Source of the DNA: Fuerstiella sp.
Lineage (GTDB): Bacteria; Planctomycetota; Planctomycetia; Planctomycetales; Planctomycetaceae
Length of the DNA stretch: 64,000 bases
Assembly: GCA_022843805.1 (NCBI GenBank)
Contig: JALHMY010000027.1
Span: 1 to 64,000, forward strand
Direction: 5' to 3'
The position numbers were made by a program, and so were the translations under genes. Shown here in pieces: positions 1 through 64,000 of the stretch; the first letter of the stretch is position 1; every line of letters begins with the position of its first letter. The notes beneath the pieces are model-generated. The model worked only from the letters and a program-made list of their open reading frames with translations, ran no database searches and was not told the origin of the DNA.

Positions 1-14
1 ACGAACATCACGAA

Positions 15-200
15 CCTGGGGTGCGCCGCTTCGCGTCGACCCCAGGCTTTGTTGTGAAACCCGTTCCGGGTTAAATCGCAATGTTTTCACTCAAAAAAAT
101 CCTTCACGGCGTTGCCTTTCAGGGCATTCGTCATTGTTGTGTGCAATTCCTGGGGCGATGCCCCAGGCTTTCACACTGAGCCCCGTTAAGGCAGGTTGAA
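15..200. repeat. Two diverged copies of a palindromic intergenic repeat
   Basis: Copy one holds CCTGGGG (15-21) paired with CCCCAGG (40-46); copy two holds CCTGGGG paired with CCCCAGG over 149-167. Both are followed by CAGGCTTT and then a CCCGTT-containing tail, so they are related units rather than chance hairpins. They look like the dispersed palindromic repeats common between planctomycete genes. Apart from them, 1-629 holds no ORF I would accept as a gene. Confidence 0.55.
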
Positions 201-629
201 ATGGTGCATTCATTGAAACGCATGAGACGTTAATGGCCTGTGGGATCGATCCTGGCGTTTGGAAGCTGGCCCCCATGCAATGGCCAAACCAACATCCAGT
301 CCCTCCTCTGTCCGCCTCACGACACGTCTGTGTTATTCTCGTGCACCGATTTCACAAGTTACGCTGAACCAATACATCTGAACTCTCCGCATTTTTTGCC
401 GGTGCAGCATGCTGAGCTCGAACCGACAATTGTCAAAACGGGCGATCTGTACCGAGTTAATCGATTATTCCGATAATAACATCTGGCTCCTCGGGGTTTT
501 GCCTGTGCCGACTTTGCGGGAACTGACGAAACTACGATCAGAAACGGTTAGGCAGACTTTGCGGGCAAACCGCTCCGATCAGGACATTTACACCGGGTAG
601 CTCAGCAAGCGACTTCGTCGCGCATTCCC

Positions 630-3600
630 ATGAACAACCATGATGCAACAATTTCTTTGAACGACAGGGTCTCCCGGCAATCGGCCGCCTCGCCTGACAG
701 ACATGTGAACTGGTTTCAGACATTACTGAAATACAATAACTTCGGCGGCGTGTGTGTTGGCATCCTTCTGGCCGTCTGCAGTCGGACACTCCCGTTCCTG
801 GATAATCCGGATGCTGCATATGCCGCTCCGATGCCTGGAGATGCATCAGCAAAGAGCAGCCGAATTACGCTGCGAAGCCCGCGGCCGATAGAACCGCGTG
901 GCGACCATACAGACGTCCCCCCGGCTCAGCAGTCGCCAGGCTTGCCGAAGATTCTGCCCGCACGGAAGGCCAGTGATTCGCCGCAGCCGTTTCGCAGTCT
1001 GCCTGACCCGGCCCTGCCAGTCGTTGAAGATCTCCCGGACCTTCCGACGAGTCATATTCCGCCAGTTCAGCGATCGACGGAGCCATTGCCAGCACCACTA
1101 CAGCAACAACCGCCACGGAACGCGATTCGATACAGTCCGACAGGAACAATTTCCGACGCATCACGCACCGCCCAGCGAGTTTTCGGCAGCCGCCAATTGG
1201 CACTGCAAACATCTTCCAGTCAGGACACTTCAGGCAATCAGGAAAAGTCTGTTCGACCGGCAGAAGTGCCGCCGATTCCGATCTTCCCTGGCAGACGACC
1301 ACAACAGAATTCTGTGGATGCTGTACCGGCGGCACCAGTTCCCTCGGCCCTGCCTCCCGTCGAGTTGCCGCCTTCCGGAGGCACTGCAACTCCGCCTTCT
1401 GCCACTCCGCCTCTACCTGAGGAGGTAGCGCCGGTTCAGGGCAGTGATTCGCAGGTTCCCTGGTTGAACACGGTTCCGGAGGAACAGTCAGGACTTATCA
1501 CTGAAGATCGCTCAAAAGCCTGGTCCGGTTATTCCGGCCTGTCATCTCCTCCACCAGATGGACTGGCTCCTGCAGGCCCTGCAACAGCGTCGGCCGCTGA
1601 TGCACCACAGCTTTCGCCATTCGATTCCAATCCCGGCGGCTATGCGTCGTTTCCTGCTGCGCCTGGGACTTCCGGTTTTCGGGCCACTGTCGAATCTGAT
1701 GCTCCGCAGTGGCTGGGAGGCTATATGGGAAGGGCAGGCAGAATGCCGGAGGGCAGTGAAAATGCACTGATTCCCCAGCCGGAGTTCCGGCTGCCTCCCG
1801 ATTTTGAGCCATGGTGGAATCCGCTGGTACGTGGTCAGATGGGGATTGCACCGAAATCGCTGCCCGTGGATGCATCGTCACTGGTCCGTCAGGCTATGCG
1901 TTATTCGCCGCAGGTACTTGCGCTGCAGTCCGAACCAGAAGTCCTGCAGCGGGTCGTCTGGCAGGAAGAAGCAGCGTTTGACTGGCGGACATTTCTCAGT
2001 ACAACATATGACGATCTGAATGATCCGGTTGGCAATCAGCTGACAACGGGTAATGGAGATGATCGTTTTCTTGACAATCAGTTTGGTGCAAGTGGTGGTC
2101 TTCGCCGTCGAACGGAAAGCGGGGGAGAACTTGAGCTGGCCCAAAGAATTGGCCATCAATACAACAATTCCCGCTTCCTGCTTCCCAATCCTCAGTCAAC
2201 ATCGCGACTGGAGCTGAGTTTTCGTCAGCCATTGCTGAGTCGTGCCGGTCAGGTTTACAACCAGAACCAGATTGTACTTGCTCGCATTGCGACCAGTACT
2301 TCCAGCGATGAAGTCCTGAATCAGCTGCAGACGCACCTGTTGCAGGTGACGGAAGCGTACTGGCAGATGTTTCGGGCTCGTGCTGAGTTCGCTCAGCGAC
2401 AAAAGCTGCTGAGTTCTTCCCAGGCTGTTCTGCGGACACTGGAAGGACGAAATCAGGTCGATACGATTCCCCGGCAGATTCTGCGAGCACGAGCGGCGGT
2501 AGCGAAAGCCGAAGCTCGCATTCAGCGTTCAGTCACGTCGATTCGCAATGCAGAATCTCAGTTGCGTCTGCTCGTTAACGATCCGGAAATGCTGAATCAG
2601 GGTCCGATCGAATTCCTGCCGGTCGAAGCACCGTTAGCTGTTATGCAACCGACAAATCTTCGAAGTTCGCTGCAGACAGCATTGATCAACCGACCTGATG
2701 TTTCCCGGGCAATTCGCCAGATGCGAGCTTCAAGTGTGCGGCTGGGAGTCAGTCGCAACGAACTGCTGCCGAAGCTGGACTTTATCATATCGACCTATGT
2801 GGCCGGTCTGGAGGAACAAAACAGTGTTCCTCGACTTCTTGGCAATCAGTTCGCGGATGGCGGCCCGGGCTACACTGTTGGCCTTGAGTTTGAACTGCCT
2901 GTCGGAAATCGAGCTGCACGTGCTCGAGTTGAACAGCGGCAATGGGAACTCCAGAGATCGGTCAATGTTTTCCGGGCAACCATTGAATCGTCACTCACCG
3001 AAGTGGAAGTGTCCAGTCGCGAAGTGGAAACAGCATATCGCGAGATGCTTGGCCGTTTTCAGGCCATGACAGCTGCTCAAAACGAAACGAATTATCTGAA
3101 AGACCGCTTTGATACTTTACCCATGGCCGAAGACTCGGCCATTCTTCTGCTTGAAGATCTGCTGGAAGGGTTTGAACGACTGGCCGATGAGGAATCTGCC
3201 TTTGTCGAGTCACAGGTTGCCTGCGCCCTGTCTGTTATCCGAATGAAAAAGTCCATGGGCGTTCTGCTGCGATCCCGACACGACGAACCACACATTGCAA
3301 CGGAAGAGTCTGACTGGATGGCACAGCGGGCCAGTGCGGCGGCTGAGAATACCTATGTGCCCGATGCGCCAATGCCCTCTGTTCCGTCGGTACCACCTGT
3401 TTCCGTAATGCCTTCGACCGGTCCTGAGATGGCATCCAGAACCGTTCAGGTACAGCAATCCGGCTGGCAGCGATACCCTCGAAATTCCTCGCGACTGCAG
3501 TCGATTGCCCCGGTTTCCACTGTTGCAGAACCCTCTGTTGCAGAACCCACATTCACACAGGCACCGCCTGAACGAATTTCTTCGTCAGCAGAGCCGATCG

Positions 3601-3647
3601 GCGGCCACTCGCAAATCAGCACGCCAGGCTCCGCATCAGGTCCTTAG
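630..3647 (+). CDS. TolC-family outer membrane efflux protein with long Pro-rich N-terminal extension
   Basis: Predicted outer membrane channel of a tripartite exporter. A hydrophobic segment near residues 36-55 followed by an Ala-rich stretch looks like a long signal region. Residues ~66-390 are rich in Pro, Ser and Ala, with no fold I recognise. From ~415 to ~890 the sequence has the long amphipathic helices and beta segments of outer membrane efflux proteins (for example FELPVGNRAARARVEQRQ, which leads into a coiled helix). A second Pro/Ser-rich tail closes the protein. At 1005 aa it is about twice the usual TolC length because of the low-complexity ends. It converges on the ABC exporter operon at 3777-9127, a plausible partner. 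Its last codons (GGT CCT TAG) lie inside a dispersed 113-bp repeat. Family confident; partnership inferred. Confidence 0.85.
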   Translation: MNNHDATISLNDRVSRQSAASPDRHVNWFQTLLKYNNFGGVCVGILLAVCSRTLPFLDNPDAAYAAPMPGDASAKSSRITLRSPRPIEPRGDHTDVPPAQQSPGLPKILPARKASDSPQPFRSLPDPALPVVEDLPDLPTSHIPPVQRSTEPLPAPLQQQPPRNAIRYSPTGTISDASRTAQRVFGSRQLALQTSSSQDTSGNQEKSVRPAEVPPIPIFPGRRPQQNSVDAVPAAPVPSALPPVELPPSGGTATPPSATPPLPEEVAPVQGSDSQVPWLNTVPEEQSGLITEDRSKAWSGYSGLSSPPPDGLAPAGPATASAADAPQLSPFDSNPGGYASFPAAPGTSGFRATVESDAPQWLGGYMGRAGRMPEGSENALIPQPEFRLPPDFEPWWNPLVRGQMGIAPKSLPVDASSLVRQAMRYSPQVLALQSEPEVLQRVVWQEEAAFDWRTFLSTTYDDLNDPVGNQLTTGNGDDRFLDNQFGASGGLRRRTESGGELELAQRIGHQYNNSRFLLPNPQSTSRLELSFRQPLLSRAGQVYNQNQIVLARIATSTSSDEVLNQLQTHLLQVTEAYWQMFRARAEFAQRQKLLSSSQAVLRTLEGRNQVDTIPRQILRARAAVAKAEARIQRSVTSIRNAESQLRLLVNDPEMLNQGPIEFLPVEAPLAVMQPTNLRSSLQTALINRPDVSRAIRQMRASSVRLGVSRNELLPKLDFIISTYVAGLEEQNSVPRLLGNQFADGGPGYTVGLEFELPVGNRAARARVEQRQWELQRSVNVFRATIESSLTEVEVSSREVETAYREMLGRFQAMTAAQNETNYLKDRFDTLPMAEDSAILLLEDLLEGFERLADEESAFVESQVACALSVIRMKKSMGVLLRSRHDEPHIATEESDWMAQRASAAAENTYVPDAPMPSVPSVPPVSVMPSTGPEMASRTVQVQQSGWQRYPRNSSRLQSIAPVSTVAEPSVAEPTFTQAPPERISSSAEPIGGHSQISTPGSASGP

Positions 3648-3750
3648 GGGCTGTCAGACAATTAGTGTCGCCTTTTGCTCCGCAAAAGGATGCTCTTTCG
3701 CGGAGCGAAAGGCGACTATGGCGGTCACTTATTGTTTTCCAGGTCCTTAG
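3638..3750. repeat. 113-bp nested palindromic element, copy 1
   Basis: The element is bounded by direct copies of AGGTCCTTAG (3638-3647 and 3741-3750). Inside, GTCGCC and GGCGAC form an outer stem around two small hairpins, CTTTTGC-TCC-GCAAAAG and CTTTCGC-GGA-GCGAAAG. A near-identical inverted copy lies at 37805-37917. It fills the gap between the convergent tolC-like and permease genes and contains the stop codon of the former. It may act as a bidirectional terminator or be a REP/MITE-type mobile repeat. Confidence 0.85.
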
Positions 3751-3776
3751 GCCTCGTTCGACAATCGATTCCATCG

Positions 3777-4916
3777 TTAAATCTGATTTCGCAGGGCTGG
3801 CACGATGGCGACCCGGGATGCACGAAATGCGGGGATCAGGCCGGCAATCATGCCTGAAAACAGCGACACGGTCAGTCCGCGAACAGCCACGCCCACTGAC
3901 GGCACAAACGAAATGGTTACGGCCTCTGCACCAACTGAAATTTGGCTCAGATGCAGAAACACGATGGCCAGGCTGGTGCCTGTAACTCCACCGATCAGGC
4001 CAAGAATCGCGCTTTCACTCAGCACCAGGGAAAAGATTCGAGCCCCGGTAAATCCCAGCGTCTGCAGTACGGCATGCTCGCGTGTACGGTCCTGCACCGA
4101 CATAAACGTGGTTGTTGCCACCAGCGACAGAACGAGTACGACACACGCATACCCCAGATAACGCGCCATTCCAAGAATCTGTGCAAGATCGCCCAGACTC
4201 TTCGCCTGAAATACGCCTTTCAGCCTTGTTTGCGTGGCTACGGGACCGCCTCGAAACAACTCATCAACCGCATCACAGACCGCGGTTGCATCGGTTTCCG
4301 GCTTAAGCAAAACTTCCAGCTGCGTGACGGTCCCTGCCAGCTTCTGGCCTCGCTGCAGAAATGGAAGATGAGTGTAAACAGACGTCTCTTCTGCCGGCTC
4401 CCGGGCACGGAAAATTCCGACGACCGTCACGGTGAACTCGCCAATCGAGAACTTTTGACCCGGTTTAACGTTACGCCGAGCAGCCAGGGATTCACCCATA
4501 ATGGCCGCATCCTGATGTTTTTCAAACTCTTTCCAGCTGCCTGAAATCAATTCAAATTCCCGCACGTGTCGTACCTTCTCTGCAGGCAGGCCACAGAAGA
4601 CAACAACATCCAGACTGGCTCGACAGTTGTTCGTAAATACCTGAATGGGCGTCACATCACGTACATGTGGAAGCTCTGCGATACGCTGTACATAGTCTTC
4701 CGGCAGGTGACTGCTGGCCGGGCAGAACTTGTTGGCCTGAAAAACAATCAGCGTCTCCTTTGCGGACTGATGCTGCAGCAGATTTGCCATGCCATCGTTC
4801 ATTGCTCCCACAAAGCACATCACAAAAAGAGACGTCGCCGAACCAGCTACGGTCAATATCGTTCGTGAACGATGTCGCCAGAGCGTTTTCAGAATCAGTG
4901 GAAGAAAACGAAACAT
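3777..4916 (-). CDS. ABC transporter permease, FtsX/MacB type
   Basis: Inner membrane permease of a MacB/LolCE-like exporter, 379 aa. TM1 lies near residues 16-40 (RSRTILTVAGSATSLFVMCF). A periplasmic MacB_PCD-like domain follows, and three C-terminal transmembrane helices occupy about 250-375. It ends with ...FRASRVAIVPALRNQI, the usual C-terminal pattern of FtsX-domain permeases. It is the last gene of a minus-strand operon, 98 bp after the ATPase gene. The operon also holds a second, divergent permease (7961-9127), so the transporter may be a heterodimer. The substrate cannot be read from the sequence. Confidence 0.9.
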   Translation of the reverse strand: MFRFLPLILKTLWRHRSRTILTVAGSATSLFVMCFVGAMNDGMANLLQHQSAKETLIVFQANKFCPASSHLPEDYVQRIAELPHVRDVTPIQVFTNNCRASLDVVVFCGLPAEKVRHVREFELISGSWKEFEKHQDAAIMGESLAARRNVKPGQKFSIGEFTVTVVGIFRAREPAEETSVYTHLPFLQRGQKLAGTVTQLEVLLKPETDATAVCDAVDELFRGGPVATQTRLKGVFQAKSLGDLAQILGMARYLGYACVVLVLSLVATTTFMSVQDRTREHAVLQTLGFTGARIFSLVLSESAILGLIGGVTGTSLAIVFLHLSQISVGAEAVTISFVPSVGVAVRGLTVSLFSGMIAGLIPAFRASRVAIVPALRNQI

Positions 4917-5014
4917 GGAACGAGTTCCGCAAGCAGGAAGAAACGTTGTTTCGAGGGCTATTGATGGCTATTGGGACGTCAGGCTCCGTCATCCGTCAGA
5001 ATTCGTCCTGTTTA

Positions 5015-5743
5015 TCATTGATCCGCCAGTGCATGAGGCTGCATGACGGGACTGCGCAGTCCCTGACGCGGAGCTTCCAGCAGCTTTCCACGAGTCATGT
5101 GCAGTCGACGATTTGCGATGGCCGCTGCCGATTCATCATGAGTGACCATTATCATTGTGATTCCCAGCTCTCCGTTCAATCTCTGCAGGAGATCCAGAAT
5201 CTGTTCTGTCGTCACGGGATCCAGGTCACCTGTCGGCTCATCTGCCACAATGAGTTTGGGATGAGCGACAATCGCCCTGGCAATGCCCACTCTCTGCTCC
5301 TGGCCACCTGACAGTTGTCCCGGATAGTGACTGGCCCGATCCAGCAGGCTGACGGCGCGAAGAGCCGTTTCTGCGCGCCGTCTCCTTTCAGCAGCATTCA
5401 TGGGCAGCAAAAGCAGCGGCAACTCAACATTCTCGAAGGCCGTCAGAACGGGGACCAGATTATGAGTCTGAAAGATGTAGCCAAGGTTCTCAGCTCGCCA
5501 GTGGGCGAGCTGCGTACGACTCAGCCGAGTGATCTCAATACCATCGACCTTGATTGTTCCGGAATCAGGCCGATCAATACTGGCGATCATATTCAACAGG
5601 GTAGATTTTCCGGTTCCGCTTGCTCCCATGAGAGAAACAAAGTCCCCCGCTTCGATATCCAGCGAAACATCATCCAGAGGCGAGATGGTTTCACCGCCCT
5701 TATGATAGCGTTTCACGACATTTCGAATTTCAACAAGGGACAT
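5015..5743 (-). CDS. ABC transporter ATP-binding protein, MacB/LolD family
   Basis: Cytoplasmic ATPase of the exporter, 242 aa. All nucleotide-binding motifs are intact: Walker [10 protein letters not shown] (40-48), Q-loop (FQTHN, ~91-95), signature LSGGQ (144-148), Walker B LIVADEP (164-170), D-loop GDLD, and switch His202 in VTHDE. Sequence and length match the LolD/MacB/FtsE-type group that pairs with FtsX permeases. It starts 4 bp after the HlyD-type gene, which implies translational coupling. It is the only ATPase for two permease genes. Confidence 0.95.
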
Positions 5744-5747
5744 AACT

Positions 5748-7370
5748 TCAGTTTCCTTTTCGATGTGAAGGCTGCAGACTGTCCGGTTGACTCTGCGTTT
5801 TTGACAATGATGTCAGTCTGCCAGTGCCCGGATCGGATAGTTCCCCGGTAACCCGAATACGAGTACCATCTCGAAGTCCCTGGGTTTCTCCGGCAATCAG
5901 CCGCTCTGTCAGACTGAGTCCGCTCAGAATTTCTGTCAGACCGTCCGGGCTTTGTTCACCGCATTCCACAGCTCGCATTGCGGCCACACCGCCAGACTGA
6001 TCGGCCAGCCACACAAACGAGTGGCCTTCGTTCGAGAATATCAGTTGCCCGGGGACAAACAGCCGATGCTCTGTAAGCTGTGTGCTGGTTTCCGTTAATT
6101 CTTCAGGTTCAATAAATGTCACGTCAACCAGCATTTCAGGGCGAAAAGTATCCGGTGGATCATGAATGGCAATACGCACCTGCAGGGTGTTTTTCTGGAT
6201 GTCGGCTTCTGAGCCCAGAGTGATGACTGTTCCCCGAACGACTTCATCGACGGCAGGACATCGAATTTCAGTCGGCTGTCCTGCCGACACCTGACGAATG
6301 TTTTCAAACCGAACATCAGCTCGAATTTGCAGACTGCCGGGCTGATAGATCGTGGCAACGGCATCACCTGCAGGTTCACCGGTCTGCTCCCGACCTGCCA
6401 GCGTCGCTCCGACTGCATGCAGTATCCGGTGAATACGACCGTCAGCCGGCGCCCGGACGGTGCTTCGCTCGAGTCTCAGAGCCGCAAGGGCTTCATCTGC
6501 CTTTGCCTGTTCACAGAGAGCCTCTGCAATCTTCACATTCGATTGTGCACTTTCGACCGCCAGTGTCTCATCAACCAGTAATTCAAGCTGACGATTCAGC
6601 GTGTGGCAGCGTTTCTGCAGGGCGACAAATTCCTGTTCGAGCGATGATTTCTGGCTGTCAAGTTCTTCAACAAGTGCAATAGCCGATTCAAGAGCGGCCT
6701 GTGCGGAAAGGATGGCTCTTCCGGTGACCGCGCCAGCGGCCCCCTGTTTTCCTTCAAGATCCTGCTTCGCAAAATCCCTTTGAGATTCTGCTCGCCGAAG
6801 TTCAAAGGGAAGTCGTTCGATCCGCGACGACACCTGTGCGAGAGCGCCTTCTGCCTCCGCGAGAATGCCCTGAAGATGCAGGGGTTCCATCAGTCGCATT
6901 CGTGCGGCTTTCAGCTGAGCCTCGCTGCGTTCCAGTTCCGCCATACGATTTCGAGTTTCCGCCTGTGCTCTCTGCCATGTCAGCTCGGCATTTTCCCGGA
7001 CGAGCAACGCGATGGGCTGTCCAGCTGTGACACGATCACCTTCGACGACAAGTACATCCCGGATAACGCCCGAGGTCAGCGATGGCACGCGGATCAGCGC
7101 TGGACGAGGTTCCACCCAGCCCGCCGCACGAAACGACGGCATGCCACCGCTTCTTAAAGTAGTCCGCATCGCGATCACAGGGACGACGGACACTGGTCGC
7201 GGTGGAAAGATTCTGTCCCACGATGCCCGAATGAGTATGGCCGTAAACCCAGCAATAATCAGCCCGGGAAGGATATAACGAGACAGAAACTGCCTGCCGT
7301 CAGACCTGAAACCTGACGTTACTGCAGGCTGGCGATTCATCGCCAGCTCAGACAAATCCACGTGATTCAT
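5748..7370 (-). CDS. HlyD/MacA-type periplasmic adaptor (membrane fusion protein)
   Basis: Predicted adaptor linking the ABC permeases to an outer membrane channel, 540 aa. One transmembrane anchor lies at about residues 33-50. A split biotinyl-lipoyl domain follows ([20 protein letters not shown] in the first half, [13 protein letters not shown] in the second), separated by a ~200-residue coiled-coil hairpin rich in Glu, Ala, Leu and Arg. Beta-barrel and membrane-proximal domains complete the protein. The long hairpin is typical of adaptors that dock on TolC. It sits 4 bp from the lipoprotein gene upstream and 4 bp from the ATPase gene downstream, so the operon is tightly coupled. Confidence 0.9.
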
Positions 7371-7374
7371 AATC

Positions 7375-7914
7375 TTACTCTCTTACGTACAGGCTGCTGG
7401 CCATGACAGTCAGATTACCCGCTTCGTCACGGCTCGCCTTTCCCTGAACCACAACGGTCTGAAGCTCTTTCAACCCCATCAGCTTACGAGCATCCTGCTT
7501 CAGCATCTTTCCCTCACCGTCCACAACCGTTATTAAAGCAGTTGAAGTCGGGAGCTTGTCAGTGGAACAACAGTAGTCCCACGGAGTCGGACAGTTTTCA
7601 TCTTCACCGATGCACGCCTTTAAAGACAAATCCACGATCGTGAATGCAGCGTTGCCTTCGATCCAGGGGTTTTCTGATCCCCCGATTCTTCCAGCCAGTA
7701 CAACGTCGTCTCCATCTTTCGAGGTCTGACGAACCGCAATGACGTCCGCAGCACCGGCAGGCTCTGTGCTGAGCAGATATCCTTTGCCCTCCACAGATGG
7801 CTGCGACTGGCCGGATTCAGGTACTGAAGATTGTGCATCTTCAGTCGTGGTTTCTCCGCATCCGGTCACGAAAACAGAAACCAGCAACAGAAGAATCAAT
7901 TGAGTAGTTTTCAT
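7375..7914 (-). CDS. Lipoprotein with probable OB-fold, exporter-associated
   Basis: 179 aa. A lipoprotein signal ends in the lipobox VTGC (Cys ~19). After a Ser/Glu-rich linker, the pattern GRIGGSENPW, AAFTIVDLSLKAC and QTVVVQGKASRDEAGNLTV suggests a small five-stranded beta-barrel of the OB type. Cys residues in KACIGEDENCPTPWDYCC may form disulfides or bind metal. It lies between the upstream permease and the adaptor gene, 4 bp from the latter, so it is probably a periplasmic accessory subunit of this exporter. I know no defined function; the fold assignment is inferred from residue pattern only. Confidence 0.7.
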   Translation of the reverse strand: MKTTQLILLLLVSVFVTGCGETTTEDAQSSVPESGQSQPSVEGKGYLLSTEPAGAADVIAVRQTSKDGDDVVLAGRIGGSENPWIEGNAAFTIVDLSLKACIGEDENCPTPWDYCCSTDKLPTSTALITVVDGEGKMLKQDARKLMGLKELQTVVVQGKASRDEAGNLTVMASSLYVRE

Positions 7915-7960
7915 ACTGTGGTCCTCGCTTTAATTTGAACATGCGAAAGGAAAAAGGTGA

Positions 7961-9127
7961 CTATACCGCCCTCAGACCGGCAACGACCGGCATTCTGAGT
8001 GCCCGGAAAGCAGGTGGAAGTGCTCCCATCAGCCCCAGAAGCAAACCAGCCCCGAATCCGATCATGATGCATTCGTTATCAATACACAGTTCAAATGCAC
8101 TCATCGTGAATCGCACCGAGAGTCCGTTAAAGGCAACAAGTGATATACCAGCTGCAATCAGGCATGCAGCGGTGCTCAGCAGGCACGCCTCCTGAATCAG
8201 ACTTACTGCAATCGACCTGCGCTGAAAGCCGATGGTTTGAAGCATTGCCAGTTCCGGAATACGTCCCAGTACTGCTCCATACATGGTGTTGAGGCCTCCA
8301 AAAAGACCGGCTCCGCTGATCAGTATCACAATCAGCCACGCAAGCCTGCGTACTGGTCCATAGTCCCGCTGCAACATTGAGTAGTAATCCGATTCCCGGA
8401 CTGCCTGAAGCCCAAGATCCAGCCTTTGCTGGCAAAACAGTGACAGCTCTGCAAATTCATCTGCGCGATTCAAAGTGACCGCCACGATGCTTAGATCATT
8501 GCGTTTGAGTACCCCCTGCAGTTCCTCAAGTCGGCACCAAATCTCCGATTCAAAGGCTGAACCGCCGGCTGAAAACACTCCGGAAATTCTCCAGGATCGC
8601 CCTTCAAACAACAGAGTGTCACCCAACTTCAGAGATTTCTCCGAGACTCCCAGTTTTGCCGCTACAAGCTGACCAACCAGAATTTCTCCGGAATCCGGCC
8701 AGCCGCCCGTTTCTATTTCCACCATCGGCCGAACCAGGGACGCTGCCGTTGTCACCCCCCGCAGAATCCCCATTGCGGGACTCATTCCTTCCGACAATGT
8801 GATCTCTGAACCCAGATAAAGCTCGGGGGAAACATACGCCTGGCCAAATCGTGTTCTGATTCCTTCAACATTCGAAGGGATCAGCTGGCTGGTTCCGGCA
8901 GAAACTGATGAGTATTCCAGATTCTCGCCCATACCATGAGAGAAAACCAACGCTGTGTCTGGTGTCCCACTGACAATAAGCGAACGTTCAAGTCCTCTGA
9001 TGAATCCCACCACGGCCAGTACCAGGCAAATCACGATCGTAAGACCAGACAGCGTCAGCAGAGTGCGGATCGGTCGTCGAAAGAGATTTCGGATGGCATA
9101 CTCCCAGGGGAGCAGGCGAATCTTCAT
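7961..9127 (-). CDS. ABC transporter permease, FtsX type (first gene of exporter operon)
   Basis: Second FtsX-type permease of the exporter. I place the start at 9127 (MKIRLLPWEYAIRNLFRRP), because this sequence is the classic start just before TM1 (TLLTLSGLTIVICLVLAVVGF). An in-frame start at 9268 would add 47 residues with no conserved character. A periplasmic domain follows, then three C-terminal helices (AWLIVILISGAGLFGGLNTM and two more) and the ending PPAFRALRMPVVAGLRAV. It is clearly divergent from the 3777-4916 permease, so the pair is not a recent duplication. Transcription of the operon probably begins upstream of this gene. Confidence 0.88.
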   Translation of the reverse strand: MKIRLLPWEYAIRNLFRRPIRTLLTLSGLTIVICLVLAVVGFIRGLERSLIVSGTPDTALVFSHGMGENLEYSSVSAGTSQLIPSNVEGIRTRFGQAYVSPELYLGSEITLSEGMSPAMGILRGVTTAASLVRPMVEIETGGWPDSGEILVGQLVAAKLGVSEKSLKLGDTLLFEGRSWRISGVFSAGGSAFESEIWCRLEELQGVLKRNDLSIVAVTLNRADEFAELSLFCQQRLDLGLQAVRESDYYSMLQRDYGPVRRLAWLIVILISGAGLFGGLNTMYGAVLGRIPELAMLQTIGFQRRSIAVSLIQEACLLSTAACLIAAGISLVAFNGLSVRFTMSAFELCIDNECIMIGFGAGLLLGLMGALPPAFRALRMPVVAGLRAV

Positions 9128-9351
9128 GGCAGAATACTTCAGCAGAATTCTTGTGGGGGTGACAAAAGGCCGTGCCAGACGGACGCAGGTCCACCGTCTG
9201 AGAGAAACCTGGGAAATGCTGTACTGCCGCTCAGACTCTTCTTTGTCCCGAAACGTTGTCGGGGCCAAATGTTGTCAGAAGAGCCAACGATTTTCAGTGA
9301 GGCGACTGAAGGAGCAGACCAGGCTCATCGAACTTCAGTAAGGATGAGGGC

Positions 9352-9843
9352 TCAACACGTCAGAGAGCAAACGTAGAGCCGAATTTCCCGGCCGCTGCTT
9401 TCGGGCACCGCTGCGGGTTCAGCAATGGGCTCCGGCTTAATCGACGATGCACTGATTTTCGAAACAGGCATGACGACGAGCGAAAAGAAATGGCAGGTGA
9501 CAGCAAACGTGAACAGTGAATCTGTCGAGTTGAGAATTGCTCCCGAGCAGACGCCCTGACAATCCTGGTGATTCCATGGATGATTGTGGTCTGACTGCTG
9601 AGACTTTTGCGGAAAGCCCGTCCGCTGATTGTCGCCACCTTTGCCTTTTTTTGCCCCATCTGCTTTTTTCGCCACATCTGCTGGTCTGCAGCAGCTGCAG
9701 GAACGGCAAACCCCTGTTCTGATATTCTCACCGTTGCCGTCTTCGCACCACTCAGCTTTCGATACGCAACACATACCCACTGTGCACGAAAACGTACACA
9801 GAAGTACTGCCACAATCGTCAAAATGCTTACAAATCGTTGCAT
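9352..9843 (-). CDS. Small exported Cys/His-rich protein
   Basis: 163 aa and not recognised. The N-terminus (QRFVSILTIVAVLLCTFSC) looks like a signal peptide or membrane anchor. The mature part is rich in Cys (MCCVSK, CRSCSCCRP), then has a Lys/Gly linker with AKKADGAKKGKGG, a His/Asn cluster (SDHNHPWNHQDC), and a second hydrophobic stretch (FTFAVTCHFFSLVVMPV). The Cys and His clusters suggest metal binding or disulfide cross-linking. It lies between the exporter operon and the metallopeptidase gene on the same strand, about 130 bp after the latter, so it may share a transcript with either. Coding status is likely but not certain. Confidence 0.55.
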   Translation of the reverse strand: MQRFVSILTIVAVLLCTFSCTVGMCCVSKAEWCEDGNGENIRTGVCRSCSCCRPADVAKKADGAKKGKGGDNQRTGFPQKSQQSDHNHPWNHQDCQGVCSGAILNSTDSLFTFAVTCHFFSLVVMPVSKISASSIKPEPIAEPAAVPESSGREIRLYVCSLTC

Positions 9844-9975
9844 AAGTCCGCTCGGCTGTCAGACAGATCACACCGTGAAGTTTACGCCAGTTCCCGAGCA
9901 ACGCCAAGTCGAAGTTACCTCGTTGACGGTTTTGTTCATGATTTTCAACAGAGCACGACTTTCTCCCGGCGTTGC

Positions 9976-10779
9976 TTATCTTGACCGAGCAGCTCCTTTT
10001 ACACCCCACAACTCAATGAGCAGGTCGTACATTTCGGGATCATGAGCGATCAGCTCCTTCCGTGTAAACGGGAAATAATCATTGCGACTGAAGCAGGCCT
10101 CCGTAGATTCTGCAAAGTATTCCATGGGGCTGCTGACTGCATACGACTTCTCAAATGTGTTCTTTCCCGGAACTCCATTCCATCGTTCCACCCGGTCGTA
10201 CTTCCCGCTGGCTTTCGCTACTTCAAAAGCTTTGGTGACCCGGGCATTTCCGTATCCGTCCTTAAGTACTATGAAGTGGTATGCATGAGCCAGTTCATGC
10301 AGAGCAAAGTTCGGCATGCGGGCGGTTTCAGCCTCGAAGATCATAATATTGGTGAATTCCACGCCCTGGGCCATGGCCGGGTCACGCCCGTTCTGTTTGA
10401 GCCAGTCGGCACCAGGATGAAACTCGGCTCGCGGTGGAGTGCCCGCATACTGAGGTGAGAAATAGAGCCGCACTTTTCTTAACTCAGTGACGGCAGATGC
10501 TGGCAGCTCGCGAACGATTTGCAGCAACTGCCTGCCCAGCAGCTCAAGGGCCTTTTGAGTGGCACGCGGTTCTTTTGTCAGAAGGTCCCGGTTGACGTAA
10601 ATCGTCCAGCCAGCAATTTGTCGACCTTCCCATCGAACGGCACCATTCGAACTCGCAGATCCCTGAGAAATGGGATTCGCCATCACTGACAGAGTCCACG
10701 GTAATCGGCACAGGAAACTGCAGGCAAGAATTGCAGGGCACAGAATCCAACCACAATTCACAGCGCTACTCCTGATCAA
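9976..10779 (-). CDS. Exported zinc metallopeptidase-like protein (HELAH)
   Basis: 267 aa with an N-terminal hydrophobic stretch (ILCPAILACSFLCRLPWTL) that reads as a signal peptide. The zinc motif HELAH is at residues 161-165 after NFAL, and a possible third ligand Glu lies in SPMEYFAESTEACF (~220-230), spacing compatible with gluzincin-type peptidases. The mature N-terminal part (GWTIYVNRDLL...ALELLGRQLLQI) resembles the substrate-cleft region of secreted anthrax-lethal-factor-like or basic-secretory-type peptidases, but I cannot name the subfamily. It lies 3 bp after the LarA-like gene, so it is probably translationally coupled to ahcY-larA. Confidence 0.7.
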   Translation of the reverse strand: MIRSSAVNCGWILCPAILACSFLCRLPWTLSVMANPISQGSASSNGAVRWEGRQIAGWTIYVNRDLLTKEPRATQKALELLGRQLLQIVRELPASAVTELRKVRLYFSPQYAGTPPRAEFHPGADWLKQNGRDPAMAQGVEFTNIMIFEAETARMPNFALHELAHAYHFIVLKDGYGNARVTKAFEVAKASGKYDRVERWNGVPGKNTFEKSYAVSSPMEYFAESTEACFSRNDYFPFTRKELIAHDPEMYDLLIELWGVKGAARSR

Positions 10780-10782
10780 TCG

Positions 10783-12024
10783 TCATACTGACGCTGCGAC
10801 ATCGCACCAGGCAAAATTTGCCCCCGGCAGGACCGCTGTGCTTCGGCTCTGATCAATCAGTCGCTGAATCTCCTTTTCGGATGACAGCGAATACATTCCC
10901 AGTTCCTCGACGATCTCTGCAGGAACCGGGCTCAGCAGATAGATTCTCGCACGTCGCTGAGCCTGGATGAGCTGTGTGATTTCCGTGGCATCAGAGGTTG
11001 GTTCACGGCGAAGTGGCTTTAACAGATCTTCAGGCTCCTGAGTTCTCCGAAGCATGCCAGCCGCGGGGCCTTCGGGAGTTTCCACATTCGCCACCACAAC
11101 AATGCGCCCGCCCTGCTCAACAAGTCGACAAGCGACCTCCAGCGCATTCCCCAGTTTCTTCCAGCCTCCGGCTCGTCCGCCTGGAACAGACACGATGACC
11201 AAATCATATGTCTCTTCGATGGAAATCCGCCACAGTCGTTCCAGCTGGCTCTGCCCGGCCGCCTGGACCTGATCCGGAGCACCGGCGATCACGTGAACGG
11301 GTTCTCCATTCACGCCAGGCAGGACCTGAACAGAAAACTGAGTTCCCAGCAGCCAGCCGACTTCGTCGACCAGATCTCTCATGGGGCGACGCTCATCAGG
11401 AGTCAGTTCCGGATGCCCCTGACCGCTCGCTTCCTGAATGGTAGTTGCATCGGAGAACGCTGGGTACATCACACTGGAGGTTCCCCGATATCCCAGCAAA
11501 CTGTCAAAGCCAATCATTCCAACGGTGACGATGAGATCCGCGTCCAGCAGCACCCGACTCATATAAACACGTTCACCACCTGCGGACGTCGCCAGGTATC
11601 CCCGCTGGTTTTCATCCCGCGGATCATGGACATGCACAGCCACCAGAGGACCATAAGCGGTCGGAAGTTCGGATCTCAGCTTCTGCCAGTCCTGTCCCTC
11701 CGGGTCTTCAGGCAACAGGAGAGTTGGTGAAATTCCTTCGTCACCCGGAACCTGCAGCTGCTGCATCACCTGATCGATGATTTCTGACAATGCCGGAGTT
11801 TCGGGATCCACCACGATTGCCACTCGGTCGCCCGGCACGACGCATTCCGACAGGGCAGGCCACCCTGTCGGAAGACGCAATGCTTCTGCAATCATCTGAT
11901 GTACATTGTCTGACGCATTTGCTGATTCGGAGCAGCCAATACGATGAATCAGAGCATCAGCCGACACGGTGACCGATGCGGAAATCGGTCCGCTGTTCAG
12001 CGTGACCTGCGTGGAAGACGACAT
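10783..12024 (-). CDS. LarA/DUF2088-type lactate racemase-like protein
   Basis: Resembles the nickel-dependent lactate racemase catalytic subunit family. Supporting motifs are the N-terminal domain with CVVPGDRVAIVVDPETPAL, the mid-protein VHVHDPRD (compare the His/Asp motif of LarA), the Rossmann-like strand ADLIVTVGMIGFDSLLGYRG, and the C-terminal YDLVIVSVPGG. I chose 12024 (MSSSTQVTLNSG) because the longer start at 12090 would overlap ahcY by 44 bp. No larB, larC or larE homologue is visible here, so formation of the pincer cofactor would have to be encoded elsewhere, or this is a non-racemase paralogue. It sits 22 bp after ahcY. Confidence 0.7.
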   Translation of the reverse strand: MSSSTQVTLNSGPISASVTVSADALIHRIGCSESANASDNVHQMIAEALRLPTGWPALSECVVPGDRVAIVVDPETPALSEIIDQVMQQLQVPGDEGISPTLLLPEDPEGQDWQKLRSELPTAYGPLVAVHVHDPRDENQRGYLATSAGGERVYMSRVLLDADLIVTVGMIGFDSLLGYRGTSSVMYPAFSDATTIQEASGQGHPELTPDERRPMRDLVDEVGWLLGTQFSVQVLPGVNGEPVHVIAGAPDQVQAAGQSQLERLWRISIEETYDLVIVSVPGGRAGGWKKLGNALEVACRLVEQGGRIVVVANVETPEGPAAGMLRRTQEPEDLLKPLRREPTSDATEITQLIQAQRRARIYLLSPVPAEIVEELGMYSLSSEKEIQRLIDQSRSTAVLPGANFAWCDVAASV

Positions 12025-12046
12025 CAGAATTCTCAATCCGTTCCTG

Positions 12047-13384
12047 TTAGTAACGATAATGAGCTGGCTTATAGGGGCCCTGAATACCAACGCCGATATA
12101 GGTGGCCTGGTCAGGGGTCAGTACTTCCAGCTTTGCTCCCAGTTTTGCCAGATGGAGTCGTGCGACCTCTTCATCCAGTTCTTTTGGAAGCATATGAACC
12201 CGCAGTTCAAACTTGTCTGTCTGAGTCCACAGAGCAATCTGAGCCATCACCTGATTCGTAAAGCTGTTGCTCATCACAAACGAAGGATGTCCTGTTGCAC
12301 AGCCCAGATTCACAAGCCGGCCTTCTGCCAGTACCAGGATGGCCTTGCCGTCCGGGTAAACATATTTGTCGACAGGGCCGCCCTCATCCGAATGAGTCTT
12401 GATATTGACGCGAGTAATGTCGCGTCGACTCTTCAGATAGGCTATCTGAATTTCTGAGTCAAAATGACCGATATTGCACACGATCGCCTGGTGCTTCATT
12501 TTGTCCAGATGTTCGCCGCGGATCACGTCCTTGTTTCCGGTGGCCGTCACGAAGATATCGCCGATTGGCGCTGCTTCAGCCATGGTTGTGACCTGATAGC
12601 CTTCCATCAGCGCCTGAAGGGCACAGATCGGGTCGATTTCGGTAACGATGACACGGGCACCAAGGCCGTCCATTGCATCCGCACAGCCTTTTCCAACGTC
12701 CCCGTATCCGCAGATCACCACAACTTTGCCGGCGACCATCACGTCAGTCGCTCGTTTGATTCCGTCCGCCAGAGATTCCCGGCACCCATACAGGTTGTCA
12801 AACTTGCTCTTCGTAACGGAGTCGTTCACGTTGATGGCCGGGACCGCCAGACGTCCTTCTGCCAGCATCTGATGCAGGCGATGAACACCGGTTGTTGTCT
12901 CTTCAGACAGACCACGAATGCCTTTCAGCAATTCTGGAAATCGGTCGTGAACCATCACCGTCAGGTCACCGCCGTCGTCCAGAATCATATTCAGCGGCTG
13001 GCCATCCGGGAAAATCAGAGTCTGTTCGATACACCAGTCAAATTCCTGTTCGTTCATACCTTTCCACGCATAAACGGGAACACCTGACGCTGCAATTGCA
13101 GCCGCCGCGTGATCCTGTGTGGAAAAGATATTGCAGCTGGACCACTGTACCTCAGCACCCAGTGCCGTCAGAGTCTCAATCAGAACGGCCGTCTGGATGG
13201 TCATATGAAGACATCCGGCGATCCGAGCACCCTTCAGGGGTTGTGAAGGCCCATACTTTTCCCGCAAAGACATCAGCCCTGGCATTTCGATTTCAGCAAT
13301 TTCGATTTCTTTGCGGCCCAGTTCAGCCAGGGCGATATTTGCAACCTTGTAAGGAAGAGCGGACACAGTACTCATAGAACTCAT
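12047..13384 (-). CDS. ahcY: Adenosylhomocysteinase
   Basis: Hydrolyses S-adenosylhomocysteine to adenosine and homocysteine in the methyl cycle; cytoplasmic and NAD-dependent. The 445 aa sequence is full length. Visible features are [20 protein letters not shown] near the N-terminus, [13 protein letters not shown] (catalytic and NAD-contact Lys/Asp), the NAD-binding [14 protein letters not shown], the strand [21 protein letters not shown], and the C-terminal [15 protein letters not shown] with the terminal Lys/Tyr that contact NAD. It heads an apparent operon with the LarA-like and metallopeptidase genes. I looked upstream for an SAH riboswitch and could not make one out. Confidence 0.97.
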
Positions 13385-13856
13385 CTCACTTCTTTAGAAA
13401 ATCTCAGAACAAACTACCCGGCCACAGGCTTCCAAAACAAACCGGCAATGATTGACCCGGCTTAACGACTTTTATTCCGCAATCACGCACACCCGCAGCG
13501 ATAAGCCCTCATACCCCAAACTGTTTAATTCAGCCGAGTCGCCAGGGCGACAATCGGAAAATTCCGTGCTGTTAACCAGAGTATGCCGGAGCAGGGAGCC
13601 CGAGCCCGCGTCACTCGCCCGGGACGGGCAGCAGAACAACGAAAAATAGGGGGGAAACGGCCGAGAATCAACACGGTTCAAAAGAAACCACCAAAATTCA
13701 CCAGAGGTGGAAAGCAATTTTCAGGGAAGCGTGAACCGGAAACACCGTTAACAATTCCTGTACATCGGCCGGTAAATTCCGATGCTCGCCTTGAATTCGC
13801 CCCGAAAATCAGGCAGCAAAGTCCGACAATTCGCCTGAATGATCACTCGAAGGCCG
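13385..13856. other. Intergenic region between ahcY and the O-antigen ligase gene
   Basis: This ~470-bp gap should hold the ahcY promoter (minus strand) and the end of the polysaccharide operon. I found no clear terminator hairpin, riboswitch consensus or gene. ORFs reading into it look like unconserved shadows with composition unlike real proteins. Confidence 0.5.
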
Positions 13857-16800
13857 TCACATTTTTGGGGTGGGTGTTTCCCCCTGTCGGAAGCCGGTCT
13901 GCATCACTGGCGTTTCCTGCCTCAGAGAACGCCGCCTGGATTCGCGAATCAGGCGGTCCAGCTGAAGATCTCCGGGCTGTTGCTGATAACACCACAGCAG
14001 AATTTCGCTCGCTTCCTGATACCGTTTGGATTCGAAAAGCATCATTCCATAATGTCGCCTCGGCCAGTAGGCCGCTTCATCGCACGCCATAGCCTGTTTC
14101 AGGATGGCCTCTGCCCGGTCGTCCAGTTTGAGTTTGCGGGCGACCTCATAAGTTTGCATCAAGGCTGCAACCTGAACCTCGGCGGATAGTGCTGAGGACT
14201 CTTTTGCAACAGCATCCGCCACAGCACTGACGATTTGCGGCAGGTCATGGTTTCGCTCCATTTCGACATAGACATTCATGACGTCCCGCAATTCCAGGGC
14301 GTTTGGCTGGAACTGTGTCATCAGAGTTGAAACTGGCATTGCCCGAGCAAGAACGCGGGTAATCAGACGGCGAAAACCGGAATTGGAGTGAAAAACAGCG
14401 CGCCATTGCTTCAGCGCTTCCTGGTGATCTCCGGCCATCAATGCTCGCTGGCCGGCAAAGAAACGCACTCGCGGATCGTGTCCTCTGACCAGCAGCGCCT
14501 GGGCCACGAACGGAGTCTGCCCTGCAAGCTTCGGATCCCGAAGAAATGCCGTTTCCGCGAGGGTCAGATAGGCAGTCCCCTGAACGGGGCAACTGCGAAG
14601 CGATTGTCGGGCAAGCTTGTCTGCCAGCATCGGAAGCCGGATTGATTTTCCGAATGCTTTATTGAGAAATTTGTGCATCTCCGCGACATTTGTAAACCCG
14701 GATGACGCCACCGTATCACTAATCTGGGCCAGGTCATATGGATTTTCGCTGGCCCGCTGCAGCATATCAAACAGATTCAGACTCAGAGAAGCGAGTTGCA
14801 GCTGAACGCGATGCTGCCCTGGATTGGCTCGCAGCGACCGAATCAGGAGCTGCATTCGGCGCTGTCCGGATTTCAGGTTGTCCTGAAACTCTTCATCACC
14901 CGACAGTCGGTAATCACCCACTTCATCCTGACCTGCTGTGACATTCGTCAGAGTACCTGCAGCGCCGGCAAAGTCTTCGCCTGCAGCAGCTGTTTCGATG
15001 GAATCCGTTTCTGAATCAGCAATCTCATCGTTCGTAACGCTGCCGACGTTTTGCCTTTCGTCGAATGTCGCGATCACATACTGGTGATAATAACGTTCTC
15101 CTGAGACTCGGCGGGCGAGCGCGGGCTGAACGGACAGCAGGAGCATGCAGCAGCCTGCACAGGCAGCCATCCAGCCCACCCGCGGGATCGTAATTCCCCG
15201 AAATTCCTGAAAACCGGCTGCAGCTCGTAATCCCATCACCCCGAGGATAATCGTGGTGACAACGATGGCCGGCACATACCAGATAAAGTCGGCAGCTGCA
15301 TGCAGAACACCGGCAGCCAGACTGGCCAGCACGGCCGCCAGTATTTCGCCTCGTCGCATATCGCCCTTTCGGGCAATCGCAAAGATTAGCCGGCCGAGTA
15401 CCATGACCAGCCCCAGAACCAGGAGGCCGACACCTACAAACCCGGTTTCCAGAGCCAGCTGCAGGTAAGAACTTTCCGCATGAGTGAATTCGTGTGAGGC
15501 GAAATCACCAAGTTCCGTCATGTAGATCGGATAAACATCCCGATGACTGCCAACGCCCGTTCCCAGGATCGGAAATGCTTTGACCGCTTTGATATCCGCT
15601 TTCCAGATTGTCCGTCGCCCATTCGCCTCATCAATCTTATCCGCATCCGCGGATGCAAGCTGCTCAACCCGTGCTTCAACCTTATCCTGTCCAACCACAA
15701 ACAGCCCGCCGATCACGGCAAAGCCGAGCCCCATAATCAGAACGGTCAGAGAAGATCGAATACTTGCCAGTTTCCATAAACATGCAAGAGCGACCAGAAA
15801 CGCAGTCCCGGCCGCCATCATTCCTCCCCGCGACAGCGACAGCAAAACTGACAGCATAACGGTGGCAGTTGCACACATCAGCATCAGCAGTTTGATATTG
15901 ATCAGTGTGCCAAACTGTGAATGACTGCCCTGAGCCGGCCCAAGCCCGCGGCGCGCCGGGCTTGCCTCGTGATCCGTGTAATCACGACGCTCCTGAATCA
16001 TCCACCATGTCAGCGGGCCTAAAGAGAGTGCCAGAAACTGGGCAAAGTGATTGCGATTCGTAAATGCGCCTTTCAGAATTTCCCGGGTTCCCGTGTAAGG
16101 GTGTCTGTAGAACCAGAAGAATCGGTCGTTTGATGTAGCCAGCTGCAGAATCGCAAATGCCGCCATCGAAACGCCGGATATCGCTGTCAGTTTCAGAATT
16201 CGAGCACAATCTTCTTCGGACTGAATACGCTGAGCCACAACCACTGCAATCAGCAGATAGGCCACAAGCATCAGAATACCGTGTTTGGTTTCAGCGGGAG
16301 CCAGACTGACGGTATTCCACACCGGCCCCACTGCAGTCCCCGAAACCGTGGCAGATTCCGGACTGCCTTCGACGGAACCAGCCGGACGGGCTTCTGACGA
16401 CTGCATGGCAGCGTCCGTCACCGCGACAGTCCCCGCTGCCGCTGCCAACGGCGATCCAGTTCCCGGCGATCCAGTTCCCGGCGTTGCAGTTCCCGGCGTT
16501 GCAATCTGAGTGAGACCCCATTCGGGAAGAAGTCGCTCATACTCGCCGGACATCTGCCGCAGGATCTCCGGGGTATTGGGAACTGACTGGAACCAGACCA
16601 GCAGCAAAGCCGCGGCAAGAAGAGGTTCAACGGAAAGCAGGATCAGTCGCCCACCCGTCTGAAATCGATGGAAGGACCACACGGCACCAAGCATCAGAGC
16701 CAGCGAGATTACGATCCTGTGGCCAATCGCCTCGCGCCCACCCATAATGAATGGAAACACCAGCAACAGGGCAACGATCAGCAGATCTGTCAGCAGCAGA

Positions 16801-16898
16801 GCCGGAGATTCAAAGGAGAATAACCCGTTTGGTTTTCGATCAAACCCGGATGAAAACCGACTTCCAGCGCTTTTTCGTTTCTTCTGTTTTCCCGACAT
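13857..16898 (-). CDS. O-antigen ligase/Wzy-like membrane protein with C-terminal TPR region
   Basis: 1013 aa. About ten to twelve hydrophobic helices occupy roughly residues 35-600, starting with ALLLTDLLIVALLLVFPFIM. Between them a large periplasmic loop contains HEFTHAESSYLQLALETGF, the usual Wzy_C/O-antigen ligase signature. After residue ~640 the protein is soluble and helical, with TPR-like units near 860-990 (AEAILKQAMACDEAAYWPRR). Residues ~135-155 are a low-complexity PGT repeat encoded by a 15-bp tandem repeat. It probably polymerises or ligates polysaccharide repeat units at the inner membrane. It is third in a minus-strand operon after the Wza- and Wzc-like genes. Confidence 0.88.
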   Translation of the reverse strand: MSGKQKKRKSAGSRFSSGFDRKPNGLFSFESPALLLTDLLIVALLLVFPFIMGGREAIGHRIVISLALMLGAVWSFHRFQTGGRLILLSVEPLLAAALLLVWFQSVPNTPEILRQMSGEYERLLPEWGLTQIATPGTATPGTGSPGTGSPLAAAAGTVAVTDAAMQSSEARPAGSVEGSPESATVSGTAVGPVWNTVSLAPAETKHGILMLVAYLLIAVVVAQRIQSEEDCARILKLTAISGVSMAAFAILQLATSNDRFFWFYRHPYTGTREILKGAFTNRNHFAQFLALSLGPLTWWMIQERRDYTDHEASPARRGLGPAQGSHSQFGTLINIKLLMLMCATATVMLSVLLSLSRGGMMAAGTAFLVALACLWKLASIRSSLTVLIMGLGFAVIGGLFVVGQDKVEARVEQLASADADKIDEANGRRTIWKADIKAVKAFPILGTGVGSHRDVYPIYMTELGDFASHEFTHAESSYLQLALETGFVGVGLLVLGLVMVLGRLIFAIARKGDMRRGEILAAVLASLAAGVLHAAADFIWYVPAIVVTTIILGVMGLRAAAGFQEFRGITIPRVGWMAACAGCCMLLLSVQPALARRVSGERYYHQYVIATFDERQNVGSVTNDEIADSETDSIETAAAGEDFAGAAGTLTNVTAGQDEVGDYRLSGDEEFQDNLKSGQRRMQLLIRSLRANPGQHRVQLQLASLSLNLFDMLQRASENPYDLAQISDTVASSGFTNVAEMHKFLNKAFGKSIRLPMLADKLARQSLRSCPVQGTAYLTLAETAFLRDPKLAGQTPFVAQALLVRGHDPRVRFFAGQRALMAGDHQEALKQWRAVFHSNSGFRRLITRVLARAMPVSTLMTQFQPNALELRDVMNVYVEMERNHDLPQIVSAVADAVAKESSALSAEVQVAALMQTYEVARKLKLDDRAEAILKQAMACDEAAYWPRRHYGMMLFESKRYQEASEILLWCYQQQPGDLQLDRLIRESRRRSLRQETPVMQTGFRQGETPTPKM
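16450..16503. repeat. 15-bp in-frame tandem repeat (four units)
   Basis: Units of GGCGATCCAGTTCCC or the variant GGCGTTGCAGTTCCC repeat at 15-bp spacing inside the O-antigen ligase-like gene. They encode Gly/Thr/Pro-rich five-residue units in a predicted periplasmic loop. The period is a multiple of three, so copy-number change would keep the frame. Confidence 0.8.
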
Positions 16899-17029
16899 AC
16901 AGATATTTTCTTAAGCCTGGATCATGTCGCTGATGGCCGCGTTGTGCTCGACAGGTCATGTTTCCTGGTTCGGTGTTGAATTCTGATGAGGCGTCAAAAG
17001 TTCGTTCACTGTAGTTCTATGCAGCATCT

Positions 17030-19357
17030 CTATGCTGCGCGATTGCCGCCCGGGGATCTCCCGGATGAGACTGGGTGGGACTCGCCCGCAAGTGCACTCA
17101 GCCCCCGTGAAACATCCTGCTCCGTATGTTCCTCATGTCCGTATCCGTATCCGTACCCATAGCCATATCCGTAACCGTAGCCGCCTGCATCATTGGCATT
17201 CAGATGATTCACGGCGACACCCAGCAGGGTGCAGCCCATCTGACGCAGCGATTCCACCGCACGAATCACCATTCGACGACGGTCCTTGTCAGGCCGGACG
17301 ACAAGAACGATGGCATCTACCAGGCGCCCAACAATGGTTGGGTCGCTGACTGCCAGGATCGGTGGTACGTCGACAATAATCTGGTCGTACTTTGTTTCCG
17401 CCCAGGACAACAATCCGGCAAAGCGATCTGATGCCAGCAGCTCAGCCGGATTGGCAGGACGCGGACCACAGGAGATCACATCAAGATTGGGAACGCATGT
17501 GGTGCGGACGTTCTTCAGAATCTCCGGCTCCAGCTCTTCGCCCGATCGCAGAATTCGCGACAGTCCGATCTCGTCACGCATATTCAGAAGAGCCGATAAT
17601 CCCGGTCGCCGCATGTCTGCGTCAATAATCAGAGTGCGCCGCCCGGACTGTGCGAAGGCAACCGCGAGATTCGATGAAACGGTTGTCTTTCCGTCCCCCG
17701 GCTCGGTGCTGGTAATGACCAGACGATTGGTATCCTGCGGGGAAAATTCAATACTCGTTCGCAGCGATCGAAATGGTTCCACTTCTCTGGAGTTAGGTTT
17801 GGCATGACAGATCACTGCGTTAAAGCCCTCGCCGTCAAGTTCCTCAATACGTGGCACCATCGTCAGAACCTGAGTCTCCAGCTGCATGCTCAGCTCTTCC
17901 GGCGTTCGGAAGCGATCGTCCATAATATCCAGTACCCAGATGATGCTCAGCCCTGTCAGGCCTCCAATCAGCAGAGACAACAGACCAGTAATCGCCAGCC
18001 TCGGTGAAACGGGCCGCTCGGAATAACTTGGAGGACTGGACACTTCAGTCGTGATCGCAGTATTCATGTTCAGATTAATGTTGTTCAGATTCTCCATCGC
18101 CATATTTCGCAGATGATTGAGCTGATCAATTTCCCGCTGCATATCATCGAGTCGGGTTTTGGTCTGAGAGAGCTGCATGGCTCTCGTCTGCTCTTTACTG
18201 ATGCGAAGCAGAAGTTCCTGTTCCTGCTGCTCACTGATGCGCTGACGCTGTTCGGCCATTTTCAATAGCCGGGGCCCCAGTTTCTCCCGAGCCATTTTTG
18301 CCGTCGCCTGCTGCTGTCGAACGGGAATGTCCATGAGGAATGCTTCTTTGACAGCAATGCGATCCTGCAGTGACTTCAGATACTGGTGACTGGGACCGTA
18401 TCTTCTCTGAGCATCATGAAGCTGAGCGTGCAGCTCCAGCAATTCCTGGTTCAGACGGGACATCATCAGAGCATCCTGACCACTGAGCCCGACTTCCTGC
18501 TCGATCATCTGCCGTCCGACCTGATTCTCCACCTGCATCAGGAACTGTACGACATCTTCATTGTTCTCCAGGGCAAATTTGACGGATGAATACATGGTCT
18601 TGGCTTTCGCTGTCTCTTCGCGAATGTGTGCCAGCTCTTCCGTCATTCGCTTCAGCTGTTCAGCCGACAGATTCAGAGTATTCTGTTCCGATCCGCTGTC
18701 AACGAGGTCCGGGCTGGAAGCGTGCAGAGCGACTCGCTGAGCCGTTTTCTCCTCAACCTGCAGCTCCAGCTCCTTCAGCTTCTCCTCAAGCGTGTGGATG
18801 TTCTTCATCGAAGAACCCTGGTGAGTCTGATTCATGTACTGCTGATAGGCATTCAGCAGACAGTGCAGAAATGCTTCGGCTGCACGCGGATCTCGTGAGG
18901 TATACGACAGGTCCAGCAGCGTGGTGCCAAAGGCAGACGAGACAGACAGATTCTTCTGAATCGTTTCCACCCAGCGACTTTCAGGCACTCCCACAAGGTC
19001 AATGCCATATTTTTTTTTCGGAAGTCGCTGAAGCGTTCGGGTAATGACTTCCTTGCTGGACATCAGCTTCTGATAGGTGGGCATATCGTTGTTGGGAGTG
19101 GCCTTGTTGACTCCCTTTTCATCTGTAACACCCGAACCAATTCGAACAATGTGCAGCTGAGCCTGAGACTGAAAACGTCGTTCCGCGGAAATGTAGTAGC
19201 CAGCGCCAAGAATGCCCGAAACAACCAGACTGGCCAGCAGAATGCCGCTGCGCATTCGCACAGTGCGAAGAAATCGAAACACCGTGTGCAGAGTGGTTGC
19301 CGCATTTTGCTGACTGGCACCCTGCATGGCGAGGACGTTCTTCTCATTCAATGGCAT
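17030..19357 (-). CDS. Wzc-like polysaccharide co-polymerase / bacterial tyrosine kinase
   Basis: 775 aa, Wzz-BY-kinase fusion. TM1 is near residues 38-57 (GILLASLVVSGILGAGYYI), followed by a periplasmic Wzz domain with long coiled coils (~170-420) and TM2 near 455-475 (LAITGLLSLLIGGLTGLSII). The kinase domain has Walker A TEPGDGKTT, Walker A' LIIDADMRRP and Walker B IIVDVPP. The C-terminus is a Gly-Tyr tail of about eight GY units and should be the autophosphorylation cluster. It controls chain length and export of extracellular polysaccharide. It starts 60 bp after the Wza-like gene and lies 131 bp before the ligase gene, so the three form one operon. Confidence 0.95.
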   Translation of the reverse strand: MPLNEKNVLAMQGASQQNAATTLHTVFRFLRTVRMRSGILLASLVVSGILGAGYYISAERRFQSQAQLHIVRIGSGVTDEKGVNKATPNNDMPTYQKLMSSKEVITRTLQRLPKKKYGIDLVGVPESRWVETIQKNLSVSSAFGTTLLDLSYTSRDPRAAEAFLHCLLNAYQQYMNQTHQGSSMKNIHTLEEKLKELELQVEEKTAQRVALHASSPDLVDSGSEQNTLNLSAEQLKRMTEELAHIREETAKAKTMYSSVKFALENNEDVVQFLMQVENQVGRQMIEQEVGLSGQDALMMSRLNQELLELHAQLHDAQRRYGPSHQYLKSLQDRIAVKEAFLMDIPVRQQQATAKMAREKLGPRLLKMAEQRQRISEQQEQELLLRISKEQTRAMQLSQTKTRLDDMQREIDQLNHLRNMAMENLNNINLNMNTAITTEVSSPPSYSERPVSPRLAITGLLSLLIGGLTGLSIIWVLDIMDDRFRTPEELSMQLETQVLTMVPRIEELDGEGFNAVICHAKPNSREVEPFRSLRTSIEFSPQDTNRLVITSTEPGDGKTTVSSNLAVAFAQSGRRTLIIDADMRRPGLSALLNMRDEIGLSRILRSGEELEPEILKNVRTTCVPNLDVISCGPRPANPAELLASDRFAGLLSWAETKYDQIIVDVPPILAVSDPTIVGRLVDAIVLVVRPDKDRRRMVIRAVESLRQMGCTLLGVAVNHLNANDAGGYGYGYGYGYGYGYGHEEHTEQDVSRGLSALAGESHPVSSGRSPGGNRAA
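17139..17185. repeat. 6-bp microsatellite-like repeat encoding (Gly-Tyr)n
   Basis: On the minus strand, GG(N)TA(C/T) units repeat near-perfectly and encode the Gly-Tyr tail of the tyrosine kinase. The hexamer period preserves frame, so slippage could change the number of phosphorylatable Tyr residues. Confidence 0.75.
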
Positions 19358-19417
19358 TATGCAAATCCGTTGCTGTTGGCTGCTGTCATTTTCAGGAAAC
19401 TGCCCGTTAACCGACGA

Positions 19418-20611
19418 TTAAAACAGACCGACCGAACTGTTAACGCCAAACCGAATAATCTGCAGCATTTCCATCAGTACTGTGGCCGGTGTCTGCTCCA
19501 CGGAAACAACGTCCCCCGGGCCAAGCTTAATATTCGAATTGCCGCTTTTCTTCGCTTCCCGCATGCTCAGCTGAATCACAGCCGGATCATGTGAATTGGA
19601 CAGCGGTCGAATCACATAGACCTTGTCTGCAAGCTGATTGGATGGTCCGCCTGCCATGGCAATGGCCTCCAGCACCGTCAGGTCCTTGCCAAAGGGAAAA
19701 GGATACTGATCGGCTTTGCGAACCAGCCCGGTGACCGTCACAGGTGGCGGATCTCGCTTCTCAACCATGATCACTCCTCCATCCTGAACCAGATAACTTC
19801 CGTCTCCCGACTTGGCGGCGGAAATCAGGTCAATCGTGTAGGAGTTGTTATGAGTCGGCTCCGAAACTTCGGTGGTGCTGGTGCTGCTGACAGACGAATA
19901 TGGACTTTCAGGATTTCCGGCTACCGCTGGACGCGGTGTGACCGTGGGAACACTGGGGTTGCGAATCTCAACTTTAGTGCCTGCATTTTCCGCAAGCCCT
20001 CCGGCAGCGGCAATCGCCGAGACGACATCGCTGGAATTCGGTGGCAGTTCGTAAGTACCTTCGGCCTTAACGGCCCCAAGGACACGTATGCGATTCTTGC
20101 GCATCTGCTTGACTGTTACCGTCACCGAAGGATTCAGATAAAGACCCCGCCTGATCAGTTCCATCCGAATGAGCGATTCGGCAGCTTCCGGCGCATATCC
20201 GGCCAGTTGAAAAGTAATGTCGTCGCCCGGCAGACTTCCCGAACCATCGTTCGCCACGCGAATCGGCAGATCGACTTTGTCGTTTGTCCCGAGACCCGCA
20301 GCAATCGATACCTCCAGAACATCTCCCGGGCCAATGATTTCACTGCCGCCCGTAACACTTGCAAGTCGAGAAAAGTTGACTTCCTGCGCGTTTCGCTGTG
20401 ATGTCAGCCGAAGATTCTTCGGAAGGCTTTCCGCCATAAAATGATTCGGTCCGCGACAGCCGGTCAAACCGGTTAACAGAATCAGTCCGAGAATACACAG
20501 AAGTTTCGCCCTTCCAGCCGTCGCCGACCAACAGTGCGATCCACAGGAACACCCTGCCTGTGGCAGAGCGCCCGATCGTCTCGCTCGGTAATCCGTCTGT
20601 TTGTGATTCAT
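19418..20611 (-). CDS. Wza-like polysaccharide export lipoprotein
   Basis: Predicted outer membrane export channel subunit, 397 aa. A hydrophobic segment ends in lipobox LTGC (Cys52), although the ~36-residue region before it is long and the true start may be internal. The Poly_export domain follows (GPGDVLEVSIAAGLG...). Two SLBB-type beta-grasp domains come next: VLGAVKAEGTYELPPNSSDV and VTGLVRKADQYPFPFGKDLT. The C-terminal LGPGDVVSVEQTP is typical of the family. A Ser/Thr-rich insert lies between the SLBB domains. It is the first gene of the operon with the Wzc-like kinase and the ligase. Confidence 0.92.
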   Translation of the reverse strand: MNHKQTDYRARRSGALPQAGCSCGSHCWSATAGRAKLLCILGLILLTGLTGCRGPNHFMAESLPKNLRLTSQRNAQEVNFSRLASVTGGSEIIGPGDVLEVSIAAGLGTNDKVDLPIRVANDGSGSLPGDDITFQLAGYAPEAAESLIRMELIRRGLYLNPSVTVTVKQMRKNRIRVLGAVKAEGTYELPPNSSDVVSAIAAAGGLAENAGTKVEIRNPSVPTVTPRPAVAGNPESPYSSVSSTSTTEVSEPTHNNSYTIDLISAAKSGDGSYLVQDGGVIMVEKRDPPPVTVTGLVRKADQYPFPFGKDLTVLEAIAMAGGPSNQLADKVYVIRPLSNSHDPAVIQLSMREAKKSGNSNIKLGPGDVVSVEQTPATVLMEMLQIIRFGVNSSVGLF

Positions 20612-21545
20612 TGAGAATTACTCTTCGACATCTGCTGACTTCTGATTGTCCGACAGTGAGTGAGCCACTACCGGCTTTTCTGAATCTGTCCTGTGTCTGA
20701 TTGAATCCGTTCAAACTCAGTCATCGCGCTGAGAAATGCGATGAACTGAATAAAAACAGAATCTGACAGATTTTCAGATGAAATTAGCAAATGCAGGGAT
20801 AGGACACGCACCCGCGGCAGATTGGTCCACAGCTGCGTGACGAGAGGAGAAGAGAGGGTTCCAGACTAACGGCAGGATCGTAAATAGTTTCAAAAGAATG
20901 CTGGCTGCCCCTTCCGTCCGGAAGACACAGCAAATCAAGGTTTTTTTGCCGGAAAACTCCAGCGTGCGGCAAGCTTCGCCGAACTCTGAAGGACGGCATT
21001 CAGAGTTCTAAAGAAAATTCGTAGTTCGGGTCAAGGTGAATGTCCGTGCCATTGCATACATCAACTTCCCACTTTCAGGGATCATGCCTCAGCGAGCGGA
21101 GTGGCGTCAGCCCTCCGAGGTCCGCGCACCTGCGATTCTGCTGCTTTTGCTGCCCGTGATGTTATGCTGGAACAGATACTCTGTGCGGGAACTGGATTAC
21201 AAGCGTCAGGGGAAATCGCACTCGGAGGGCTGACGCCACTCCGCTCGCCTGCGCTGCATCTTCTCGGAGTTCTCCGTGACGTCACTGACCTGCCATAATA
21301 ACTTAACTCTGGACAACCCTTCAGATTCGGGGGTATCATCACTGGGTGTTGCCGAAGTTCTTCAGCGTTCCTGTCGCGTGCGACAAGTGCTCTTTCAAAG
21401 TTTGAGATTTGGGTTAACAAAAATGAGCCGCTGGGCGAATGGCCCACGGTTCAGAACCGGACACTGGCAAATTCCGGATAATCACGCGAAACCCAACGCC
21501 TGACTTAGACAGATCCCTTTAGATCGTGTTACGAGAGATCAAGCT
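20612..21545. other. Intergenic region between divergent wza-like and DUF1501 genes
   Basis: About 930 bp separate the divergent genes, so promoters for both should lie here. The only structure I can support is the MITE-like element at 21092-21248. No credible gene is visible. Confidence 0.5.
21092..21248. mobile_element. MITE-like element with perfect 28-bp terminal inverted repeats
   Basis: The left arm (21092-21119, starting GCGAGCGGAGTGGCGT) and the right arm (21221-21248, ending CCACTCCGCTCGC) are perfect reverse complements over 28 bp, with about 101 bp of unrelated sequence between. There is no ORF inside. A single diverged arm plus its inner shoulder recurs at 23898-23938. A REP-associated transposase remnant lies 2 kb away, a plausible source of mobilisation, though that link is inference. 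Confidence 0.75.
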
Positions 21546-22967
21546 ATGCTCAGAGTCTTTGGTCGACAGGTTTCACACAGAGGTCGCATCGGCCGTCGCG
21601 AAATTCTGAGAGCCGGTGCCCTGGCGCTGGGTGGTCTGTCTGTTCCGGGATTTCTCAGAGACATTGCGAACGCACAAACTTCCGGAACAGCAAAAACAGC
21701 CAAACGCTGCATTTTGATGTTGCTGAACGGAGGTCAGGCACAGCAGGACACTTTTGATATGAAGCCGGAGGCTCCGGCAAGCGTCAGAGGGCCTTATAAT
21801 CCGATTTCCACGGTAGTACCCGGCATTCAGATCTGCGAACGTCTTCCAATGCTTTCCCGTATCGCCGACAGGATGGCCATCATCCGGTCGATGCACCACC
21901 ATCTGCTGGCCCACAATACAGGCGCTGCCTATGCATTGAGTGGCCACTCGCCTGGAACAGACCAGGATATCTCACCGAAGCCCACGAACCATCCGACGTA
22001 TGGTTCCGTGATTTCCAAAGTCCTGCCGGCACCAGACGGCATGCCCAGCTTTGTTCTCACACCCACATACCTGTTTGACATGGGATTCCCGACGCCCAGT
22101 GCGGGCGGTGGCTGGCTGGGAAAAGCCTACGACCCGTTTCCACTGGTCCGCAATCGCATGATGGCCCGTTCGCCAGCATGGGAGGGCAAGTTACCGGTTC
22201 CCGAGGATTTAGCACTGCCGGAGGGAATCAATGCGAACCGACTGCAGTCCCGACAATCACTGTTGCAGTCAATGGACGGGGAGTTTACAGACAGTCATCG
22301 GGTTGCCAGCCTGAAAACGCTGGAAAGCCATCAGTCCCGTGCCCTGCAGCTCATCCTTTCTTCCAAAACTCAGCAGGCGTTTGATCTCAGCCAGGAGCCG
22401 CAGAAAGTTCACGATCGTTACGGTCGTTTTGAAATGGGGCAGGTGATGCTTCTCTCACGCCGCATGATCGAAGCGGGTGTTCAGTTTGTGACGGCCAATG
22501 CCGTTTCAAATCCTTCGGGCACGGCTTTGTCTCCCTTTCAAATCTGGGACACACACTTTGACCATTTTCGGCTCTACAACACCCATCTTCTGCCCGAATT
22601 TGATCAGGCACTGTCAGCACTGATCACGGACCTTGACGAGCGGGGTCTCCTCGATGAGACACTGGTCGTCGTGATGGGCGAGTTTGGCAGGACACCCAAA
22701 ATCAACGACGCAAAAGACGGTGGTCGTGATCACTGGTCACGAGCTTACTCGATTCAGCTGTTTGGAGGCGGCATACGTGGCGGCGTTGTCTATGGCGCAA
22801 CCGACGCACATGCCGCAGAAGTTACGGAATCGCCAGTGAAGCCGGATGACATCGCCGCCACCATTTTCCACTGCCTTGGCATTCAGCACGATCTCGTTCT
22901 GCACGACCAGAAAGGCCAGCCTCACAAGATCAGCGAGGGCGAACCGTTGTACTCACTGATAACGTAG
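21546..22967 (+). CDS. DUF1501 domain protein, Tat-exported
   Basis: 473 aa, of the sulfatase-like DUF1501 family that is greatly expanded in planctomycetes. The N-terminus has GRREILRAGALALGGLSVPGF, close to a twin-arginine signal. Family features include CILMLLNGGQAQQDTFDMKP, IRSMHHHLLAHNTGAAYALSG, the mid-protein GVQFVTANAV, and the C-terminal VVMGEFGRTPKIN and GRDHWSRAYSIQLFGGGI, which carry probable metal ligands as in alkaline phosphatase-fold enzymes. In planctomycetes DUF1501 genes often pair with a DUF1549/DUF1553 gene; that partner is absent here. Substrate unknown. Confidence 0.93.
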   Translation: MLRVFGRQVSHRGRIGRREILRAGALALGGLSVPGFLRDIANAQTSGTAKTAKRCILMLLNGGQAQQDTFDMKPEAPASVRGPYNPISTVVPGIQICERLPMLSRIADRMAIIRSMHHHLLAHNTGAAYALSGHSPGTDQDISPKPTNHPTYGSVISKVLPAPDGMPSFVLTPTYLFDMGFPTPSAGGGWLGKAYDPFPLVRNRMMARSPAWEGKLPVPEDLALPEGINANRLQSRQSLLQSMDGEFTDSHRVASLKTLESHQSRALQLILSSKTQQAFDLSQEPQKVHDRYGRFEMGQVMLLSRRMIEAGVQFVTANAVSNPSGTALSPFQIWDTHFDHFRLYNTHLLPEFDQALSALITDLDERGLLDETLVVVMGEFGRTPKINDAKDGGRDHWSRAYSIQLFGGGIRGGVVYGATDAHAAEVTESPVKPDDIAATIFHCLGIQHDLVLHDQKGQPHKISEGEPLYSLIT

Positions 22968-23088
22968 GAATCTGTCCGCAGACCCCAGTTCCCTCGCCAG
23001 CGCTGACGATCTGGCGGAACATGAAGTTGACTGCGGTGATCAGCACGCCAGCCACACCGCTCGCCTTTGATGATTCGTTGTATGGGAG

Positions 23089-23642
23089 CTATCTCCACGT
23101 CACTGTGACTGGATTGATCCAGATCACGAGCGGGTTTTCCTGTTTGGCAATGTAATCAACGGCATTCAAAATGGCAGGGAGGTCGCGCTTCCGTTTTTTC
23201 GAGCCGGATTCAGTCCACCATGTTCCCGATGCAGGTACTCCATACAGCCGATTCAATTCGCGACTTCCGTAAGCCTTTAATCCTCCAAGTAAACTATCGG
23301 GCTTCGGATCTCCAGGTACACCGAGCAAAACGTGAATATGAGCTCTCATAATTGCCACAGCCGCGAGCAGCCACTTTCGATGATTGCAGGTTTCGTGAAA
23401 CTGTGCCAGCAGCTCAATGGCCTGCTGTTCCTCCAGCCAGATGGGGTCTCCCAGCAGAGAATCTCGTGCGGACTCATTCAATTGTGGCATGACGCCTGTC
23501 CGGGGTTCTCCAAACTTATCTTCTTCCACACGATGTGCTCGCCAGGCTTGCGAATTCGCGTGACCGAACCTCGTGCATCACCGGGCAGCCACTGGCCATA
23601 AGTCGTCCATGTCAGATGCCAGTAACGATCGATGCCTTGCAT
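23089..23642 (-). pseudogene. REP-associated tyrosine transposase (IS200/Y1-like), frameshifted
   Basis: The gene begins at ATG 23642 and first reads MQGIDRYWHLTWTTYGQW, LPGDARG, RKPGEHIV, the standard N-terminus of this family. It then runs into a stop in that frame. The rest continues in another frame from about 23529: EEDKFGEP, PIWLEEQQAIELLAQFHETC, the HUH-type motif RAHIHVLLGVPGDP, the catalytic-Tyr region LKAYGSRELNRLYG, and SGTWWTESGSKKRK. The break is at GTGTGG near 23527, fitting a small indel. Both halves keep recognisable motifs, so the damage looks recent. Such transposases are known to mobilise short palindromic repeats. Confidence 0.8.
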
Positions 23643-23897
23643 GCGATATCACCTTGATAAAGGCAAAGGCCGATGAGATTCGCCAGGGGCGACTAACGAA
23701 ATTAATTGCGGCAACAATAATACATGTACGTGAAACAACTATGTTTTTACTGATAGGTTATTTTAATACCTTAGGCTGCATTTTGGCAAGAGTACTGTAA
23801 TCAAAAAACTGTACGCAATACGCTTAGCAGTGACTTTAAGAGGAATTACGGAATCTGGACACGCGGAGCGGAAATTGCGTCGGTGGGCTGCAATTCG
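23643..23897. other. AT-rich intergenic stretch
   Basis: About 255 bp without a gene. The part from ~23690 to ~23860 is visibly richer in A and T than the surroundings. It lies between the transposase pseudogene and a solo inverted-repeat arm, so it may be a scar of insertion. A small hairpin with ATTGC and GCAAT arms sits near 23872-23895. Confidence 0.45.
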
Positions 23898-23938
23898 GCG
23901 AGCGGAGCGGCGTTAGCCCTCCGAGGTCCGCGCAGCTG
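23898..23938. repeat. Solo copy of the 21092 element arm
   Basis: GCGAGCGGAGCGGCGTTAGC followed by CCTCCGAGGTCCGCGCA matches the left arm of the 21092-21248 element plus its inner flank with only a few mismatches. It encodes the last residues and the stop codon of the aldo/keto reductase gene that ends at 23913. Confidence 0.8.
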
Positions 23939-24866
23939 CAAGTGATGGCCATTGTGAGGGTGTCACGAGTGCTTCGGCAAGCTGCGGGATCGTGGCGGTA
24001 ACCGATGTCAGAACATCTGACGGAAGCGGCCCTCGATCAAAGATTGCCAGATTGTCCTGTACCTGATCAAGCGTTTCAATGCCTGTCAGCACACACGTGA
24101 CGCCAGCCTGTGAAAGCATAAAACGGACAGCCAGCTCATTCAGTCGCATGCCCGCTTCCCTGGCCACATGTTCGAGCTGACGGCGAGCAGGAATCACGGG
24201 CTGCAGGTGGACCGGGATTTCTGACTCTGCCATCGTCAGAAGCCCCTGCAGATATACACTGCGTACGAAAACGGCCACGTCACGTTCTGATGCCTGAGTA
24301 AATACGCCACTGTTCAAATGACGAGGATCCATCAGATTGCATGGAATCTGCAGCGCCGTCACATTTTCTTCCTGGACAAACTGCGCGGCGGGACCGGGAC
24401 GATTGTCACAGGAAACCCCCATGTGGTTTAGCCAGCCACGGTGTCGCAGATCTTCGAGAACGTGCATGTAAACCGCGTCTGACTCGCGGTGAAACAGTAC
24501 CACGGGAAGGCAATCGATTTGCAGACGGCGGCGTGACTGATCCACGGACTGAATAATTGCATCGGTTGCCAGCTGATGATCTGCAAGCTGTTCGGGCGTC
24601 AGCCAGTGAACCTTGGTGACAATGGTCAGAGAGTCCTGCAGTTTCAGTTCGCGAACAGCCTTTCCAAGCACCTCTTCACTGGTGCCATAAGCAGCCGCAG
24701 TGTCAGCGCAGTTCACGCCACCCGCCACGGCCGCTTCAAGCATCTTCAGGACATCATGAAAGGAGGGCTGTCCAAAGCGGTTGGCGACGCCGTACGGCAT
24801 GCCAAACTGAACGGTTCCCAGCATCATTCCGGATAGCCGGAGATTCTTCCATTTACTGGTCTGCAT
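23913..24866 (-). CDS. Aldo/keto reductase
   Basis: NADPH-dependent oxidoreductase of the AKR superfamily, 317 aa from the start I prefer at 24866 (MQTSKWKNLRLSGMMLGT). A longer start at 25025 would overlap the next gene by ~70 bp and adds a basic, unconserved leader. TIM-barrel motifs are GGVNCADTAAAYGTSEEVLG (with the catalytic-type Asp and Tyr), LTIVTKVHWL (Lys) and VVLFHRES (the equivalent of the conserved His strand). The C-terminal residues ARTSEG come from an intergenic repeat, so the natural end of the protein has been altered. It probably acts on a sugar or sugar-derived aldehyde together with neighbouring enzymes; that is inference. Confidence 0.85.
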   Translation of the reverse strand: MQTSKWKNLRLSGMMLGTVQFGMPYGVANRFGQPSFHDVLKMLEAAVAGGVNCADTAAAYGTSEEVLGKAVRELKLQDSLTIVTKVHWLTPEQLADHQLATDAIIQSVDQSRRRLQIDCLPVVLFHRESDAVYMHVLEDLRHRGWLNHMGVSCDNRPGPAAQFVQEENVTALQIPCNLMDPRHLNSGVFTQASERDVAVFVRSVYLQGLLTMAESEIPVHLQPVIPARRQLEHVAREAGMRLNELAVRFMLSQAGVTCVLTGIETLDQVQDNLAIFDRGPLPSDVLTSVTATIPQLAEALVTPSQWPSLAAARTSEG

Positions 24867-24952
24867 CGTATTTTGTGTCGAATACCGGGGTCCTGCAGGA
24901 TTTTTTCGAACCGGACGCACGGGCTGTCCGGCTTTCCGCACTGTTCTGTTTG

Positions 24953-25924
24953 TTAATCCGGAAGCTGAACCTTTGCCAGATAGATATTTGTCTTTCCCTC
25001 GTGTGATGAGTAGTAGCTGACCCACAGCAGACCTTCGTGCATCACCAGGCCCGCGTAGCTGGTATCACCACCGGACGGCAGTGCAAGAAACTCGCTGATC
25101 CTGCCTTCGGTCACATCGACCCAGCACAGGGATGTTCGCACTTTGCCATCGTGCAATCGTACGGCGGCAACAAATCTTCCATCAGGAAGCCGAAGCATAT
25201 GGGGACCACCAATTCGAGTGCCCAGATCCTTCCATTCCCATGTTGTGTACGGCGGATTTGACATACCAATCAGACCGGTTTTTGATTGCGTGTCGCGACG
25301 AAGCAGGCACCAGGCCGTGTCATCATGAAACACGATCGATGTTTCATTGGGATACCCGTCCTGCAGCAGCGTCTTAACAAGCGTCTGATATTTGATGCCG
25401 TCATCACTGGAGTAGAGTCTCACCGATTTCTCAGGCCCGGCCGCATAACCGATTCCATAAGATTTTCCTTTATGCCAGGTTGTTCGCCACATCCAGAAGT
25501 CCGGATCCCCAACTTCATGGCTGCTGCCCCATTCCCGGCCATCTTTTGAAAACCAAACCAGCGACTGGTGTGTGTGTCTGGATTTATCATGCCATGCGCC
25601 CGCTCCGGAAAGCATCAGCCTGCCATCCGGCGTTACAGAGATTTTCGCATCCCGCAGATCTGAGTCCGGCGATGTGATCAATGCGGCTGAATTCCAGTCT
25701 TTACCATCCGTCGACACAATTACCCTCAGCGCACCATCCGGGGAAACATGTCCCTGTCCTTCACGGAACACGCAAAACCATTCTCCGTTGAATCGCACGA
25801 GATCCGTGAATGCATTGTGCGGAGCCTTATCCCAGATCTTTGCCGCCTCCACCAGTTTCGCTTCCTGAGCGAAAACCGAAGAAGAAATCATGATTAGAAA
25901 CGCAGGAAGACAATAATTCTTCAT
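24953..25924 (-). CDS. Exported sialidase-like beta-propeller protein
   Basis: 323 aa with a clear signal peptide (NYCLPAFLIMISSSVFAQ). Repeated blade-like segments contain Asp-box-like sequences: VSTDGKDWNS, FSKDGREWGS and SSDDGIKYQT. The pattern DLVRFNGEWFCVFREGQGH near the N-terminus, with Arg and Glu in FREG, is typical of planctomycete exo-alpha-sialidase-like proteins. The real substrate may not be sialic acid. It lies between the aldo/keto reductase and D-threonine aldolase-like genes on the same strand. Confidence 0.75.
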   Translation of the reverse strand: MKNYCLPAFLIMISSSVFAQEAKLVEAAKIWDKAPHNAFTDLVRFNGEWFCVFREGQGHVSPDGALRVIVSTDGKDWNSAALITSPDSDLRDAKISVTPDGRLMLSGAGAWHDKSRHTHQSLVWFSKDGREWGSSHEVGDPDFWMWRTTWHKGKSYGIGYAAGPEKSVRLYSSDDGIKYQTLVKTLLQDGYPNETSIVFHDDTAWCLLRRDTQSKTGLIGMSNPPYTTWEWKDLGTRIGGPHMLRLPDGRFVAAVRLHDGKVRTSLCWVDVTEGRISEFLALPSGGDTSYAGLVMHEGLLWVSYYSSHEGKTNIYLAKVQLPD

Positions 25925-25989
25925 GACGAATTCCCTTCAACAGCTTACTCTGATGTGATTGCCTGAAACCGCCACGAACTGCCGGCGAT

Positions 25990-27102
25990 TCATGTCAGTC
26001 GGCCGGATCCTTCAATGGGCCAGACATCCAGTACAACCTGATTGTCGTGTACCAGAATTTCGCGATACAGATTGCAGGTCGTACACGCATGGCTGGGAAT
26101 CAAATGCAGCGGCTGCCCGATACTCCAGTCTTTCGCATTGTTGATGACCGTATGCTCTTCGGAGAGAAACCAGGGGATCTCAGCTTCCGGGAAATCTCGC
26201 AGCGAGGGAACACCAAACTCGCCGCCAGCTCCTTTGACTCCAACGTCCACCACGGCCTTGCTGACGGCCGGGCGACTGATCACTCTAACCAGCACGGAAA
26301 GCGCGATTTCGAATTCCGGGGTAAGCCGATGATACTGGCGGTCCATAGTGGCATACGTTCCCGCCTGGACCTCATCAACACCCTCCATCACACCGGTACT
26401 GTCATAGGTTGCGCTGGAACAGCCACTGATACAGTGAACGGGAATTCCGGCAGCTTCCATCTGTCGTCGCGTATCGATGGCCAGCTGCATTGCAGCCCGG
26501 GATTTTTGTCTGCGTTCTTCCCGATCCATAACATTGACGAGGTGACCTTCAAACGCCTGAATCCCGCCAAATCGAACTCCGGGCAGTTTTGAAACATACT
26601 GTGCAAGCTTCAGAGCCGGTTCGCCAGGCTGGACTCCACATCGCCCCATGCCAATGTCCACTTCGATCAGCAGGCTGACTACTGAACCAGCGTCAACGGC
26701 GGCCTTTGAAATGGCCGTTGCATGATCGACATGATCAATCGCCACGCCAATTTCCGCTCCCCGTGCCAGTCGGGCCAGCCTTGCAAGTCGTGCGGTTCCG
26801 ACAACCTGATTGGCAATCAGAATGTTGTTCACACCCTGCTGCACCAGCACCTCAGCCTCGCCGAGCTTCGCACATGTCATTCCTACAGCACCCGCGGCCA
26901 GCTGACGTTTCGCAAGAGTCACGCATTTGTGATTCTTGAAATGTGGTCGAAGTTTTGCGGGACGGTCAGCAAAAAACTGAGCCATCCTTTCAAGATTTCG
27001 GTCACTCGCCGCAAGATTCAGCAGCAGCGACGGAGTATCCAGCTCGGTCAGTGGCTGACCAATTCGAGCATCCTGTGAAAGCGGTGATGTTATTCCGGCC
27101 AT
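25990..27102 (-). CDS. D-threonine aldolase-like PLP enzyme
   Basis: 370 aa, alanine racemase N-terminal fold. The PLP-binding region RPHFKNHKCVTLAKRQL places the Schiff-base Lys as in D-threonine aldolase and D-serine dehydratase of the DSD1 type. The C-terminus has IPSHACTTCN, the His-x-Cys pair that binds the metal in this family. Expected activity is cleavage of D-3-hydroxy-amino acids (for example D-threonine to glycine and acetaldehyde) or D-serine dehydration. Its first 13 bp overlap the end of the aldehyde dehydrogenase gene, which implies translational coupling. An aldolase that releases an aldehyde beside an aldehyde dehydrogenase is a sensible pairing. Confidence 0.85.
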   Translation of the reverse strand: MAGITSPLSQDARIGQPLTELDTPSLLLNLAASDRNLERMAQFFADRPAKLRPHFKNHKCVTLAKRQLAAGAVGMTCAKLGEAEVLVQQGVNNILIANQVVGTARLARLARLARGAEIGVAIDHVDHATAISKAAVDAGSVVSLLIEVDIGMGRCGVQPGEPALKLAQYVSKLPGVRFGGIQAFEGHLVNVMDREERRQKSRAAMQLAIDTRRQMEAAGIPVHCISGCSSATYDSTGVMEGVDEVQAGTYATMDRQYHRLTPEFEIALSVLVRVISRPAVSKAVVDVGVKGAGGEFGVPSLRDFPEAEIPWFLSEEHTVINNAKDWSIGQPLHLIPSHACTTCNLYREILVHDNQVVLDVWPIEGSGRLT

Positions 27103-28562
27103 GGTGACTTCTCCGTTCCGAGTGCATAAATGACGGCTTTGGAACTGGTGTATTCGTGAACTGTTTCCTCGTATCCCAGTTCAGCGCCAATTCCGCTCAT
27201 CTTATATCCGAAGACAGGAACATTGGGTCGCAGAGCGCCGCCACCATTGATGGTGACACGCCCGGCCCTGAGCTGCCGCGCAACGCGGAGTGCTCGTGTA
27301 CCGTCGGTCGTCCAGATGTTGGCCATCAGTCCAAAATCACAGTCGTTGGCCATCCGCACCGCTTCTTCTTCGGTACGATACGTGAGCACGCTGAGCACTG
27401 GTCCGAAGACTTCTTCGCGGGCGACCGTCATCGGAGGAGTCACACCGTCAAACAGTGTGGGTGGATAAAAACAGTTCTGTGGTCCGTCCGGAATTTTGCC
27501 GGTGAGCACACACCGGGCGCCTTCCTTTCGGGCCTGTTCGACATATCGATGGACGGTCGACAGGTGCTGAGCAGTTGCCAGGCAGCCCAGCTGCATCGAG
27601 GGATCGGTTGGGTCGCCCTGACGCAGGCCCCTGACTTTTGCAACGATGCGTTCCATCAAATCCGCATGCTGCGACTCATGCACCAGTAATCTGGAGCCGG
27701 CCACGCAGACCTGACCGAGATTATAAAAGATTCCGGTAATCACTCCATTGACCACATTTTCCACCGGGGCGTCAGGAAATACGACGCTGGGAGTCTTGCC
27801 GCCCAGTTCCAGCATGACGCCTTTCATGCCGATTTTGGCCGCTTCCAGCATCTGAGCGCCCGTCTGATGGCGACCAGTGAACGTAATCTTGTCGACGCCA
27901 GGGTGACGAACAAGCGGAGCACCAGTTTCTGCTCCCGTACCATGGATGACATTCAAAACACCGGGGGGAAATCCCACTTCATGAGCCGCTTCAGCGAGCA
28001 TCAGAGCAGAAAGTGGCGACACTTCTGAAGGTTTCAGGACAACCGTGTTACCGCAGGCAAGAATCGGAGCCAGTTTAATGGCGGCATTGGTCAGTGGAAA
28101 ATTCCAGGGCACAATCGCAGCGATCACTCCCATCGGTTCGCGAAACTGCATCGTGACGTTATCAGGCAACGTTCCGAAACATTTGCCTGAGATCTTGTCA
28201 GGAAGGCCCGCATAGCTTTCAAAAAGGTCGGCCGCACAGGGCACGTCAAATCCCCTGGTGTCGCGAATCGGTTTACCCACATTCAGGGTATCCGTCATTG
28301 CAAAATCTTCCAGGCGATCACGGATCTTCTGTGCAAGCAGAAACAGCAGACGCCCGCGGGCCAGTGGATCCATTCGCGGCCACGGACCTTCATCAAAAGC
28401 ATGGCGAGCTGCCGAGACCGCCAGATTCACGTCTGAAGCGTCCGCTACAGACACCTCCGCCAGAGCATCGCCGGTGGCGGGATTGGTAACTGTCCACATT
28501 CGCCCGGAACTGCCACCTGCCCAGTTTCCGTTGATGTAATTCTTGTCCGGCCACCGCTTCAT
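27090..28562 (-). CDS. NAD(P)-dependent aldehyde dehydrogenase
   Basis: 490 aa, full-length ALDH superfamily. Motifs: PWNFPLTNAAIKLAPILACG, KPSEVSPLSALMLAEA, MLELGGKTPSVVF (catalytic Glu), GQVCVAGSRL (catalytic Cys), EEVFGPVLSVL, and a C-terminal VPVFGYKMSGIGAELGYE. It oxidises an aldehyde to the acid. It is likely co-translated with the downstream D-threonine aldolase-like gene (13-bp overlap) and may remove the aldehyde that enzyme makes. The symporter gene upstream on the same strand may supply the substrate. Confidence 0.95.
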   Translation of the reverse strand: MKRWPDKNYINGNWAGGSSGRMWTVTNPATGDALAEVSVADASDVNLAVSAARHAFDEGPWPRMDPLARGRLLFLLAQKIRDRLEDFAMTDTLNVGKPIRDTRGFDVPCAADLFESYAGLPDKISGKCFGTLPDNVTMQFREPMGVIAAIVPWNFPLTNAAIKLAPILACGNTVVLKPSEVSPLSALMLAEAAHEVGFPPGVLNVIHGTGAETGAPLVRHPGVDKITFTGRHQTGAQMLEAAKIGMKGVMLELGGKTPSVVFPDAPVENVVNGVITGIFYNLGQVCVAGSRLLVHESQHADLMERIVAKVRGLRQGDPTDPSMQLGCLATAQHLSTVHRYVEQARKEGARCVLTGKIPDGPQNCFYPPTLFDGVTPPMTVAREEVFGPVLSVLTYRTEEEAVRMANDCDFGLMANIWTTDGTRALRVARQLRAGRVTINGGGALRPNVPVFGYKMSGIGAELGYEETVHEYTSSKAVIYALGTEKSPWPE

Positions 28563-28670
28563 ACTGTCCTGTGCTCCTTAAACCTGTTTGAGCAGGAATT
28601 GCTGAATTACTGCAAATACAAATATCTCTGAAAAATAACGTTCCCGGAAGTGCCCGAGTTCTCCGTCAGT

Positions 28671-30161
28671 TTACCGGGCTGCTGAAATTCTGTCCCCCGC
28701 CGGAAAGAGCTTGCTGACAAGAGTGCCAACAGCGATTCCGGTGATCAGCGAGCACGGCATGATCCACACAAAACTTATATGAACGGGCAGCTGCAGTTCC
28801 GGGCCATAGGCAATTGCGACTGCGACCAGAGTGCTTGAGAACAGACCGGCCCATGCTCCCGCAGCATTTGACCACGGAATGAACAATGCAAGAAAGAACA
28901 GAACAAACAGCGGGGCTGTCAGAAGGTTGATCATCGTGAAGCAGCGCTCAAGCAGATTGCCGGTGATCAGCAGATTCAGCAGACTGACACCGATTGCGGC
29001 GAAGGCAACCAGCCACGTCGTGATTCTCATTCTGCGGACCACGTCCGCTCCTTCCTGAGACCTCCCCTTTTGTCCTGAGACAAAGTCCCTTTCAATCACC
29101 GCGCACGCAGAATTTATTCCGGAGGACATGCTGGAAAGTGCCGCCGACAAAATTGCCGCAAGCACGATTCCTGCCAGTCCGGAGGGCATCTCATTCATAA
29201 TGAAAATTGTAAACAGCTGATCTCCTGCCGATTGCAGAGTTTTGCCATCCTCCAGAACGGGCGGGTTGGCCGTATAAAATCCCAGCAGCGCAATTCCGGT
29301 CAGCCCCAGCAGAAACGCGACGAGAGCATCTGTAATCTGCGAAACCGCCAGAGTACGTCGGGCAGCTGATGCGTCCCTCGTAGAAAGAAATCGCTGAATG
29401 GACATTTGATCCGAGCCGTTTGTACACACATACCACATGGTCGTGGACAAAAACAGAACTCCAAATGAAACCCGAACGTCCGGATCAAAACCCCAGCTGG
29501 GCCGCTGCCAGTGATCAGGCCAGTGGTTTGGCCACCACGCGGCGACTCCACCAAGTCGCGCTGACACCACCACCAATGTTATAGCGGCCCCTGCAATCAT
29601 CGTTATTGACTGCAAAGCATCTGTTGCCACCACGGCGCGAATTCCACCCAGAGAGGAATACCAGGCTGTCAGCAGTCCAATGATCAGGCACAACCACGGC
29701 ACCCATTTGGGGTCGAGACCCAGCATTGGGACAAGTACGAGACTGCTTGTGGCATACAGAATTGTTGCCAGCCAGCCCAGCCTGAGCAGCAGAAAAACAG
29801 CAGCGCCGGCCATGCGAATATTCGGCCCAAGACGCTTCTCAAGAATCTCGTAAGCGCTGGTCACCGGCTGCTTCATCAGTAGCGGAATCAAACCAAATCC
29901 CACAATCAGAAAGATGAATGGGTGAGCCACAAGCTGGGTCATCATCATCGGACCATACGAAATCATTTCGCCCGTATTTCCGAGATACGACAGGGTGCTG
30001 ACGAGCGTCGCAAACAGTGAAAGTCCGACAGCAACTGGCGACATGCTTCGACCGCCCAGAACAAAGTCGTCTGAGGTTGCATTGCTGCCCGAATAGTGAC
30101 GTCCAATCCCCACCATGGCTGCGGCGTAGATTGCAAGGATCAGCCAGTCCAGCCATGACAT
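28671..30161 (-). CDS. Sodium:solute symporter family transporter
   Basis: 496 aa with about thirteen hydrophobic helices, starting with WLDWLILAIYAAAMVGIG. Family features include DDFVLGGRSMSPVAVGLSLFA, a first half with LFATLVSTLSYLGNTGEM, and NGSDQMSIQRFLSTRDASAA in the loop after the sixth to seventh helix. The sequence fits the SSS family (Na+ with sugar, sialic acid or organic acid). Its place next to sialidase-like, aldolase and dehydrogenase genes suggests uptake of a sugar acid or amino acid. The substrate is not determinable from sequence. Confidence 0.9.
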   Translation of the reverse strand: MSWLDWLILAIYAAAMVGIGRHYSGSNATSDDFVLGGRSMSPVAVGLSLFATLVSTLSYLGNTGEMISYGPMMMTQLVAHPFIFLIVGFGLIPLLMKQPVTSAYEILEKRLGPNIRMAGAAVFLLLRLGWLATILYATSSLVLVPMLGLDPKWVPWLCLIIGLLTAWYSSLGGIRAVVATDALQSITMIAGAAITLVVVSARLGGVAAWWPNHWPDHWQRPSWGFDPDVRVSFGVLFLSTTMWYVCTNGSDQMSIQRFLSTRDASAARRTLAVSQITDALVAFLLGLTGIALLGFYTANPPVLEDGKTLQSAGDQLFTIFIMNEMPSGLAGIVLAAILSAALSSMSSGINSACAVIERDFVSGQKGRSQEGADVVRRMRITTWLVAFAAIGVSLLNLLITGNLLERCFTMINLLTAPLFVLFFLALFIPWSNAAGAWAGLFSSTLVAVAIAYGPELQLPVHISFVWIMPCSLITGIAVGTLVSKLFPAGDRISAAR

Positions 30162-30372
30162 TAAGAACTTCTCCGGGTGGGGATCGACCAGTGGTGGACC
30201 TTTGCACCAGAGCAGACTGCAGCGGACTTTTCCACCCTTTGCTCTCGCAGCGAGGATTGATGTCGATCACAACGAATCCTACTTGCTCAATGACGAGAGT
30301 TCAACAAAGTCATTACCTTTTCACGACGATCGGTACTCATTCAGCCCGATGCGTCAGTCATAACGAACAAAA

Positions 30373-30400
30373 GGATGATTCACCAGTCGATGAATCATCC
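30373..30400 (-). terminator. Rho-independent terminator of the CotH operon
   Basis: On the minus strand GGATGATTCA pairs with TGAATCATCC around an eight-base loop and is followed by TTTTG. It lies about 35 bp after the CotH stop codon and upstream of the symporter gene, so it should separate the two transcription units. Confidence 0.8.
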
Positions 30401-30435
30401 CTTTAAGCTAAACAGCGGTATGCCTGAGCTCGCTG

Positions 30436-32766
<2,331 letters not shown>

Positions 32767-32829
32767 GTTCTTCGTTCCTCATTCACGGCCGGCATGAACC
32801 GTCTTTTCCGGCAGACTTGCTCAGCAGTT

Positions 32830-33621
32830 TCAGCTGACACTCGAAATCAGGCCTGTCATGTAACATCCATGGACATACTTGGAAAATTTTGAAACACGTG
32901 GTGCAAACGGGTGCAGCAGCTCCCTCAGCCCGTCTTCTTCACCAACTGGTCCCTTGCCTTCAACAATAATGATGTCGTTAAGGCGTTGCGGAAAATCAGT
33001 GCAGATACTTTTTTTCCCAAACTGACCATAGAAGGTCAGGTTGCCGTCAATTGTCAGCCGGAATCTGCGATCAGCTGAAACAAAATGCTGTCTGGAATAT
33101 TCAACAAGGACAATCGGTTCAGAGTTCAGCGCCAGCCACGTACCTGCGGGCTCCGGCAGCATTTCTGTCAGCCGACCAATCAGCTGTCGATAGGAAAGGC
33201 AGCCCACATTCTCAGTACACCGGATATGAAAGCGATGCTTTCCGGTCACCCTCCCCTGACGCCACTTCACTTCAGCGACCAGATTCCTGTCAGGCCGCAA
33301 AGAATCATACCAGCGAAGGCGCAGTTTGTTTCTGACACCGAGACCATCCAGATTCGCCCGGCAGGCAGACAGCACGGCATCGTCAAGATAAATGCTGCGA
33401 ACCATTGAGATACAGCTGCTGTGCACAACCCGACAGCAATTGATTTCCAGAAGTCGCTGCAGCTTAACAAGGTCGGCCGCCGGAAACATGAACTTGACTT
33501 CACTGCGACGGACAAGGTCGGTGCGGCTCTGATCATCAGCCTCAACAGTGAGGATCGGCATCTCAGGAACAGACACCGATTCACCGGAGATCAGCAGGCT
33601 TTGTGGAATTCGGCTATTCAA
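32830..33621 (-). CDS. VTC-type polyphosphate polymerase domain protein
   Basis: 263 aa, a single VTC domain of the triphosphate-tunnel fold. Motifs that line the tunnel are visible: SEVKFMF near the N-terminus, VRSIYLDD, GVRNKLRLRWYD, LVAEVKWRQG (basic and acidic tunnel residues), VLVEYSRQHFVSADRRFRLT and the late IIVEGKG (metal-binding Glu). Expected activity is polyphosphate synthesis from ATP or handling of a phosphorylated partner. It starts 13 bp after the DUF4956 gene ends and lies 63 bp before the CotH-like gene. The trio suggests one membrane-linked phosphorylation system. Confidence 0.9.
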   Translation of the reverse strand: MNSRIPQSLLISGESVSVPEMPILTVEADDQSRTDLVRRSEVKFMFPAADLVKLQRLLEINCCRVVHSSCISMVRSIYLDDAVLSACRANLDGLGVRNKLRLRWYDSLRPDRNLVAEVKWRQGRVTGKHRFHIRCTENVGCLSYRQLIGRLTEMLPEPAGTWLALNSEPIVLVEYSRQHFVSADRRFRLTIDGNLTFYGQFGKKSICTDFPQRLNDIIIVEGKGPVGEEDGLRELLHPFAPRVSKFSKYVHGCYMTGLISSVS

Positions 33622-33634
33622 CGGAATGCTCAGC

Positions 33635-34336
33635 TCAAAGAATACTGTTCAAATTCACCCAGGAAAATTCGCATCCCGGCAGCCGTGAACGCAGCGACAT
33701 TACAAGCCTGGCAATCTGACTGGCATCTGTTTGTCGCAGCACAACCCGGATTTGCCCTCGCCCCGATTCAAGATCAAGTCGCTGCAGAAGAAACGGTCCG
33801 GCAATCTCACTGAGAACCGCAACGACGCCTTCCGGGCCGTCATGAAAGTTTCGGTCGGCGTCTCCAGTGATCGTCAGCAGCAGACTCTGTCGTATTCTGC
33901 CACGGCCAGTCAGGGACATCCCAAGCACAAAAACGGTGGCCACAAGTACCAGTACAATGGCAAGCAAAGGCTGCGATGCTCCGAGCGCCAGACCCACTCC
34001 GATGCATAAAAAGAGGTAGACAAGCTCTTCCGGTTCTTTAATGGCCGCTCGAAATCGGACAATCGATAATGCTCCCACGAGTCCCAGCGACAAAGCCATG
34101 GAAGATTTCACAACGGCGATCACACCAATCGTCACGAGGGTCAGCAGCGGGAAGATCCGAGTGAAGGACTCCGTGTCTGACGCGGTCTGACTGCAGTGCC
34201 GATAAAGAAGCCGGATGTAGAGGGCCAGCAATCCTCCCAGCACCAGATACGCGGCAAGACTGAGTGCGGAGACATTCTGAGATAAGGACACTGCGCTTCG
34301 CAGCTGGCTCCACGATTCCTGAATCTGGTCTTCCAT
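33635..34336 (-). CDS. DUF4956 membrane protein
   Basis: I place the start at 34336 (MEDQIQESWSQLRSAVSL), which gives 233 aa; an upstream start at 34423 adds 29 residues without conserved character. Four transmembrane helices follow (LSLAAYLVLGGLLALYIRLL, FPLLTLVTIGVIAVVKSSMA, a third around LVYLFLCIGVGLALGA, and LLAIVLVLVATVFVLGM). The signature region LVGALSIVRFRAAIKEPEEL is diagnostic. A soluble C-terminal domain with EFSWVNLNSIL ends the protein. It heads the DUF4956-VTC-CotH operon and probably anchors the VTC protein at the membrane. Confidence 0.9.
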   Translation of the reverse strand: MEDQIQESWSQLRSAVSLSQNVSALSLAAYLVLGGLLALYIRLLYRHCSQTASDTESFTRIFPLLTLVTIGVIAVVKSSMALSLGLVGALSIVRFRAAIKEPEELVYLFLCIGVGLALGASQPLLAIVLVLVATVFVLGMSLTGRGRIRQSLLLTITGDADRNFHDGPEGVVAVLSEIAGPFLLQRLDLESGRGQIRVVLRQTDASQIARLVMSLRSRLPGCEFSWVNLNSIL

Positions 34337-34557
34337 CTTTAACTCTGGTTTCCTGCTCGATAATGTCCTGCTCGTTGCCGAAAGAATTCCGGCCAAAACA
34401 GTGGCAGTCGAGTGCTGTACCAAAGAAAGCAGCGAGTTCTTTGCTCCGGCTCAGCAGTCATGAGCATTGAACACGGTTCACAGAAAACCGATTCGAATTT
34501 TCTATTAAGATTTCTTAGCCGACCGGCATTTAAAAAGAATACCAGTCACAGCAGCAG

Positions 34558-34772
34558 ATGGGAGGGCGAAGCTCCCGCTGAGCCGAATATGGGAGGGCGA
34601 AGCTCCCGCTGAGCCGAAAACGGGAGGGCGAAGCTCCTGCTGAGCCGAAAACGGGAGGGCGAAGCTCCTGCTGAGCCGAACATGGGAGGGCGAAGCTCCC
34701 GCTGAGCCGAAGATGGGAGGGCGAAACTCCTGCTGAGCCGAAAACGGGAGCCGAAAACGGGAGCCGAGAAAA
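34558..34772. repeat. 31-bp tandem repeat array (six units plus two short units)
   Basis: Units begin GGGAGGGCGAAGCTCC at 34560, 34591, 34622, 34653, 34684 and 34715, a strict 31-bp period. Two 13-bp truncated units (CGGGAGCCGAAAA) follow. Each unit contains the inverted pair GGGAG and CTCCC around GGCGAAG, so each can form a hairpin. Units differ at a few positions (CCCG or CCTG). The array lies between two minus-strand genes. It is not a CRISPR array because no variable spacers are present. Confidence 0.92.
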
Positions 34773-34858
34773 GCTCGACAGGAGCCTCGCCTTCCCGGTA
34801 AAAACGATTTTGCCGCGCGCCTTAATATGACGACGACGCATGGTTTTCCCGGTCTCCC

Positions 34859-36502
34859 TTACCGGCGAATCCGAACAGGTTCCAGGCTGCTTACCTCGAT
34901 CAGGTCACCTTTCAACTCTTCCTTAAAAGATCGAGTTCCGTGCAGTCCAACCTGCTGACCAACGTACTGGCCAAGATCAACCTCTCCCTGTGCCCTGAGC
35001 TGAGCAAGTATCTTTCCTGAAGGAGTTGTCAGGATGTAGGGACCGGACGAAGCGGCGGTTGCGGATCGCTGAATCACGCCAGCACCCACATATCTGTTCC
35101 GAACGGCCTCAGCAGGGCTGGCAGAAGCTTCTCTCATTCCTGAAGACTCACTTTCCTCAGGTCGCACTTCACTGCTGGCAGAAACCGGTATAACGAGACC
35201 ACTCGCTGCCGCATCAGCAGATCCGGACACGGCAGTCACAGGGATCGGTTTGACCGAACCATCAGCATCATCAGCAGCAACAGCAGTATCCAGAGAATCG
35301 GAGACGCTTGAAACAGTTTCTGCTGCCGACGCAGGAGAATCTTCGGCCCCCCCCACAAACTCCCACGGTTGTCCCGGCGACACGGCGCCTATGGTCAGCC
35401 CCTCCGGTACCCTGTCTGCCTCCGGTATCATGCCATTCCGCGAGGGATCGAAGGCAGTACCCTGGTCCTCAGCGGCAGCAAAGGCAGCAAAACTCTCCGT
35501 AAGCCGGGGAGTTTCCGCAATCAACTCTGCGGATGGCTGCATTGCAACAGGTGATGCGACCGGTGGATGGCCAAAGCGGGGGTTCAGCCGGGCGACAATC
35601 GCGGCATCCTTCATTTCAGTTTGTGATGTCAGCCGCCTGATATCCATGTGTTCTGCGTAGAGCCGACGATACCTCTCAATTGCCGGATAACGCAGGTCGA
35701 TCTGACCGGCCACAGGTTTATAACTGGTTTCCCTCTGCAGTGCCTGATAGTCACGTTCAATCTGGTCAAGATCCCAGGTGGAGCGATCCTGGAAAATCAT
35801 GTCGCGAAAGCGCTGGTCAATTTCTGACAGCCGCGTCTGGTCCGCTCGAATCTGCTGCAGACGTGCCAGCTGACTGCCGGGATTTACGACCGGCACATCC
35901 GTCACTCCGGAAGCAACAGAACTTCCCGGTGAGCTGCCCTCGTTGTTTCTAACCGCATTTGAAGGAACGGAGTAGGGATCATGGTCCATCTGCAGCCTCC
36001 GCTGCTCATCGACAGGGACCAGACTGTTTCCCTGAATCCAGCGAAATTCCCGACGCGGAGGCGCGATCCGATACATGGACTGCTTTCCGGACAATGTCTG
36101 AATCTCCTGTTCTGCGAGAATTCGGACTTTTTCCCCGGCAACCAGCCGCCTCTGCCAGACCGTTGTGTCATCACCAAAATCGCTGCCAACAAACGCCACA
36201 ACGTTATTTTCCGAGACTTCGCCGTCCGATTCCCCAAGCTTGCGAACAAAACGTGATGGAATCCAGCTGAAGCTGCCTTCCGGCGGTTCAATTTTATACC
36301 AGCCACCCGGATCATGACGGTGCACGGTCACCACGGCATCACGCTGCAATCTTTGTGTTGGCAGCCATGAATCACCCGCACCACTTCTGACGAAGACTTC
36401 GTCAACGATAACTTTCGCCTGATACGGAAAATCCCTGGTCTGCGCTATCACTGACTCTGCAATCAAAGTCAGCAAAATGACCAGTAAAGATAAAAATCGC
36501 AT
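34859..36502 (-). CDS. Exported SH3-domain protein with Ser/Glu-rich C-terminal half
   Basis: I choose the start at 36502 (MRFLSLLVILLTLIAESVIAQ), an evident signal peptide; the longer frame from 36580 adds 26 residues before it. Residues ~30-90 form a bacterial SH3 (SH3b) domain: AKVIVDEVFVRSGAGDSW, then VTVHRHDPGGWYKIEPPEG and SWIPSRFVRKL. A second SH3-like segment follows (~95-155). A helical region, a long Ser/Ala/Glu low-complexity region, and a short C-terminal beta segment (GPYILTTPSGKILAQLRAQG) close the protein. It probably binds cell wall or another surface component. It stands alone, between a repeat array and a 630-bp gap. Confidence 0.75.
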   Translation of the reverse strand: MRFLSLLVILLTLIAESVIAQTRDFPYQAKVIVDEVFVRSGAGDSWLPTQRLQRDAVVTVHRHDPGGWYKIEPPEGSFSWIPSRFVRKLGESDGEVSENNVVAFVGSDFGDDTTVWQRRLVAGEKVRILAEQEIQTLSGKQSMYRIAPPRREFRWIQGNSLVPVDEQRRLQMDHDPYSVPSNAVRNNEGSSPGSSVASGVTDVPVVNPGSQLARLQQIRADQTRLSEIDQRFRDMIFQDRSTWDLDQIERDYQALQRETSYKPVAGQIDLRYPAIERYRRLYAEHMDIRRLTSQTEMKDAAIVARLNPRFGHPPVASPVAMQPSAELIAETPRLTESFAAFAAAEDQGTAFDPSRNGMIPEADRVPEGLTIGAVSPGQPWEFVGGAEDSPASAAETVSSVSDSLDTAVAADDADGSVKPIPVTAVSGSADAAASGLVIPVSASSEVRPEESESSGMREASASPAEAVRNRYVGAGVIQRSATAASSGPYILTTPSGKILAQLRAQGEVDLGQYVGQQVGLHGTRSFKEELKGDLIEVSSLEPVRIRR

Positions 36503-37135
36503 TTCGGTATGCCTCCGCGAAAAGGCCGCGACGACAGTCAGCTGCTTCATCAGCAGTGCTGAGTTTAATGAAAATCGCATCCGTCACCGAGATTAACATC
36601 GTCCCGTTCGGAGACGACGCCTTTCTTCTGCAGATTCTGCCGAAGCTGCCTTTGAGTTGCAGGATTTTGCTGATCGGAAAGGGCTGGCAAATCGTGCTGA
36701 GCATCCGGTTTTGCCGAACATCTGCCGTGCCTTTAACAGCTCAGCAGCGACTGTTTTTCCCAAAAATCCATGTTTTTTCAGCTTCGTCCGCCAAAATTAC
36801 CGAAGTATGTCCATTCGCAGGACCATACTGACCCCAGAGATATCCAATTGCTGATTTTGTCTCAAGAGGGTTTTTACCGCCGGCATCACTTCAATCGCCG
36901 CTGTCATCGTCACCTGCCTGGGCGAGGGGCTCGTTCGCGTTTTTGCAAACAGACTTGACGACAGCAGAAGTGACGACAAGGATGCACAAGTCCTGGCTTT
37001 GCAGGGCTTTGTGTTTCTGGCCGGTCGCCGAAACTGACTGTCGACGACGCTGGCCAAACGAGCGCGAACCGTCTACCTGTAAAGCCGTTCAACGTGTCGC
37101 TGCTTATTCAGTGCTGTGCAGGAGTTCAATTCATC
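36503..37135. other. Intergenic region between divergent SH3 and redoxin genes
   Basis: About 630 bp between divergent starts. It must hold both promoters. I see no gene, strong repeat or RNA structure here; the ORFs present are short and lack family motifs. Confidence 0.4.
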
Positions 37136-37786
37136 ATGCAGGACCATAATTTTCTGTCGAGCATTGCGGCCAGCCTGTCGCTCATCATTGTTTCACTTTC
37201 CACAATGCACTCCTGCGCCGCTGATGAACGAGTCGCACTGAAGATCGGAGATTCTGCACCAGGCTGGAACATGCTGGCGGGTACTGACGGCATGGCACAT
37301 TCCATGAATGAACTGGCAGACCGGGATGTACTCATCGTGTGCTTCACCTGTAATACCTGTCCGTATTCAGTCGATTACGAAGACAGGCTGATTGCACTGC
37401 AGCAGAAGTTTCAGAAGTCGGGAGTTTCCGCTCAGCTGGTGGCGATCAACTCCAATGCTGTAAGCGGCGATACTCTGGAGAAGATGAAGGAAAGGTCAGT
37501 CGAAAAATCGTTCAACTTTCCATATCTGCGCGATGAAGATCAGACCGTGGCCAAAAGCTGGGGCGCCATATTCACTCCGGAGTTCTACGTGCTGAACAAA
37601 GATCGCAGGATCGTTTACATGGGAGCACTCGATGACAGTACGAAAGCCGAAAACGTAACGAAACGTTATGTTGAGCTGGCTGTCGACGCGGCCATGAAAG
37701 GAACGTCGCCTGAAGTTTCAAAAACGGCACCGCGAGGATGCCAGGTACGTTATAAGCGTGAGCGTCGATCAAAGGCCAGTCAGTGA
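37136..37786 (+). CDS. Thioredoxin-like (AhpC/TSA redoxin) exported protein
   Basis: 216 aa from ATG 37136, chosen because AGGAG lies 12 bp upstream and a signal peptide follows at once (FLSSIAASLSLIIVSLSTM). The redoxin fold shows IGDSAPGWNMLAGTDG, VLIVCFTCNTCPYSVDYEDR with the CNTC redox pair, VAINSNAV and GAIFTPEFYVLNKDRRIVYM. The fold and the CxxC place it with planctomycete redoxin-domain proteins of thiol-disulfide exchange type acting outside the cytoplasm. The gene converges on an ankyrin gene across the second copy of the 113-bp element. Confidence 0.88.
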   Translation: MQDHNFLSSIAASLSLIIVSLSTMHSCAADERVALKIGDSAPGWNMLAGTDGMAHSMNELADRDVLIVCFTCNTCPYSVDYEDRLIALQQKFQKSGVSAQLVAINSNAVSGDTLEKMKERSVEKSFNFPYLRDEDQTVAKSWGAIFTPEFYVLNKDRRIVYMGALDDSTKAENVTKRYVELAVDAAMKGTSPEVSKTAPRGCQVRYKRERRSKASQ

Positions 37787-37804
37787 TCAAAGGCCAGCCA
37801 GTGA

Positions 37805-37917
37805 CTAAGGACCTGGAAAACAATAAGTGACCGCCATAGTCGCCTTTCGCTCCGCGAAAGAGCACTCTTTTGCGGAGCAAAAGGCGACATTTATTGTCTG
37901 ACAGCGCCTAAAGGTCC
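37805..37917. repeat. 113-bp nested palindromic element, copy 2 (inverted)
   Basis: The reverse complement of this stretch matches 3638-3750 with only a few differences, mainly in the boundary copies (AGGTCCTTAG and GGACCTTTAG) and one central dinucleotide. Both inner hairpins and the outer GTCGCC/GGCGAC stem are kept. It lies between the convergent redoxin and ankyrin genes, and TAG of the ankyrin gene is inside its boundary, the same arrangement as copy 1. Confidence 0.9.
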
Positions 37918-38609
37918 GTCAGCACAGACGGGTTCGATTTCTCGTTTGATCGAACATGTTCAGCAGCAGCCAGAATGATCGCCACACTGTTTTCACGCCT
38001 TTGCAGGCAGGCAACGATCGCAGCATGAACCGAACGGTTCCTGCATCTCAGAGTCTGAAGCGGAGTCTTGTTTCTTCGGTTCAGAATTGTTGGATCCGCA
38101 CCCATATTCATCAGTCCCCATGCGGCAAACTGATTGCCGGAACGCGTCGCGATATGCAGAAGACGGTTCCCGTGCTCGTCCACCGGTTCATTGATAGCGG
38201 GCACCAGCAGAGCAGCAATCCATTGTGGCCAGACAGCAATTCCGGGAAACAGTGGAGCAAGAGTCGCCTGGTCGTACATTTGCATCATTGCTGTAAGACC
38301 AATGTTGGCAATTTCAGGCCCTCTGCCGCGGTGAAGCAAACTTTTCCCTGTACCTGACGGATGAGCCTGCGCCGCCTGGGATGCGACAGGCTGTCCGGCA
38401 AGCGTCACTGTCTGAGCATTCGCGGGACTGTCCGACGCAGGGACATCTTCCTGCACTCCGATGCTGACGGCGTGATTCACGACCTTTTGAAAGTGGCCGG
38501 GAAAATACCCTTTCAACACTCCTGCGGTTAGAACAGAAGCCACTACGCAGGCAGAAAGCAGTAACAGAGAAGAAGCAGAGGAACTTTTCATTGAGAATTC
38601 ATTCTCCAT
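37908..38609 (-). CDS. Membrane-anchored ankyrin-repeat protein
   Basis: 233 aa (or 227 from the second Met at 38591). A hydrophobic segment near residues 12-31 (ASSLLLLSACVVASVLTAGV) should be a membrane anchor or signal. The C-terminal half holds about two ankyrin repeats: DEHGNRLLHIATRSGNQFAA, LMNMGADPTILNRRNKTPLQ. It is probably a periplasmic protein-binding module. The last codons GAC CTT TAG lie in the dispersed 113-bp element, so the original C-terminus may have been replaced. Confidence 0.7.
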   Translation of the reverse strand: MENEFSMKSSSASSLLLLSACVVASVLTAGVLKGYFPGHFQKVVNHAVSIGVQEDVPASDSPANAQTVTLAGQPVASQAAQAHPSGTGKSLLHRGRGPEIANIGLTAMMQMYDQATLAPLFPGIAVWPQWIAALLVPAINEPVDEHGNRLLHIATRSGNQFAAWGLMNMGADPTILNRRNKTPLQTLRCRNRSVHAAIVACLQRRENSVAIILAAAEHVRSNEKSNPSVLTDL

Positions 38610-39341
38610 GCGGAACTTGATCCGTTTTGGTCACGCCGGGTCGTCTTTGACCGCGTTTTCATCGTCAGCGCCGAACGGTTGCCGCAGTGGTGGCAACAAT
38701 GACAGAATTGACAGAGTTTTCCGAAATTTCTGTGGGTCCATTACTGAACAATAACTGTATTGGATCTATCCAGCCTCGTGTCGCAATCCGAAGTTTTCGC
38801 TCGTGAAGCTCATCCACTCGTAAACGGGACCAGAAGGCCGAAAGATCATTCTGGTTTCGATGATGCGTCGGAAATCCTGGGAAATTCTCTTCAAAAACCA
38901 GCCTTAATTGACAATCGCCAAAGCTCAATGAGTGTTCACCCGTCAACTCAGGCTGCCGTCCAAAGGAATCGCTCAAAAATAACTGTGGGATTCGAAAGCA
39001 GCGGCTGGACGCGAGCCCTCCGGTTAGGTGACACCGGATGGCCTGAGCCGTTCGGCTAATTCCGGCTCTGATTTCTGAGCGAGTCCTTGGTGGTTTACAG
39101 ATGACGTCGGTATGAGTTTCTAACGGGAGCTCAATCCAGGAACCGAACGCAGTTTGCCCGGCTGATCCAACTGGTCTCCCCTTATTGCATAAAATGCTGT
39201 TATCCTGCCGTTCGGTCACAGCCTGCAGTCTGGCTACAGAAAGATCGCGTCGGCGATTCCGCCTGAATGCCTGTGACTCGCGAGGCTCACTGGAACGCGA
39301 CAAGTTGTGAGAACACGCTTACAGTTTGAACGGAATCAGGG
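38610..39341. other. Intergenic region with palindromic repeat near 38997-39062
   Basis: About 730 bp without a convincing gene. A minus-strand ORF of 212 codons (38665-39303) is open but has no family motif, a composition rich in Arg and Ser, and runs through palindromic DNA, so I do not call it. Near 39005-39058 the sequence CTCCGGT...ACACCGGA and AGCCG-TT-CGGCT form adjacent hairpins between GAGCC and GGCTC, which looks like another dispersed palindromic repeat. Confidence 0.45.
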
Positions 39342-40253
39342 ATGAAAAGGTTTCAGGGCAGGAACGTTTTTCTTACAGGGGCAGCGTCGGGGATCGGACG
39401 AGCTCTGGCGATTCGTCTTGCAGACGAGGGATGCCGACTGTTTCTTGCAGACATTGATGCGGCGGGCCTGCTGGAGCTTAAATACATTCTGGCCCCGTCG
39501 GGTGCGTCTGTCTGGACGTCGGTCTGCGATCTTGCTGATCAGGAAGCAGTCGGACGGCTGGCCGACTCTGTCTTAAAGGAATCCGGGGGAATCGATCTGC
39601 TCATCAATAATGCGGGAGTTGCCTATTATGGTCAGACGGAACTGATGACATTGAAGCAATGGAACTGGATTATGGGTATCAACCTCCTGGCTCCAATCGA
39701 ACTGACTCATCGAATGCTGCCCTCTTTACTCAGCCGACCAGACACACATTTGGTCAACATGTGCAGCATTTCCGGTCTGGTTGCAGGGGGCCGCTTTACT
39801 GCGTATCACACCAGCAAATTTGGGCTGGTAGGATTTACGGAAGCGCTCCGAGCGGAATACGGTCGTCGAGGACTGGGAGTCACCGCGATCTGCCCAGGGC
39901 CAGTCAAAACCAGACTGTATCAGTCAACGGCAACCGGACAGCCCGGCCGCTCGGCGCCGAATCCCCCGTCATGGATGTCGACCACACCGGAGCGTGTTGC
40001 GGAAATCACTGTAGCCGCGATTCGTGGCAATAAGCGGCAGGTACTCATTACTCCCGCAGCACACGTCCTGTTTCAGCTGAAACGATTTGTGCCCGGGCTC
40101 ATCGATTTTGCAAATCAGTTCAGTCGCAGTAAGCGACGGCGGCAGCGTGAACTGCAACTTAGAATGGCCAGCCAGCAGCAGTCGGGGTCACCCGATCATT
40201 CAGGGAATGCTGCAGAAGCTGATCCCGCCAGTACTTCAAGCCGTGCTGCATGA
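39342..40253 (+). CDS. SDR-family NAD(P)-dependent oxidoreductase
   Basis: 303 aa classical short-chain dehydrogenase. Cofactor site TGAASGIG (13-20), DLADQ in the adenine pocket region, NNAGVAYYG, active-site Ser in MCSISGLVAGG, and the catalytic YHTSK. PGPVKTRLY follows, as expected. The C-terminus is long and basic (KRFVPGLIDFANQFSRSKRR), which may be amphipathic and membrane-associated, as in SDRs acting on lipid substrates. It stands alone; substrate unknown. Confidence 0.92.
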   Translation: MKRFQGRNVFLTGAASGIGRALAIRLADEGCRLFLADIDAAGLLELKYILAPSGASVWTSVCDLADQEAVGRLADSVLKESGGIDLLINNAGVAYYGQTELMTLKQWNWIMGINLLAPIELTHRMLPSLLSRPDTHLVNMCSISGLVAGGRFTAYHTSKFGLVGFTEALRAEYGRRGLGVTAICPGPVKTRLYQSTATGQPGRSAPNPPSWMSTTPERVAEITVAAIRGNKRQVLITPAAHVLFQLKRFVPGLIDFANQFSRSKRRRQRELQLRMASQQQSGSPDHSGNAAEADPASTSSRAA

Positions 40254-40736
40254 TCACAGGCGAACTGCAGGGAAGAATCAGTCAACCACTTCCACCGCTA
40301 GCTGCAAGCCTGGATGATAAGATCTGCAGTGGATAGTGGTTGATCTGATGCCCTCAGGGTCAGTCCCGAGTTGAAACCGCGAAACACCGGCTAAGCATGC
40401 TCATGACATACGCCTGGCGAGAGGGTGGTATCAGCCAGGAAAATGGGGGTGAGGTTTTGCTTCCAGCCCCACGAGTTGGTCAGCCATTCGTCAAGGGTTC
40501 TATGAACGCCTTTGGGCTAACTGAACGCTGCAGCTCAGTAAGCTGTTTTGGACGTCCCTGGCCCTTATCAGGGCCTCGTCCGCAGCGGTCAATCGCTGCG
40601 ACACTACGTGTATCGCAAGCGATCAGAAAAACCGGACATTAATTTCTCAGGAATCCAAAGTAAGTATGCGAATTCACGCAAGTTGTTCTGATTTAATAAC
40701 TTGCGGGACACCTCTGGCAAGACTTCCTGGCAACAC
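40254..40736. other. Intergenic region with three consecutive hairpins at 40560-40623
   Basis: No gene seen in about 480 bp. GGCCCT-TATC-AGGGCC (40560-40575), GCAGCG-GTCAAT-CGCTGC (40582-40599) and ATCGC-AA-GCGAT (40612-40623) lie head to tail. None is followed by a T run on the plus strand, so simple termination is not supported. They could be an RNA structure or a palindromic repeat. Confidence 0.5.
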
Positions 40737-40737
40737 G

Positions 40738-40768
40738 AAAAAAAAACCTGATTCACAAGTGAATCAGG
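40738..40768 (-). terminator. Rho-independent terminator
   Basis: On the minus strand CCTGATTCAC pairs with GTGAATCAGG around a very short loop and is followed by a run of about nine T. It lies about 35 bp after the stop codon of the 40804-41040 gene and is one of the two strongest terminators in the window. Confidence 0.92.
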
Positions 40769-40803
40769 TCCTGATGAGTTGCTCTTTGGTGCAGAACAAT
40801 TGT

Positions 40804-41040
40804 TCAGGCAGCTGAGTCTAATGACTGAGCGCCGTCGATCTCGTCTTCGTACACCAGGTAATAGATATTACTGGCGGCTTCTTCCAGATAGTGCTTAATG
40901 TTTTCGCTTTGGACGATTTCGATCAGGTGATCGAGCGCTTCCACAACTCGATCCACTTCATCACTGTTGATCTCTTCGTACTCATCATGATCCGAATGCG
41001 AATCCATTTCGCCTCGCTGACTGGCTGATTTATCCGACAT
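40804..41040 (-). CDS. Small acidic conserved-looking protein
   Basis: 78 aa, strongly acidic. Residues ~15-30 are Asp/Glu-rich (SDHDEYEEINSDEVDRVV), followed by a predicted helix (EALDHLIEIVQSENIKHYLE) and a second segment, EAASNIYYLVYEDE. A clean start, single-gene size, a strong terminator right behind it and no overlap with other coding sequence support it as a real gene. I do not recognise a named family. It is divergent from the FHA-EAL operon, so it may share its control region. Possible roles are a small regulator or adaptor. Confidence 0.75.
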   Translation of the reverse strand: MSDKSASQRGEMDSHSDHDEYEEINSDEVDRVVEALDHLIEIVQSENIKHYLEEAASNIYYLVYEDEIDGAQSLDSAA

Positions 41041-41438
41041 AAACTGGCGTGCTCCTTCCTGCTTTTCAGCAAAACTGCCTGTATCAGCTTATCGGAATAG
41101 AAAGCATATGGTCTTTCGCCAAATGTTTCCTGTTTCCCAATTCAGATTAGTGAACAGCAGTTCCTTGAGTCAAAAATGCCAGCAGATTGAAAGATCGCTG
41201 GAGTCAACTTCGCGATTACGCAAAGGCTGCCGATTCTGCGGGCAACTCCAGCTCGTTCACTCCGAAGGCGGGCTGCAACAATCGGTACGACCGACAATCG
41301 TCGACGTCGATATCGCAGCCAAATGGCAACGATTGTTGCTTTTGTGAGCTACTGTTGCACTGGTTGAACAGCAAAAACGGCGTTCGGGGTCTTTTCCGCA
41401 CCTTGAACGCTCACATGACTGACTCGGGGTCATAAAAA

Positions 41439-42593
41439 ATGAATGCAACGGTGTATCACAATCTGGCGTCTCCCACAGGATCGGAACGAGATTCCGGCCT
41501 GGGTGAAGAACAGTGTGCGCAGAGAGAGTCATGGGTGCTTGTCCAGCAGGCTTCGGAAACTGGCTCGGCGCATCGGATTACAATTGTTGGCCCCGGCTTT
41601 GTTATTGGTCGCCATGCATCCAGCCACCTGACGATCATTGACCCGACGGTATCAAGTCGGCATGCCGAGCTGGTGTTTGTTAACGACGATCTGTTTGTGC
41701 GTGACCTGAACAGCACAAACGGCACACTTCTCAATGGCCGCCGCATTCAGAATCTGACTGGCCTTCGACCGGGTGATGTTCTGCATTTCGGCAGTGTGAT
41801 GTGCACATTGCAGCGCAGCAGTGATAACAAGATGACCGAAACGGTCACCGCGGATGCGTCCAGTGAGGCACTTGCACAGCTGCAGTTCGACAAGTTGCTG
41901 AAACGCCCGGCACTCAGACCCTATTTTCAGCCGATCGTCAAGCTCTCGGATCATACTCGCATCGGCTTCGAAGTTTTGTCACGCAGCTTTCTGATAGGGC
42001 TGGAAACACCTGAAAAGATGTTTCGCGTGGCCGAACAGAGAACGTCTGAAGTCGAGCTCAGTATCGTTTGCCGCTCCGAAGGGCTGAGAGTTGGTGAAGC
42101 GATCGGAAATACGATGAAGTTCTATCTGAACACTCACCCGACGGAGCTGAAGTCCGTTCGACTGTTTGAGTCTTTGACGACGATGCGAAACGAGTATCCG
42201 CACACAAATATTGTGCTGGAAGTTCATGAAGCCGCCGTCACTTCGACAGCTTTCCTTCGAGATCTTCGCAAGCATGTCAGTGATCTGCAGATGGAGCTTG
42301 CCTATGACGACTTTGGCGCAGGACAGGCAAGGCTGAAGGAATTGTTTGACGTCCCACCTGACGTGCTGAAGTTCGACGTGAAGTTTATCAACGGGTTGCC
42401 ATTTGCCAGCGCACAGCAGCGATCCACAATTCAGCAGCTGCTGAACATTGTTCGGGATCTGGGCGTGATTCCTCTTGCAGAAGGCGTCGAAACTTCCGAA
42501 GAAGCGGCCTGTTGTTTTGAGCTTGGATTCGAGCTGGCACAGGGATACCTGTTTGGCCGGGCGGAAGCCGCATCGCACTGGGCGATTCACTGA
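41439..42593 (+). CDS. FHA domain-EAL domain protein (probable c-di-GMP phosphodiesterase)
   Basis: 384 aa. The FHA domain (~48-125) keeps its phosphothreonine-binding residues: GRHAS (57-61), SSRH (72-75) and NSTNG (91-95). The EAL domain (~155-384) has FEVL in place of the usual EAL (177-180), LNTHP (230-234), LEVHE (260-264), DDFGAG (290-295), KFDVKFI (311-317), AEGVET (347-352) and AQGYLFG (367-373). The metal and catalytic residues I can check are present, so hydrolysis of c-di-GMP is likely. The FHA domain should read phosphorylation, plausibly by the kinase two genes downstream. First gene of a three-gene plus-strand operon, 54 bp before the AAA gene. Confidence 0.92.
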   Translation: MNATVYHNLASPTGSERDSGLGEEQCAQRESWVLVQQASETGSAHRITIVGPGFVIGRHASSHLTIIDPTVSSRHAELVFVNDDLFVRDLNSTNGTLLNGRRIQNLTGLRPGDVLHFGSVMCTLQRSSDNKMTETVTADASSEALAQLQFDKLLKRPALRPYFQPIVKLSDHTRIGFEVLSRSFLIGLETPEKMFRVAEQRTSEVELSIVCRSEGLRVGEAIGNTMKFYLNTHPTELKSVRLFESLTTMRNEYPHTNIVLEVHEAAVTSTAFLRDLRKHVSDLQMELAYDDFGAGQARLKELFDVPPDVLKFDVKFINGLPFASAQQRSTIQQLLNIVRDLGVIPLAEGVETSEEAACCFELGFELAQGYLFGRAEAASHWAIH

Positions 42594-42647
42594 GAGCACC
42601 ATCAGTCATTTCTTATTCAGCTGAGCTGACCGCAGAGTGATTTCAAT

Positions 42648-44012
42648 ATGCTGATGTCAAAGCCTGCCAATACGATCTCGGCTGACTCAGCGCTGTTTAC
42701 AGCGATGATGGCCGGAGAAAATTTCTGGCCCACTGATCCTCGCTCTCTTCAGGAACTGGGGTTGTCTGAACCCTTCGTTGAAGCTCATATTTGCCGGTTG
42801 CTGCTGTCAGCTGGAAATATGACGGGGCGACAGGTTGCCTCAGAGCTCTGTGTCGCTTTTCGACTGGTGGAAACTCAGATGGAGCGACTGAGGGGTCGTC
42901 GCCTGATTTCTCACTGTGGCAGTGCCAGCCTTAATGACTATATCTACGGCCTGACAGAAGAGGGGCGCAAGCGTGCACAGGTCTTTCACAGCGAGTGTTC
43001 ATATATTGGCCCGGCCCCTGTGCCGCTGATGGACTATGTGATCTCTGTCGAAGCCCAGGCAATTGGCGATCAGCCCGTTCGTCGCAATGAACTGCTGGAT
43101 GCGTTTTATGATGTCTCCGTCTCCGACGATTTGCTGGACATGCTGGGGCCGGCCGTCAATTCAGGAAGCGGTCTGTTTCTGTACGGAGCACCTGGCAACG
43201 GCAAGTCCACTCTGGCTCGATGTATCACCAGCTGCTTTGGACAGGAGATCTGGATTCCATACGCTGTGATCGATGGACGTGAGATCATCACACTTTATGA
43301 TCCGTCTTATCATGAACAGGTCGAGCAGCCTTCGGAGTCGCTCTCATTTGACAGACGCTGGATCAGAGTTCGCCGTCCGACCGTTGTGGTTGGTGGTGAA
43401 CTGACGATGGACAGTCTGGAGATTCGGCACGACCCGGTTTCATCCACCAGTGAGGCTCCGCTGCAGATGAAAAGCAACTGTGGCTGCCTGCTGATCGACG
43501 ACTTTGGTCGCCAGCGAATTTCTCCTGCAGACCTGCTGAATCGCTGGATCATTCCACTTGAGAATCGCCACGATTTTCTCACCCTGTCAACCGGAAAAAA
43601 AATTCAGGTACCGTTTGAGCAGCTGATTATATTTTCAACCAACCTCGATCCATCCGATCTGGTTGATGAAGCGTTCCTGCGGCGAATCCCCTATCGCATT
43701 GAAGTTCGCGATCCGGATGAAACGGAATTTCACCGACTGTTCCAGATCGCTGCGATTAAGCTGGGCTGTGAATACATGGCGGAACCCGTCAACCATCTGC
43801 TGGAAAAGTTCTATCGTTCAGAAAACAGATCGCTCCGCAGATGTCATGCACGCGACCTCCTTCTGCAGATACGCAATCACTGTACATATCACGATTTACC
43901 TTTCGAAATGCTGCCTGAATATTTTGACGCCGTGGCCGGCTGCTTCTTTACGCGAGTACGTACACGAAGTCTGCCGCCTTCCTCTGCGTCTTCTATAGCC
44001 AGTGTTCGCTGA
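42648..44012 (+). CDS. AAA-family ATPase with N-terminal winged-helix region
   Basis: 454 aa. Residues ~30-125 read as a winged-helix domain (ICRLLLSAGNMTGRQVASEL, then LRGRRLISHC and the wing DYIYGLTEEGRKRA). The ATPase core follows: LFLYGAPGNGKSTLAR with Walker A (180-188), LLIDDFGRQR with Walker B (281-290), the sensor Asn in IIFSTNLDPSDLVD, and an Arg-rich segment FLRRIPYRIEV that may supply the Arg finger. The sensor-2 helical lid ends the protein. It resembles AAA proteins common in planctomycetes and acidobacteria. Role unknown, but its place between the FHA-EAL gene and the kinase-tubulin gene (15 bp gap) suggests remodelling of one of their products. Confidence 0.85.
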   Translation: MLMSKPANTISADSALFTAMMAGENFWPTDPRSLQELGLSEPFVEAHICRLLLSAGNMTGRQVASELCVAFRLVETQMERLRGRRLISHCGSASLNDYIYGLTEEGRKRAQVFHSECSYIGPAPVPLMDYVISVEAQAIGDQPVRRNELLDAFYDVSVSDDLLDMLGPAVNSGSGLFLYGAPGNGKSTLARCITSCFGQEIWIPYAVIDGREIITLYDPSYHEQVEQPSESLSFDRRWIRVRRPTVVVGGELTMDSLEIRHDPVSSTSEAPLQMKSNCGCLLIDDFGRQRISPADLLNRWIIPLENRHDFLTLSTGKKIQVPFEQLIIFSTNLDPSDLVDEAFLRRIPYRIEVRDPDETEFHRLFQIAAIKLGCEYMAEPVNHLLEKFYRSENRSLRRCHARDLLLQIRNHCTYHDLPFEMLPEYFDAVAGCFFTRVRTRSLPPSSASSIASVR

Positions 44013-44027
44013 TCAGGACTACTCAGC

Positions 44028-47000
44028 ATGAAAAATACCCAGGTTGCTGCAACAGCGGTTGTTACGGACCGTCCCGTCGGGCGTGGACTGCCTGCCGGTG
44101 GCCTTCCGGAGATTTCCGGTTACCAGCTGATCGAACGTATCGGACTCGGTGGATATGGCGAAGTCTGGCGAGCTGTAGGTCCCGGCGGATTCCCCAAGGC
44201 CGTTAAGATTCTTTACGGTCAGATTGACGGACCACAGGCGGAAACAGAACTCAAATCACTCAACCTGATGAGGGAACTGAGGCATCCGTTTCTTCTGAAT
44301 GTAGAACGTGTGGAGTTCGTCAATGGAAAGCTGATCGTTGTCACCGAACTTGCCGATCGGGGACTTGATCAGAGATTTCATGAAGCTGTGCGTGCGGGGG
44401 CACGCGGGATTCCACGCGAAGAGCTGATCGCTTACCTTCGTGACGTGGCGGACGCTCTCGACTTTATGTCGGAACACCACGGGCTGCAGCATCTGGACAT
44501 TAAACCGGAAAATCTTCTGATTCAGGGAAACCATGCCAAGGTCGGCGACTTTGGGCTCACCAAAAGTGTGGGTCTGACCAACGTTTCCATGGTTAACGGA
44601 TTCACGCCTCTCTATGCACCGCCCGAACTGTTCGAAGGGCAGCCATCAAGCAACAGTGATCAGTACAGTCTGGCTATTGTTTATCAGATGATGCTGACGG
44701 GGATACCACCGTTTAATGGCCGAACGGCTGCCCATCTCACTTCGCAGCATCTTCGTGGAACGCCCGATCTGACGGCCCTCCCAATGAGCGACCGTGGAAT
44801 TGTCGCTCGGGCTTTGTCCCGAAACCCGGCAACACGATTCTCCGGATGCCGAATGTTTATTGATGAACTGGCAAAGCGCAAGGCGTCGACCAGCTCAACA
44901 GTGCGCGCGCTGAATGCAGATGCAGCGATGATGGTTTCGGGACTCACTCAGACCGTTGATCCGGCAAGTGTGGGAAAATCAGCATCAACTCCGCTTCGCC
45001 CCGCCAAACCACTCCCCCCGCTCCCGGCCGGTGCTGTTGAAGAAACTCTGCGCCCAACATTGTTCATTGCTGTCGGCGGCCTGGGTGTACAAATTGCCTG
45101 TCGACTGTTTTCGAAAATCAAAGCGGGATTCGAAAACGCTGTACCACCGACATTCGCGTTCCTGTGTCTGGATTCAGATAAGTCCGGACTGGCCCATGCA
45201 TGCCGACTGGAGGGCGAAAAGCAGGAAACTCTTCTGCAGCAACTGCCCATTCCGCTGAAGAGCCCGCAGGAGTACCGGAAATCAGCCAGTTCCCATCTGG
45301 GCTGGATCAGCCGCAGATGGCTGTTCAATATTCCGCGTTCCGGACAGGTGGAAGGAATGCGACCACTTGGCAGACTGGTATTCGTGGATCACGAGGCAGA
45401 GATACGAACGGCCGTCGCCAAACAGCTGAAAGCCATAATCTCCCCTGCTGCAATTGCCGCAAGTGTCACCGGGACACAAAGACAATTTGCAACTGGTGCC
45501 GTGGACGTTTGTCTGATTGGGTCAACTGCCGGAGGCACTTCCAGTGGCAGTCTGATTGACCTCGCTTTGCTGATACGCAAAATCCTCGACAGAAGCAGTC
45601 TGCGTGAGTCGCAGATCTCCGGAATGCTGCTGCATTCCACCAGCGTTGGAGGACAAAAGTCAGATGCTCAGGATGCAAATTCGGTCAGTTTCCTGAAGGA
45701 ACTGCATTACTTCAGTTTGCCGGGAGCCCAGGTACCGAATACCGATTCATCCGTACAGAATCTGACCCGTCCTCCTTTCGATACGGCACATTTCGTTCAT
45801 CTGGGAGATGATCTGACGTCTTCAGACTTCGAACGGCATGTGGAATTTCTCAGCGACTATCTTCACAGCTGGTCCGCTTCTTCTGAACGCGGGACACTGC
45901 AGGGCTGGAGAGACACTGAACAGAAGGAAAATGATCGGGCGTCAGAGCGGACGTTACGTACCCTGGGATACGCTTCCATTGATGGAACTGCATGGAACCT
46001 CGCGACATCAGAATCGGAAAGTCTGGCTCTTCGTGTGCTCGGGCGATGGATTGACGGCGTATCATCCGCCGGCTTCAGTCTGAACTCCGGAACGTGGGCC
46101 GCTTCGGCTCCAGGGTCTCCGGCCATGTCCGAAATTCACAACCTGCTCGAATCACTTGGGTTGAACAATGAGCAGGTCGCGGAGTCGATTCCGGGACTGC
46201 TGAGAGGGGACGTCAGTCGAAGACTCGAGTCGTATTCCGCCGATGTCTGGAACCGCGTGTCCGCTTTGCCGTCGGCGGTTTCCGATCTGGCAGGTCTGGT
46301 AAGTGCTCTTGCAACAATGATTAGCGCTGACACAACGCCAGGTGCCTCCTCTCACGACTCGGTCTCCAGAATTACTCAGACAGTTCGTCAGGAACTGAAT
46401 GCCAGACTGCAACAGGCAATTTCCAGAATACAGAATCGACTGTTTCAGGATATGGATACTCCTCAGCGACTGCAGCGTGCAGCCATGACACTTTCGACAT
46501 GTCTGAGTCGTCTGGACGCCGCCATTGCGTCCTGTTCCGCTCAAAAAGCCGATGTTCAGCAGACGTTTGCGAGCCTTTGTTCCAGCTTTTTGCAGTCAGA
46601 CGATGGGCAGTCTGAAGCAAACAGTACTGCCGCACTAAAAGGATTTTGCCAGCAGTACTGCATGCTGCTCATCTGCCAGACCGTGTGCCAGTGCATGATC
46701 GGCTATCTGACCAGTCTGCGCGAACACATTGTTCGCCAGCAGACGGAAACACTCGCCGGTTTTCGCTCCCGGCTGCTGGAGCTTGCCGCAATACTTGGAC
46801 GAGCGTCTGCAGATGCAGCCCGTGTCCCCGGTGAGGTGGTCGATTCCTTTGAAATGTATCTGCAGACTTCCGGACAGTTTCGAGTATCAGCCCTGCTGAG
46901 ATCAACGGATTCCGTCGAACGACATGGTGCCCTGATCGCTGCCGATGCCACCAACTTCCTCATCTCGGCCACAGGCACCGCTCGAATGGATTCAAAGAAA

Positions 47001-47306
47001 ACCGCCAGAAGAGACCGTGAAAATTTTCCCGCTGATGCTCATCCTGTCCTGTCAAACGTTGGCGGAGGAAGGCGAGTTCTTGCACGAATTCCTTCCAGTC
47101 TGGCGACAGAAAGCTGGCGTCCTCGTCTGCAGGCAGAGTTCGGTGACTGCGTTTCAATCCATCAGGCAAGCCGGCAGGAAGTTTCCGTGGTCTGCGAAGT
47201 TGAGGATATCGGGATTCCAACGATCGTGGACAGCCTGACCCACCTGCGGCCGCGAGTTGTGGAAATGTCAGAACGACTTCATTGCCGAACTGACATTTCG
47301 TTCTGA
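44028..47306 (+). CDS. Ser/Thr protein kinase fused to a tubulin-like (FtsZ-superfamily) domain
   Basis: 1092 aa. Hanks-type kinase (~30-285): G-loop GLGGYGEVW (39-47), catalytic Lys60 in KAVKIL, catalytic loop HLDIKPENLL (155-164), DFG (174-176) and YAPPE in the activation segment. All catalytic residues are present. A Pro-rich linker follows (~320-340). Then comes a Rossmann start TLFIAVGGLGVQIACRL (~344), a strand LCLDSDKSG (~380) and the tubulin-type nucleotide signature GSTAGGTSSGSLID (498-511), so residues ~340 to ~650 read as a Tubulin_2-like domain. The remaining ~440 residues are helical without known motifs. No membrane helix is visible, so it should be cytoplasmic. It may regulate a filament or be a filament-forming kinase; assembly is not proven. 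Confidence 0.88.
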   Translation: MKNTQVAATAVVTDRPVGRGLPAGGLPEISGYQLIERIGLGGYGEVWRAVGPGGFPKAVKILYGQIDGPQAETELKSLNLMRELRHPFLLNVERVEFVNGKLIVVTELADRGLDQRFHEAVRAGARGIPREELIAYLRDVADALDFMSEHHGLQHLDIKPENLLIQGNHAKVGDFGLTKSVGLTNVSMVNGFTPLYAPPELFEGQPSSNSDQYSLAIVYQMMLTGIPPFNGRTAAHLTSQHLRGTPDLTALPMSDRGIVARALSRNPATRFSGCRMFIDELAKRKASTSSTVRALNADAAMMVSGLTQTVDPASVGKSASTPLRPAKPLPPLPAGAVEETLRPTLFIAVGGLGVQIACRLFSKIKAGFENAVPPTFAFLCLDSDKSGLAHACRLEGEKQETLLQQLPIPLKSPQEYRKSASSHLGWISRRWLFNIPRSGQVEGMRPLGRLVFVDHEAEIRTAVAKQLKAIISPAAIAASVTGTQRQFATGAVDVCLIGSTAGGTSSGSLIDLALLIRKILDRSSLRESQISGMLLHSTSVGGQKSDAQDANSVSFLKELHYFSLPGAQVPNTDSSVQNLTRPPFDTAHFVHLGDDLTSSDFERHVEFLSDYLHSWSASSERGTLQGWRDTEQKENDRASERTLRTLGYASIDGTAWNLATSESESLALRVLGRWIDGVSSAGFSLNSGTWAASAPGSPAMSEIHNLLESLGLNNEQVAESIPGLLRGDVSRRLESYSADVWNRVSALPSAVSDLAGLVSALATMISADTTPGASSHDSVSRITQTVRQELNARLQQAISRIQNRLFQDMDTPQRLQRAAMTLSTCLSRLDAAIASCSAQKADVQQTFASLCSSFLQSDDGQSEANSTAALKGFCQQYCMLLICQTVCQCMIGYLTSLREHIVRQQTETLAGFRSRLLELAAILGRASADAARVPGEVVDSFEMYLQTSGQFRVSALLRSTDSVERHGALIAADATNFLISATGTARMDSKKTARRDRENFPADAHPVLSNVGGGRRVLARIPSSLATESWRPRLQAEFGDCVSIHQASRQEVSVVCEVEDIGIPTIVDSLTHLRPRVVEMSERLHCRTDISF

Positions 47307-47502
47307 CCGGAAAGTCATGCCGGCGCTGGGTTTCTGGCCAGATACGATCAACTCAGACTAATCACAGTCGTGATGTTCCCGCCATTACATGATCCACGGC
47401 ACGTCCGGTTGCCGTTCATGCTGCAGTTCGCCACAATTCTGATGAGTCGGCGACTTCTGTTGATTTGCCGCCGTCACTGGTCGGCTGTCGCCTGGCAGTC
47501 TC

Positions 47503-48930
47503 ATGTCTGGAGTTTCCCCCGTGAATATTCACGCTCAGGTTTTAAGTTTTTTGATTGCGCCTCTGATTTTCTGCGGAAGTGGATTCTCAGAAGACTGGCC
47601 CTGCTTTCTCGGACCGCGGCGGACAGGTGAGTCATCCGAGACTGGGCTGGCCCTTGACTGGAACAAACAGCCACCGGAGCTCATCTGGAAGCAGTCTGTT
47701 GGTACCGGCTACAGTGCCCCGTCAGTTTTGGGTGAACGGCTGGTGCTGCATCATCGGGTCGGCGAGGAGGAAGTGATTTCCTGTCGCAGCGTTTCGGATG
47801 GTGCAGAGATCTGGAAACAGGCCTATCCCAGCGGTTTTGCGGACCCGTACGGATACAATAACGGGCCCAGATGTTCTCCCGTGCTGACAAAGGATCGCTG
47901 CTTTACACTCGGCGCCGAAGGCATGCTGACCTGTGTTTCCATGACAGATGGCGGTCTGATCTGGCAGCATGATCTGAAGAAAATGTTCAAATTGCCGGAG
48001 TGGTTCTTTGGGATGGGATGCTCGCCGCTTCTCGACGGCGATCGCCTGATTGTACTTGTTGGAGGCCAGCCGAATTCCGGTGTTGTGGCGTTCAATCCTT
48101 CCGATGGCACCATTTTGTGGCAGGCTGTTGGCCAGAAAACATGGGATGGAGCCGACACCGATGATCCTGACGAAAAGTATAAGTGGGAAGGTGATGAAAT
48201 GGTGGTCAGTTATTCGTCACCCTTCATTGCCGAGATTCACGGCAGACGACATTTGCTGTGTCTGATGCGTCAGGGTCTGGTGTCTCTCGATCCGCAGACC
48301 GGTTCTGAGAACTTTCATTACTGGTTCCGGCCCAGAGTCCATGAGTCGGTCAACGCTGCGGTACCCGTTGTTGTTGGTGATACGATTTTTCTGACAGCCG
48401 CCTATCAGGCTGGATCGGCATATCTGCAGGTTGACCCCTCAGGAAATTCCGTGAAGGAATTATGGCGTAACCGCAACAACATGCTGGCGCACTGGTCAAC
48501 TCCGATACACGCAGATGGCTATTGTTATGGATTCAGCGGACGACATGAAAATGAGGGAGAACTGCGCTGTATTCGACTCAGTGATGGAAACGTTATGTGG
48601 AAGACTGATGGCATGACGGATGATGTCAAAGACCTTGCTCGTGACCGCGCGACGGGAAAGATTGTGAATACGAAAACAGGAAAGGAAGTGCCCTATCCGT
48701 ACTTTGGGCGAGGATCAATGATTCGCGTGCAGGATCGTTTTCTTGTTCTGGGAGAACGCGGCACTCTGGCATCTGTTTCGGTCGACTCGGGAAAATTTGA
48801 AGAACACGGCCGACTTTCGTTCGACGAGATTCATTTTCCGGCATGGGCAGCCCCCGTTTTGTCCGACGGCCGACTGTATCTTCGGAGCGAAGACTGGCTG
48901 TTGTCCCTCAGCCTGAAGCCAAAGGGCTGA
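47503..48930 (+). CDS. Exported PQQ-like beta-propeller protein
   Basis: 475 aa with a hydrophobic N-terminus (HAQVLSFLIAPLIFCGSGF). Planctomycete type: DWPCFLGPRRTGESSETGLA near the mature start, then repeated blades ending in W-Q or W-K (DGAEIWKQAY, DGGLIWQHDL, DGTILWQAVG, DGNVMWKTDG), as in the PQQ-binding-like repeats. A C-terminal EDWLLSLSLKP closes the fold. Such proteins are probable enzymes or binding proteins of the periplasm; no quinone or metal ligands are clear. It lies about 200 bp after the kinase-tubulin gene and 117 bp before the DUF1080-ThuA gene. Confidence 0.9.
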   Translation: MSGVSPVNIHAQVLSFLIAPLIFCGSGFSEDWPCFLGPRRTGESSETGLALDWNKQPPELIWKQSVGTGYSAPSVLGERLVLHHRVGEEEVISCRSVSDGAEIWKQAYPSGFADPYGYNNGPRCSPVLTKDRCFTLGAEGMLTCVSMTDGGLIWQHDLKKMFKLPEWFFGMGCSPLLDGDRLIVLVGGQPNSGVVAFNPSDGTILWQAVGQKTWDGADTDDPDEKYKWEGDEMVVSYSSPFIAEIHGRRHLLCLMRQGLVSLDPQTGSENFHYWFRPRVHESVNAAVPVVVGDTIFLTAAYQAGSAYLQVDPSGNSVKELWRNRNNMLAHWSTPIHADGYCYGFSGRHENEGELRCIRLSDGNVMWKTDGMTDDVKDLARDRATGKIVNTKTGKEVPYPYFGRGSMIRVQDRFLVLGERGTLASVSVDSGKFEEHGRLSFDEIHFPAWAAPVLSDGRLYLRSEDWLLSLSLKPKG

Positions 48931-49047
48931 CTGGTTTGGTAACGACTGCAAACAGCGTTAAGATGATGGAACGGTTTCGTCGTGTCTGAAACGCATCGAC
49001 AGTCGAATCCAAAGCCAGTATCTCAGTTGTCATTGAGGGGAGAATCC

Positions 49048-50685
49048 ATGCAGCGCAGGCGAGTTTATTCAGAAGTTATCTTCCTGCTGACAGTACTGTC
49101 GGCCGGTTTTTTTGCATCCATCTGTCCTGCCGATGAAGGAGGATGGAAGACCCTGTTCGACGGAAAATCGCTGGACGGCTGGGACGGAAATCCGGCCATC
49201 TGGAGTGTCCAGGACGGAGCCATTACAGGAAAAACAACTGCCGACGTCAAAATCGACAGGAATACGTTCCTCATCTGGCGCGGCGGTGATGTCGACAATT
49301 TTGAGCTGGAGCTTGAATACCGAATCGTCGGTGGTAACTCCGGAATACAGTATCGCAGTTTCGAACTGCCCGGCTCAGGATGGGGCATCGGCGGATACCA
49401 GGGAGATTTTGAGGCTGGTGAACGCTATTCAGGAATTCTGTACGGCGAACAGTTTCGAGGTATTCTGGCCGATCGCGGTGAGTCCACAGAACTGATCCGA
49501 AAGGATGGAAAGTTTGAAAAGAAGGTGCTCGGCAGCGTTGGCGACTCCGCTGAAATCCAGAAGAAGATCAAAAAAGAGGACTGGAATACCTATCGCATCG
49601 TTGCGGACGGATTCAAATTTCAGCACTTCATCAATGGTGTTCAGACAATGGAGTGTGTGGACAATGACGAGCAGCAGCGACGATCCGTGGGTCGGCTGGC
49701 GTTTCAGGTTCACACCGGACCTCCAATGACGGTGCAGTTCCGGAATGTCCGGCTGAAAAAACTGGCTGCTCCAAAGAAGGTGGCTCTGGTTGCCGGCCGC
49801 CCGAGTCACGGTTATGGAGCCCATGAACATCGAGCTGGCTGCATGCTGCTGGCCGAAGCTCTCAACGCAGCGGGCCTCGGCATCGAAGCCACTGTATACA
49901 CAAATGGCTGGCCGGAAGACGAAAGTGTTCTTGATCACGCAGACACAATTGTGATTTACAGTGACGGGGGCAACGGACATCCTTTCAACTCGCACCTTGA
50001 CCGCCTGAAGCAGCTTCAGAGCCGGGGCACAGGTCTGGTTTGCATTCATTACGGAGTGGAGGTTCCGAAAGGTGCTTCCGGCGACGCGTTTCTGAACTGG
50101 ACCGGAGGATACTTTGAAACGGACTGGTCTGTTAATCCTCACTGGACGGCAGATTTCAAGTCATTTCCAGACCACCCGATCACTCGCGGTGTTGGCCCCT
50201 TCCGCGTCAACGATGAATGGTACTATCACATGCGATTTGCCGATGGCGACAATGTGGTAACCTCCATTCTGAAGGATCTGCCACCGAAGAACACTCTGGT
50301 GAAGGATGACGGAACTCTGGCACGCCCGGATGGTCCCCACAGCAATAATGCGGCAGTTCGAGCAGCCGTGCTGGAAAGAAAGGAAGCTCAGACCGTTGCC
50401 TGGGCTCGTGAGCGACTGGACGCTGGCCGGGGCTTCGGATTCACGGGCGCTCATTTTCACTGGAACTGGGGAAATCGCGAATTTCGCAAACTTGTTCTGA
50501 ACGCGATCACATGGACAGCCCATGCTGACGTACCGGAAAACGGAGTGAAGTCACGCGACCTTTCACTGGCCGATTTGCAGGCCAATCAGGATTTTCCTGT
50601 TCCCGGCGATTTCAATGGAGCAAGAATTCAGGCAATGCTGGACGAATGGAACGCAGCCTCCGCACGTTCTAAAAATGCGAAGTGA
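49048..50685 (+). CDS. DUF1080 (3-keto-disaccharide hydrolase-like) plus ThuA fusion protein
   Basis: 545 aa from ATG 49048, chosen because GAGGGGAGAATCC gives a strong ribosome site and a signal peptide follows (VIFLLTVLSAGFFASICPA). The first domain (~30-240) is DUF1080: WKTLFDGKSLDGWDG, VQDGAITGKT, NFELELEYRIVGGNSGIQYR and VGRLAFQVHTGPPMTVQFRN. The second domain (~250-500) is ThuA: VALVAGRPSHGYGAHEHRAG, TIVIYSDGGNGHPF, GTGLVCIHYGVEVP and GFTGAHFHWNW. Both families act on disaccharides; the fusion suggests concerted oxidised-disaccharide metabolism in the periplasm. It is followed directly by a small membrane protein gene. Confidence 0.92.
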   Translation: MQRRRVYSEVIFLLTVLSAGFFASICPADEGGWKTLFDGKSLDGWDGNPAIWSVQDGAITGKTTADVKIDRNTFLIWRGGDVDNFELELEYRIVGGNSGIQYRSFELPGSGWGIGGYQGDFEAGERYSGILYGEQFRGILADRGESTELIRKDGKFEKKVLGSVGDSAEIQKKIKKEDWNTYRIVADGFKFQHFINGVQTMECVDNDEQQRRSVGRLAFQVHTGPPMTVQFRNVRLKKLAAPKKVALVAGRPSHGYGAHEHRAGCMLLAEALNAAGLGIEATVYTNGWPEDESVLDHADTIVIYSDGGNGHPFNSHLDRLKQLQSRGTGLVCIHYGVEVPKGASGDAFLNWTGGYFETDWSVNPHWTADFKSFPDHPITRGVGPFRVNDEWYYHMRFADGDNVVTSILKDLPPKNTLVKDDGTLARPDGPHSNNAAVRAAVLERKEAQTVAWARERLDAGRGFGFTGAHFHWNWGNREFRKLVLNAITWTAHADVPENGVKSRDLSLADLQANQDFPVPGDFNGARIQAMLDEWNAASARSKNAK

Positions 50686-50687
50686 CG

Positions 50688-51167
50688 ATGGGCAGCGAAC
50701 CAGGACGAAGTCTGATTCTTTGGACCGTACGCATTGCGGTCGCCTGTTATCTGGCAGCCGTCTGGATTGACAGACGGCATGTCTCCAGTAACCCGGCCCA
50801 GTTTCGCTGCTTTCGCACTTTCTGGAGCAGTGCCTGGATCCTCGTCGTCATTCATGTGCTGTTTGCCTACCACTTTCAGCATCACTGGAGCCAGGAAGCT
50901 GCCCTGCGGCACACAGCAGAAATGACAGAACGGGTCGTTGGCTGGAACTGGAGCGGCGGACTTTACATCAACTACCTCTTCCTCACGGTATGGGGCGTGG
51001 ATGTGGTTCGCCTCGTCCAGTCTCCCACGCGTCACAGTTCCACCATGATGCATTTGATCGCTGCCTTCATGATGTTCAACGCAACGGTTGTCTTTGGTCC
51101 CTCATGGTGGATTTTCGTTGTTCTCGCGTTTGCACTCTTTTACGCGTTTCACTACTGCTTTTTATGA
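50688..51167 (+). CDS. Small four-helix membrane protein
   Basis: 159 aa from ATG 50688 (a GTG at 50682 overlaps the previous stop and adds two residues). Four hydrophobic segments: SLILWTVRIAVACYLAAVWI, FWSSAWILVVIHVLFAYHF, INYLFLTVWGVDVV, and a long C-terminal pair (LIAAFMMFNATVVFG, WWIFVVLAFALFYAF). Conserved-looking aromatic and His residues lie near HFQHHW. I recognise no named family. Its start is within 3 bp of the DUF1080-ThuA stop, so it is probably co-translated and may serve the same disaccharide pathway. Confidence 0.75.
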   Translation: MGSEPGRSLILWTVRIAVACYLAAVWIDRRHVSSNPAQFRCFRTFWSSAWILVVIHVLFAYHFQHHWSQEAALRHTAEMTERVVGWNWSGGLYINYLFLTVWGVDVVRLVQSPTRHSSTMMHLIAAFMMFNATVVFGPSWWIFVVLAFALFYAFHYCFL

Positions 51168-51540
51168 CATCGCTTACAACGCGAGCGGATGCCAACCATT
51201 GCACCACATTTGGTGCAGCGTTTCAGTTTTTTAAGGATTTTTGCTCTTGTTCTGGGGCGGAAAACCATTGTTCGATACTCACTTAACATTTGGCCTGGAG
51301 TCTAATTAGCCAGCAGATGCTCCACAGCCACCTGAGGCAACCGCCGAGACTGCTGAACGTTAATCCGGACGCCACCGATGCACGTTCCGGGGCGCGGAAT
51401 CTACCGGAGTGCTCACGGTTCAGCAATCGCAGTTTTTTTCGAGGTTTCTCTTCTCCCATGTTTCCGGATCAGGAAAGGAACGACAAATTGTCGGATGCGT
51501 GATGTTTAGCCCTGTACAGGTCAGCGACAACGATCAGGTC

Positions 51541-51632
51541 CACGTAGCAGCGTCTCTCCGAGACGTTGGAATTGGCGCTCGATCGCGAGTCCAGACTCTC
51601 AATTACGAGTCTCGGAGAGACTCGTCTACGTG
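51541..51632. repeat. Palindromic repeat (92 bp, long stem)
   Basis: CACGTAGCAGCGTCTCTCCG near 51541 and the complementary CGGAGAGACTCGTCTACGTG ending at 51632 form a long, nearly perfect stem. Each arm is itself partly self-complementary (CGTCTC...GAGACG and CGAGTCTC...GAGACTCG). This nested architecture matches the other palindromic elements in the window. Confidence 0.8.
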
Positions 51633-51697
51633 AGTCGACCGTTCAAACTGAATAGCAATACGTTTCAAACGATTGGATTGAACGGAACCATCAAACA

Positions 51698-52174
51698 ATC
51701 CGGAATGACTGTACAGACATCAGATATTTGCCACGTCCCGACACGGAACAGCCGCAGAGGTTCATCTACGAAACTGGAATTGGATTCGGACTGGTAATTC
51801 TTGGTACAGGGGAAACAGTCAGCCAGCGAGACCTGGCAAATGGAGAACGCACGTCGGCTCTGAAGTTCCGGACAGATGATCTCAGGTCGCTCATTCGGGA
51901 AGGCGCGGGATACTGGCGCTACATTCCACACGACAATGGCATTCGTTTCATCACCTCTTATGACTATCGGGTACGTTTCGGTGCCGCCGGACGAGTGGCC
52001 GATGCGTGTGTGTTCCGTCCGGTCATGGCCTGGGCCACTGCATGGAGTTTCGACCGGTTGCGGTTGTGGATCGAAAGAGGTATCGATCCCACGGGGGCCG
52101 CTGTTTGGATATCGCGGCATATTCAGCGCGGAATGGATACCTGTCGGACTGAACGACATACCTGCCGACATTAA
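51698..52174 (+). pseudogene. Remnant of an SRPBCC-like domain protein
   Basis: The reading frame is open from ~51656 and no true start is visible. From ~51710 it reads TDIRYLPRPD, PQRFIYETGIGFGLVI, ERTSALKFRTDDLRSLIREG, YWRYIPHDNGIRFITSYDYR, and FRPVMAWATAWSFDRLRLWI, then ERGIDP. These match, by my recall of the family, the C-terminal part of SRPBCC-type domains that precede a DoxX-like membrane domain in planctomycete proteins. After GIDP the sequence drifts, and the expected membrane domain is missing. The upstream half is also gone. Best read as a decayed gene fragment, though a short new protein cannot be excluded. Confidence 0.6.
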
Positions 52175-52295
52175 GCCGCGGCGGGAAGAACGGCGAGAAT
52201 AGAGAGAATGAAACGCGTGAAGCACGTCTCGCCAGGCGAACGGCGCGGCGGAGTACCATCCGTGCTTCACAGCCGATTCCGTGCCTCGCAGCTGA

Positions 52296-55166
52296 TTATG
52301 GTGAAGACAGTTCAACGCGTCCTGAAATTGTTCGTTCAGAGAAATGCAATGTAAACAGCACCTCGCGAATCGAATCGAATGCCTTTGCAAACGACGAAGT
52401 GGCCTGATCGGGAACGTCCTGTCTCGCGTCTTCCCGATTGCCATACACTGTGGAGCTGACCTGATCGCGCTGAGCGTCATAGATATAGTCACCGTCCGGA
52501 CAGAAGTACGTCACACCATATTTCGCATCCGACAGACTGTCTGTTTCGCCGACGGACACGCCGTAGAGATGAATCAGTGTGTAGATCGGCATGATGTTTC
52601 GGTGTGATGCCCGTCGGGCTCGTTCTTCCCAGTAGACGCGCAGGTCATCTCGTATTCGCTGCATCGCCGACAATCGCAGCCGAACGGCGATCTGAGCATT
52701 CTCTGTGCGGTCCGGGACATCAAGCAGTGAAGCATCAATGACCTCCTTCAGAACGTCGGGTGCGGTGGCGATAATGAGCTGGTTCTTTACGGCGCACAGA
52801 TAAAGCCTGACGCGAGCCACGTACATCCGGAAAGTCACGACGCAAATGTCATGATCGCGGTACGCGGGCAGACGATAGGAATCCAGCTCATGCGTGATTT
52901 CTCCAAAAGCCGGAAGATCGTGCAGAAACACGCGGGAGGACAGTAACTTCAGAAACCGGTCAGCCTTTTCCGAATCGTCCACATCCACGGCCAAATAGAC
53001 GGGTGAGGTCGTCGCAAAGAGTCCGGCGGCAATGGCGCTCTGCTGCAGACTGTTCATGGGCAGCGGAAATGAAAGGGGCCTCAGCTGCATCGGGTCTATT
53101 TCCACAATGGCGTGCGTGTCGCAGAAATTCACGGAAGCGTGATCACCCAGCCAGTTCAAGTCCGTCAGCGTCGGATCATCCTGAAGAACAGCGGCCACTC
53201 CGGGCAGCCCCCGAAGCACATCACGGATCGTTTCACCGGCGCTGAGCAGATCGGCCGACGCAATCACCGACTTCGCCGGCTCATGCAATTCCAGCTGGCG
53301 TGACTGTTCTTTCGACAGCAAATCTCGCACGCCGGTCCAGTCGGCACTGTTCTGAAATGGAAGCAGGCAATACTCGACATTGAGGTTGCCCTTTGTGGAA
53401 AAACGGAGTGCAAATGGCGTGAAGTAATCCTTCCAGTAGCCCTCATATCGCGCAAGGTATCTTTCGTATTCTTTTTCTTCGGCAGCCGAAACCTGCAGGA
53501 CGTTCAGTTCCCGAATTGGCGTGAGATACTTGATCCGGTTAAACACGGAGTTGACGCTGGTATCCGATGCCGGGTCGAAAGAATAGGCTCCTCCCTGCGG
53601 GCAAATCAGTTTGTCCCGGCCGATGAAGCGGCCCGCGATCAGTTCTTCCAGATTCCCTGGGGTCGTACCGTATTCCAGTCGCCAGAACAACGAGGCGTTG
53701 TTCAGCATCACAAGATGATTCAGGCTTTGTTTTCGCCGTCGCTCGCCAATTTTAAAGCCTGGGCTGAACAGATATCTCAGGAACGCATCAGAGAGATACA
53801 GATAGCCATCATCCGCTTCGTTGGCAGGCGGATGCACGGCCGTCATGTATTGATAGTCGGTCGCGGCAGCCAGCGACGGCAACCGACCCTGAATCGTGTC
53901 AACAATCCGCCGAATTCCCACATGGCTGCTGGAAATGATGAACCGGTCGTCGTGCTGGATGGCAAACGAGCTGATCGTGCGGCTGGGTGTGTACCGGGCA
54001 AAGATCTTCACTCCGCGATAGTTGAAGCTGCGATCTTCCGTATCGGCGTGCTGCAGACGGGCTTCGGTGACCCATTGCTGCAGGCGAGCGCTGATCGGCT
54101 CGACATTGGTCGTCTTCAGGATCAGCGTCAGGTCGGTTCCTTCTGCCACGTAGAAGTCGGAGCCCGTGATGGTCATCTCGGTCACCGTTCCGTCGCTGAA
54201 CCACTGCTTCAGATCATCGAATCGAACGCCCGCCTGAGACTCATATTTTTTCAGCAGACCATGATCGCGGGCATCTTCCGTCATCATCCTCAGCAGCGGC
54301 TCCATCCATTTCTGACTGGCGCTGTAAAGGTTATCGGCGGCCTCCCAGGAATTGAAATGCAGCAAATACTGATCCGCCGGAACGAGCATAGAAACGGCAT
54401 GCGGGTGCGGCTGACCGCCGTCATCCTTCAGTGACTTCAACAGGTCCTCGTAGCTGGCCGACTTCAGATTCGGAGAATTCAGCCTGCTGATATGTACGTT
54501 CAGATCTCCCGCTGTGGCCGAACCGCGGAGAGTGCTTCGCTGAAGCGATTTTTGAACAGCGAGCCCGCCGGAGAACAGACGATAGACTTCCGCTTCATTG
54601 GCTTCCGAATCTGTCGACAGATCCGCAAGGGAAGGCGGAGTAACGCCGTATCGATCTCTCGACTGCAGCAGAAGATACTCAAAGAACGTCTCGTCCGGAT
54701 AATATTGCAACAGCCGCGAGAAGTGCTGATTCTGGTGTTCGGCCCACGACTTGTAGATTGCACCTGAACCAGTCGGCGCATTGGGAACATCGACTTTGAT
54801 CGTCGCCTGTCGGCTGTCTACTCGGCGCGAACCATCCGGATCTTCAGAGACAACTTCGTACGATAACTGAACTGATGCGGCTCCCTCACCACGCAGCCGT
54901 CCATAGAATTCCGCATGTCGTTGTTCGAATCGGGTTTCCGTCGGGTAGATCAGAAATGCATTCTGATCCAGTGCCTTCATTCGAATGTAATTGCTCTTTT
55001 CAAACTCTTCCGCCAGAAACGGCTGACTGAGCCGCACGACAAAGGCTCGCACGTCGTCCTTCTCATGCTGAAATGTCTCGACAGTAAAGCTGAACGGCAG
55101 TGTGTCCTGAGCAATCAGCGGCCGCATGGACACCAGTATCAGCACAACGACAAACACAGATTTCAT
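52296..55166 (-). CDS. Large exported protein of unknown function
   Basis: I choose the start at 55166 (MKSVFVVVLILVSMRPLIAQ), a clear signal peptide, giving 956 aa; the frame extends to 55250. No named domain is recognised. Visible features: an N-terminal beta-rich domain (SFTVETFQHEKDDVRAFVVRL), a helical mid part, repeated alpha/beta segments with DRFIISSSHVGIRRIVDTI and NQLIIATAPDVLKEVIDA that resemble DUF3352-type repeats, and a pseudopilin-like CPQGGAYSFDPASD between them. A second CPDGDYIYDAQRD lies near the C-terminus. These paired Cys-Pro motifs are typical of planctomycete surface proteins. It stands alone on the minus strand. Confidence 0.7.
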   Translation of the reverse strand: MKSVFVVVLILVSMRPLIAQDTLPFSFTVETFQHEKDDVRAFVVRLSQPFLAEEFEKSNYIRMKALDQNAFLIYPTETRFEQRHAEFYGRLRGEGAASVQLSYEVVSEDPDGSRRVDSRQATIKVDVPNAPTGSGAIYKSWAEHQNQHFSRLLQYYPDETFFEYLLLQSRDRYGVTPPSLADLSTDSEANEAEVYRLFSGGLAVQKSLQRSTLRGSATAGDLNVHISRLNSPNLKSASYEDLLKSLKDDGGQPHPHAVSMLVPADQYLLHFNSWEAADNLYSASQKWMEPLLRMMTEDARDHGLLKKYESQAGVRFDDLKQWFSDGTVTEMTITGSDFYVAEGTDLTLILKTTNVEPISARLQQWVTEARLQHADTEDRSFNYRGVKIFARYTPSRTISSFAIQHDDRFIISSSHVGIRRIVDTIQGRLPSLAAATDYQYMTAVHPPANEADDGYLYLSDAFLRYLFSPGFKIGERRRKQSLNHLVMLNNASLFWRLEYGTTPGNLEELIAGRFIGRDKLICPQGGAYSFDPASDTSVNSVFNRIKYLTPIRELNVLQVSAAEEKEYERYLARYEGYWKDYFTPFALRFSTKGNLNVEYCLLPFQNSADWTGVRDLLSKEQSRQLELHEPAKSVIASADLLSAGETIRDVLRGLPGVAAVLQDDPTLTDLNWLGDHASVNFCDTHAIVEIDPMQLRPLSFPLPMNSLQQSAIAAGLFATTSPVYLAVDVDDSEKADRFLKLLSSRVFLHDLPAFGEITHELDSYRLPAYRDHDICVVTFRMYVARVRLYLCAVKNQLIIATAPDVLKEVIDASLLDVPDRTENAQIAVRLRLSAMQRIRDDLRVYWEERARRASHRNIMPIYTLIHLYGVSVGETDSLSDAKYGVTYFCPDGDYIYDAQRDQVSSTVYGNREDARQDVPDQATSSFAKAFDSIREVLFTLHFSERTISGRVELSSP

Positions 55167-55397
55167 TGATTGAAACACTGAGAATGACTCCTGCCCGCTG
55201 CGGATGCATGCTGATATGATAGCGAATTGTAAACACGGCATTACCGACAACGCACAGCATGATACCCCGCATGGGTGGTCAATTCATTCTAATTCCAGTC
55301 GTATCGCTGAATTGATCGCGACACGTTTTTTGAAACAGAATGTGCATCAGGTAATTCGTTTAGAATCCCTCACAGCATGATCAGTTTTCTGCTGCGA

Positions 55398-56894
55398 TCA
55401 CACGTAAGCAAATGACGCCAGTTTGTTTGCGAGCCAGCACCATCGCCGGGCGGCATCCGGTGGCAGTGACGGCAGACGTGTACAGATACTGGTGATCGCG
55501 GCAGGAATCTCTTTTCGTTTTTCCGGAAACCGTGAGTCCATCAAGCCAGCGAAACGAACAAAGTCACTAGCGTTGGCAAGACCTCCCAAAAGCGGGGCTG
55601 CGACTCGCTCCACAAAGAGTTCCGGATCGGAACCTGGGTTACTGGAACTCCCAAAATCTGACAGGGCCAGATAATTCAGTTCGGCACCAGTGTGAAATGG
55701 CGACACTTCGCCAAATAATGCGATGCCCTCGAAGCCGGAAGAAACGCTCTGCTGCACCATCTTCGCGATCCATTCCAGCGCCACCTCGCCACGAAACGCT
55801 CCCCAGCCCCAGTCGGTACCGACATGAGCTCGCATGACATGACGCAGTCCTTTGCCCGAAACGCGGCCTTTGTCTGTCCAGACTCGATCAGGATCTCCCT
55901 GCCTCAAATATCGATCTGCGACCCACTGCACGAACACTTCCCGCGGGAATTTCTCGAGTGATTCATCGGCCCACGCCGCCTTACCGTCACCAAAGCCGGG
56001 AGCGGCTTTCGGCCCGATGTATGGTTCGGGATGAGAATAGGTTTCGCATAGGATCCACGCATCCGGCGATATGGAACGAACCGCATCAGCGGCCAGCGGA
56101 TACATCAGTGCCATGTCTTCCCATGAGAAGCTGTCGGCAGGATGCTTCCGGCGGTCTCGGCACAGCGAACACTGACAGACACCCGTATCGCCTGTCTCGA
56201 TCTGAACGCCGCCGAGCTGCAGATTTTTGAAAAGCCATTCCAGCGATTCCGCCACAAACTCCTGGTTCTCAGGTCGCGAGGGACATGCGTGATAGAATCC
56301 GCGAGGACCGGGTGTGCTGGTATTACTGAGTCGCACCCTGTTGCCGACCGCATCAATGCTGAAATTCGTCGAATTGCCTTCAGCGTCGACGGCGTAGAGC
56401 TCCGGACTGGCCTGTAAATGTCGCTCAAGGTTATACGGAGAGTCCCCTTCGTAATAGACGCCGCCATAGGCATTTAATCCCACGCCACACAATAACCGGA
56501 CATTCTCCTCAGCCGCCACATCACACAGCCGTTTGGCCGATTCCAGACCACCATGACTATCCCTCAACAGCCCCCAGACGACAACCGCATCAACATCATG
56601 ACGCCCGCACCAGCGAAGCAGTGCAGTGTAATCGTCCAGAAATGATTGTGTGCTGCGTCCATATTCGTTGCAGGATCCATGCGTGTGAGCACCCAGGCGA
56701 TTCAGTGCCCATTCCGTGCTGTGGTCCCACGTCCAGAACATGCGAGTCGTAATCGGCGTTTGTTTCGGTTTCACCGATTCGTCAGCTGAGCCCGCTGCGA
56801 TCGCCGGACCGGAAACGGAAGCCTCGCCGATTGCAGCACCGAGCCCACAGGCGGCACTCAGCTGAAGCATGTCGCGACGGTTTAGCGAGCCCAT
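55398..56894 (-). CDS. Tat-exported TIM-barrel glycoside hydrolase-like protein
   Basis: 498 aa from ATG 56894 (MGSLNRRDMLQLSAACGLGA), chosen because it starts just before a twin-arginine signal. The mature protein has TIM-barrel strand patterns: DVDAVVVWGLLRD, NVRLLCGVGLNAYGG, LGGVQIETGDTG, and AWILCETYS. The CQCSLC motif (CxCxxC) near the middle is like that seen in DUF4838 and some GH20-related proteins. Glu in QIETGD could be catalytic. Assignment to a family is tentative. It is a probable periplasmic polysaccharide-degrading enzyme. Confidence 0.65.
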   Translation of the reverse strand: MGSLNRRDMLQLSAACGLGAAIGEASVSGPAIAAGSADESVKPKQTPITTRMFWTWDHSTEWALNRLGAHTHGSCNEYGRSTQSFLDDYTALLRWCGRHDVDAVVVWGLLRDSHGGLESAKRLCDVAAEENVRLLCGVGLNAYGGVYYEGDSPYNLERHLQASPELYAVDAEGNSTNFSIDAVGNRVRLSNTSTPGPRGFYHACPSRPENQEFVAESLEWLFKNLQLGGVQIETGDTGVCQCSLCRDRRKHPADSFSWEDMALMYPLAADAVRSISPDAWILCETYSHPEPYIGPKAAPGFGDGKAAWADESLEKFPREVFVQWVADRYLRQGDPDRVWTDKGRVSGKGLRHVMRAHVGTDWGWGAFRGEVALEWIAKMVQQSVSSGFEGIALFGEVSPFHTGAELNYLALSDFGSSSNPGSDPELFVERVAAPLLGGLANASDFVRFAGLMDSRFPEKRKEIPAAITSICTRLPSLPPDAARRWCWLANKLASFAYV

Positions 56895-57065
56895 CGAAGG
56901 GATCTCCTGACAGAGAACATTTGGTGCAACCATTGCCATCGGTCAAATACTGTGCTGAATCCATTTTGAACAGTTCAGCTGCATTCGAATGTCCCGATCA
57001 CATTTTCAAGCGGGGCAACATAGTCTTGTCACGAGCCAATCGCCAGTAAGAAGGCGTTCTATCGC

Positions 57066-57404
57066 GTCCCCCAGCCCCCACGAGTTCACCTCGTGGGCTC
57101 GCAGGGCCTTTGCGCCAGGACTTGCACGCGGAACCAGGACGTTCGAAGGAAGCGCCGCCTGGCGCAGAGGCGAGGTAAACTCACGAGGCAAGCTCGCGGG
57201 CGTTTGATGCGAGTCCCCCAGCCCCCACGAGTTCACCTCGTGGGCTCGCAGGGCCTTTGCGCCAGGACTTGCACGCGGAACGAGGACGTTCGAAGGAAGC
57301 GCCGCCTGGCGCAGAGGCGAGGTAAACCCACGAGGCAAGCTCGTGGGCGAGCAATCGCGTCCCCAGCCCCCCACGAGCCAGGCTCGCGGGCGTTTGACAC
57401 GCTC
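57066..57404. repeat. 147-bp tandem repeat, two full copies and one truncated
   Basis: Copies start GTCCCCCAGCCCCCACGAG at 57066 and at 57213, a period of 147 bp, and a shorter third copy begins at 57359 (one base fewer) and stops after about 45 bp. Copies one and two differ at only a few bases. Each contains the palindromes CACGAGGTGAACTCGTG and GCGCCAGG/CCTGGCGC. It fills the gap between two minus-strand genes and ends right at the stop codon of the nucleoside hydrolase-like gene. The 147-bp period is 49 codons, and both strands stay largely open. Confidence 0.93.
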
Positions 57405-58697
57405 TCAATTCTGAAGCGATGGAGAAGTCAGGCTCTCGATGCCCATACCGGAGAGAAGGTCTTTGATCAGCATCGAATCCCTGATCGAATCTTTGCCGAT
57501 GATCCGGACATTGGATCTGACCCCGGCGGGTACTTCGCTGCTGAACAGCAATTCTGCGGCACCGGGAGTTGCCGCAAGCAGCGCGAGCGGATCGTACAGG
57601 TTAAACTTGCTGACCTGATTCCAGATGGGCTCGAAGTCATCCCCATGAGCCGTTGCCTGTGCGAGTATTGCCTGCCCCTCAGGTTTATCGGGATCCACCT
57701 CGGTGAATGTGCGGAAAAACCACGCCGAGTTTAGCGCAGGGGGCAGGGTTCCATGCTGAATACCTTCCCACAGGTGCTTCAGGGACTGCTTCTGCTGTTC
57801 TTTGAGATACACGCCGACCGGATGCCCGGTCGCGGCAATGCCATCATAAAAGCTGCGAGGAACTGCCGCGGCATAGGTCGCTTCCTTATTCAGAATCACC
57901 AGCGGAAGACCAAGTTCCTGCAAGCGCAAGCATGTATAACCCGCTGATGGCTGATGTGTACTGTTGTTGTACGCTCGCTTGTCGGCCACGACGAATCCTC
58001 GCGAGTCCAGCCGGGGCTCAACGCCACCCATGATGACCACTCTGGCCACTTTCCGCGTCACAAGATCCGGCGCGTCCCGCAGCAACGCAGCAATATCAGC
58101 CATACCCGCATTGACCAATAGAATGGCCGACTGATCGGGAACCTTCTCCAGCTCCCTTTTCAGCAGGGCGAGCCCATCCATCTCAACCACCACCTGCGGC
58201 TTCAGCAGAGGCGTTTCGACGAATACCCGATGATCTTTTTCTCGCCCGACAGTAGCCTTCTGGTCGACTCTGCCAGTGCCATCCCTGACTTCCAGGGCAT
58301 AATCAACTCCCACCCCCACCTGTGCATTCCTGAGGCCAAGTTCGTCCAGCACGCAGCGAGTAAACTTTGCTCGGGTCGTCCGCACCGCCTGATCGCCGAG
58401 CGTCGTGACAGCGCACCGCAGTTCCAGAAAGCCGAGTTCCTGAAGGTACTTTGTCTCGACAAGGACACTCAGATCATCCGGATCCTTGTTCGGATCGGTG
58501 AACAGAAATAGTGGCGCGGGCATCTTCGGACGAGCGTTACGCAGAGTCGCGATCGCCTGAGCCTGCCCGGCGGACAGCGACACTCGGTGGGTGACTTCTT
58601 CGCCAGTCACAGCCACCGACTTGTCGTCGCCGCGCAGGGTCAGCAGTCCGGAAAATACGAAAACCGAAAGAACGCACAATGGTCGAAGCAAACGCAT
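57405..58697 (-). CDS. Exported nucleoside hydrolase-like protein
   Basis: 430 aa from ATG 58697 (MRLLRPLCVLSVFVFSGLLT), a clear signal peptide; the frame extends to 58742. The core resembles inosine-uridine nucleoside hydrolases: FLFTDPNKDPDDLSVLV at the metal site (compare the DxDxxxDD of the family), ILLVNAGMADIAALL and VVIMGGVEP. The Asp cluster is kept, so Ca2+ binding is likely. A C-terminal extension follows (~330-430). The exported location is unusual for nucleoside salvage; it may act on extracellular nucleosides. Its stop codon borders the 147-bp repeat array. Confidence 0.8.
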   Translation of the reverse strand: MRLLRPLCVLSVFVFSGLLTLRGDDKSVAVTGEEVTHRVSLSAGQAQAIATLRNARPKMPAPLFLFTDPNKDPDDLSVLVETKYLQELGFLELRCAVTTLGDQAVRTTRAKFTRCVLDELGLRNAQVGVGVDYALEVRDGTGRVDQKATVGREKDHRVFVETPLLKPQVVVEMDGLALLKRELEKVPDQSAILLVNAGMADIAALLRDAPDLVTRKVARVVIMGGVEPRLDSRGFVVADKRAYNNSTHQPSAGYTCLRLQELGLPLVILNKEATYAAAVPRSFYDGIAATGHPVGVYLKEQQKQSLKHLWEGIQHGTLPPALNSAWFFRTFTEVDPDKPEGQAILAQATAHGDDFEPIWNQVSKFNLYDPLALLAATPGAAELLFSSEVPAGVRSNVRIIGKDSIRDSMLIKDLLSGMGIESLTSPSLQN

Positions 58698-58808
58698 TGT
58701 TCCGGCGATAAGAGAATCAAGTCCCATCGGTTTAGCACTCACCTTCGGCCGGGAATTCAGTCGAATTCTCAGGATCGCACTACTGCATTGTCAAGCATTG
58801 AATTTCGG

Positions 58809-58864
58809 GTAGTGGACCTTGCTAAAGGTCCTGTAGCCATGGGATCTTTAGCAAGATCCACTAC
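58809..58864. repeat. Double-hairpin palindromic repeat
   Basis: GTAGTGGACCTTGCTAAAGG and the mirrored TTTAGCAAGATCCACTAC lie either side of a short centre. The two arms pair with each other with about two mismatches, and each arm also folds alone (GGACCTT...AAGGTCC and GGATCTT...AAGATCC). It lies between the racemase and nucleoside hydrolase genes and looks like a REP-type element. Confidence 0.85.
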
Positions 58865-58896
58865 CTCCAACACGAACTCTTTGTCCTGACGGAGCA

Positions 58897-60270
58897 CTAT
58901 GCTTCAATTGGCCCACTGGTTCGAGCTCGAGTGTAGAGATCTCGCCAGCGGGTGCTGCCGTCGTCCGGAACCAGTCGCGTATCAGCCCCATCTGCATAAT
59001 AGGGGTACTTGCCTTCATTCGCGGCGGTCAGCATGAAGTTGACCTTGCCGTTATTTGCGGTGTACATGCGACGTCCGTCCGCCCATGTTGTCTCGATCAG
59101 TCGTTCCGGTTCGGGGCGACTTTCAGGACGAGGAACCTTGAACTTCTCAACCAGATCGCGATTCACTTCGTAACCAAGGCCGGGAGCGTCAGGGACATCA
59201 GCATGGCCGTTCTTCAGAAGAATCGGACTGACCAGGAGGTCATGCTCAAACAGCTGATGACAGTTAACGGCGGGCCAGATGGCTTTGGACATTACTCCGC
59301 CAAAATGCAGAGACCACGCGGCGGTCAGCCCACCTCCAACCAGCTGCAGCCACAGCGGCAGATCTGTTTCTTCGCAGAATTTGCCGATGTTCATGAGTTT
59401 GTTGGCACCACCACCAATGACAAATCCGTCGCAACATCCGGACTGAACGACCGTCGCGGGGGAAGGCGTGCCGTAATGCATGGCGACATTCACGCGAGTT
59501 GCATCGGCAATGGCTCGATTTCCGGGAACGTCCGACTGAACGATGGGCGATTCGTAGATATCGACCTGAGGATACTTTTCAAGCTTCTTCAGGATTGGAA
59601 TACCCTGAGCTGCCGTCAGCAGAGTATCGTTAAAATCCATATCGATTTTGAAGTCGTTGGGTACATTTTTTGCGGCGAGATCGACCTGTTTGAAGATGTC
59701 GAACCAGGGACGACCCTTCGTCTTGTAGGAACGATATCCGAGCCGCAGCGCTTCTTTGCATTCGGCCAGCATGTCGTCAGCAGAAGTATCGATATTCCAC
59801 CAGCTGAGCGGTGTCGTCTGATGAACTTTTGTACTGAGCAGTGAATGGACGGGAACTTCGGCTGTGCGTCCCACGGCGTCAAACAAAGCCATTTGAAGAC
59901 CGGCACCGAGTGAATCGTCCCACATCAGATCGATGGCATTTTTCCCAACAATTCGAGCATAATCATCGTCTTCGGAGACACCCCAGGTGTAGAACACCAT
60001 TGTTTCTCCGGTACCCTGCTTTCCTGATCGCAGAGTGACATCGCAGATTTCAAGATATCGCCAGTGCGGAATCTCGCGGTCCATATTGCGCCGGGGAACA
60101 GGACGGAATTCGAGTTTCACGTGGGTGCGATTGAAGCTGACAACTTCGAAGTGCTTTTCACTGACCACGGCACCTGATGCTCTCAATGCGGCGCGGCTGA
60201 ATCCGCACACTCCGGCAACAGCAGCGGTCTGCCCTGTATATTTCAGAAACTGACGACGACTGGCAATCAT
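58897..60270 (-). CDS. Mandelate racemase/enolase-superfamily protein, Tat-type signal
   Basis: 457 aa. The N-terminus (SRRQFLKYTGQTAAVAGVCG) is a Tat-type signal. Superfamily features: SYKTKGRPWFD with the KxK pair, FKIDMDFND (metal Asp), YPQVDIYESPIVQSD (metal Glu), and a C-terminal barrel strand with CCDGFVIGGGANK. The third metal ligand is harder to place, so catalysis is not certain. Enzymes of this group dehydrate or epimerise sugar acids. It lies upstream (on the same strand) of the nucleoside hydrolase-like gene. Confidence 0.85.
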   Translation of the reverse strand: MIASRRQFLKYTGQTAAVAGVCGFSRAALRASGAVVSEKHFEVVSFNRTHVKLEFRPVPRRNMDREIPHWRYLEICDVTLRSGKQGTGETMVFYTWGVSEDDDYARIVGKNAIDLMWDDSLGAGLQMALFDAVGRTAEVPVHSLLSTKVHQTTPLSWWNIDTSADDMLAECKEALRLGYRSYKTKGRPWFDIFKQVDLAAKNVPNDFKIDMDFNDTLLTAAQGIPILKKLEKYPQVDIYESPIVQSDVPGNRAIADATRVNVAMHYGTPSPATVVQSGCCDGFVIGGGANKLMNIGKFCEETDLPLWLQLVGGGLTAAWSLHFGGVMSKAIWPAVNCHQLFEHDLLVSPILLKNGHADVPDAPGLGYEVNRDLVEKFKVPRPESRPEPERLIETTWADGRRMYTANNGKVNFMLTAANEGKYPYYADGADTRLVPDDGSTRWRDLYTRARTSGPIEA

Positions 60271-60307
60271 GACAAGATCCCCGGGCTGGCGTGAAACTGG
60301 CAGGAAT

Positions 60308-60347
60308 GATGCTCGCTCATCTTCAATTCTTCAATGAGTCGAGCATC
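60308..60347. promoter_or_regulatory. Hairpin upstream of the racemase gene
   Basis: GATGCTCGCTCAT (60308-60320) and ATGAGTCGAGCATC (60334-60347) form a stem with one bulged base about 40 bp upstream of the racemase start on the minus strand. It may be an RNA leader hairpin or a protein-binding site. No riboswitch consensus is recognised. Confidence 0.4.
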
Positions 60348-60524
60348 GGAGGATCCTGATCATAACTGCTAGCAGCCGGTCAGGGAACAGTGCAGAGCAA
60401 GTCGGGGCAGGGCAGCGGTAAATCTTTCAATTTAACAGTTTGACCGCAAATGAAGTGCGAGTGTTCGGAGTCGGAAGATGAGCGACACACCGAAGCGTCG
60501 CGACATCCGCTGTGCGGATGCACC

Positions 60525-60560
60525 TTGAATTGGTGACGGCTGGCGTGTATACTCAATGTA
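60525..60560 (+). promoter_or_regulatory. mazEF promoter with probable operator
   Basis: TTGAAT (60525-60530) and TATACT (60548-60553) have a 17-bp spacer, a near-consensus sigma70-type pair. The -10 box lies in a dyad, ATACTCAATGTAT, where MazE-type antitoxins could bind for autoregulation. It is about 35 bp upstream of the mazE start. Confidence 0.7.
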
Positions 60561-60588
60561 TCTACTTACCGCATCAGAAGGAAAAGGA

Positions 60589-60831
60589 ATGTCAACGATT
60601 CAGAAATGGGGTAATAGCCTCGCAATTCGAATCCCGCAGGCGCTTGCCGGGCAACTTTCGGTCGAAGAAGGGGCTGCCGTTGAGCTGCAGGTTCGCAGTG
60701 GCGAATTGGTGATTCGACCGATCCGGTCGCAAAAGCTCAGTCTTTGTGAGTTGCTGAAGAACTGCCGCCCCTCGCAATTGCACGGCGAAACCGATTTTGG
60801 TGCTGACGTCGGTCTGGAGGTGATCGAGTGA
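60589..60831 (+). CDS. mazE: MazE-family antitoxin (AbrB-type DNA-binding)
   Basis: 80 aa from ATG 60589, chosen because GAAAAGGA lies directly upstream and the protein starts at once with the swapped-hairpin motif MSTIQKWGNSLAIRIPQALA, the MazE consensus. The N-terminal half binds DNA as a dimer and the acidic C-terminal half (GETDFGADVGLEVIE) should thread into MazF. The stop overlaps the GTG start of mazF by 4 bp. Confidence 0.93.
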   Translation: MSTIQKWGNSLAIRIPQALAGQLSVEEGAAVELQVRSGELVIRPIRSQKLSLCELLKNCRPSQLHGETDFGADVGLEVIE

Positions 60832-61187
60832 AACGGAAGACACCAAACTATTTGCCTGATCGCGGCGACCTGGTCTGGATTACCTTGAATCCCATTGCCG
60901 GACATGAGCAGGCTGGTCGTCGTCCGGCAATGGTGATCAGCCCTCGAAGCTACAATCGCAAAACGGGCTTGTGCGTCCTGTGCACGGCCACGCGACAGGC
61001 GAAGGGTTATGCCTTTGAAGTGGAGATCACGAACTCGGACGGCTCCACAACGGTAGTGCTCGCCGATCATCTGCGGAATGTCGATTGGAAGGCACGCAAT
61101 ATCCAGTTGATTCGTCGAGTCTCCGAGGCGGAGTTGTCGGGAGTCGTGGCGCGAATTGACGCCTTGCTCGTCAGCCCCGATGCGTGA
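60828..61187 (+). CDS. mazF: MazF-family endoribonuclease toxin
   Basis: 119 aa, start GTG 60828 overlapping mazE. PemK/MazF fold: LPDRGDLVWITLNPIAGHEQ, GRRPAMVISPRSYN (active-site Arg region), GLCVLCTATRQAKGYAFEVE and TVVLADHLRNVDWKAR. The conserved Arg and Ser/Thr positions of the RNase site are kept. Neutralised by the MazE product. A complete, intact module. Confidence 0.93.
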   Translation: MKRKTPNYLPDRGDLVWITLNPIAGHEQAGRRPAMVISPRSYNRKTGLCVLCTATRQAKGYAFEVEITNSDGSTTVVLADHLRNVDWKARNIQLIRRVSEAELSGVVARIDALLVSPDA

Positions 61188-61402
61188 CAACCTGGCTTGA
61201 GCGGGAGACAGGAGTTTTCAGTGCTTTCGTGTGACAGCCCGTCCGCGATTCTCGTAAAGAAACCTGGGGCAATTCAGATGAACTGACCCAGATCGTGGAG
61301 TGTCCGGAAATTGAACTTGATTTGCAGGGAGTCATACCCGGTGAAATCGGGGAATGCACGATCACATCACCTGTGACCCGCACCTCATCAGTTCTTCAGG
61401 AG

Positions 61403-62467
61403 TCAGTTGCGGCTGAAGATGTTTCGAACGCCGGCACCAAATCGACAGAGTGGACGTTTTCGTTCGGCTTTCGCCTTTTCCCGTTCCGGTGGCGTCCAGT
61501 CGTCGTTGGTGATAACCCTCAGGTTTGCTGCGTACTCAGCCGTTCCGGGAAACAGAAACTTGTTTCTGGAACGGTTTGTCAGCATGCCATAAATCACAGT
61601 CTCAGTGTCGAGGTCTGTATTTGGCAGCTTCTGAAGTCGGAACTGTGTTCTGTAAAACTCCTCAAACTTCACTCGGCTTTCAGCTCCGTCCAAAGCCTTC
61701 TGTTCGGGAGTCACTGGAATCGCGATTCGTTCCGCTGATGTCGGTGACTTTACATAAGTCGTTTCAAACCTTCGAGGGGAAAGCAGTGACAGGTCTCTCT
61801 GGGATCCATTCACCACGACCTGATTTGGGGGTGTTCCATAAATCGAAATACTTCCGCTAAGCAGAGTTTCCAGATTTCGCAGAGAATCGCCCTGCTGATG
61901 CTTCACTTTCCAGAACCGGGACGGCCACATGGGAATGCTGACTGTTCGAATATTGAAGACTTTTGCGATATCCAGCAGCAGTCGGTCCGAATGTTCCTGA
62001 GGACTTGCCACACCCCGAAAAGCCAGATGCTGAAGGCAGCGCGATCGAATCTGCTCGATCTTAAGAATCAAACGTTCTGCCCGATCAAAGGCCAGACCCT
62101 TATAACTCGACACACAGGAAGCGTCTGCATCGCTGGACTGCGTCACATTCAGCATACCCCTCAGCCACGACATATCGGTTTCATTCAGGCGAAAGCCCGT
62201 TTTCGGAAGGATCTCAAGCCGCCGAATATCGTTGATGAACAACATCGCTGACTGCGACGTCTGTGGAGACAGCTGATATACGTTTCGCCACAGATCGAGG
62301 ATAATATCGGAGTCCGTATTTGGAGATCCCATAAAATCCTGTCCCTGCAGCGAACGCATTTTGTCGAGAGGCTCCTGTGGTCCGCAGTGGAAATAGGTGA
62401 GAGGATCGGTGAACTGGGTTGTCGAATAGAGCCAGAACATAAGAGTGCTCCATGGAATCAGGATCAT
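61403..62467 (-). CDS. Protein of unknown function, possible membrane anchor
   Basis: 354 aa, unrecognised. It starts with a short hydrophobic segment (ILIPWSTLMFWLYST). The upstream frame is open for another 35 codons and reads ...NGRLRFFP just before it, so the true start could be non-canonical or lost. The rest is a soluble, Arg/Leu-rich sequence with LDIAKVFNIRTVSIPMWP and YGMLTNRSRNKFLFPGT. It is convergent with mazF and has no partner in view. Confidence 0.55.
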   Translation of the reverse strand: MILIPWSTLMFWLYSTTQFTDPLTYFHCGPQEPLDKMRSLQGQDFMGSPNTDSDIILDLWRNVYQLSPQTSQSAMLFINDIRRLEILPKTGFRLNETDMSWLRGMLNVTQSSDADASCVSSYKGLAFDRAERLILKIEQIRSRCLQHLAFRGVASPQEHSDRLLLDIAKVFNIRTVSIPMWPSRFWKVKHQQGDSLRNLETLLSGSISIYGTPPNQVVVNGSQRDLSLLSPRRFETTYVKSPTSAERIAIPVTPEQKALDGAESRVKFEEFYRTQFRLQKLPNTDLDTETVIYGMLTNRSRNKFLFPGTAEYAANLRVITNDDWTPPEREKAKAERKRPLCRFGAGVRNIFSRN

Positions 62468-62856
62468 CGGGAAGAAACGCAGTCGGCCATTTGCTCTGAT
62501 CTTCCTGAACGAGGGGCTCTTATTCGATTTTTCCCTCGGCTCCCTCTTTGACTGATGGAAGCATCCTGCGATTCAGATTTGTCGGCCCTCTGCGAACGAC
62601 GAATCGCGATTTCCCGCGATCCGGGTCTCTTGATCAGTCACGTCTGCTGTCCGGCTAAAAAGTGAGAGAACAATCGACTACGATTCCGTGATGCGGCTAC
62701 CCGAATTTCTCTGCTGACGGCAGCAGGATTCACGACCGGGATTTCGGAAATTGTGACGAAAACACTGCGTGATCCCGATTTTTCCTGCGACATTACAGTG
62801 ATGCCGCTAAACACAGTCCGCCGGGAGTTTCGTCGGCTCCGGAAAATGAGGCGATT
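62468..62856. other. Intergenic region between divergent unknown and sigma factor genes
   Basis: About 390 bp containing the divergent promoters. No repeat or RNA structure recognised. The only long minus-strand frame here (62638-62982) overlaps the sigma factor start and has no motifs. Confidence 0.4.
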
Positions 62857-63498
62857 TTGAATAATTCTGCACTGGTCGAAGGACTTCGTCGTCACGACCC
62901 GGCGGCAGTGAAGCATCTCAGTGATTGCTATCTGCCGTCGGTTTGGCGCTTTGTCTGCGTCCGGGTGAATGGTGATCGGCATCTGGCAGAGGATATTGTC
63001 AGTGAATCAGTGCTGGCATTGATCCGTGCAGTTGCTGACACCCGTGTGGAGATCGGCAATCCGGCCGCATGGCTCAGACAGGTGGCTGCTCACAAGGTGG
63101 CCGACCATTTTCGTGCGGCTGCCCGGGTTCAGCATTTGATTGATCAGGTGAAACAGTCCAACCCCGTCATCAGCGACAGGGAAGCAGTGCACGAACAGGA
63201 ATTGCAGGAGCGGCGTGAAGAGATCCGAAAAGTGGTTGATGAGCTTCCCGAGCAAACTCGACTGGCGCTGGAGTGGAAGTATATCGATCGATTGAGTGTC
63301 AAAGAAATTGCTGAGCGGCTGGCCGTCACAATGAAGGCGGCTGAGTCAATTCTGTTTCGTGGACGGAAAGAGTTTCGACAGCGATTTCTGAAGAACGAAG
63401 AACGAGATGAGGTTCAGACATCGCCCGATGGTCACGAATACCCTCCGGGGGGTGAGCACAGAGAGCGAGTTGAAGAACAGTCTGATGTGGCGTCATGA
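62857..63498 (+). CDS. ECF-type RNA polymerase sigma factor
   Basis: 213 aa, TTG start. Region 2: YLPSVWRFVCVRVNGDRHLAEDIVSE leading into ...LIRAVAD; NPAAWLRQVAAHKVADHFR follows as the end of region 2. Region 4: LPEQTRLALEWKYIDRLSVK, EIAERLAVTMKAAESILFRG, the HTH. Family fits sigma-70 ECF. The following gene, 94 bp on, encodes a single-span membrane protein that could be its anti-sigma factor. Confidence 0.92.
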   Translation: MNNSALVEGLRRHDPAAVKHLSDCYLPSVWRFVCVRVNGDRHLAEDIVSESVLALIRAVADTRVEIGNPAAWLRQVAAHKVADHFRAAARVQHLIDQVKQSNPVISDREAVHEQELQERREEIRKVVDELPEQTRLALEWKYIDRLSVKEIAERLAVTMKAAESILFRGRKEFRQRFLKNEERDEVQTSPDGHEYPPGGEHRERVEEQSDVAS

Positions 63499-63591
63499 AC
63501 AGTGACCGACCGCAGCGGGCAGCGATGGCTGTTGACGTATCGCTGAGGAATGGTGTTTCTTTTTTGATTGTGGTTTCCTGGTACGGCTTCA

Positions 63592-64000
63592 ATGATGAAC
63601 GTGAATAAACACAGTACATCACCGGATATGGCGGACGACAGCGAGCTCGAATCGCTGCTCGCAGACGCCTTCAATGTGCCACCGGTGCCCCGTTCACTGC
63701 TGAAACGCCTTGATCAGGGGATCGCTCAGGAATGGGGCAGTTCGCCCGGTCTTTCCGATTCTCAGGTCACACGCCTGCGCCGCTCGGTCACGCTGCCTTC
63801 TCAGTGGGCACGAGGCCTGCCTGTTGCCGCAGCCGTAATCGTTCTGCTCTGCGTCGCTGTTTTCACCAGTTCATCAACGGCCCATGCATGGTCGACGATG
63901 CTGGCAGCTCTGAAGGAACAGGGAATTGTGGAGCTTGCCCACGATGGCACGACACGCTGGCTGTCTCTGTCTGATGGTGTCGTCAGTGAATCGTCCGCAA
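63592..64000 (+). CDS. Single-span membrane protein, possible anti-sigma factor (partial, cut by window edge)
   Basis: Frame open from ATG 63592 (or 63595) to the window end, 136 codons. The cytoplasmic part is acidic and helical (DDSELESLLADAFNVPPVPR, then SLLKRLDQGIAQEWG). A transmembrane helix follows (PVAAAVIVLLCVAVF), and then a start of an exported region (AHAWSTMLAALKEQGIVELA). That topology, right after an ECF sigma gene, suggests an anti-sigma or FecR-type partner. I see no zinc HxxxCxxC motif, so it would not be a ZAS-type anti-sigma factor. The rest lies outside the window. Confidence 0.7.
   Translation, partial: MMNVNKHSTSPDMADDSELESLLADAFNVPPVPRSLLKRLDQGIAQEWGSSPGLSDSQVTRLRRSVTLPSQWARGLPVAAAVIVLLCVAVFTSSSTAHAWSTMLAALKEQGIVELAHDGTTRWLSLSDGVVSESSA

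Follow-up and report, generated by a model that had tools for sequence, protein, structure and literature searches.

If a perfect inverted repeat lies close to a decayed transposase gene, was the one the substrate of the other, and to what kind of system would the two belong? The question is raised by the window analysed here, a stretch of 64,000 nucleotides (positions 1 to 64,000 of contig JALHMY010000027.1, Fuerstiella sp., assembly GCA_022843805.1).

The palindromic element and the broken gene

The element in question occupies 21092-21248 and is 157 bp long. Its left arm (21092-21119, forward strand) is of the type that we designate L, in which a tag, here AGCGAG at 21091-21096, is followed by a bulged hairpin with a GTCA loop; the second arm (21221-21248, reverse strand) stands in the position of an R arm but has L-type sequence, and its tag, GGCGAG, ends at 21249. 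A sequence-only reading of this DNA had described perfect 28-bp inverted repeats around about 101 bp, and this is what we find: 21092-21119 and the reverse complement of 21221-21248 are 100% identical over 28 bp, with ~101 bp between them. The interior (21120-21220), a spacer, has the L shoulder GTCCGCGC and the R shoulder AATCGCA, both common to most of the other arrays. As a single strand, the element folds at -54.8 kcal/mol vs -28.0 (sd 3.0) for shuffled sequences (z -9.0), and the whole unit has 71-80% identity to full-length units in BLAST comparisons. It is bordered by a reverse-strand ORF (19418-20611) and by a DUF1501 gene starting at 21546. The label 'MITE', first attached to the element, has to be corrected: Because the arms are themselves tagged hairpins (REPs) and the units form tandem arrays, it is better termed a REPIN/BIME unit, one of a genome-wide family of probably mobile DNA palindromes.

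Between this element and a solo arm, where the same reading had placed a transposase pseudogene, the reverse strand does carry one, a frameshifted, class-3-like Y1/HUH transposase gene (23089-23642) that matches the Pfam model Y1_Tnp (PF01797) at 25.3 bits (cut-off 23; stops read as X) and, in a scan of the whole genome, at 26.2 bits. Its N-terminal part can be read in one frame and the remainder in a different one. The Tyr motif is retained, as are the two HUH histidines, the latter as AHIH vs NHxH in five aligned homologues, such that the gene possesses all that identifies a Y1 HUH transposase (the domain above its cut-off, the HUH pair and the tyrosine). The frameshift could be an error in the 172-contig assembly, and the transposase activity has presumably been lost in the source genome.

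The gene is flanked by arms on both sides. A decayed R-type REP (23034-23065, reverse strand; extent judged by eye) lies 23 bp past the transposase stop, with the tag half exact (GGCGAGCGGTGTGGC, 23052-23065), the loop side altered and CACCG still present. Upstream, 254 bp from the gene start, is an L-type REP arm (23897-23925, forward strand), followed at 23926-23939 on the same strand by what sequence matching identifies as the inner L shoulder of the same decayed unit; the diverged solo arm with inner shoulder that had been reported is real, with 93% identity over 42 nt (23898-23939). By chance, an arm cluster within 0.4 kb on one given side of a gene would be expected 0.0013 times, assuming ~30 clusters in 9.2 Mb. 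The solo L arm also extends into the 3' end of a reverse-strand ORF (23913-25025) that by eye resembles an aldo/keto reductase, and because of this overlap the REP may supply the last codons and the stop of that ORF.

The arm family in the source genome

A genome-wide search with the arm, the check that the sequence-only reading had called for, disposes of the possibility that the arm occurs only here: Its core is present in 85 copies at up to 3 mismatches (46 forward, 39 reverse), and the reversed pattern is present in none on either strand. There are two main arm forms, L (CGGAG...CTCCG) and R (CGGTG...CACCG), distinguished in the stem by a compensatory exchange of A-T for T-A. Under a stricter pattern, 82 arms in 21 stretches (leaving out those on C19, C64, C103 and C117) were tallied as 42 L, 38 R and 2 hybrid. 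The arms occur mostly in left/right pairs ~150 bp long, many of them in tandem arrays, and where the tags face outward at a distance of 80-120 bp, 24 of the 26 pairs combine L with R; of the other two, one has a hybrid arm and one, the window element, is the only L/L outward pair among the 26. The 11 neighbouring pairs in the same orientation (5 and 2 L-L, 4 R-R) represent units in which one arm is absent or fails to match; examples are found at C55, C58 and C1. Linkers of 15-19 bp join the tandem units at C12, C25, C74, C81, C83 and C88.

All four arms that we folded adopt a common hairpin after the GGCGAG tag, singly bulged and with a loop of four bases (GTCA or GTTA); single arms fold modestly better than shuffled sequences (z -1.2 to -2.3), and an R-linker-L segment folds at -34.2 kcal/mol (z -7.6). 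A short hairpin with a conserved 5' foot in many copies per genome is what is understood by a REP, and inverted doublets of it, some in tandem, are what is understood by a REPIN. The arms and interiors of 28 units from 11 loci differ in their conservation: Between loci, arms are 97% identical, a figure that is partly a product of choice because the pattern that selected them permitted one mismatch, and interiors 46%, with gaps scored as differences; within a locus, interiors are 88% identical. From these sequences it would appear that the arms are retained as the interiors diverge, and that arrays expand in place.

In a check of 59 genomes, the arm was found 89 times in the source genome and once each in three others, and was absent from three congeners (one of them only 66% complete); a looser REP pattern gave 16 matches in one of these congeners, G001, vs 3 in its control. 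Either horizontal gain or repeated loss would explain the presence of the arm here and its absence from the congeners, whose 66% nucleotide identity in one flanking gene leaves no usable synteny for an empty-site comparison. Isolated R-L pairs with a gap of 15-16 bp, at C20, C34 and C145, are embedded in a longer shared sequence with GACCTGACCCCTTT-like motifs, and because of this embedding they may have been carried as part of another repeat.

The genome contains 12 Y1_Tnp loci. When the protein of an intact paralogue on C13 is used as the query (E ≤ 0.001), that paralogue is the only match in the genome besides the window gene. Units of a second REP family adjoin this paralogue on either side; their arms are GGCGAGCGGCCCGGTGTCAACCGGCCGGTA and a partner form, and the former has 22 copies when up to 3 mismatches are allowed (control 0). 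The genome also has a pair of class-2 RAYT-like genes that closely resemble each other, at C34:41683-42021 (L034) and C112:799-1137 (L037); the C34 copy scores 64.4 bits against the RAYT model NF047646, below its cut-off of 80. Because one second-family REP (C112:1452-1481) begins 17 bp past the C112 stop codon (ORF 760-1434, if L037 begins at contig base 1), this second family may be associated with more than the C13 gene.

Related transposases and their palindromes

Intact relatives of the window gene should reveal whether such transposases lie beside such repeats. Among 170 genomes searched at E ≤ 1e-40, homologues occur in the source genome and in five others, all of one other genus. The closest that we found (G153) is 66% identical in amino acids and uninterrupted; an L-like arm with an altered 3' half lies upstream of it, and downstream are an L-like arm and, beyond it, an R arm that over 34 nt is identical to the R arm of the source genome, which has 18 exact copies in stretches L009-L028. 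A second homologue (G359) has L-like and R-like arms on either side. The genes of G153 and G359, the window gene and the C13 paralogue all lie between inverted REPs, the arrangement of a REPtron. The sequence-only reading had asked whether related transposases adjoin these repeats; in another genus, homologues of the window gene do have arms on their flanks that are either the same or close relatives. Arm-like sites under a looser pattern number 69 in G153, 45 in G359, 122 in G358, 31 in G303 and 38 in G173, vs none in G001, G003, G266 and G295, 5 in G179 and 19 in G249, which have no close homologue; the reversed control gave 0 in both groups, and the lack of a homologue was shown directly for G001 and G003 and taken, for the remaining four, from their absence among the six matches in the same family. 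Many of the sites in the sister genus are of a variant form (GAGCGGCAGGGCGTCAGCCCTCCGAG), and among the matches listed the exact pattern occurs at least 13 times in G153, at least 8 times in G303 and at least once in G358, those listed including none for G359 and G173. Because intact planctomycete relatives sit between palindromes of the same kind, the broken window gene is, on these sequences, most likely the enzyme that once spread the palindromes.

Across the bacterial class, 297 genomes were surveyed, of which 116 had a homologue at E ≤ 1e-10; homologues at E ≤ 1e-25 were termed strong, and genomes with at least 20 matches, and at least 3 times the reversed control, were termed REP-rich. 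None of the class-wide association tests is corrected for host phylogeny. REP-rich genomes made up 46 of the 66 with a strong homologue, 8 of the 50 with a weak one and 20 of the 181 with none. Against a tight pairing, 20 of the 66 genomes with a strong homologue were not REP-rich, and the 20 of 181 were REP-rich without a homologue; G250, G172, G082 and G236 have 672, 381, 207 and 150 GGCGAGC matches, respectively, and no homologue at E ≤ 1e-10. Because the REP pattern had been devised after viewing 30 loci from 30 genomes, the count was repeated on the 36 other strong genomes, of which 22 were REP-rich vs 20 of 181 (p 6e-10; the 22 and the remaining 14 tallied by hand).

At 80 loci that had not been viewed, a GGCGAGC REP lay within 350 bp of 19 of the 44 strong homologues (on both sides in 13) and of 0 of the 36 weaker ones, with a reversed control of 0, and the density of such REPs was 1.43 per kb near the genes vs 0.05 far from them. 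The other 25 strong loci lacked the GGCGAGC pattern, and in all 25 the two flanks had a different repeat of 15-37 nt in common. Of all 110 loci, 103 had usable flanks, and a repeat of at least 15 nt was common to both 400-bp flanks in 89 of these 103, vs 1 of 98 at 1-1.4 kb. A search for feet that presupposed no tag ranked GGCGAG first (86 near vs 2 far, in 27 genomes), ahead of GGCGAA (20, 3), GGTGAA (13, 0) and AGCGAG (12, 2), and distances among REPs were correlated with those among transposases (Mantel r 0.34, p 0.0004; 34 loci). The flanks of weaker Y1 homologues (for example, L126, L131, L133, L135 and L146) share other hairpin-like repeats, with cores such as GAGCCGCGACCG.AAGGGAGCGG or GAGCCGGAAGCGTTAGCG, which suggests that other transposase subclades have further REP types.

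If the hairpins themselves are conserved, the two sides of the stem should change together. We took 65 different REPs from the gene flanks of 33 genomes, with tag and loop as the sole selection criteria; bases paired at 87.7% of cells vs 64.3% after shuffling, and stem covariation was 0.576 vs 0.165 (sd 0.018) in shuffled and 0.11-0.16 in slid alignments; changes on both sides were seen in 7 of 8 stem pairs, a count that 114 of 500 shuffles equalled. Because a PDB sequence search gave the IS200 transposase 2f4f at E 0.022, the fold was examined by modelling the G153-type protein (mean pLDDT 85). The model matches ISDra2 TnpA (E 2.1e-5) with a modest TM of 0.44 on the query and a large rmsd of 10.0, and 4er8, a REP-associated transposase bound to its REP hairpin (E 8.2e-5), with a modest TM of 0.48 on the query and a large rmsd of 8.7. 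Six designed SAKe proteins that topped the PDB sequence search were discounted, no stretch of them passing alone.

Competing explanations and known systems

A possible explanation for so many structured units is that they serve the host, as terminators, gyrase or nucleoid sites or an array of non-coding RNAs, such that the link to a transposase would be historical only. The strong fold of the R-linker-L segment and the many units in arrays are compatible with such a role, and known REPs are described as having acquired functions of this kind in parts of PMC6006769 and PMC3733652. Nevertheless, a Rfam scan of 20600-24200 found no match at gathering thresholds, unit interiors drift, and the absence of the arm from the three congeners would be unexpected for a core function; we consider this reading unlikely. 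More improbable still is that the arms were served by another transposase of the genome, for which the class-2 RAYT-like gene at C34:41683-42021 is the obvious candidate in that an R-L pair with a 15-bp gap lies ~1.2 kb from it. Among the 12 Y1 loci, a window-type arm (up to 6 mismatches, in the fetched flank) occurs only at C34 and at C27, the window itself; but the fetched flank of the very similar C112 gene has none, at C20 and C145 the related R-L pairs are part of shared repeated sequence, and it is with a window-type gene that arms are paired in G153 and G359. We judge the proximity of the C34 gene to be coincidental.

Taken alone, with its perfect 28-bp inverted repeat around 101 bp, the window element would pass for a true MITE bounded by the terminal inverted repeats of a DDE-type insertion sequence. 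Such an origin does not predict that 24 of 26 outward-tag pairs are L/R heterodimers, that the REP stems of the clade covary, or that, in other genomes, Y1 transposase genes have repeats common to both flanks; on the heterodimers and the covariation we set it aside as the least probable of the three.

The explanation that we favour, and in which our confidence is high, is that the window holds part of a REPIN/BIME-like family together with its broken class-3-like HUH transposase, whose substrates, by analogy with characterised systems, would be the REPs. That the arms may be substrates had been proposed from the sequence, and the 85 arms and the arm-flanked homologues support it; the cutting itself we infer. 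The unit comprises two inverted REP hairpins, their 5' tags (GGCGAG) facing outward around a drifting spacer, and a single-tyrosine HUH enzyme from a class-3-like clade of planctomycetes is the predicted transposase acting on these REPs. If it works as TnpA-REP and IS200/IS605 transposases do, it would bind the hairpin in its single-stranded form, take guidance from the 5' tag and make a cut next to that tag with its tyrosine; the joining of the ends would then copy or move the L-spacer-R unit. Tandem arrays would follow as local products, probably of recombination or slippage.

A broader proposition, to which we give about an even chance, is that these repeats represent a further large planctomycete REP superfamily with the foot GGCGAG (variants GGCGAA, GGTGAA and AGCGAG), produced and mobilised by a class-3-like Y1 clade for which the foot is the guide, with the asymmetric L/R heterodimer as the copied unit. 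Such a system would cross genera, multiply and be able to outlive its transposase, as it may have done in the window, where alike arms surround a freshly broken gene. A little-studied class of single-strand DNA transposases gains a concrete candidate substrate (a tag and a covarying hairpin), the REP/transposase pairing has been tested across one bacterial class, and the genome provides a natural contrast between one repeat population, whose transposase was apparently just broken, and a second population with an intact one.

The comparisons that follow draw on parts of the cited papers. The nearest described system is class 3 of TnpA-Y1 (PMC6006769), which occurs mainly in Planctomycetes, has NHxH and W[TA] motifs, a CnGA foot and Q at +5 of the Y motif, and whose genes are flanked by hairpins that are sometimes high-copy and REPtron-like. 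The likeness extends to the planctomycete Y1/HUH gene, its high-copy flanking hairpins and both protein motifs: The homologues have NHIH, NHVH or NHLH with WT, and the window copy has AHIH with WT; among 77 strong homologues, WT occurs in 44 and WA in 5, with neither matched by regular expression in 20. The foot is different, GGCGAG in place of CnGA, and the published foot is unsupported for the window family (CnGA 30 near and 19 far, GGCGAG 86 and 2). The Y motif differs in part, Q being at +4 in the window gene (YIAKQ); in the 77 strong homologues it is at +4 in 47 and at +5 in 26, some having both, and YIINQQ of the C13 protein fits either. Because of the different foot and the partly different Y motif, we term the gene class-3-like and not class 3.

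The designation 'REP-associated transposase' holds insofar as this is a Y1 transposase with REPs, and fails insofar as it implies the curated RAYT family: Judged from two homologues (26.3 and 33.9 bits against NF047646, cut-off 80) and the C13 paralogue (33.9 bits), the window transposase is outside that family and belongs to a class-3-like Y1 clade that many Planctomycetes possess. The REPIN/RAYT system of Pseudomonas fluorescens SBW25 (PMC3116915) likewise has inverted REP doublets, some tandem clusters with repeated flanks and one REP type adjoining each transposase, and differs in tag and transposase clade. BIMEs and their REP-associated tyrosine transposases (PMC2817692, PMC6006769) share the alternation of two REP forms, as L and R here, the gene flanked by inverted REPs and a similar predicted fold (4er8), whereas their foot is of the GTAG type. 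Members of the GTAG and CGTC superfamilies, with their TIRYTs and TIRtrons (PMC3733652), are tagged stem-loops occurring as dimers and clusters, as here; planctomycete members exist, and R. baltica has many tyrosine transposases with flanking repeats, which we compared by description only. The GGCGAG tag is neither GTAG nor CGTC, which places the present repeats in neither superfamily, and no GGCGAG-tagged REP appears in the consulted parts of PMC3733652, PMC6006769, PMC3116915 and PMC2817692, supplementary files aside. A REP with a Y1 transposase is thus a kind of system already known; what looks new is the tag, the clade, the class-wide test, and a repeat population left beside its broken gene.

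Follow-up and report, generated by a model that had tools for sequence, protein, structure and literature searches.

What purpose does the fusion of a protein kinase with a tubulin-like domain serve, and with which partners does the protein work? The question is raised by three consecutive genes in the 64,000-nucleotide stretch of Fuerstiella sp. DNA analyzed here (the window). The initial annotation read them as a possible undescribed signaling unit, in which the kinase could phosphorylate its neighbors and tie the level of c-di-GMP to a nucleotide-driven polymer. Coordinates and domain matches agree with the three plus-strand genes and the domains that it claimed, as follows.

41439..42593, plus strand: FHA-EAL protein, 384 aa (open reading frame and Pfam; orthologues found)
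42648..44012, plus strand: winged-helix AAA+ ATPase, 454 aa (open reading frame, predicted structure, and alignments)
44028..47306, plus strand: kinase-tubulin (FtsZl1) fusion protein, 1092 aa (open reading frame, Pfam, and predicted structure)

The Locus and Its Apparent Novelty

In the list of open reading frames, the gap between the FHA-EAL and AAA genes is 54 bp, and that between the AAA and kinase-tubulin genes is 15 bp, also as first reported. Scans for promoters and terminators gave no excess over shuffled sequence. Downstream of the trio, on the same strand, lies a gene for a PQQ-type beta-propeller (PF13360; 47503-48930) that is not conserved with the trio.

The kinase-tubulin fusion is already known. 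The FtsZl1 family was described by Makarova and Koonin in 2010 (PMC2875224; Pfam Tubulin_2, PF13809), with four planctomycete members carrying an N-terminal kinase. The fusion was remarked on once more in 2023 and is noted in PMC9871819 and PMC11032199, and a 2024 study of Planctomycetota found the tubulin-like domain to be the commonest partner among the domains exclusive to cytoplasmic kinases. What appears to be new is the three-gene module. No description of it was found in the open-licence literature, where the supplementary neighborhood tables of PMC2875224 may list some of the neighbors, and the main texts on kinase-FtsZl1 fusions leave FHA-EAL and AAA partners unmentioned. Thus, the tubulin part is assigned to FtsZl1, and the module is regarded as a new variant of FtsZl1-associated systems. 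FtsZl1, named in 2010, has no demonstrated function in the literature found. The module ties an FtsZl1 protein to a kinase, a predicted phospho-reader, and an ATPase, which supplies testable partners and a candidate phosphosite.

The Trio across Planctomycetes

The gene set is kept widely and is not restricted to the window genome. Among 120 genomes of the window's order, 23 encode the kinase-tubulin fusion, and in all 20 regions with usable context (L040-L059) the three genes are found together, mostly with gaps of less than 100 bp. When the flanking genes of these regions were clustered, and part of them scanned with Pfam, none were found in common beyond the trio and GGDEF genes. A second collection, consisting of 80 loci that the AAA alignment picked out of named genomes, has the kinase-tubulin gene adjoining the AAA gene in 59 cases, with non-conserved flanks. 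The 59 loci fall into four arrangements: the window order; one with the FHA-EAL gene transcribed divergently; one that reads AAA, reversed GGDEF-like gene, FHA protein, kinase-tubulin; and one that reads AAA, kinase-tubulin, FHA-EAL. The carriers of the trio belong to two orders, being of Planctomycetales and Pirellulales type, and include the cultured Blastopirellula marina DSM 3645 and Adhaeretor mobilis HG15A2.

The three proteins diverge in step, as their sets of pairwise distances are correlated with r values of 0.70-0.83 against a permutation maximum of 0.19. Because the three genes recur together in dozens of genomes, their association is not a matter of chance; it is real.

Genomes with an AAA gene and no adjacent kinase gene would seem to be exceptions, but whole-genome searches showed that nearly all of them have a kinase-tubulin gene elsewhere. 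A confirmed gene was located in 16 of the 18 genomes tested, in every case beside an FHA-EAL gene, the FHA part of which was seen in 15 and cut off in one. Of the remaining two genomes, one has Tubulin_2 proteins of other or unverified type, and in the other none was found.

In the 120-genome set there is one clear exception, G097:C26 (L060), where the kinase-tubulin gene is broken by stops or frameshifts and has no AAA or FHA-EAL neighbor. At L130:7055-8416 (the same locus as L059), in one MAG, a stop or an assembly error divides the AAA gene into two open frames. Tubulin_2 proteins of other planctomycetes (L114, L117-L121) have a low trio-profile score and no fused kinase; the one at L120 lies near a separate kinase gene.

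FHA-EAL proteins and relatives of the AAA protein also occur in genomes with no kinase-tubulin gene, and each therefore has other uses, which counts against a module dedicated to the three. The neighbors of AAA-only and FHA-EAL-only loci have no common context.

The trio might also be explained, improbably in our estimate, as a conflict system (anti-phage or stress) akin to the tubulin/GTPase-centered systems of Kaur et al. (2020; PMC7159879). Tubulin-domain proteins are core to those systems, and the likeness extends to a tubulin homologue with a helical C-terminus encoded in an operon with an NTPase. The distribution of the fusion is patchy, at 23 of 120 genomes, and the weak PADLOC matches of the AAA protein to IetA are a weak pointer in the same direction. 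However, besides GGDEF genes the module has no recurring extra gene and thus no toxin, nuclease, or vWA partner; nor does a GAP1-type GTPase, an HSP70, or an effector gene recur, and phosphorylation and c-di-GMP domains are present instead. The PADLOC kinase matches are generic kinase-domain matches, and the steady co-divergence of the proteins is not the effector turnover of a conflict system. The lack of a conserved vWA neighbor among the recurring genes also separates the module from MoxR-vWA conflict systems. FtsZl1 itself typically has vWA, P-loop GTPase, and OmpA partners, whereas here the partners are FHA-EAL and a winged-helix AAA+; in the flanks that were clustered and partly Pfam-scanned, the recurring neighbors are the trio and GGDEF genes only, with no vWA, GTPase, or OmpA operon partners among them.

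The trio looks like one dedicated signaling machine. Judging from domains and conservation, we put at about even the chance that it is a dedicated Ser/Thr-phosphorylation module, in which the kinase-FtsZl1 protein would be the hub, the FHA protein the reader, and the AAA+ protein the third component. The parts of this proposal are considered below.

The Tubulin-like Domain

The C-terminal two-thirds of the fusion protein comprises three segments:

45060..45986, plus strand: Tubulin_2/FtsZl1 domain, residues 345-653 (PF13809, 9.7e-30)
46008..46976, plus strand: long alpha-helical region, residues 653/661-983 (predicted structure; 15% mean identity, fast-evolving)
47061..47303, plus strand: C-terminal alpha/beta subdomain, residues 1012-1092 (model; conserved R.D..W-type motif at its end)

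The initial annotation had proposed a tubulin-like fold for residues 340-650, and sequence profiles place residues 345-653 in the FtsZ/tubulin superfamily. The window protein scores 104 bits against PF13809, the curated cut-off of which is 27, and the model is matched by 36 of 36 relatives. A T1-like IAVGGLG is found at residue 347 and a T4-like GSTAGGTSSG at 498, and the GG..G box of the latter (G502, G503, and G507) is invariant in the kinase-tubulin alignment. The six sub-threshold matches of a profile search of PDB sequences include CetZ, TubZ, and FtsZ, together with a diverged FtsZ, and the two alignments displayed cover the T1 and T4 loops. PF00091 does not match the window protein and matches 10 of the 36 relatives, at best with 6.6e-6. 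Comparison with a profile of nine FtsZ sequences gave 77% probability over 40 columns versus 0.1-4% for unrelated controls. In the predicted model of the protein (mean pLDDT 83), strands alternate with helices over residues 344-652. When the full model was used for fold searches of the PDB and BFVD, kinase matches took up the results, so that the evidence for tubulin is that of the sequence profiles. From this evidence, the domain is taken to be a true but distant member of the superfamily with no recognizable T7 loop. Given also the wide conservation of the gene set, neither of the outcomes that the initial annotation named as refuting it, a gene order conserved nowhere or a fold unrelated to tubulin, has come about.

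In the tubulin part, 62 aligned sequences contain no conserved acidic/Asn motif past residue 600 that would correspond to the T7 catalytic loop, and no FtsZ C-terminal domain is recognizable in the kinase-tubulin protein; residues 653-983 are helical and evolve fast. The same combination was described for FtsZl1 (PMC2875224), where T1 and T4 motifs mark an N-terminal nucleotide-binding core that resembles tubulin, the T6-H7-T7 segment is unrecognizable, and the C-terminal region is helical. Because no T7 loop can be recognized, the sequences do not support a dynamic polymer, an element of the original proposal.

The statement that many planctomycetes are without FtsZ stands, as PF00091 is present in 6 of the 294 genomes of a phylum sample. 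Might the fusion then be a cytoskeletal or division system replacing the missing FtsZ? The assembly of the window genome is 9.2 Mb in size and contains 109 kinase-family matches. It has no PF00091 match and a single Tubulin_2 protein, which is in keeping with such a role. But FtsZ is so rare in the phylum, with none of the six genomes in the window's family, and the fusion itself so often missing (from 97 of the 120 genomes in the order), that together with the unconserved T7 loop these observations make replacement of FtsZ very improbable. The signaling module remains the preferred reading, and its catalytic component is considered next.

The Kinase and a Candidate Docking Motif

The N-terminal part of the fusion protein contains the following:

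44121..44882, plus strand: Hanks kinase domain (Pkinase, 7.4e-28, residues 32-250)
44883..45050, plus strand: kinase-tubulin linker, mostly of low confidence, candidate FHA docking site (model and motif statistics)
44946-44948, plus strand: T307 in G-L-T-Q-T-V, the candidate docking Thr in the linker

Residues K60, E74, D157, N162, and D174 of the catalytic center are invariant in the 62 aligned kinase-tubulin sequences, and all 62 have the Hanks hallmarks (Gly loop, Lys, alphaC Glu, catalytic Asp, DFG Asp, and APE Glu). All 62 also have HLD in place of HRD and are therefore not of the RD subclass, whereas HRD is found in the eight strongest kinases elsewhere in the window genome. Non-RD kinases are generally not switched through activation-loop phosphorylation. 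This would leave the tubulin part, or assembly, as the likely switch of the kinase; that is, the nucleotide or assembly state of the tubulin-like domain would be read out as kinase activity.

The linker evolves fast (17% mean identity) and yet is enriched in a short motif. T-x-φ-φ is present in 21 of 37 representative linkers, where shuffles predict 6.8 (0 of 2000 as high), and in 8 of 16 linkers of a further, previously unexamined set, where 2.9 are expected (8 of 2000); this second set is small and includes one empty linker. Ser-substituted and reversed patterns are not enriched in either set, nor is an Ala-substituted pattern in the set of 37. The motif is absent from 16 of the 37, and the window copy, T-Q-T-V, fits T..φ and not T.φφ; aligned by eye, G-L-T-Q-T-V of the window corresponds to G-L-T-Q-V-L and G-L-T-Q-M-V of relatives.

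A similar motif is found in the FHA protein of one lineage. The protein begins approximately M-x-T-[QE]-[VIL]-[MLIVF] in 18 of 22 sequences with a dead EAL domain (see below) versus 1 of 47 others. Within single genomes the linker and N-terminal motifs are alike; at L251, both read RTELM.

FHA domains bind phosphothreonine, often reading the +3 residue. We suggest that the Thr motifs of the linker and of the FHA protein are candidate FHA ligands. The test of T-x-φ-φ came after the pattern had been spotted, so that the statistics make this a strong lead rather than proof. The kinase would phosphorylate the Thr of these motifs in its own linker, and also that at the N-terminus of the FHA protein in one lineage; the FHA domain would bind the resulting phosphothreonine, docking the FHA protein on the hub. 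The originally proposed link from kinase to FHA protein is thus strengthened, at the level of sequence, by the 62 of 62 catalytic kinases, the invariant FHA pocket described next, and the Thr-specific linker motif.

The FHA-EAL Protein and c-di-GMP

The first gene of the trio encodes two domains:

41556..41828, plus strand: FHA domain with phosphothreonine-pocket residues G57, R58, S72, H75, N94, and N99 (Pfam FHA, 1.2e-18)
41889..42560, plus strand: EAL domain (Pfam EAL, 9.9e-35; catalytic set complete)

These six residues of the pocket are invariant in all FHA rows aligned over that region. The EAL domain is less constant. In the window, all eight catalytic residues, E178, N231, E261, D290, D291, K311, E348, and Q368 (ENEDDKEQ), are present, and the tree set has 49 rows, counting the window, in which the domain is intact. 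It is so in nearly all Planctomycetales-type and divergent-arrangement loci; L140 is without one residue. In 22 Pirellulales-type rows of the tree set the catalytic residues are lost while the kinase and FHA domain are retained; the orthologue of Blastopirellula marina is among those with a dead EAL. One to three changes on the kinase-tubulin tree account for the dead state, which may therefore be the result of a single old event.

The neighboring cyclases follow a related pattern. A diguanylate cyclase gene with intact GGDEF lies immediately upstream in 7 of the 80 AAA-selected loci and in 6 of the first 20 regions, and in relatives of the window an intact GGDEF is often found beside an intact EAL. 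Most dead EALs, by comparison, lie beside a divergently transcribed GGDEF-like gene that is degenerate in nearly all cases, reading GGGRF, GAGRF, or similar. Such G-x-x-R-F genes adjoin the dead EALs of L144, L147, L151, L157, L174, and L238-L252, with the exception of L248, where the EAL is dead and an intact GGEEF is nearby. The degenerate proteins may sense nucleotides instead of making them. The GGDEF-like gene of L115 encodes receiver and CBS domains too.

These data bear on whether local control of c-di-GMP is the purpose of the module, with the kinase toggling the EAL domain and any neighboring cyclase and the tubulin domain acting only in localization. The intact EAL domains and upstream cyclases just described speak for this explanation, as does the modest repertoire of the window genome, which has only 6 EAL and 11 GGDEF matches. 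We consider it doubtful nonetheless, since the EAL domain is dead in the 22 rows that keep the kinase and FHA domain, and since most loci, including the window, have no cyclase gene adjoining the module. The proposed connection to c-di-GMP therefore survives in part: cyclase genes do join the operon in some lineages, but in 22 loci the EAL domain is dead.

Returning to the phosphorylation module, our reading of the sequences is that phosphothreonine recognition would be the constant part and c-di-GMP turnover the optional one, because the pocket and kinase are invariant while the EAL catalytic residues, and nearly always the GGDEF motif beside them, are lost in one lineage. In the lineage of the window, the docked protein would be an intact EAL phosphodiesterase, often encoded next to an intact cyclase, and docking would thus adjust c-di-GMP locally. 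Where the EAL domain is dead and the neighboring GGDEF nearly always so, as in the Pirellulales-type lineage, the FHA protein would serve as a scaffold or ligand reader. A fuller version of the proposal, offered tentatively as somewhat short of an even bet, is that the hub marks both itself and its FHA partner at one T-x-φ-φ motif, that the recruited phosphodiesterase/cyclase pair lost catalysis in one lineage and remained as a phospho-gated scaffold, and that the kinase, FHA pocket, and AAA+ remodeler have been under strict selection. The two lineages constitute a natural experiment, with the c-di-GMP enzymes intact in one and dead in the other, and the rest of the module unchanged.

Two precedents are instructive. 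In DgcB of Bdellovibrio, an FHA-GGDEF protein (PMC6733907), the FHA domain gates a c-di-GMP enzyme through phosphothreonine, and the conserved Thr is in the protein's own N-terminal tail. The trio differs in having the opposite enzyme, an EAL phosphodiesterase, and a likely kinase in the same operon, and in the disappearance of enzymatic function from a whole lineage. In GarA/OdhI, with PknB/PknG (PMC2784874), a phospho-Thr near the N-terminus is likewise bound by the protein's own FHA domain. GarA/OdhI, however, have no second enzymatic domain and target metabolic enzymes, whereas here the partner is tubulin-like and fused to the kinase.

A second FHA-EAL gene in the window genome (G000:C84:9571-10674; L211), 37% identical to the first, has no kinase or AAA gene beside it. 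Within the order, 57 of the 120 genomes have matches to FHA-EAL proteins.

The AAA+ Protein

The remaining component has two recognizable parts:

42768..42956, plus strand: N-terminal winged helix, residues 41-103 (predicted structure, H-H-H-E-E, pLDDT >90)
43125..43946, plus strand: AAA+ core with Walker A GAPGNGKST at 180-188 and Walker B LLIDDFG at 281-287 (alignment and model)

With sensor-1 N332 and the Arg pair R345/R346, a candidate Arg finger, the ATPase motifs of the core are complete. Pfam AAA models match the protein below cut-off only, and the nearest solved folds of the core are an uncharacterized Pyrococcus protein and AAA+ proteins of the Lon, RuvB, and Mg-chelatase types. No domain of the module is better conserved than the core, the mean identity of which to the window is 68% over the 80 loci. 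The most likely role of the protein would be to remodel or disassemble the hub-FHA complex, or to link the complex to DNA. Transcriptional control is an alternative, to which remodeling is preferred.

Many genomes of the window's family that have no trio contain relatives with an identity of about 45-50%. A paralogue in the window genome (G000:C42:63118-64368; L113), 47% identical, adjoins the gene for a histidine kinase of 1389 aa that is rich in PAS domains and carries a receiver domain.
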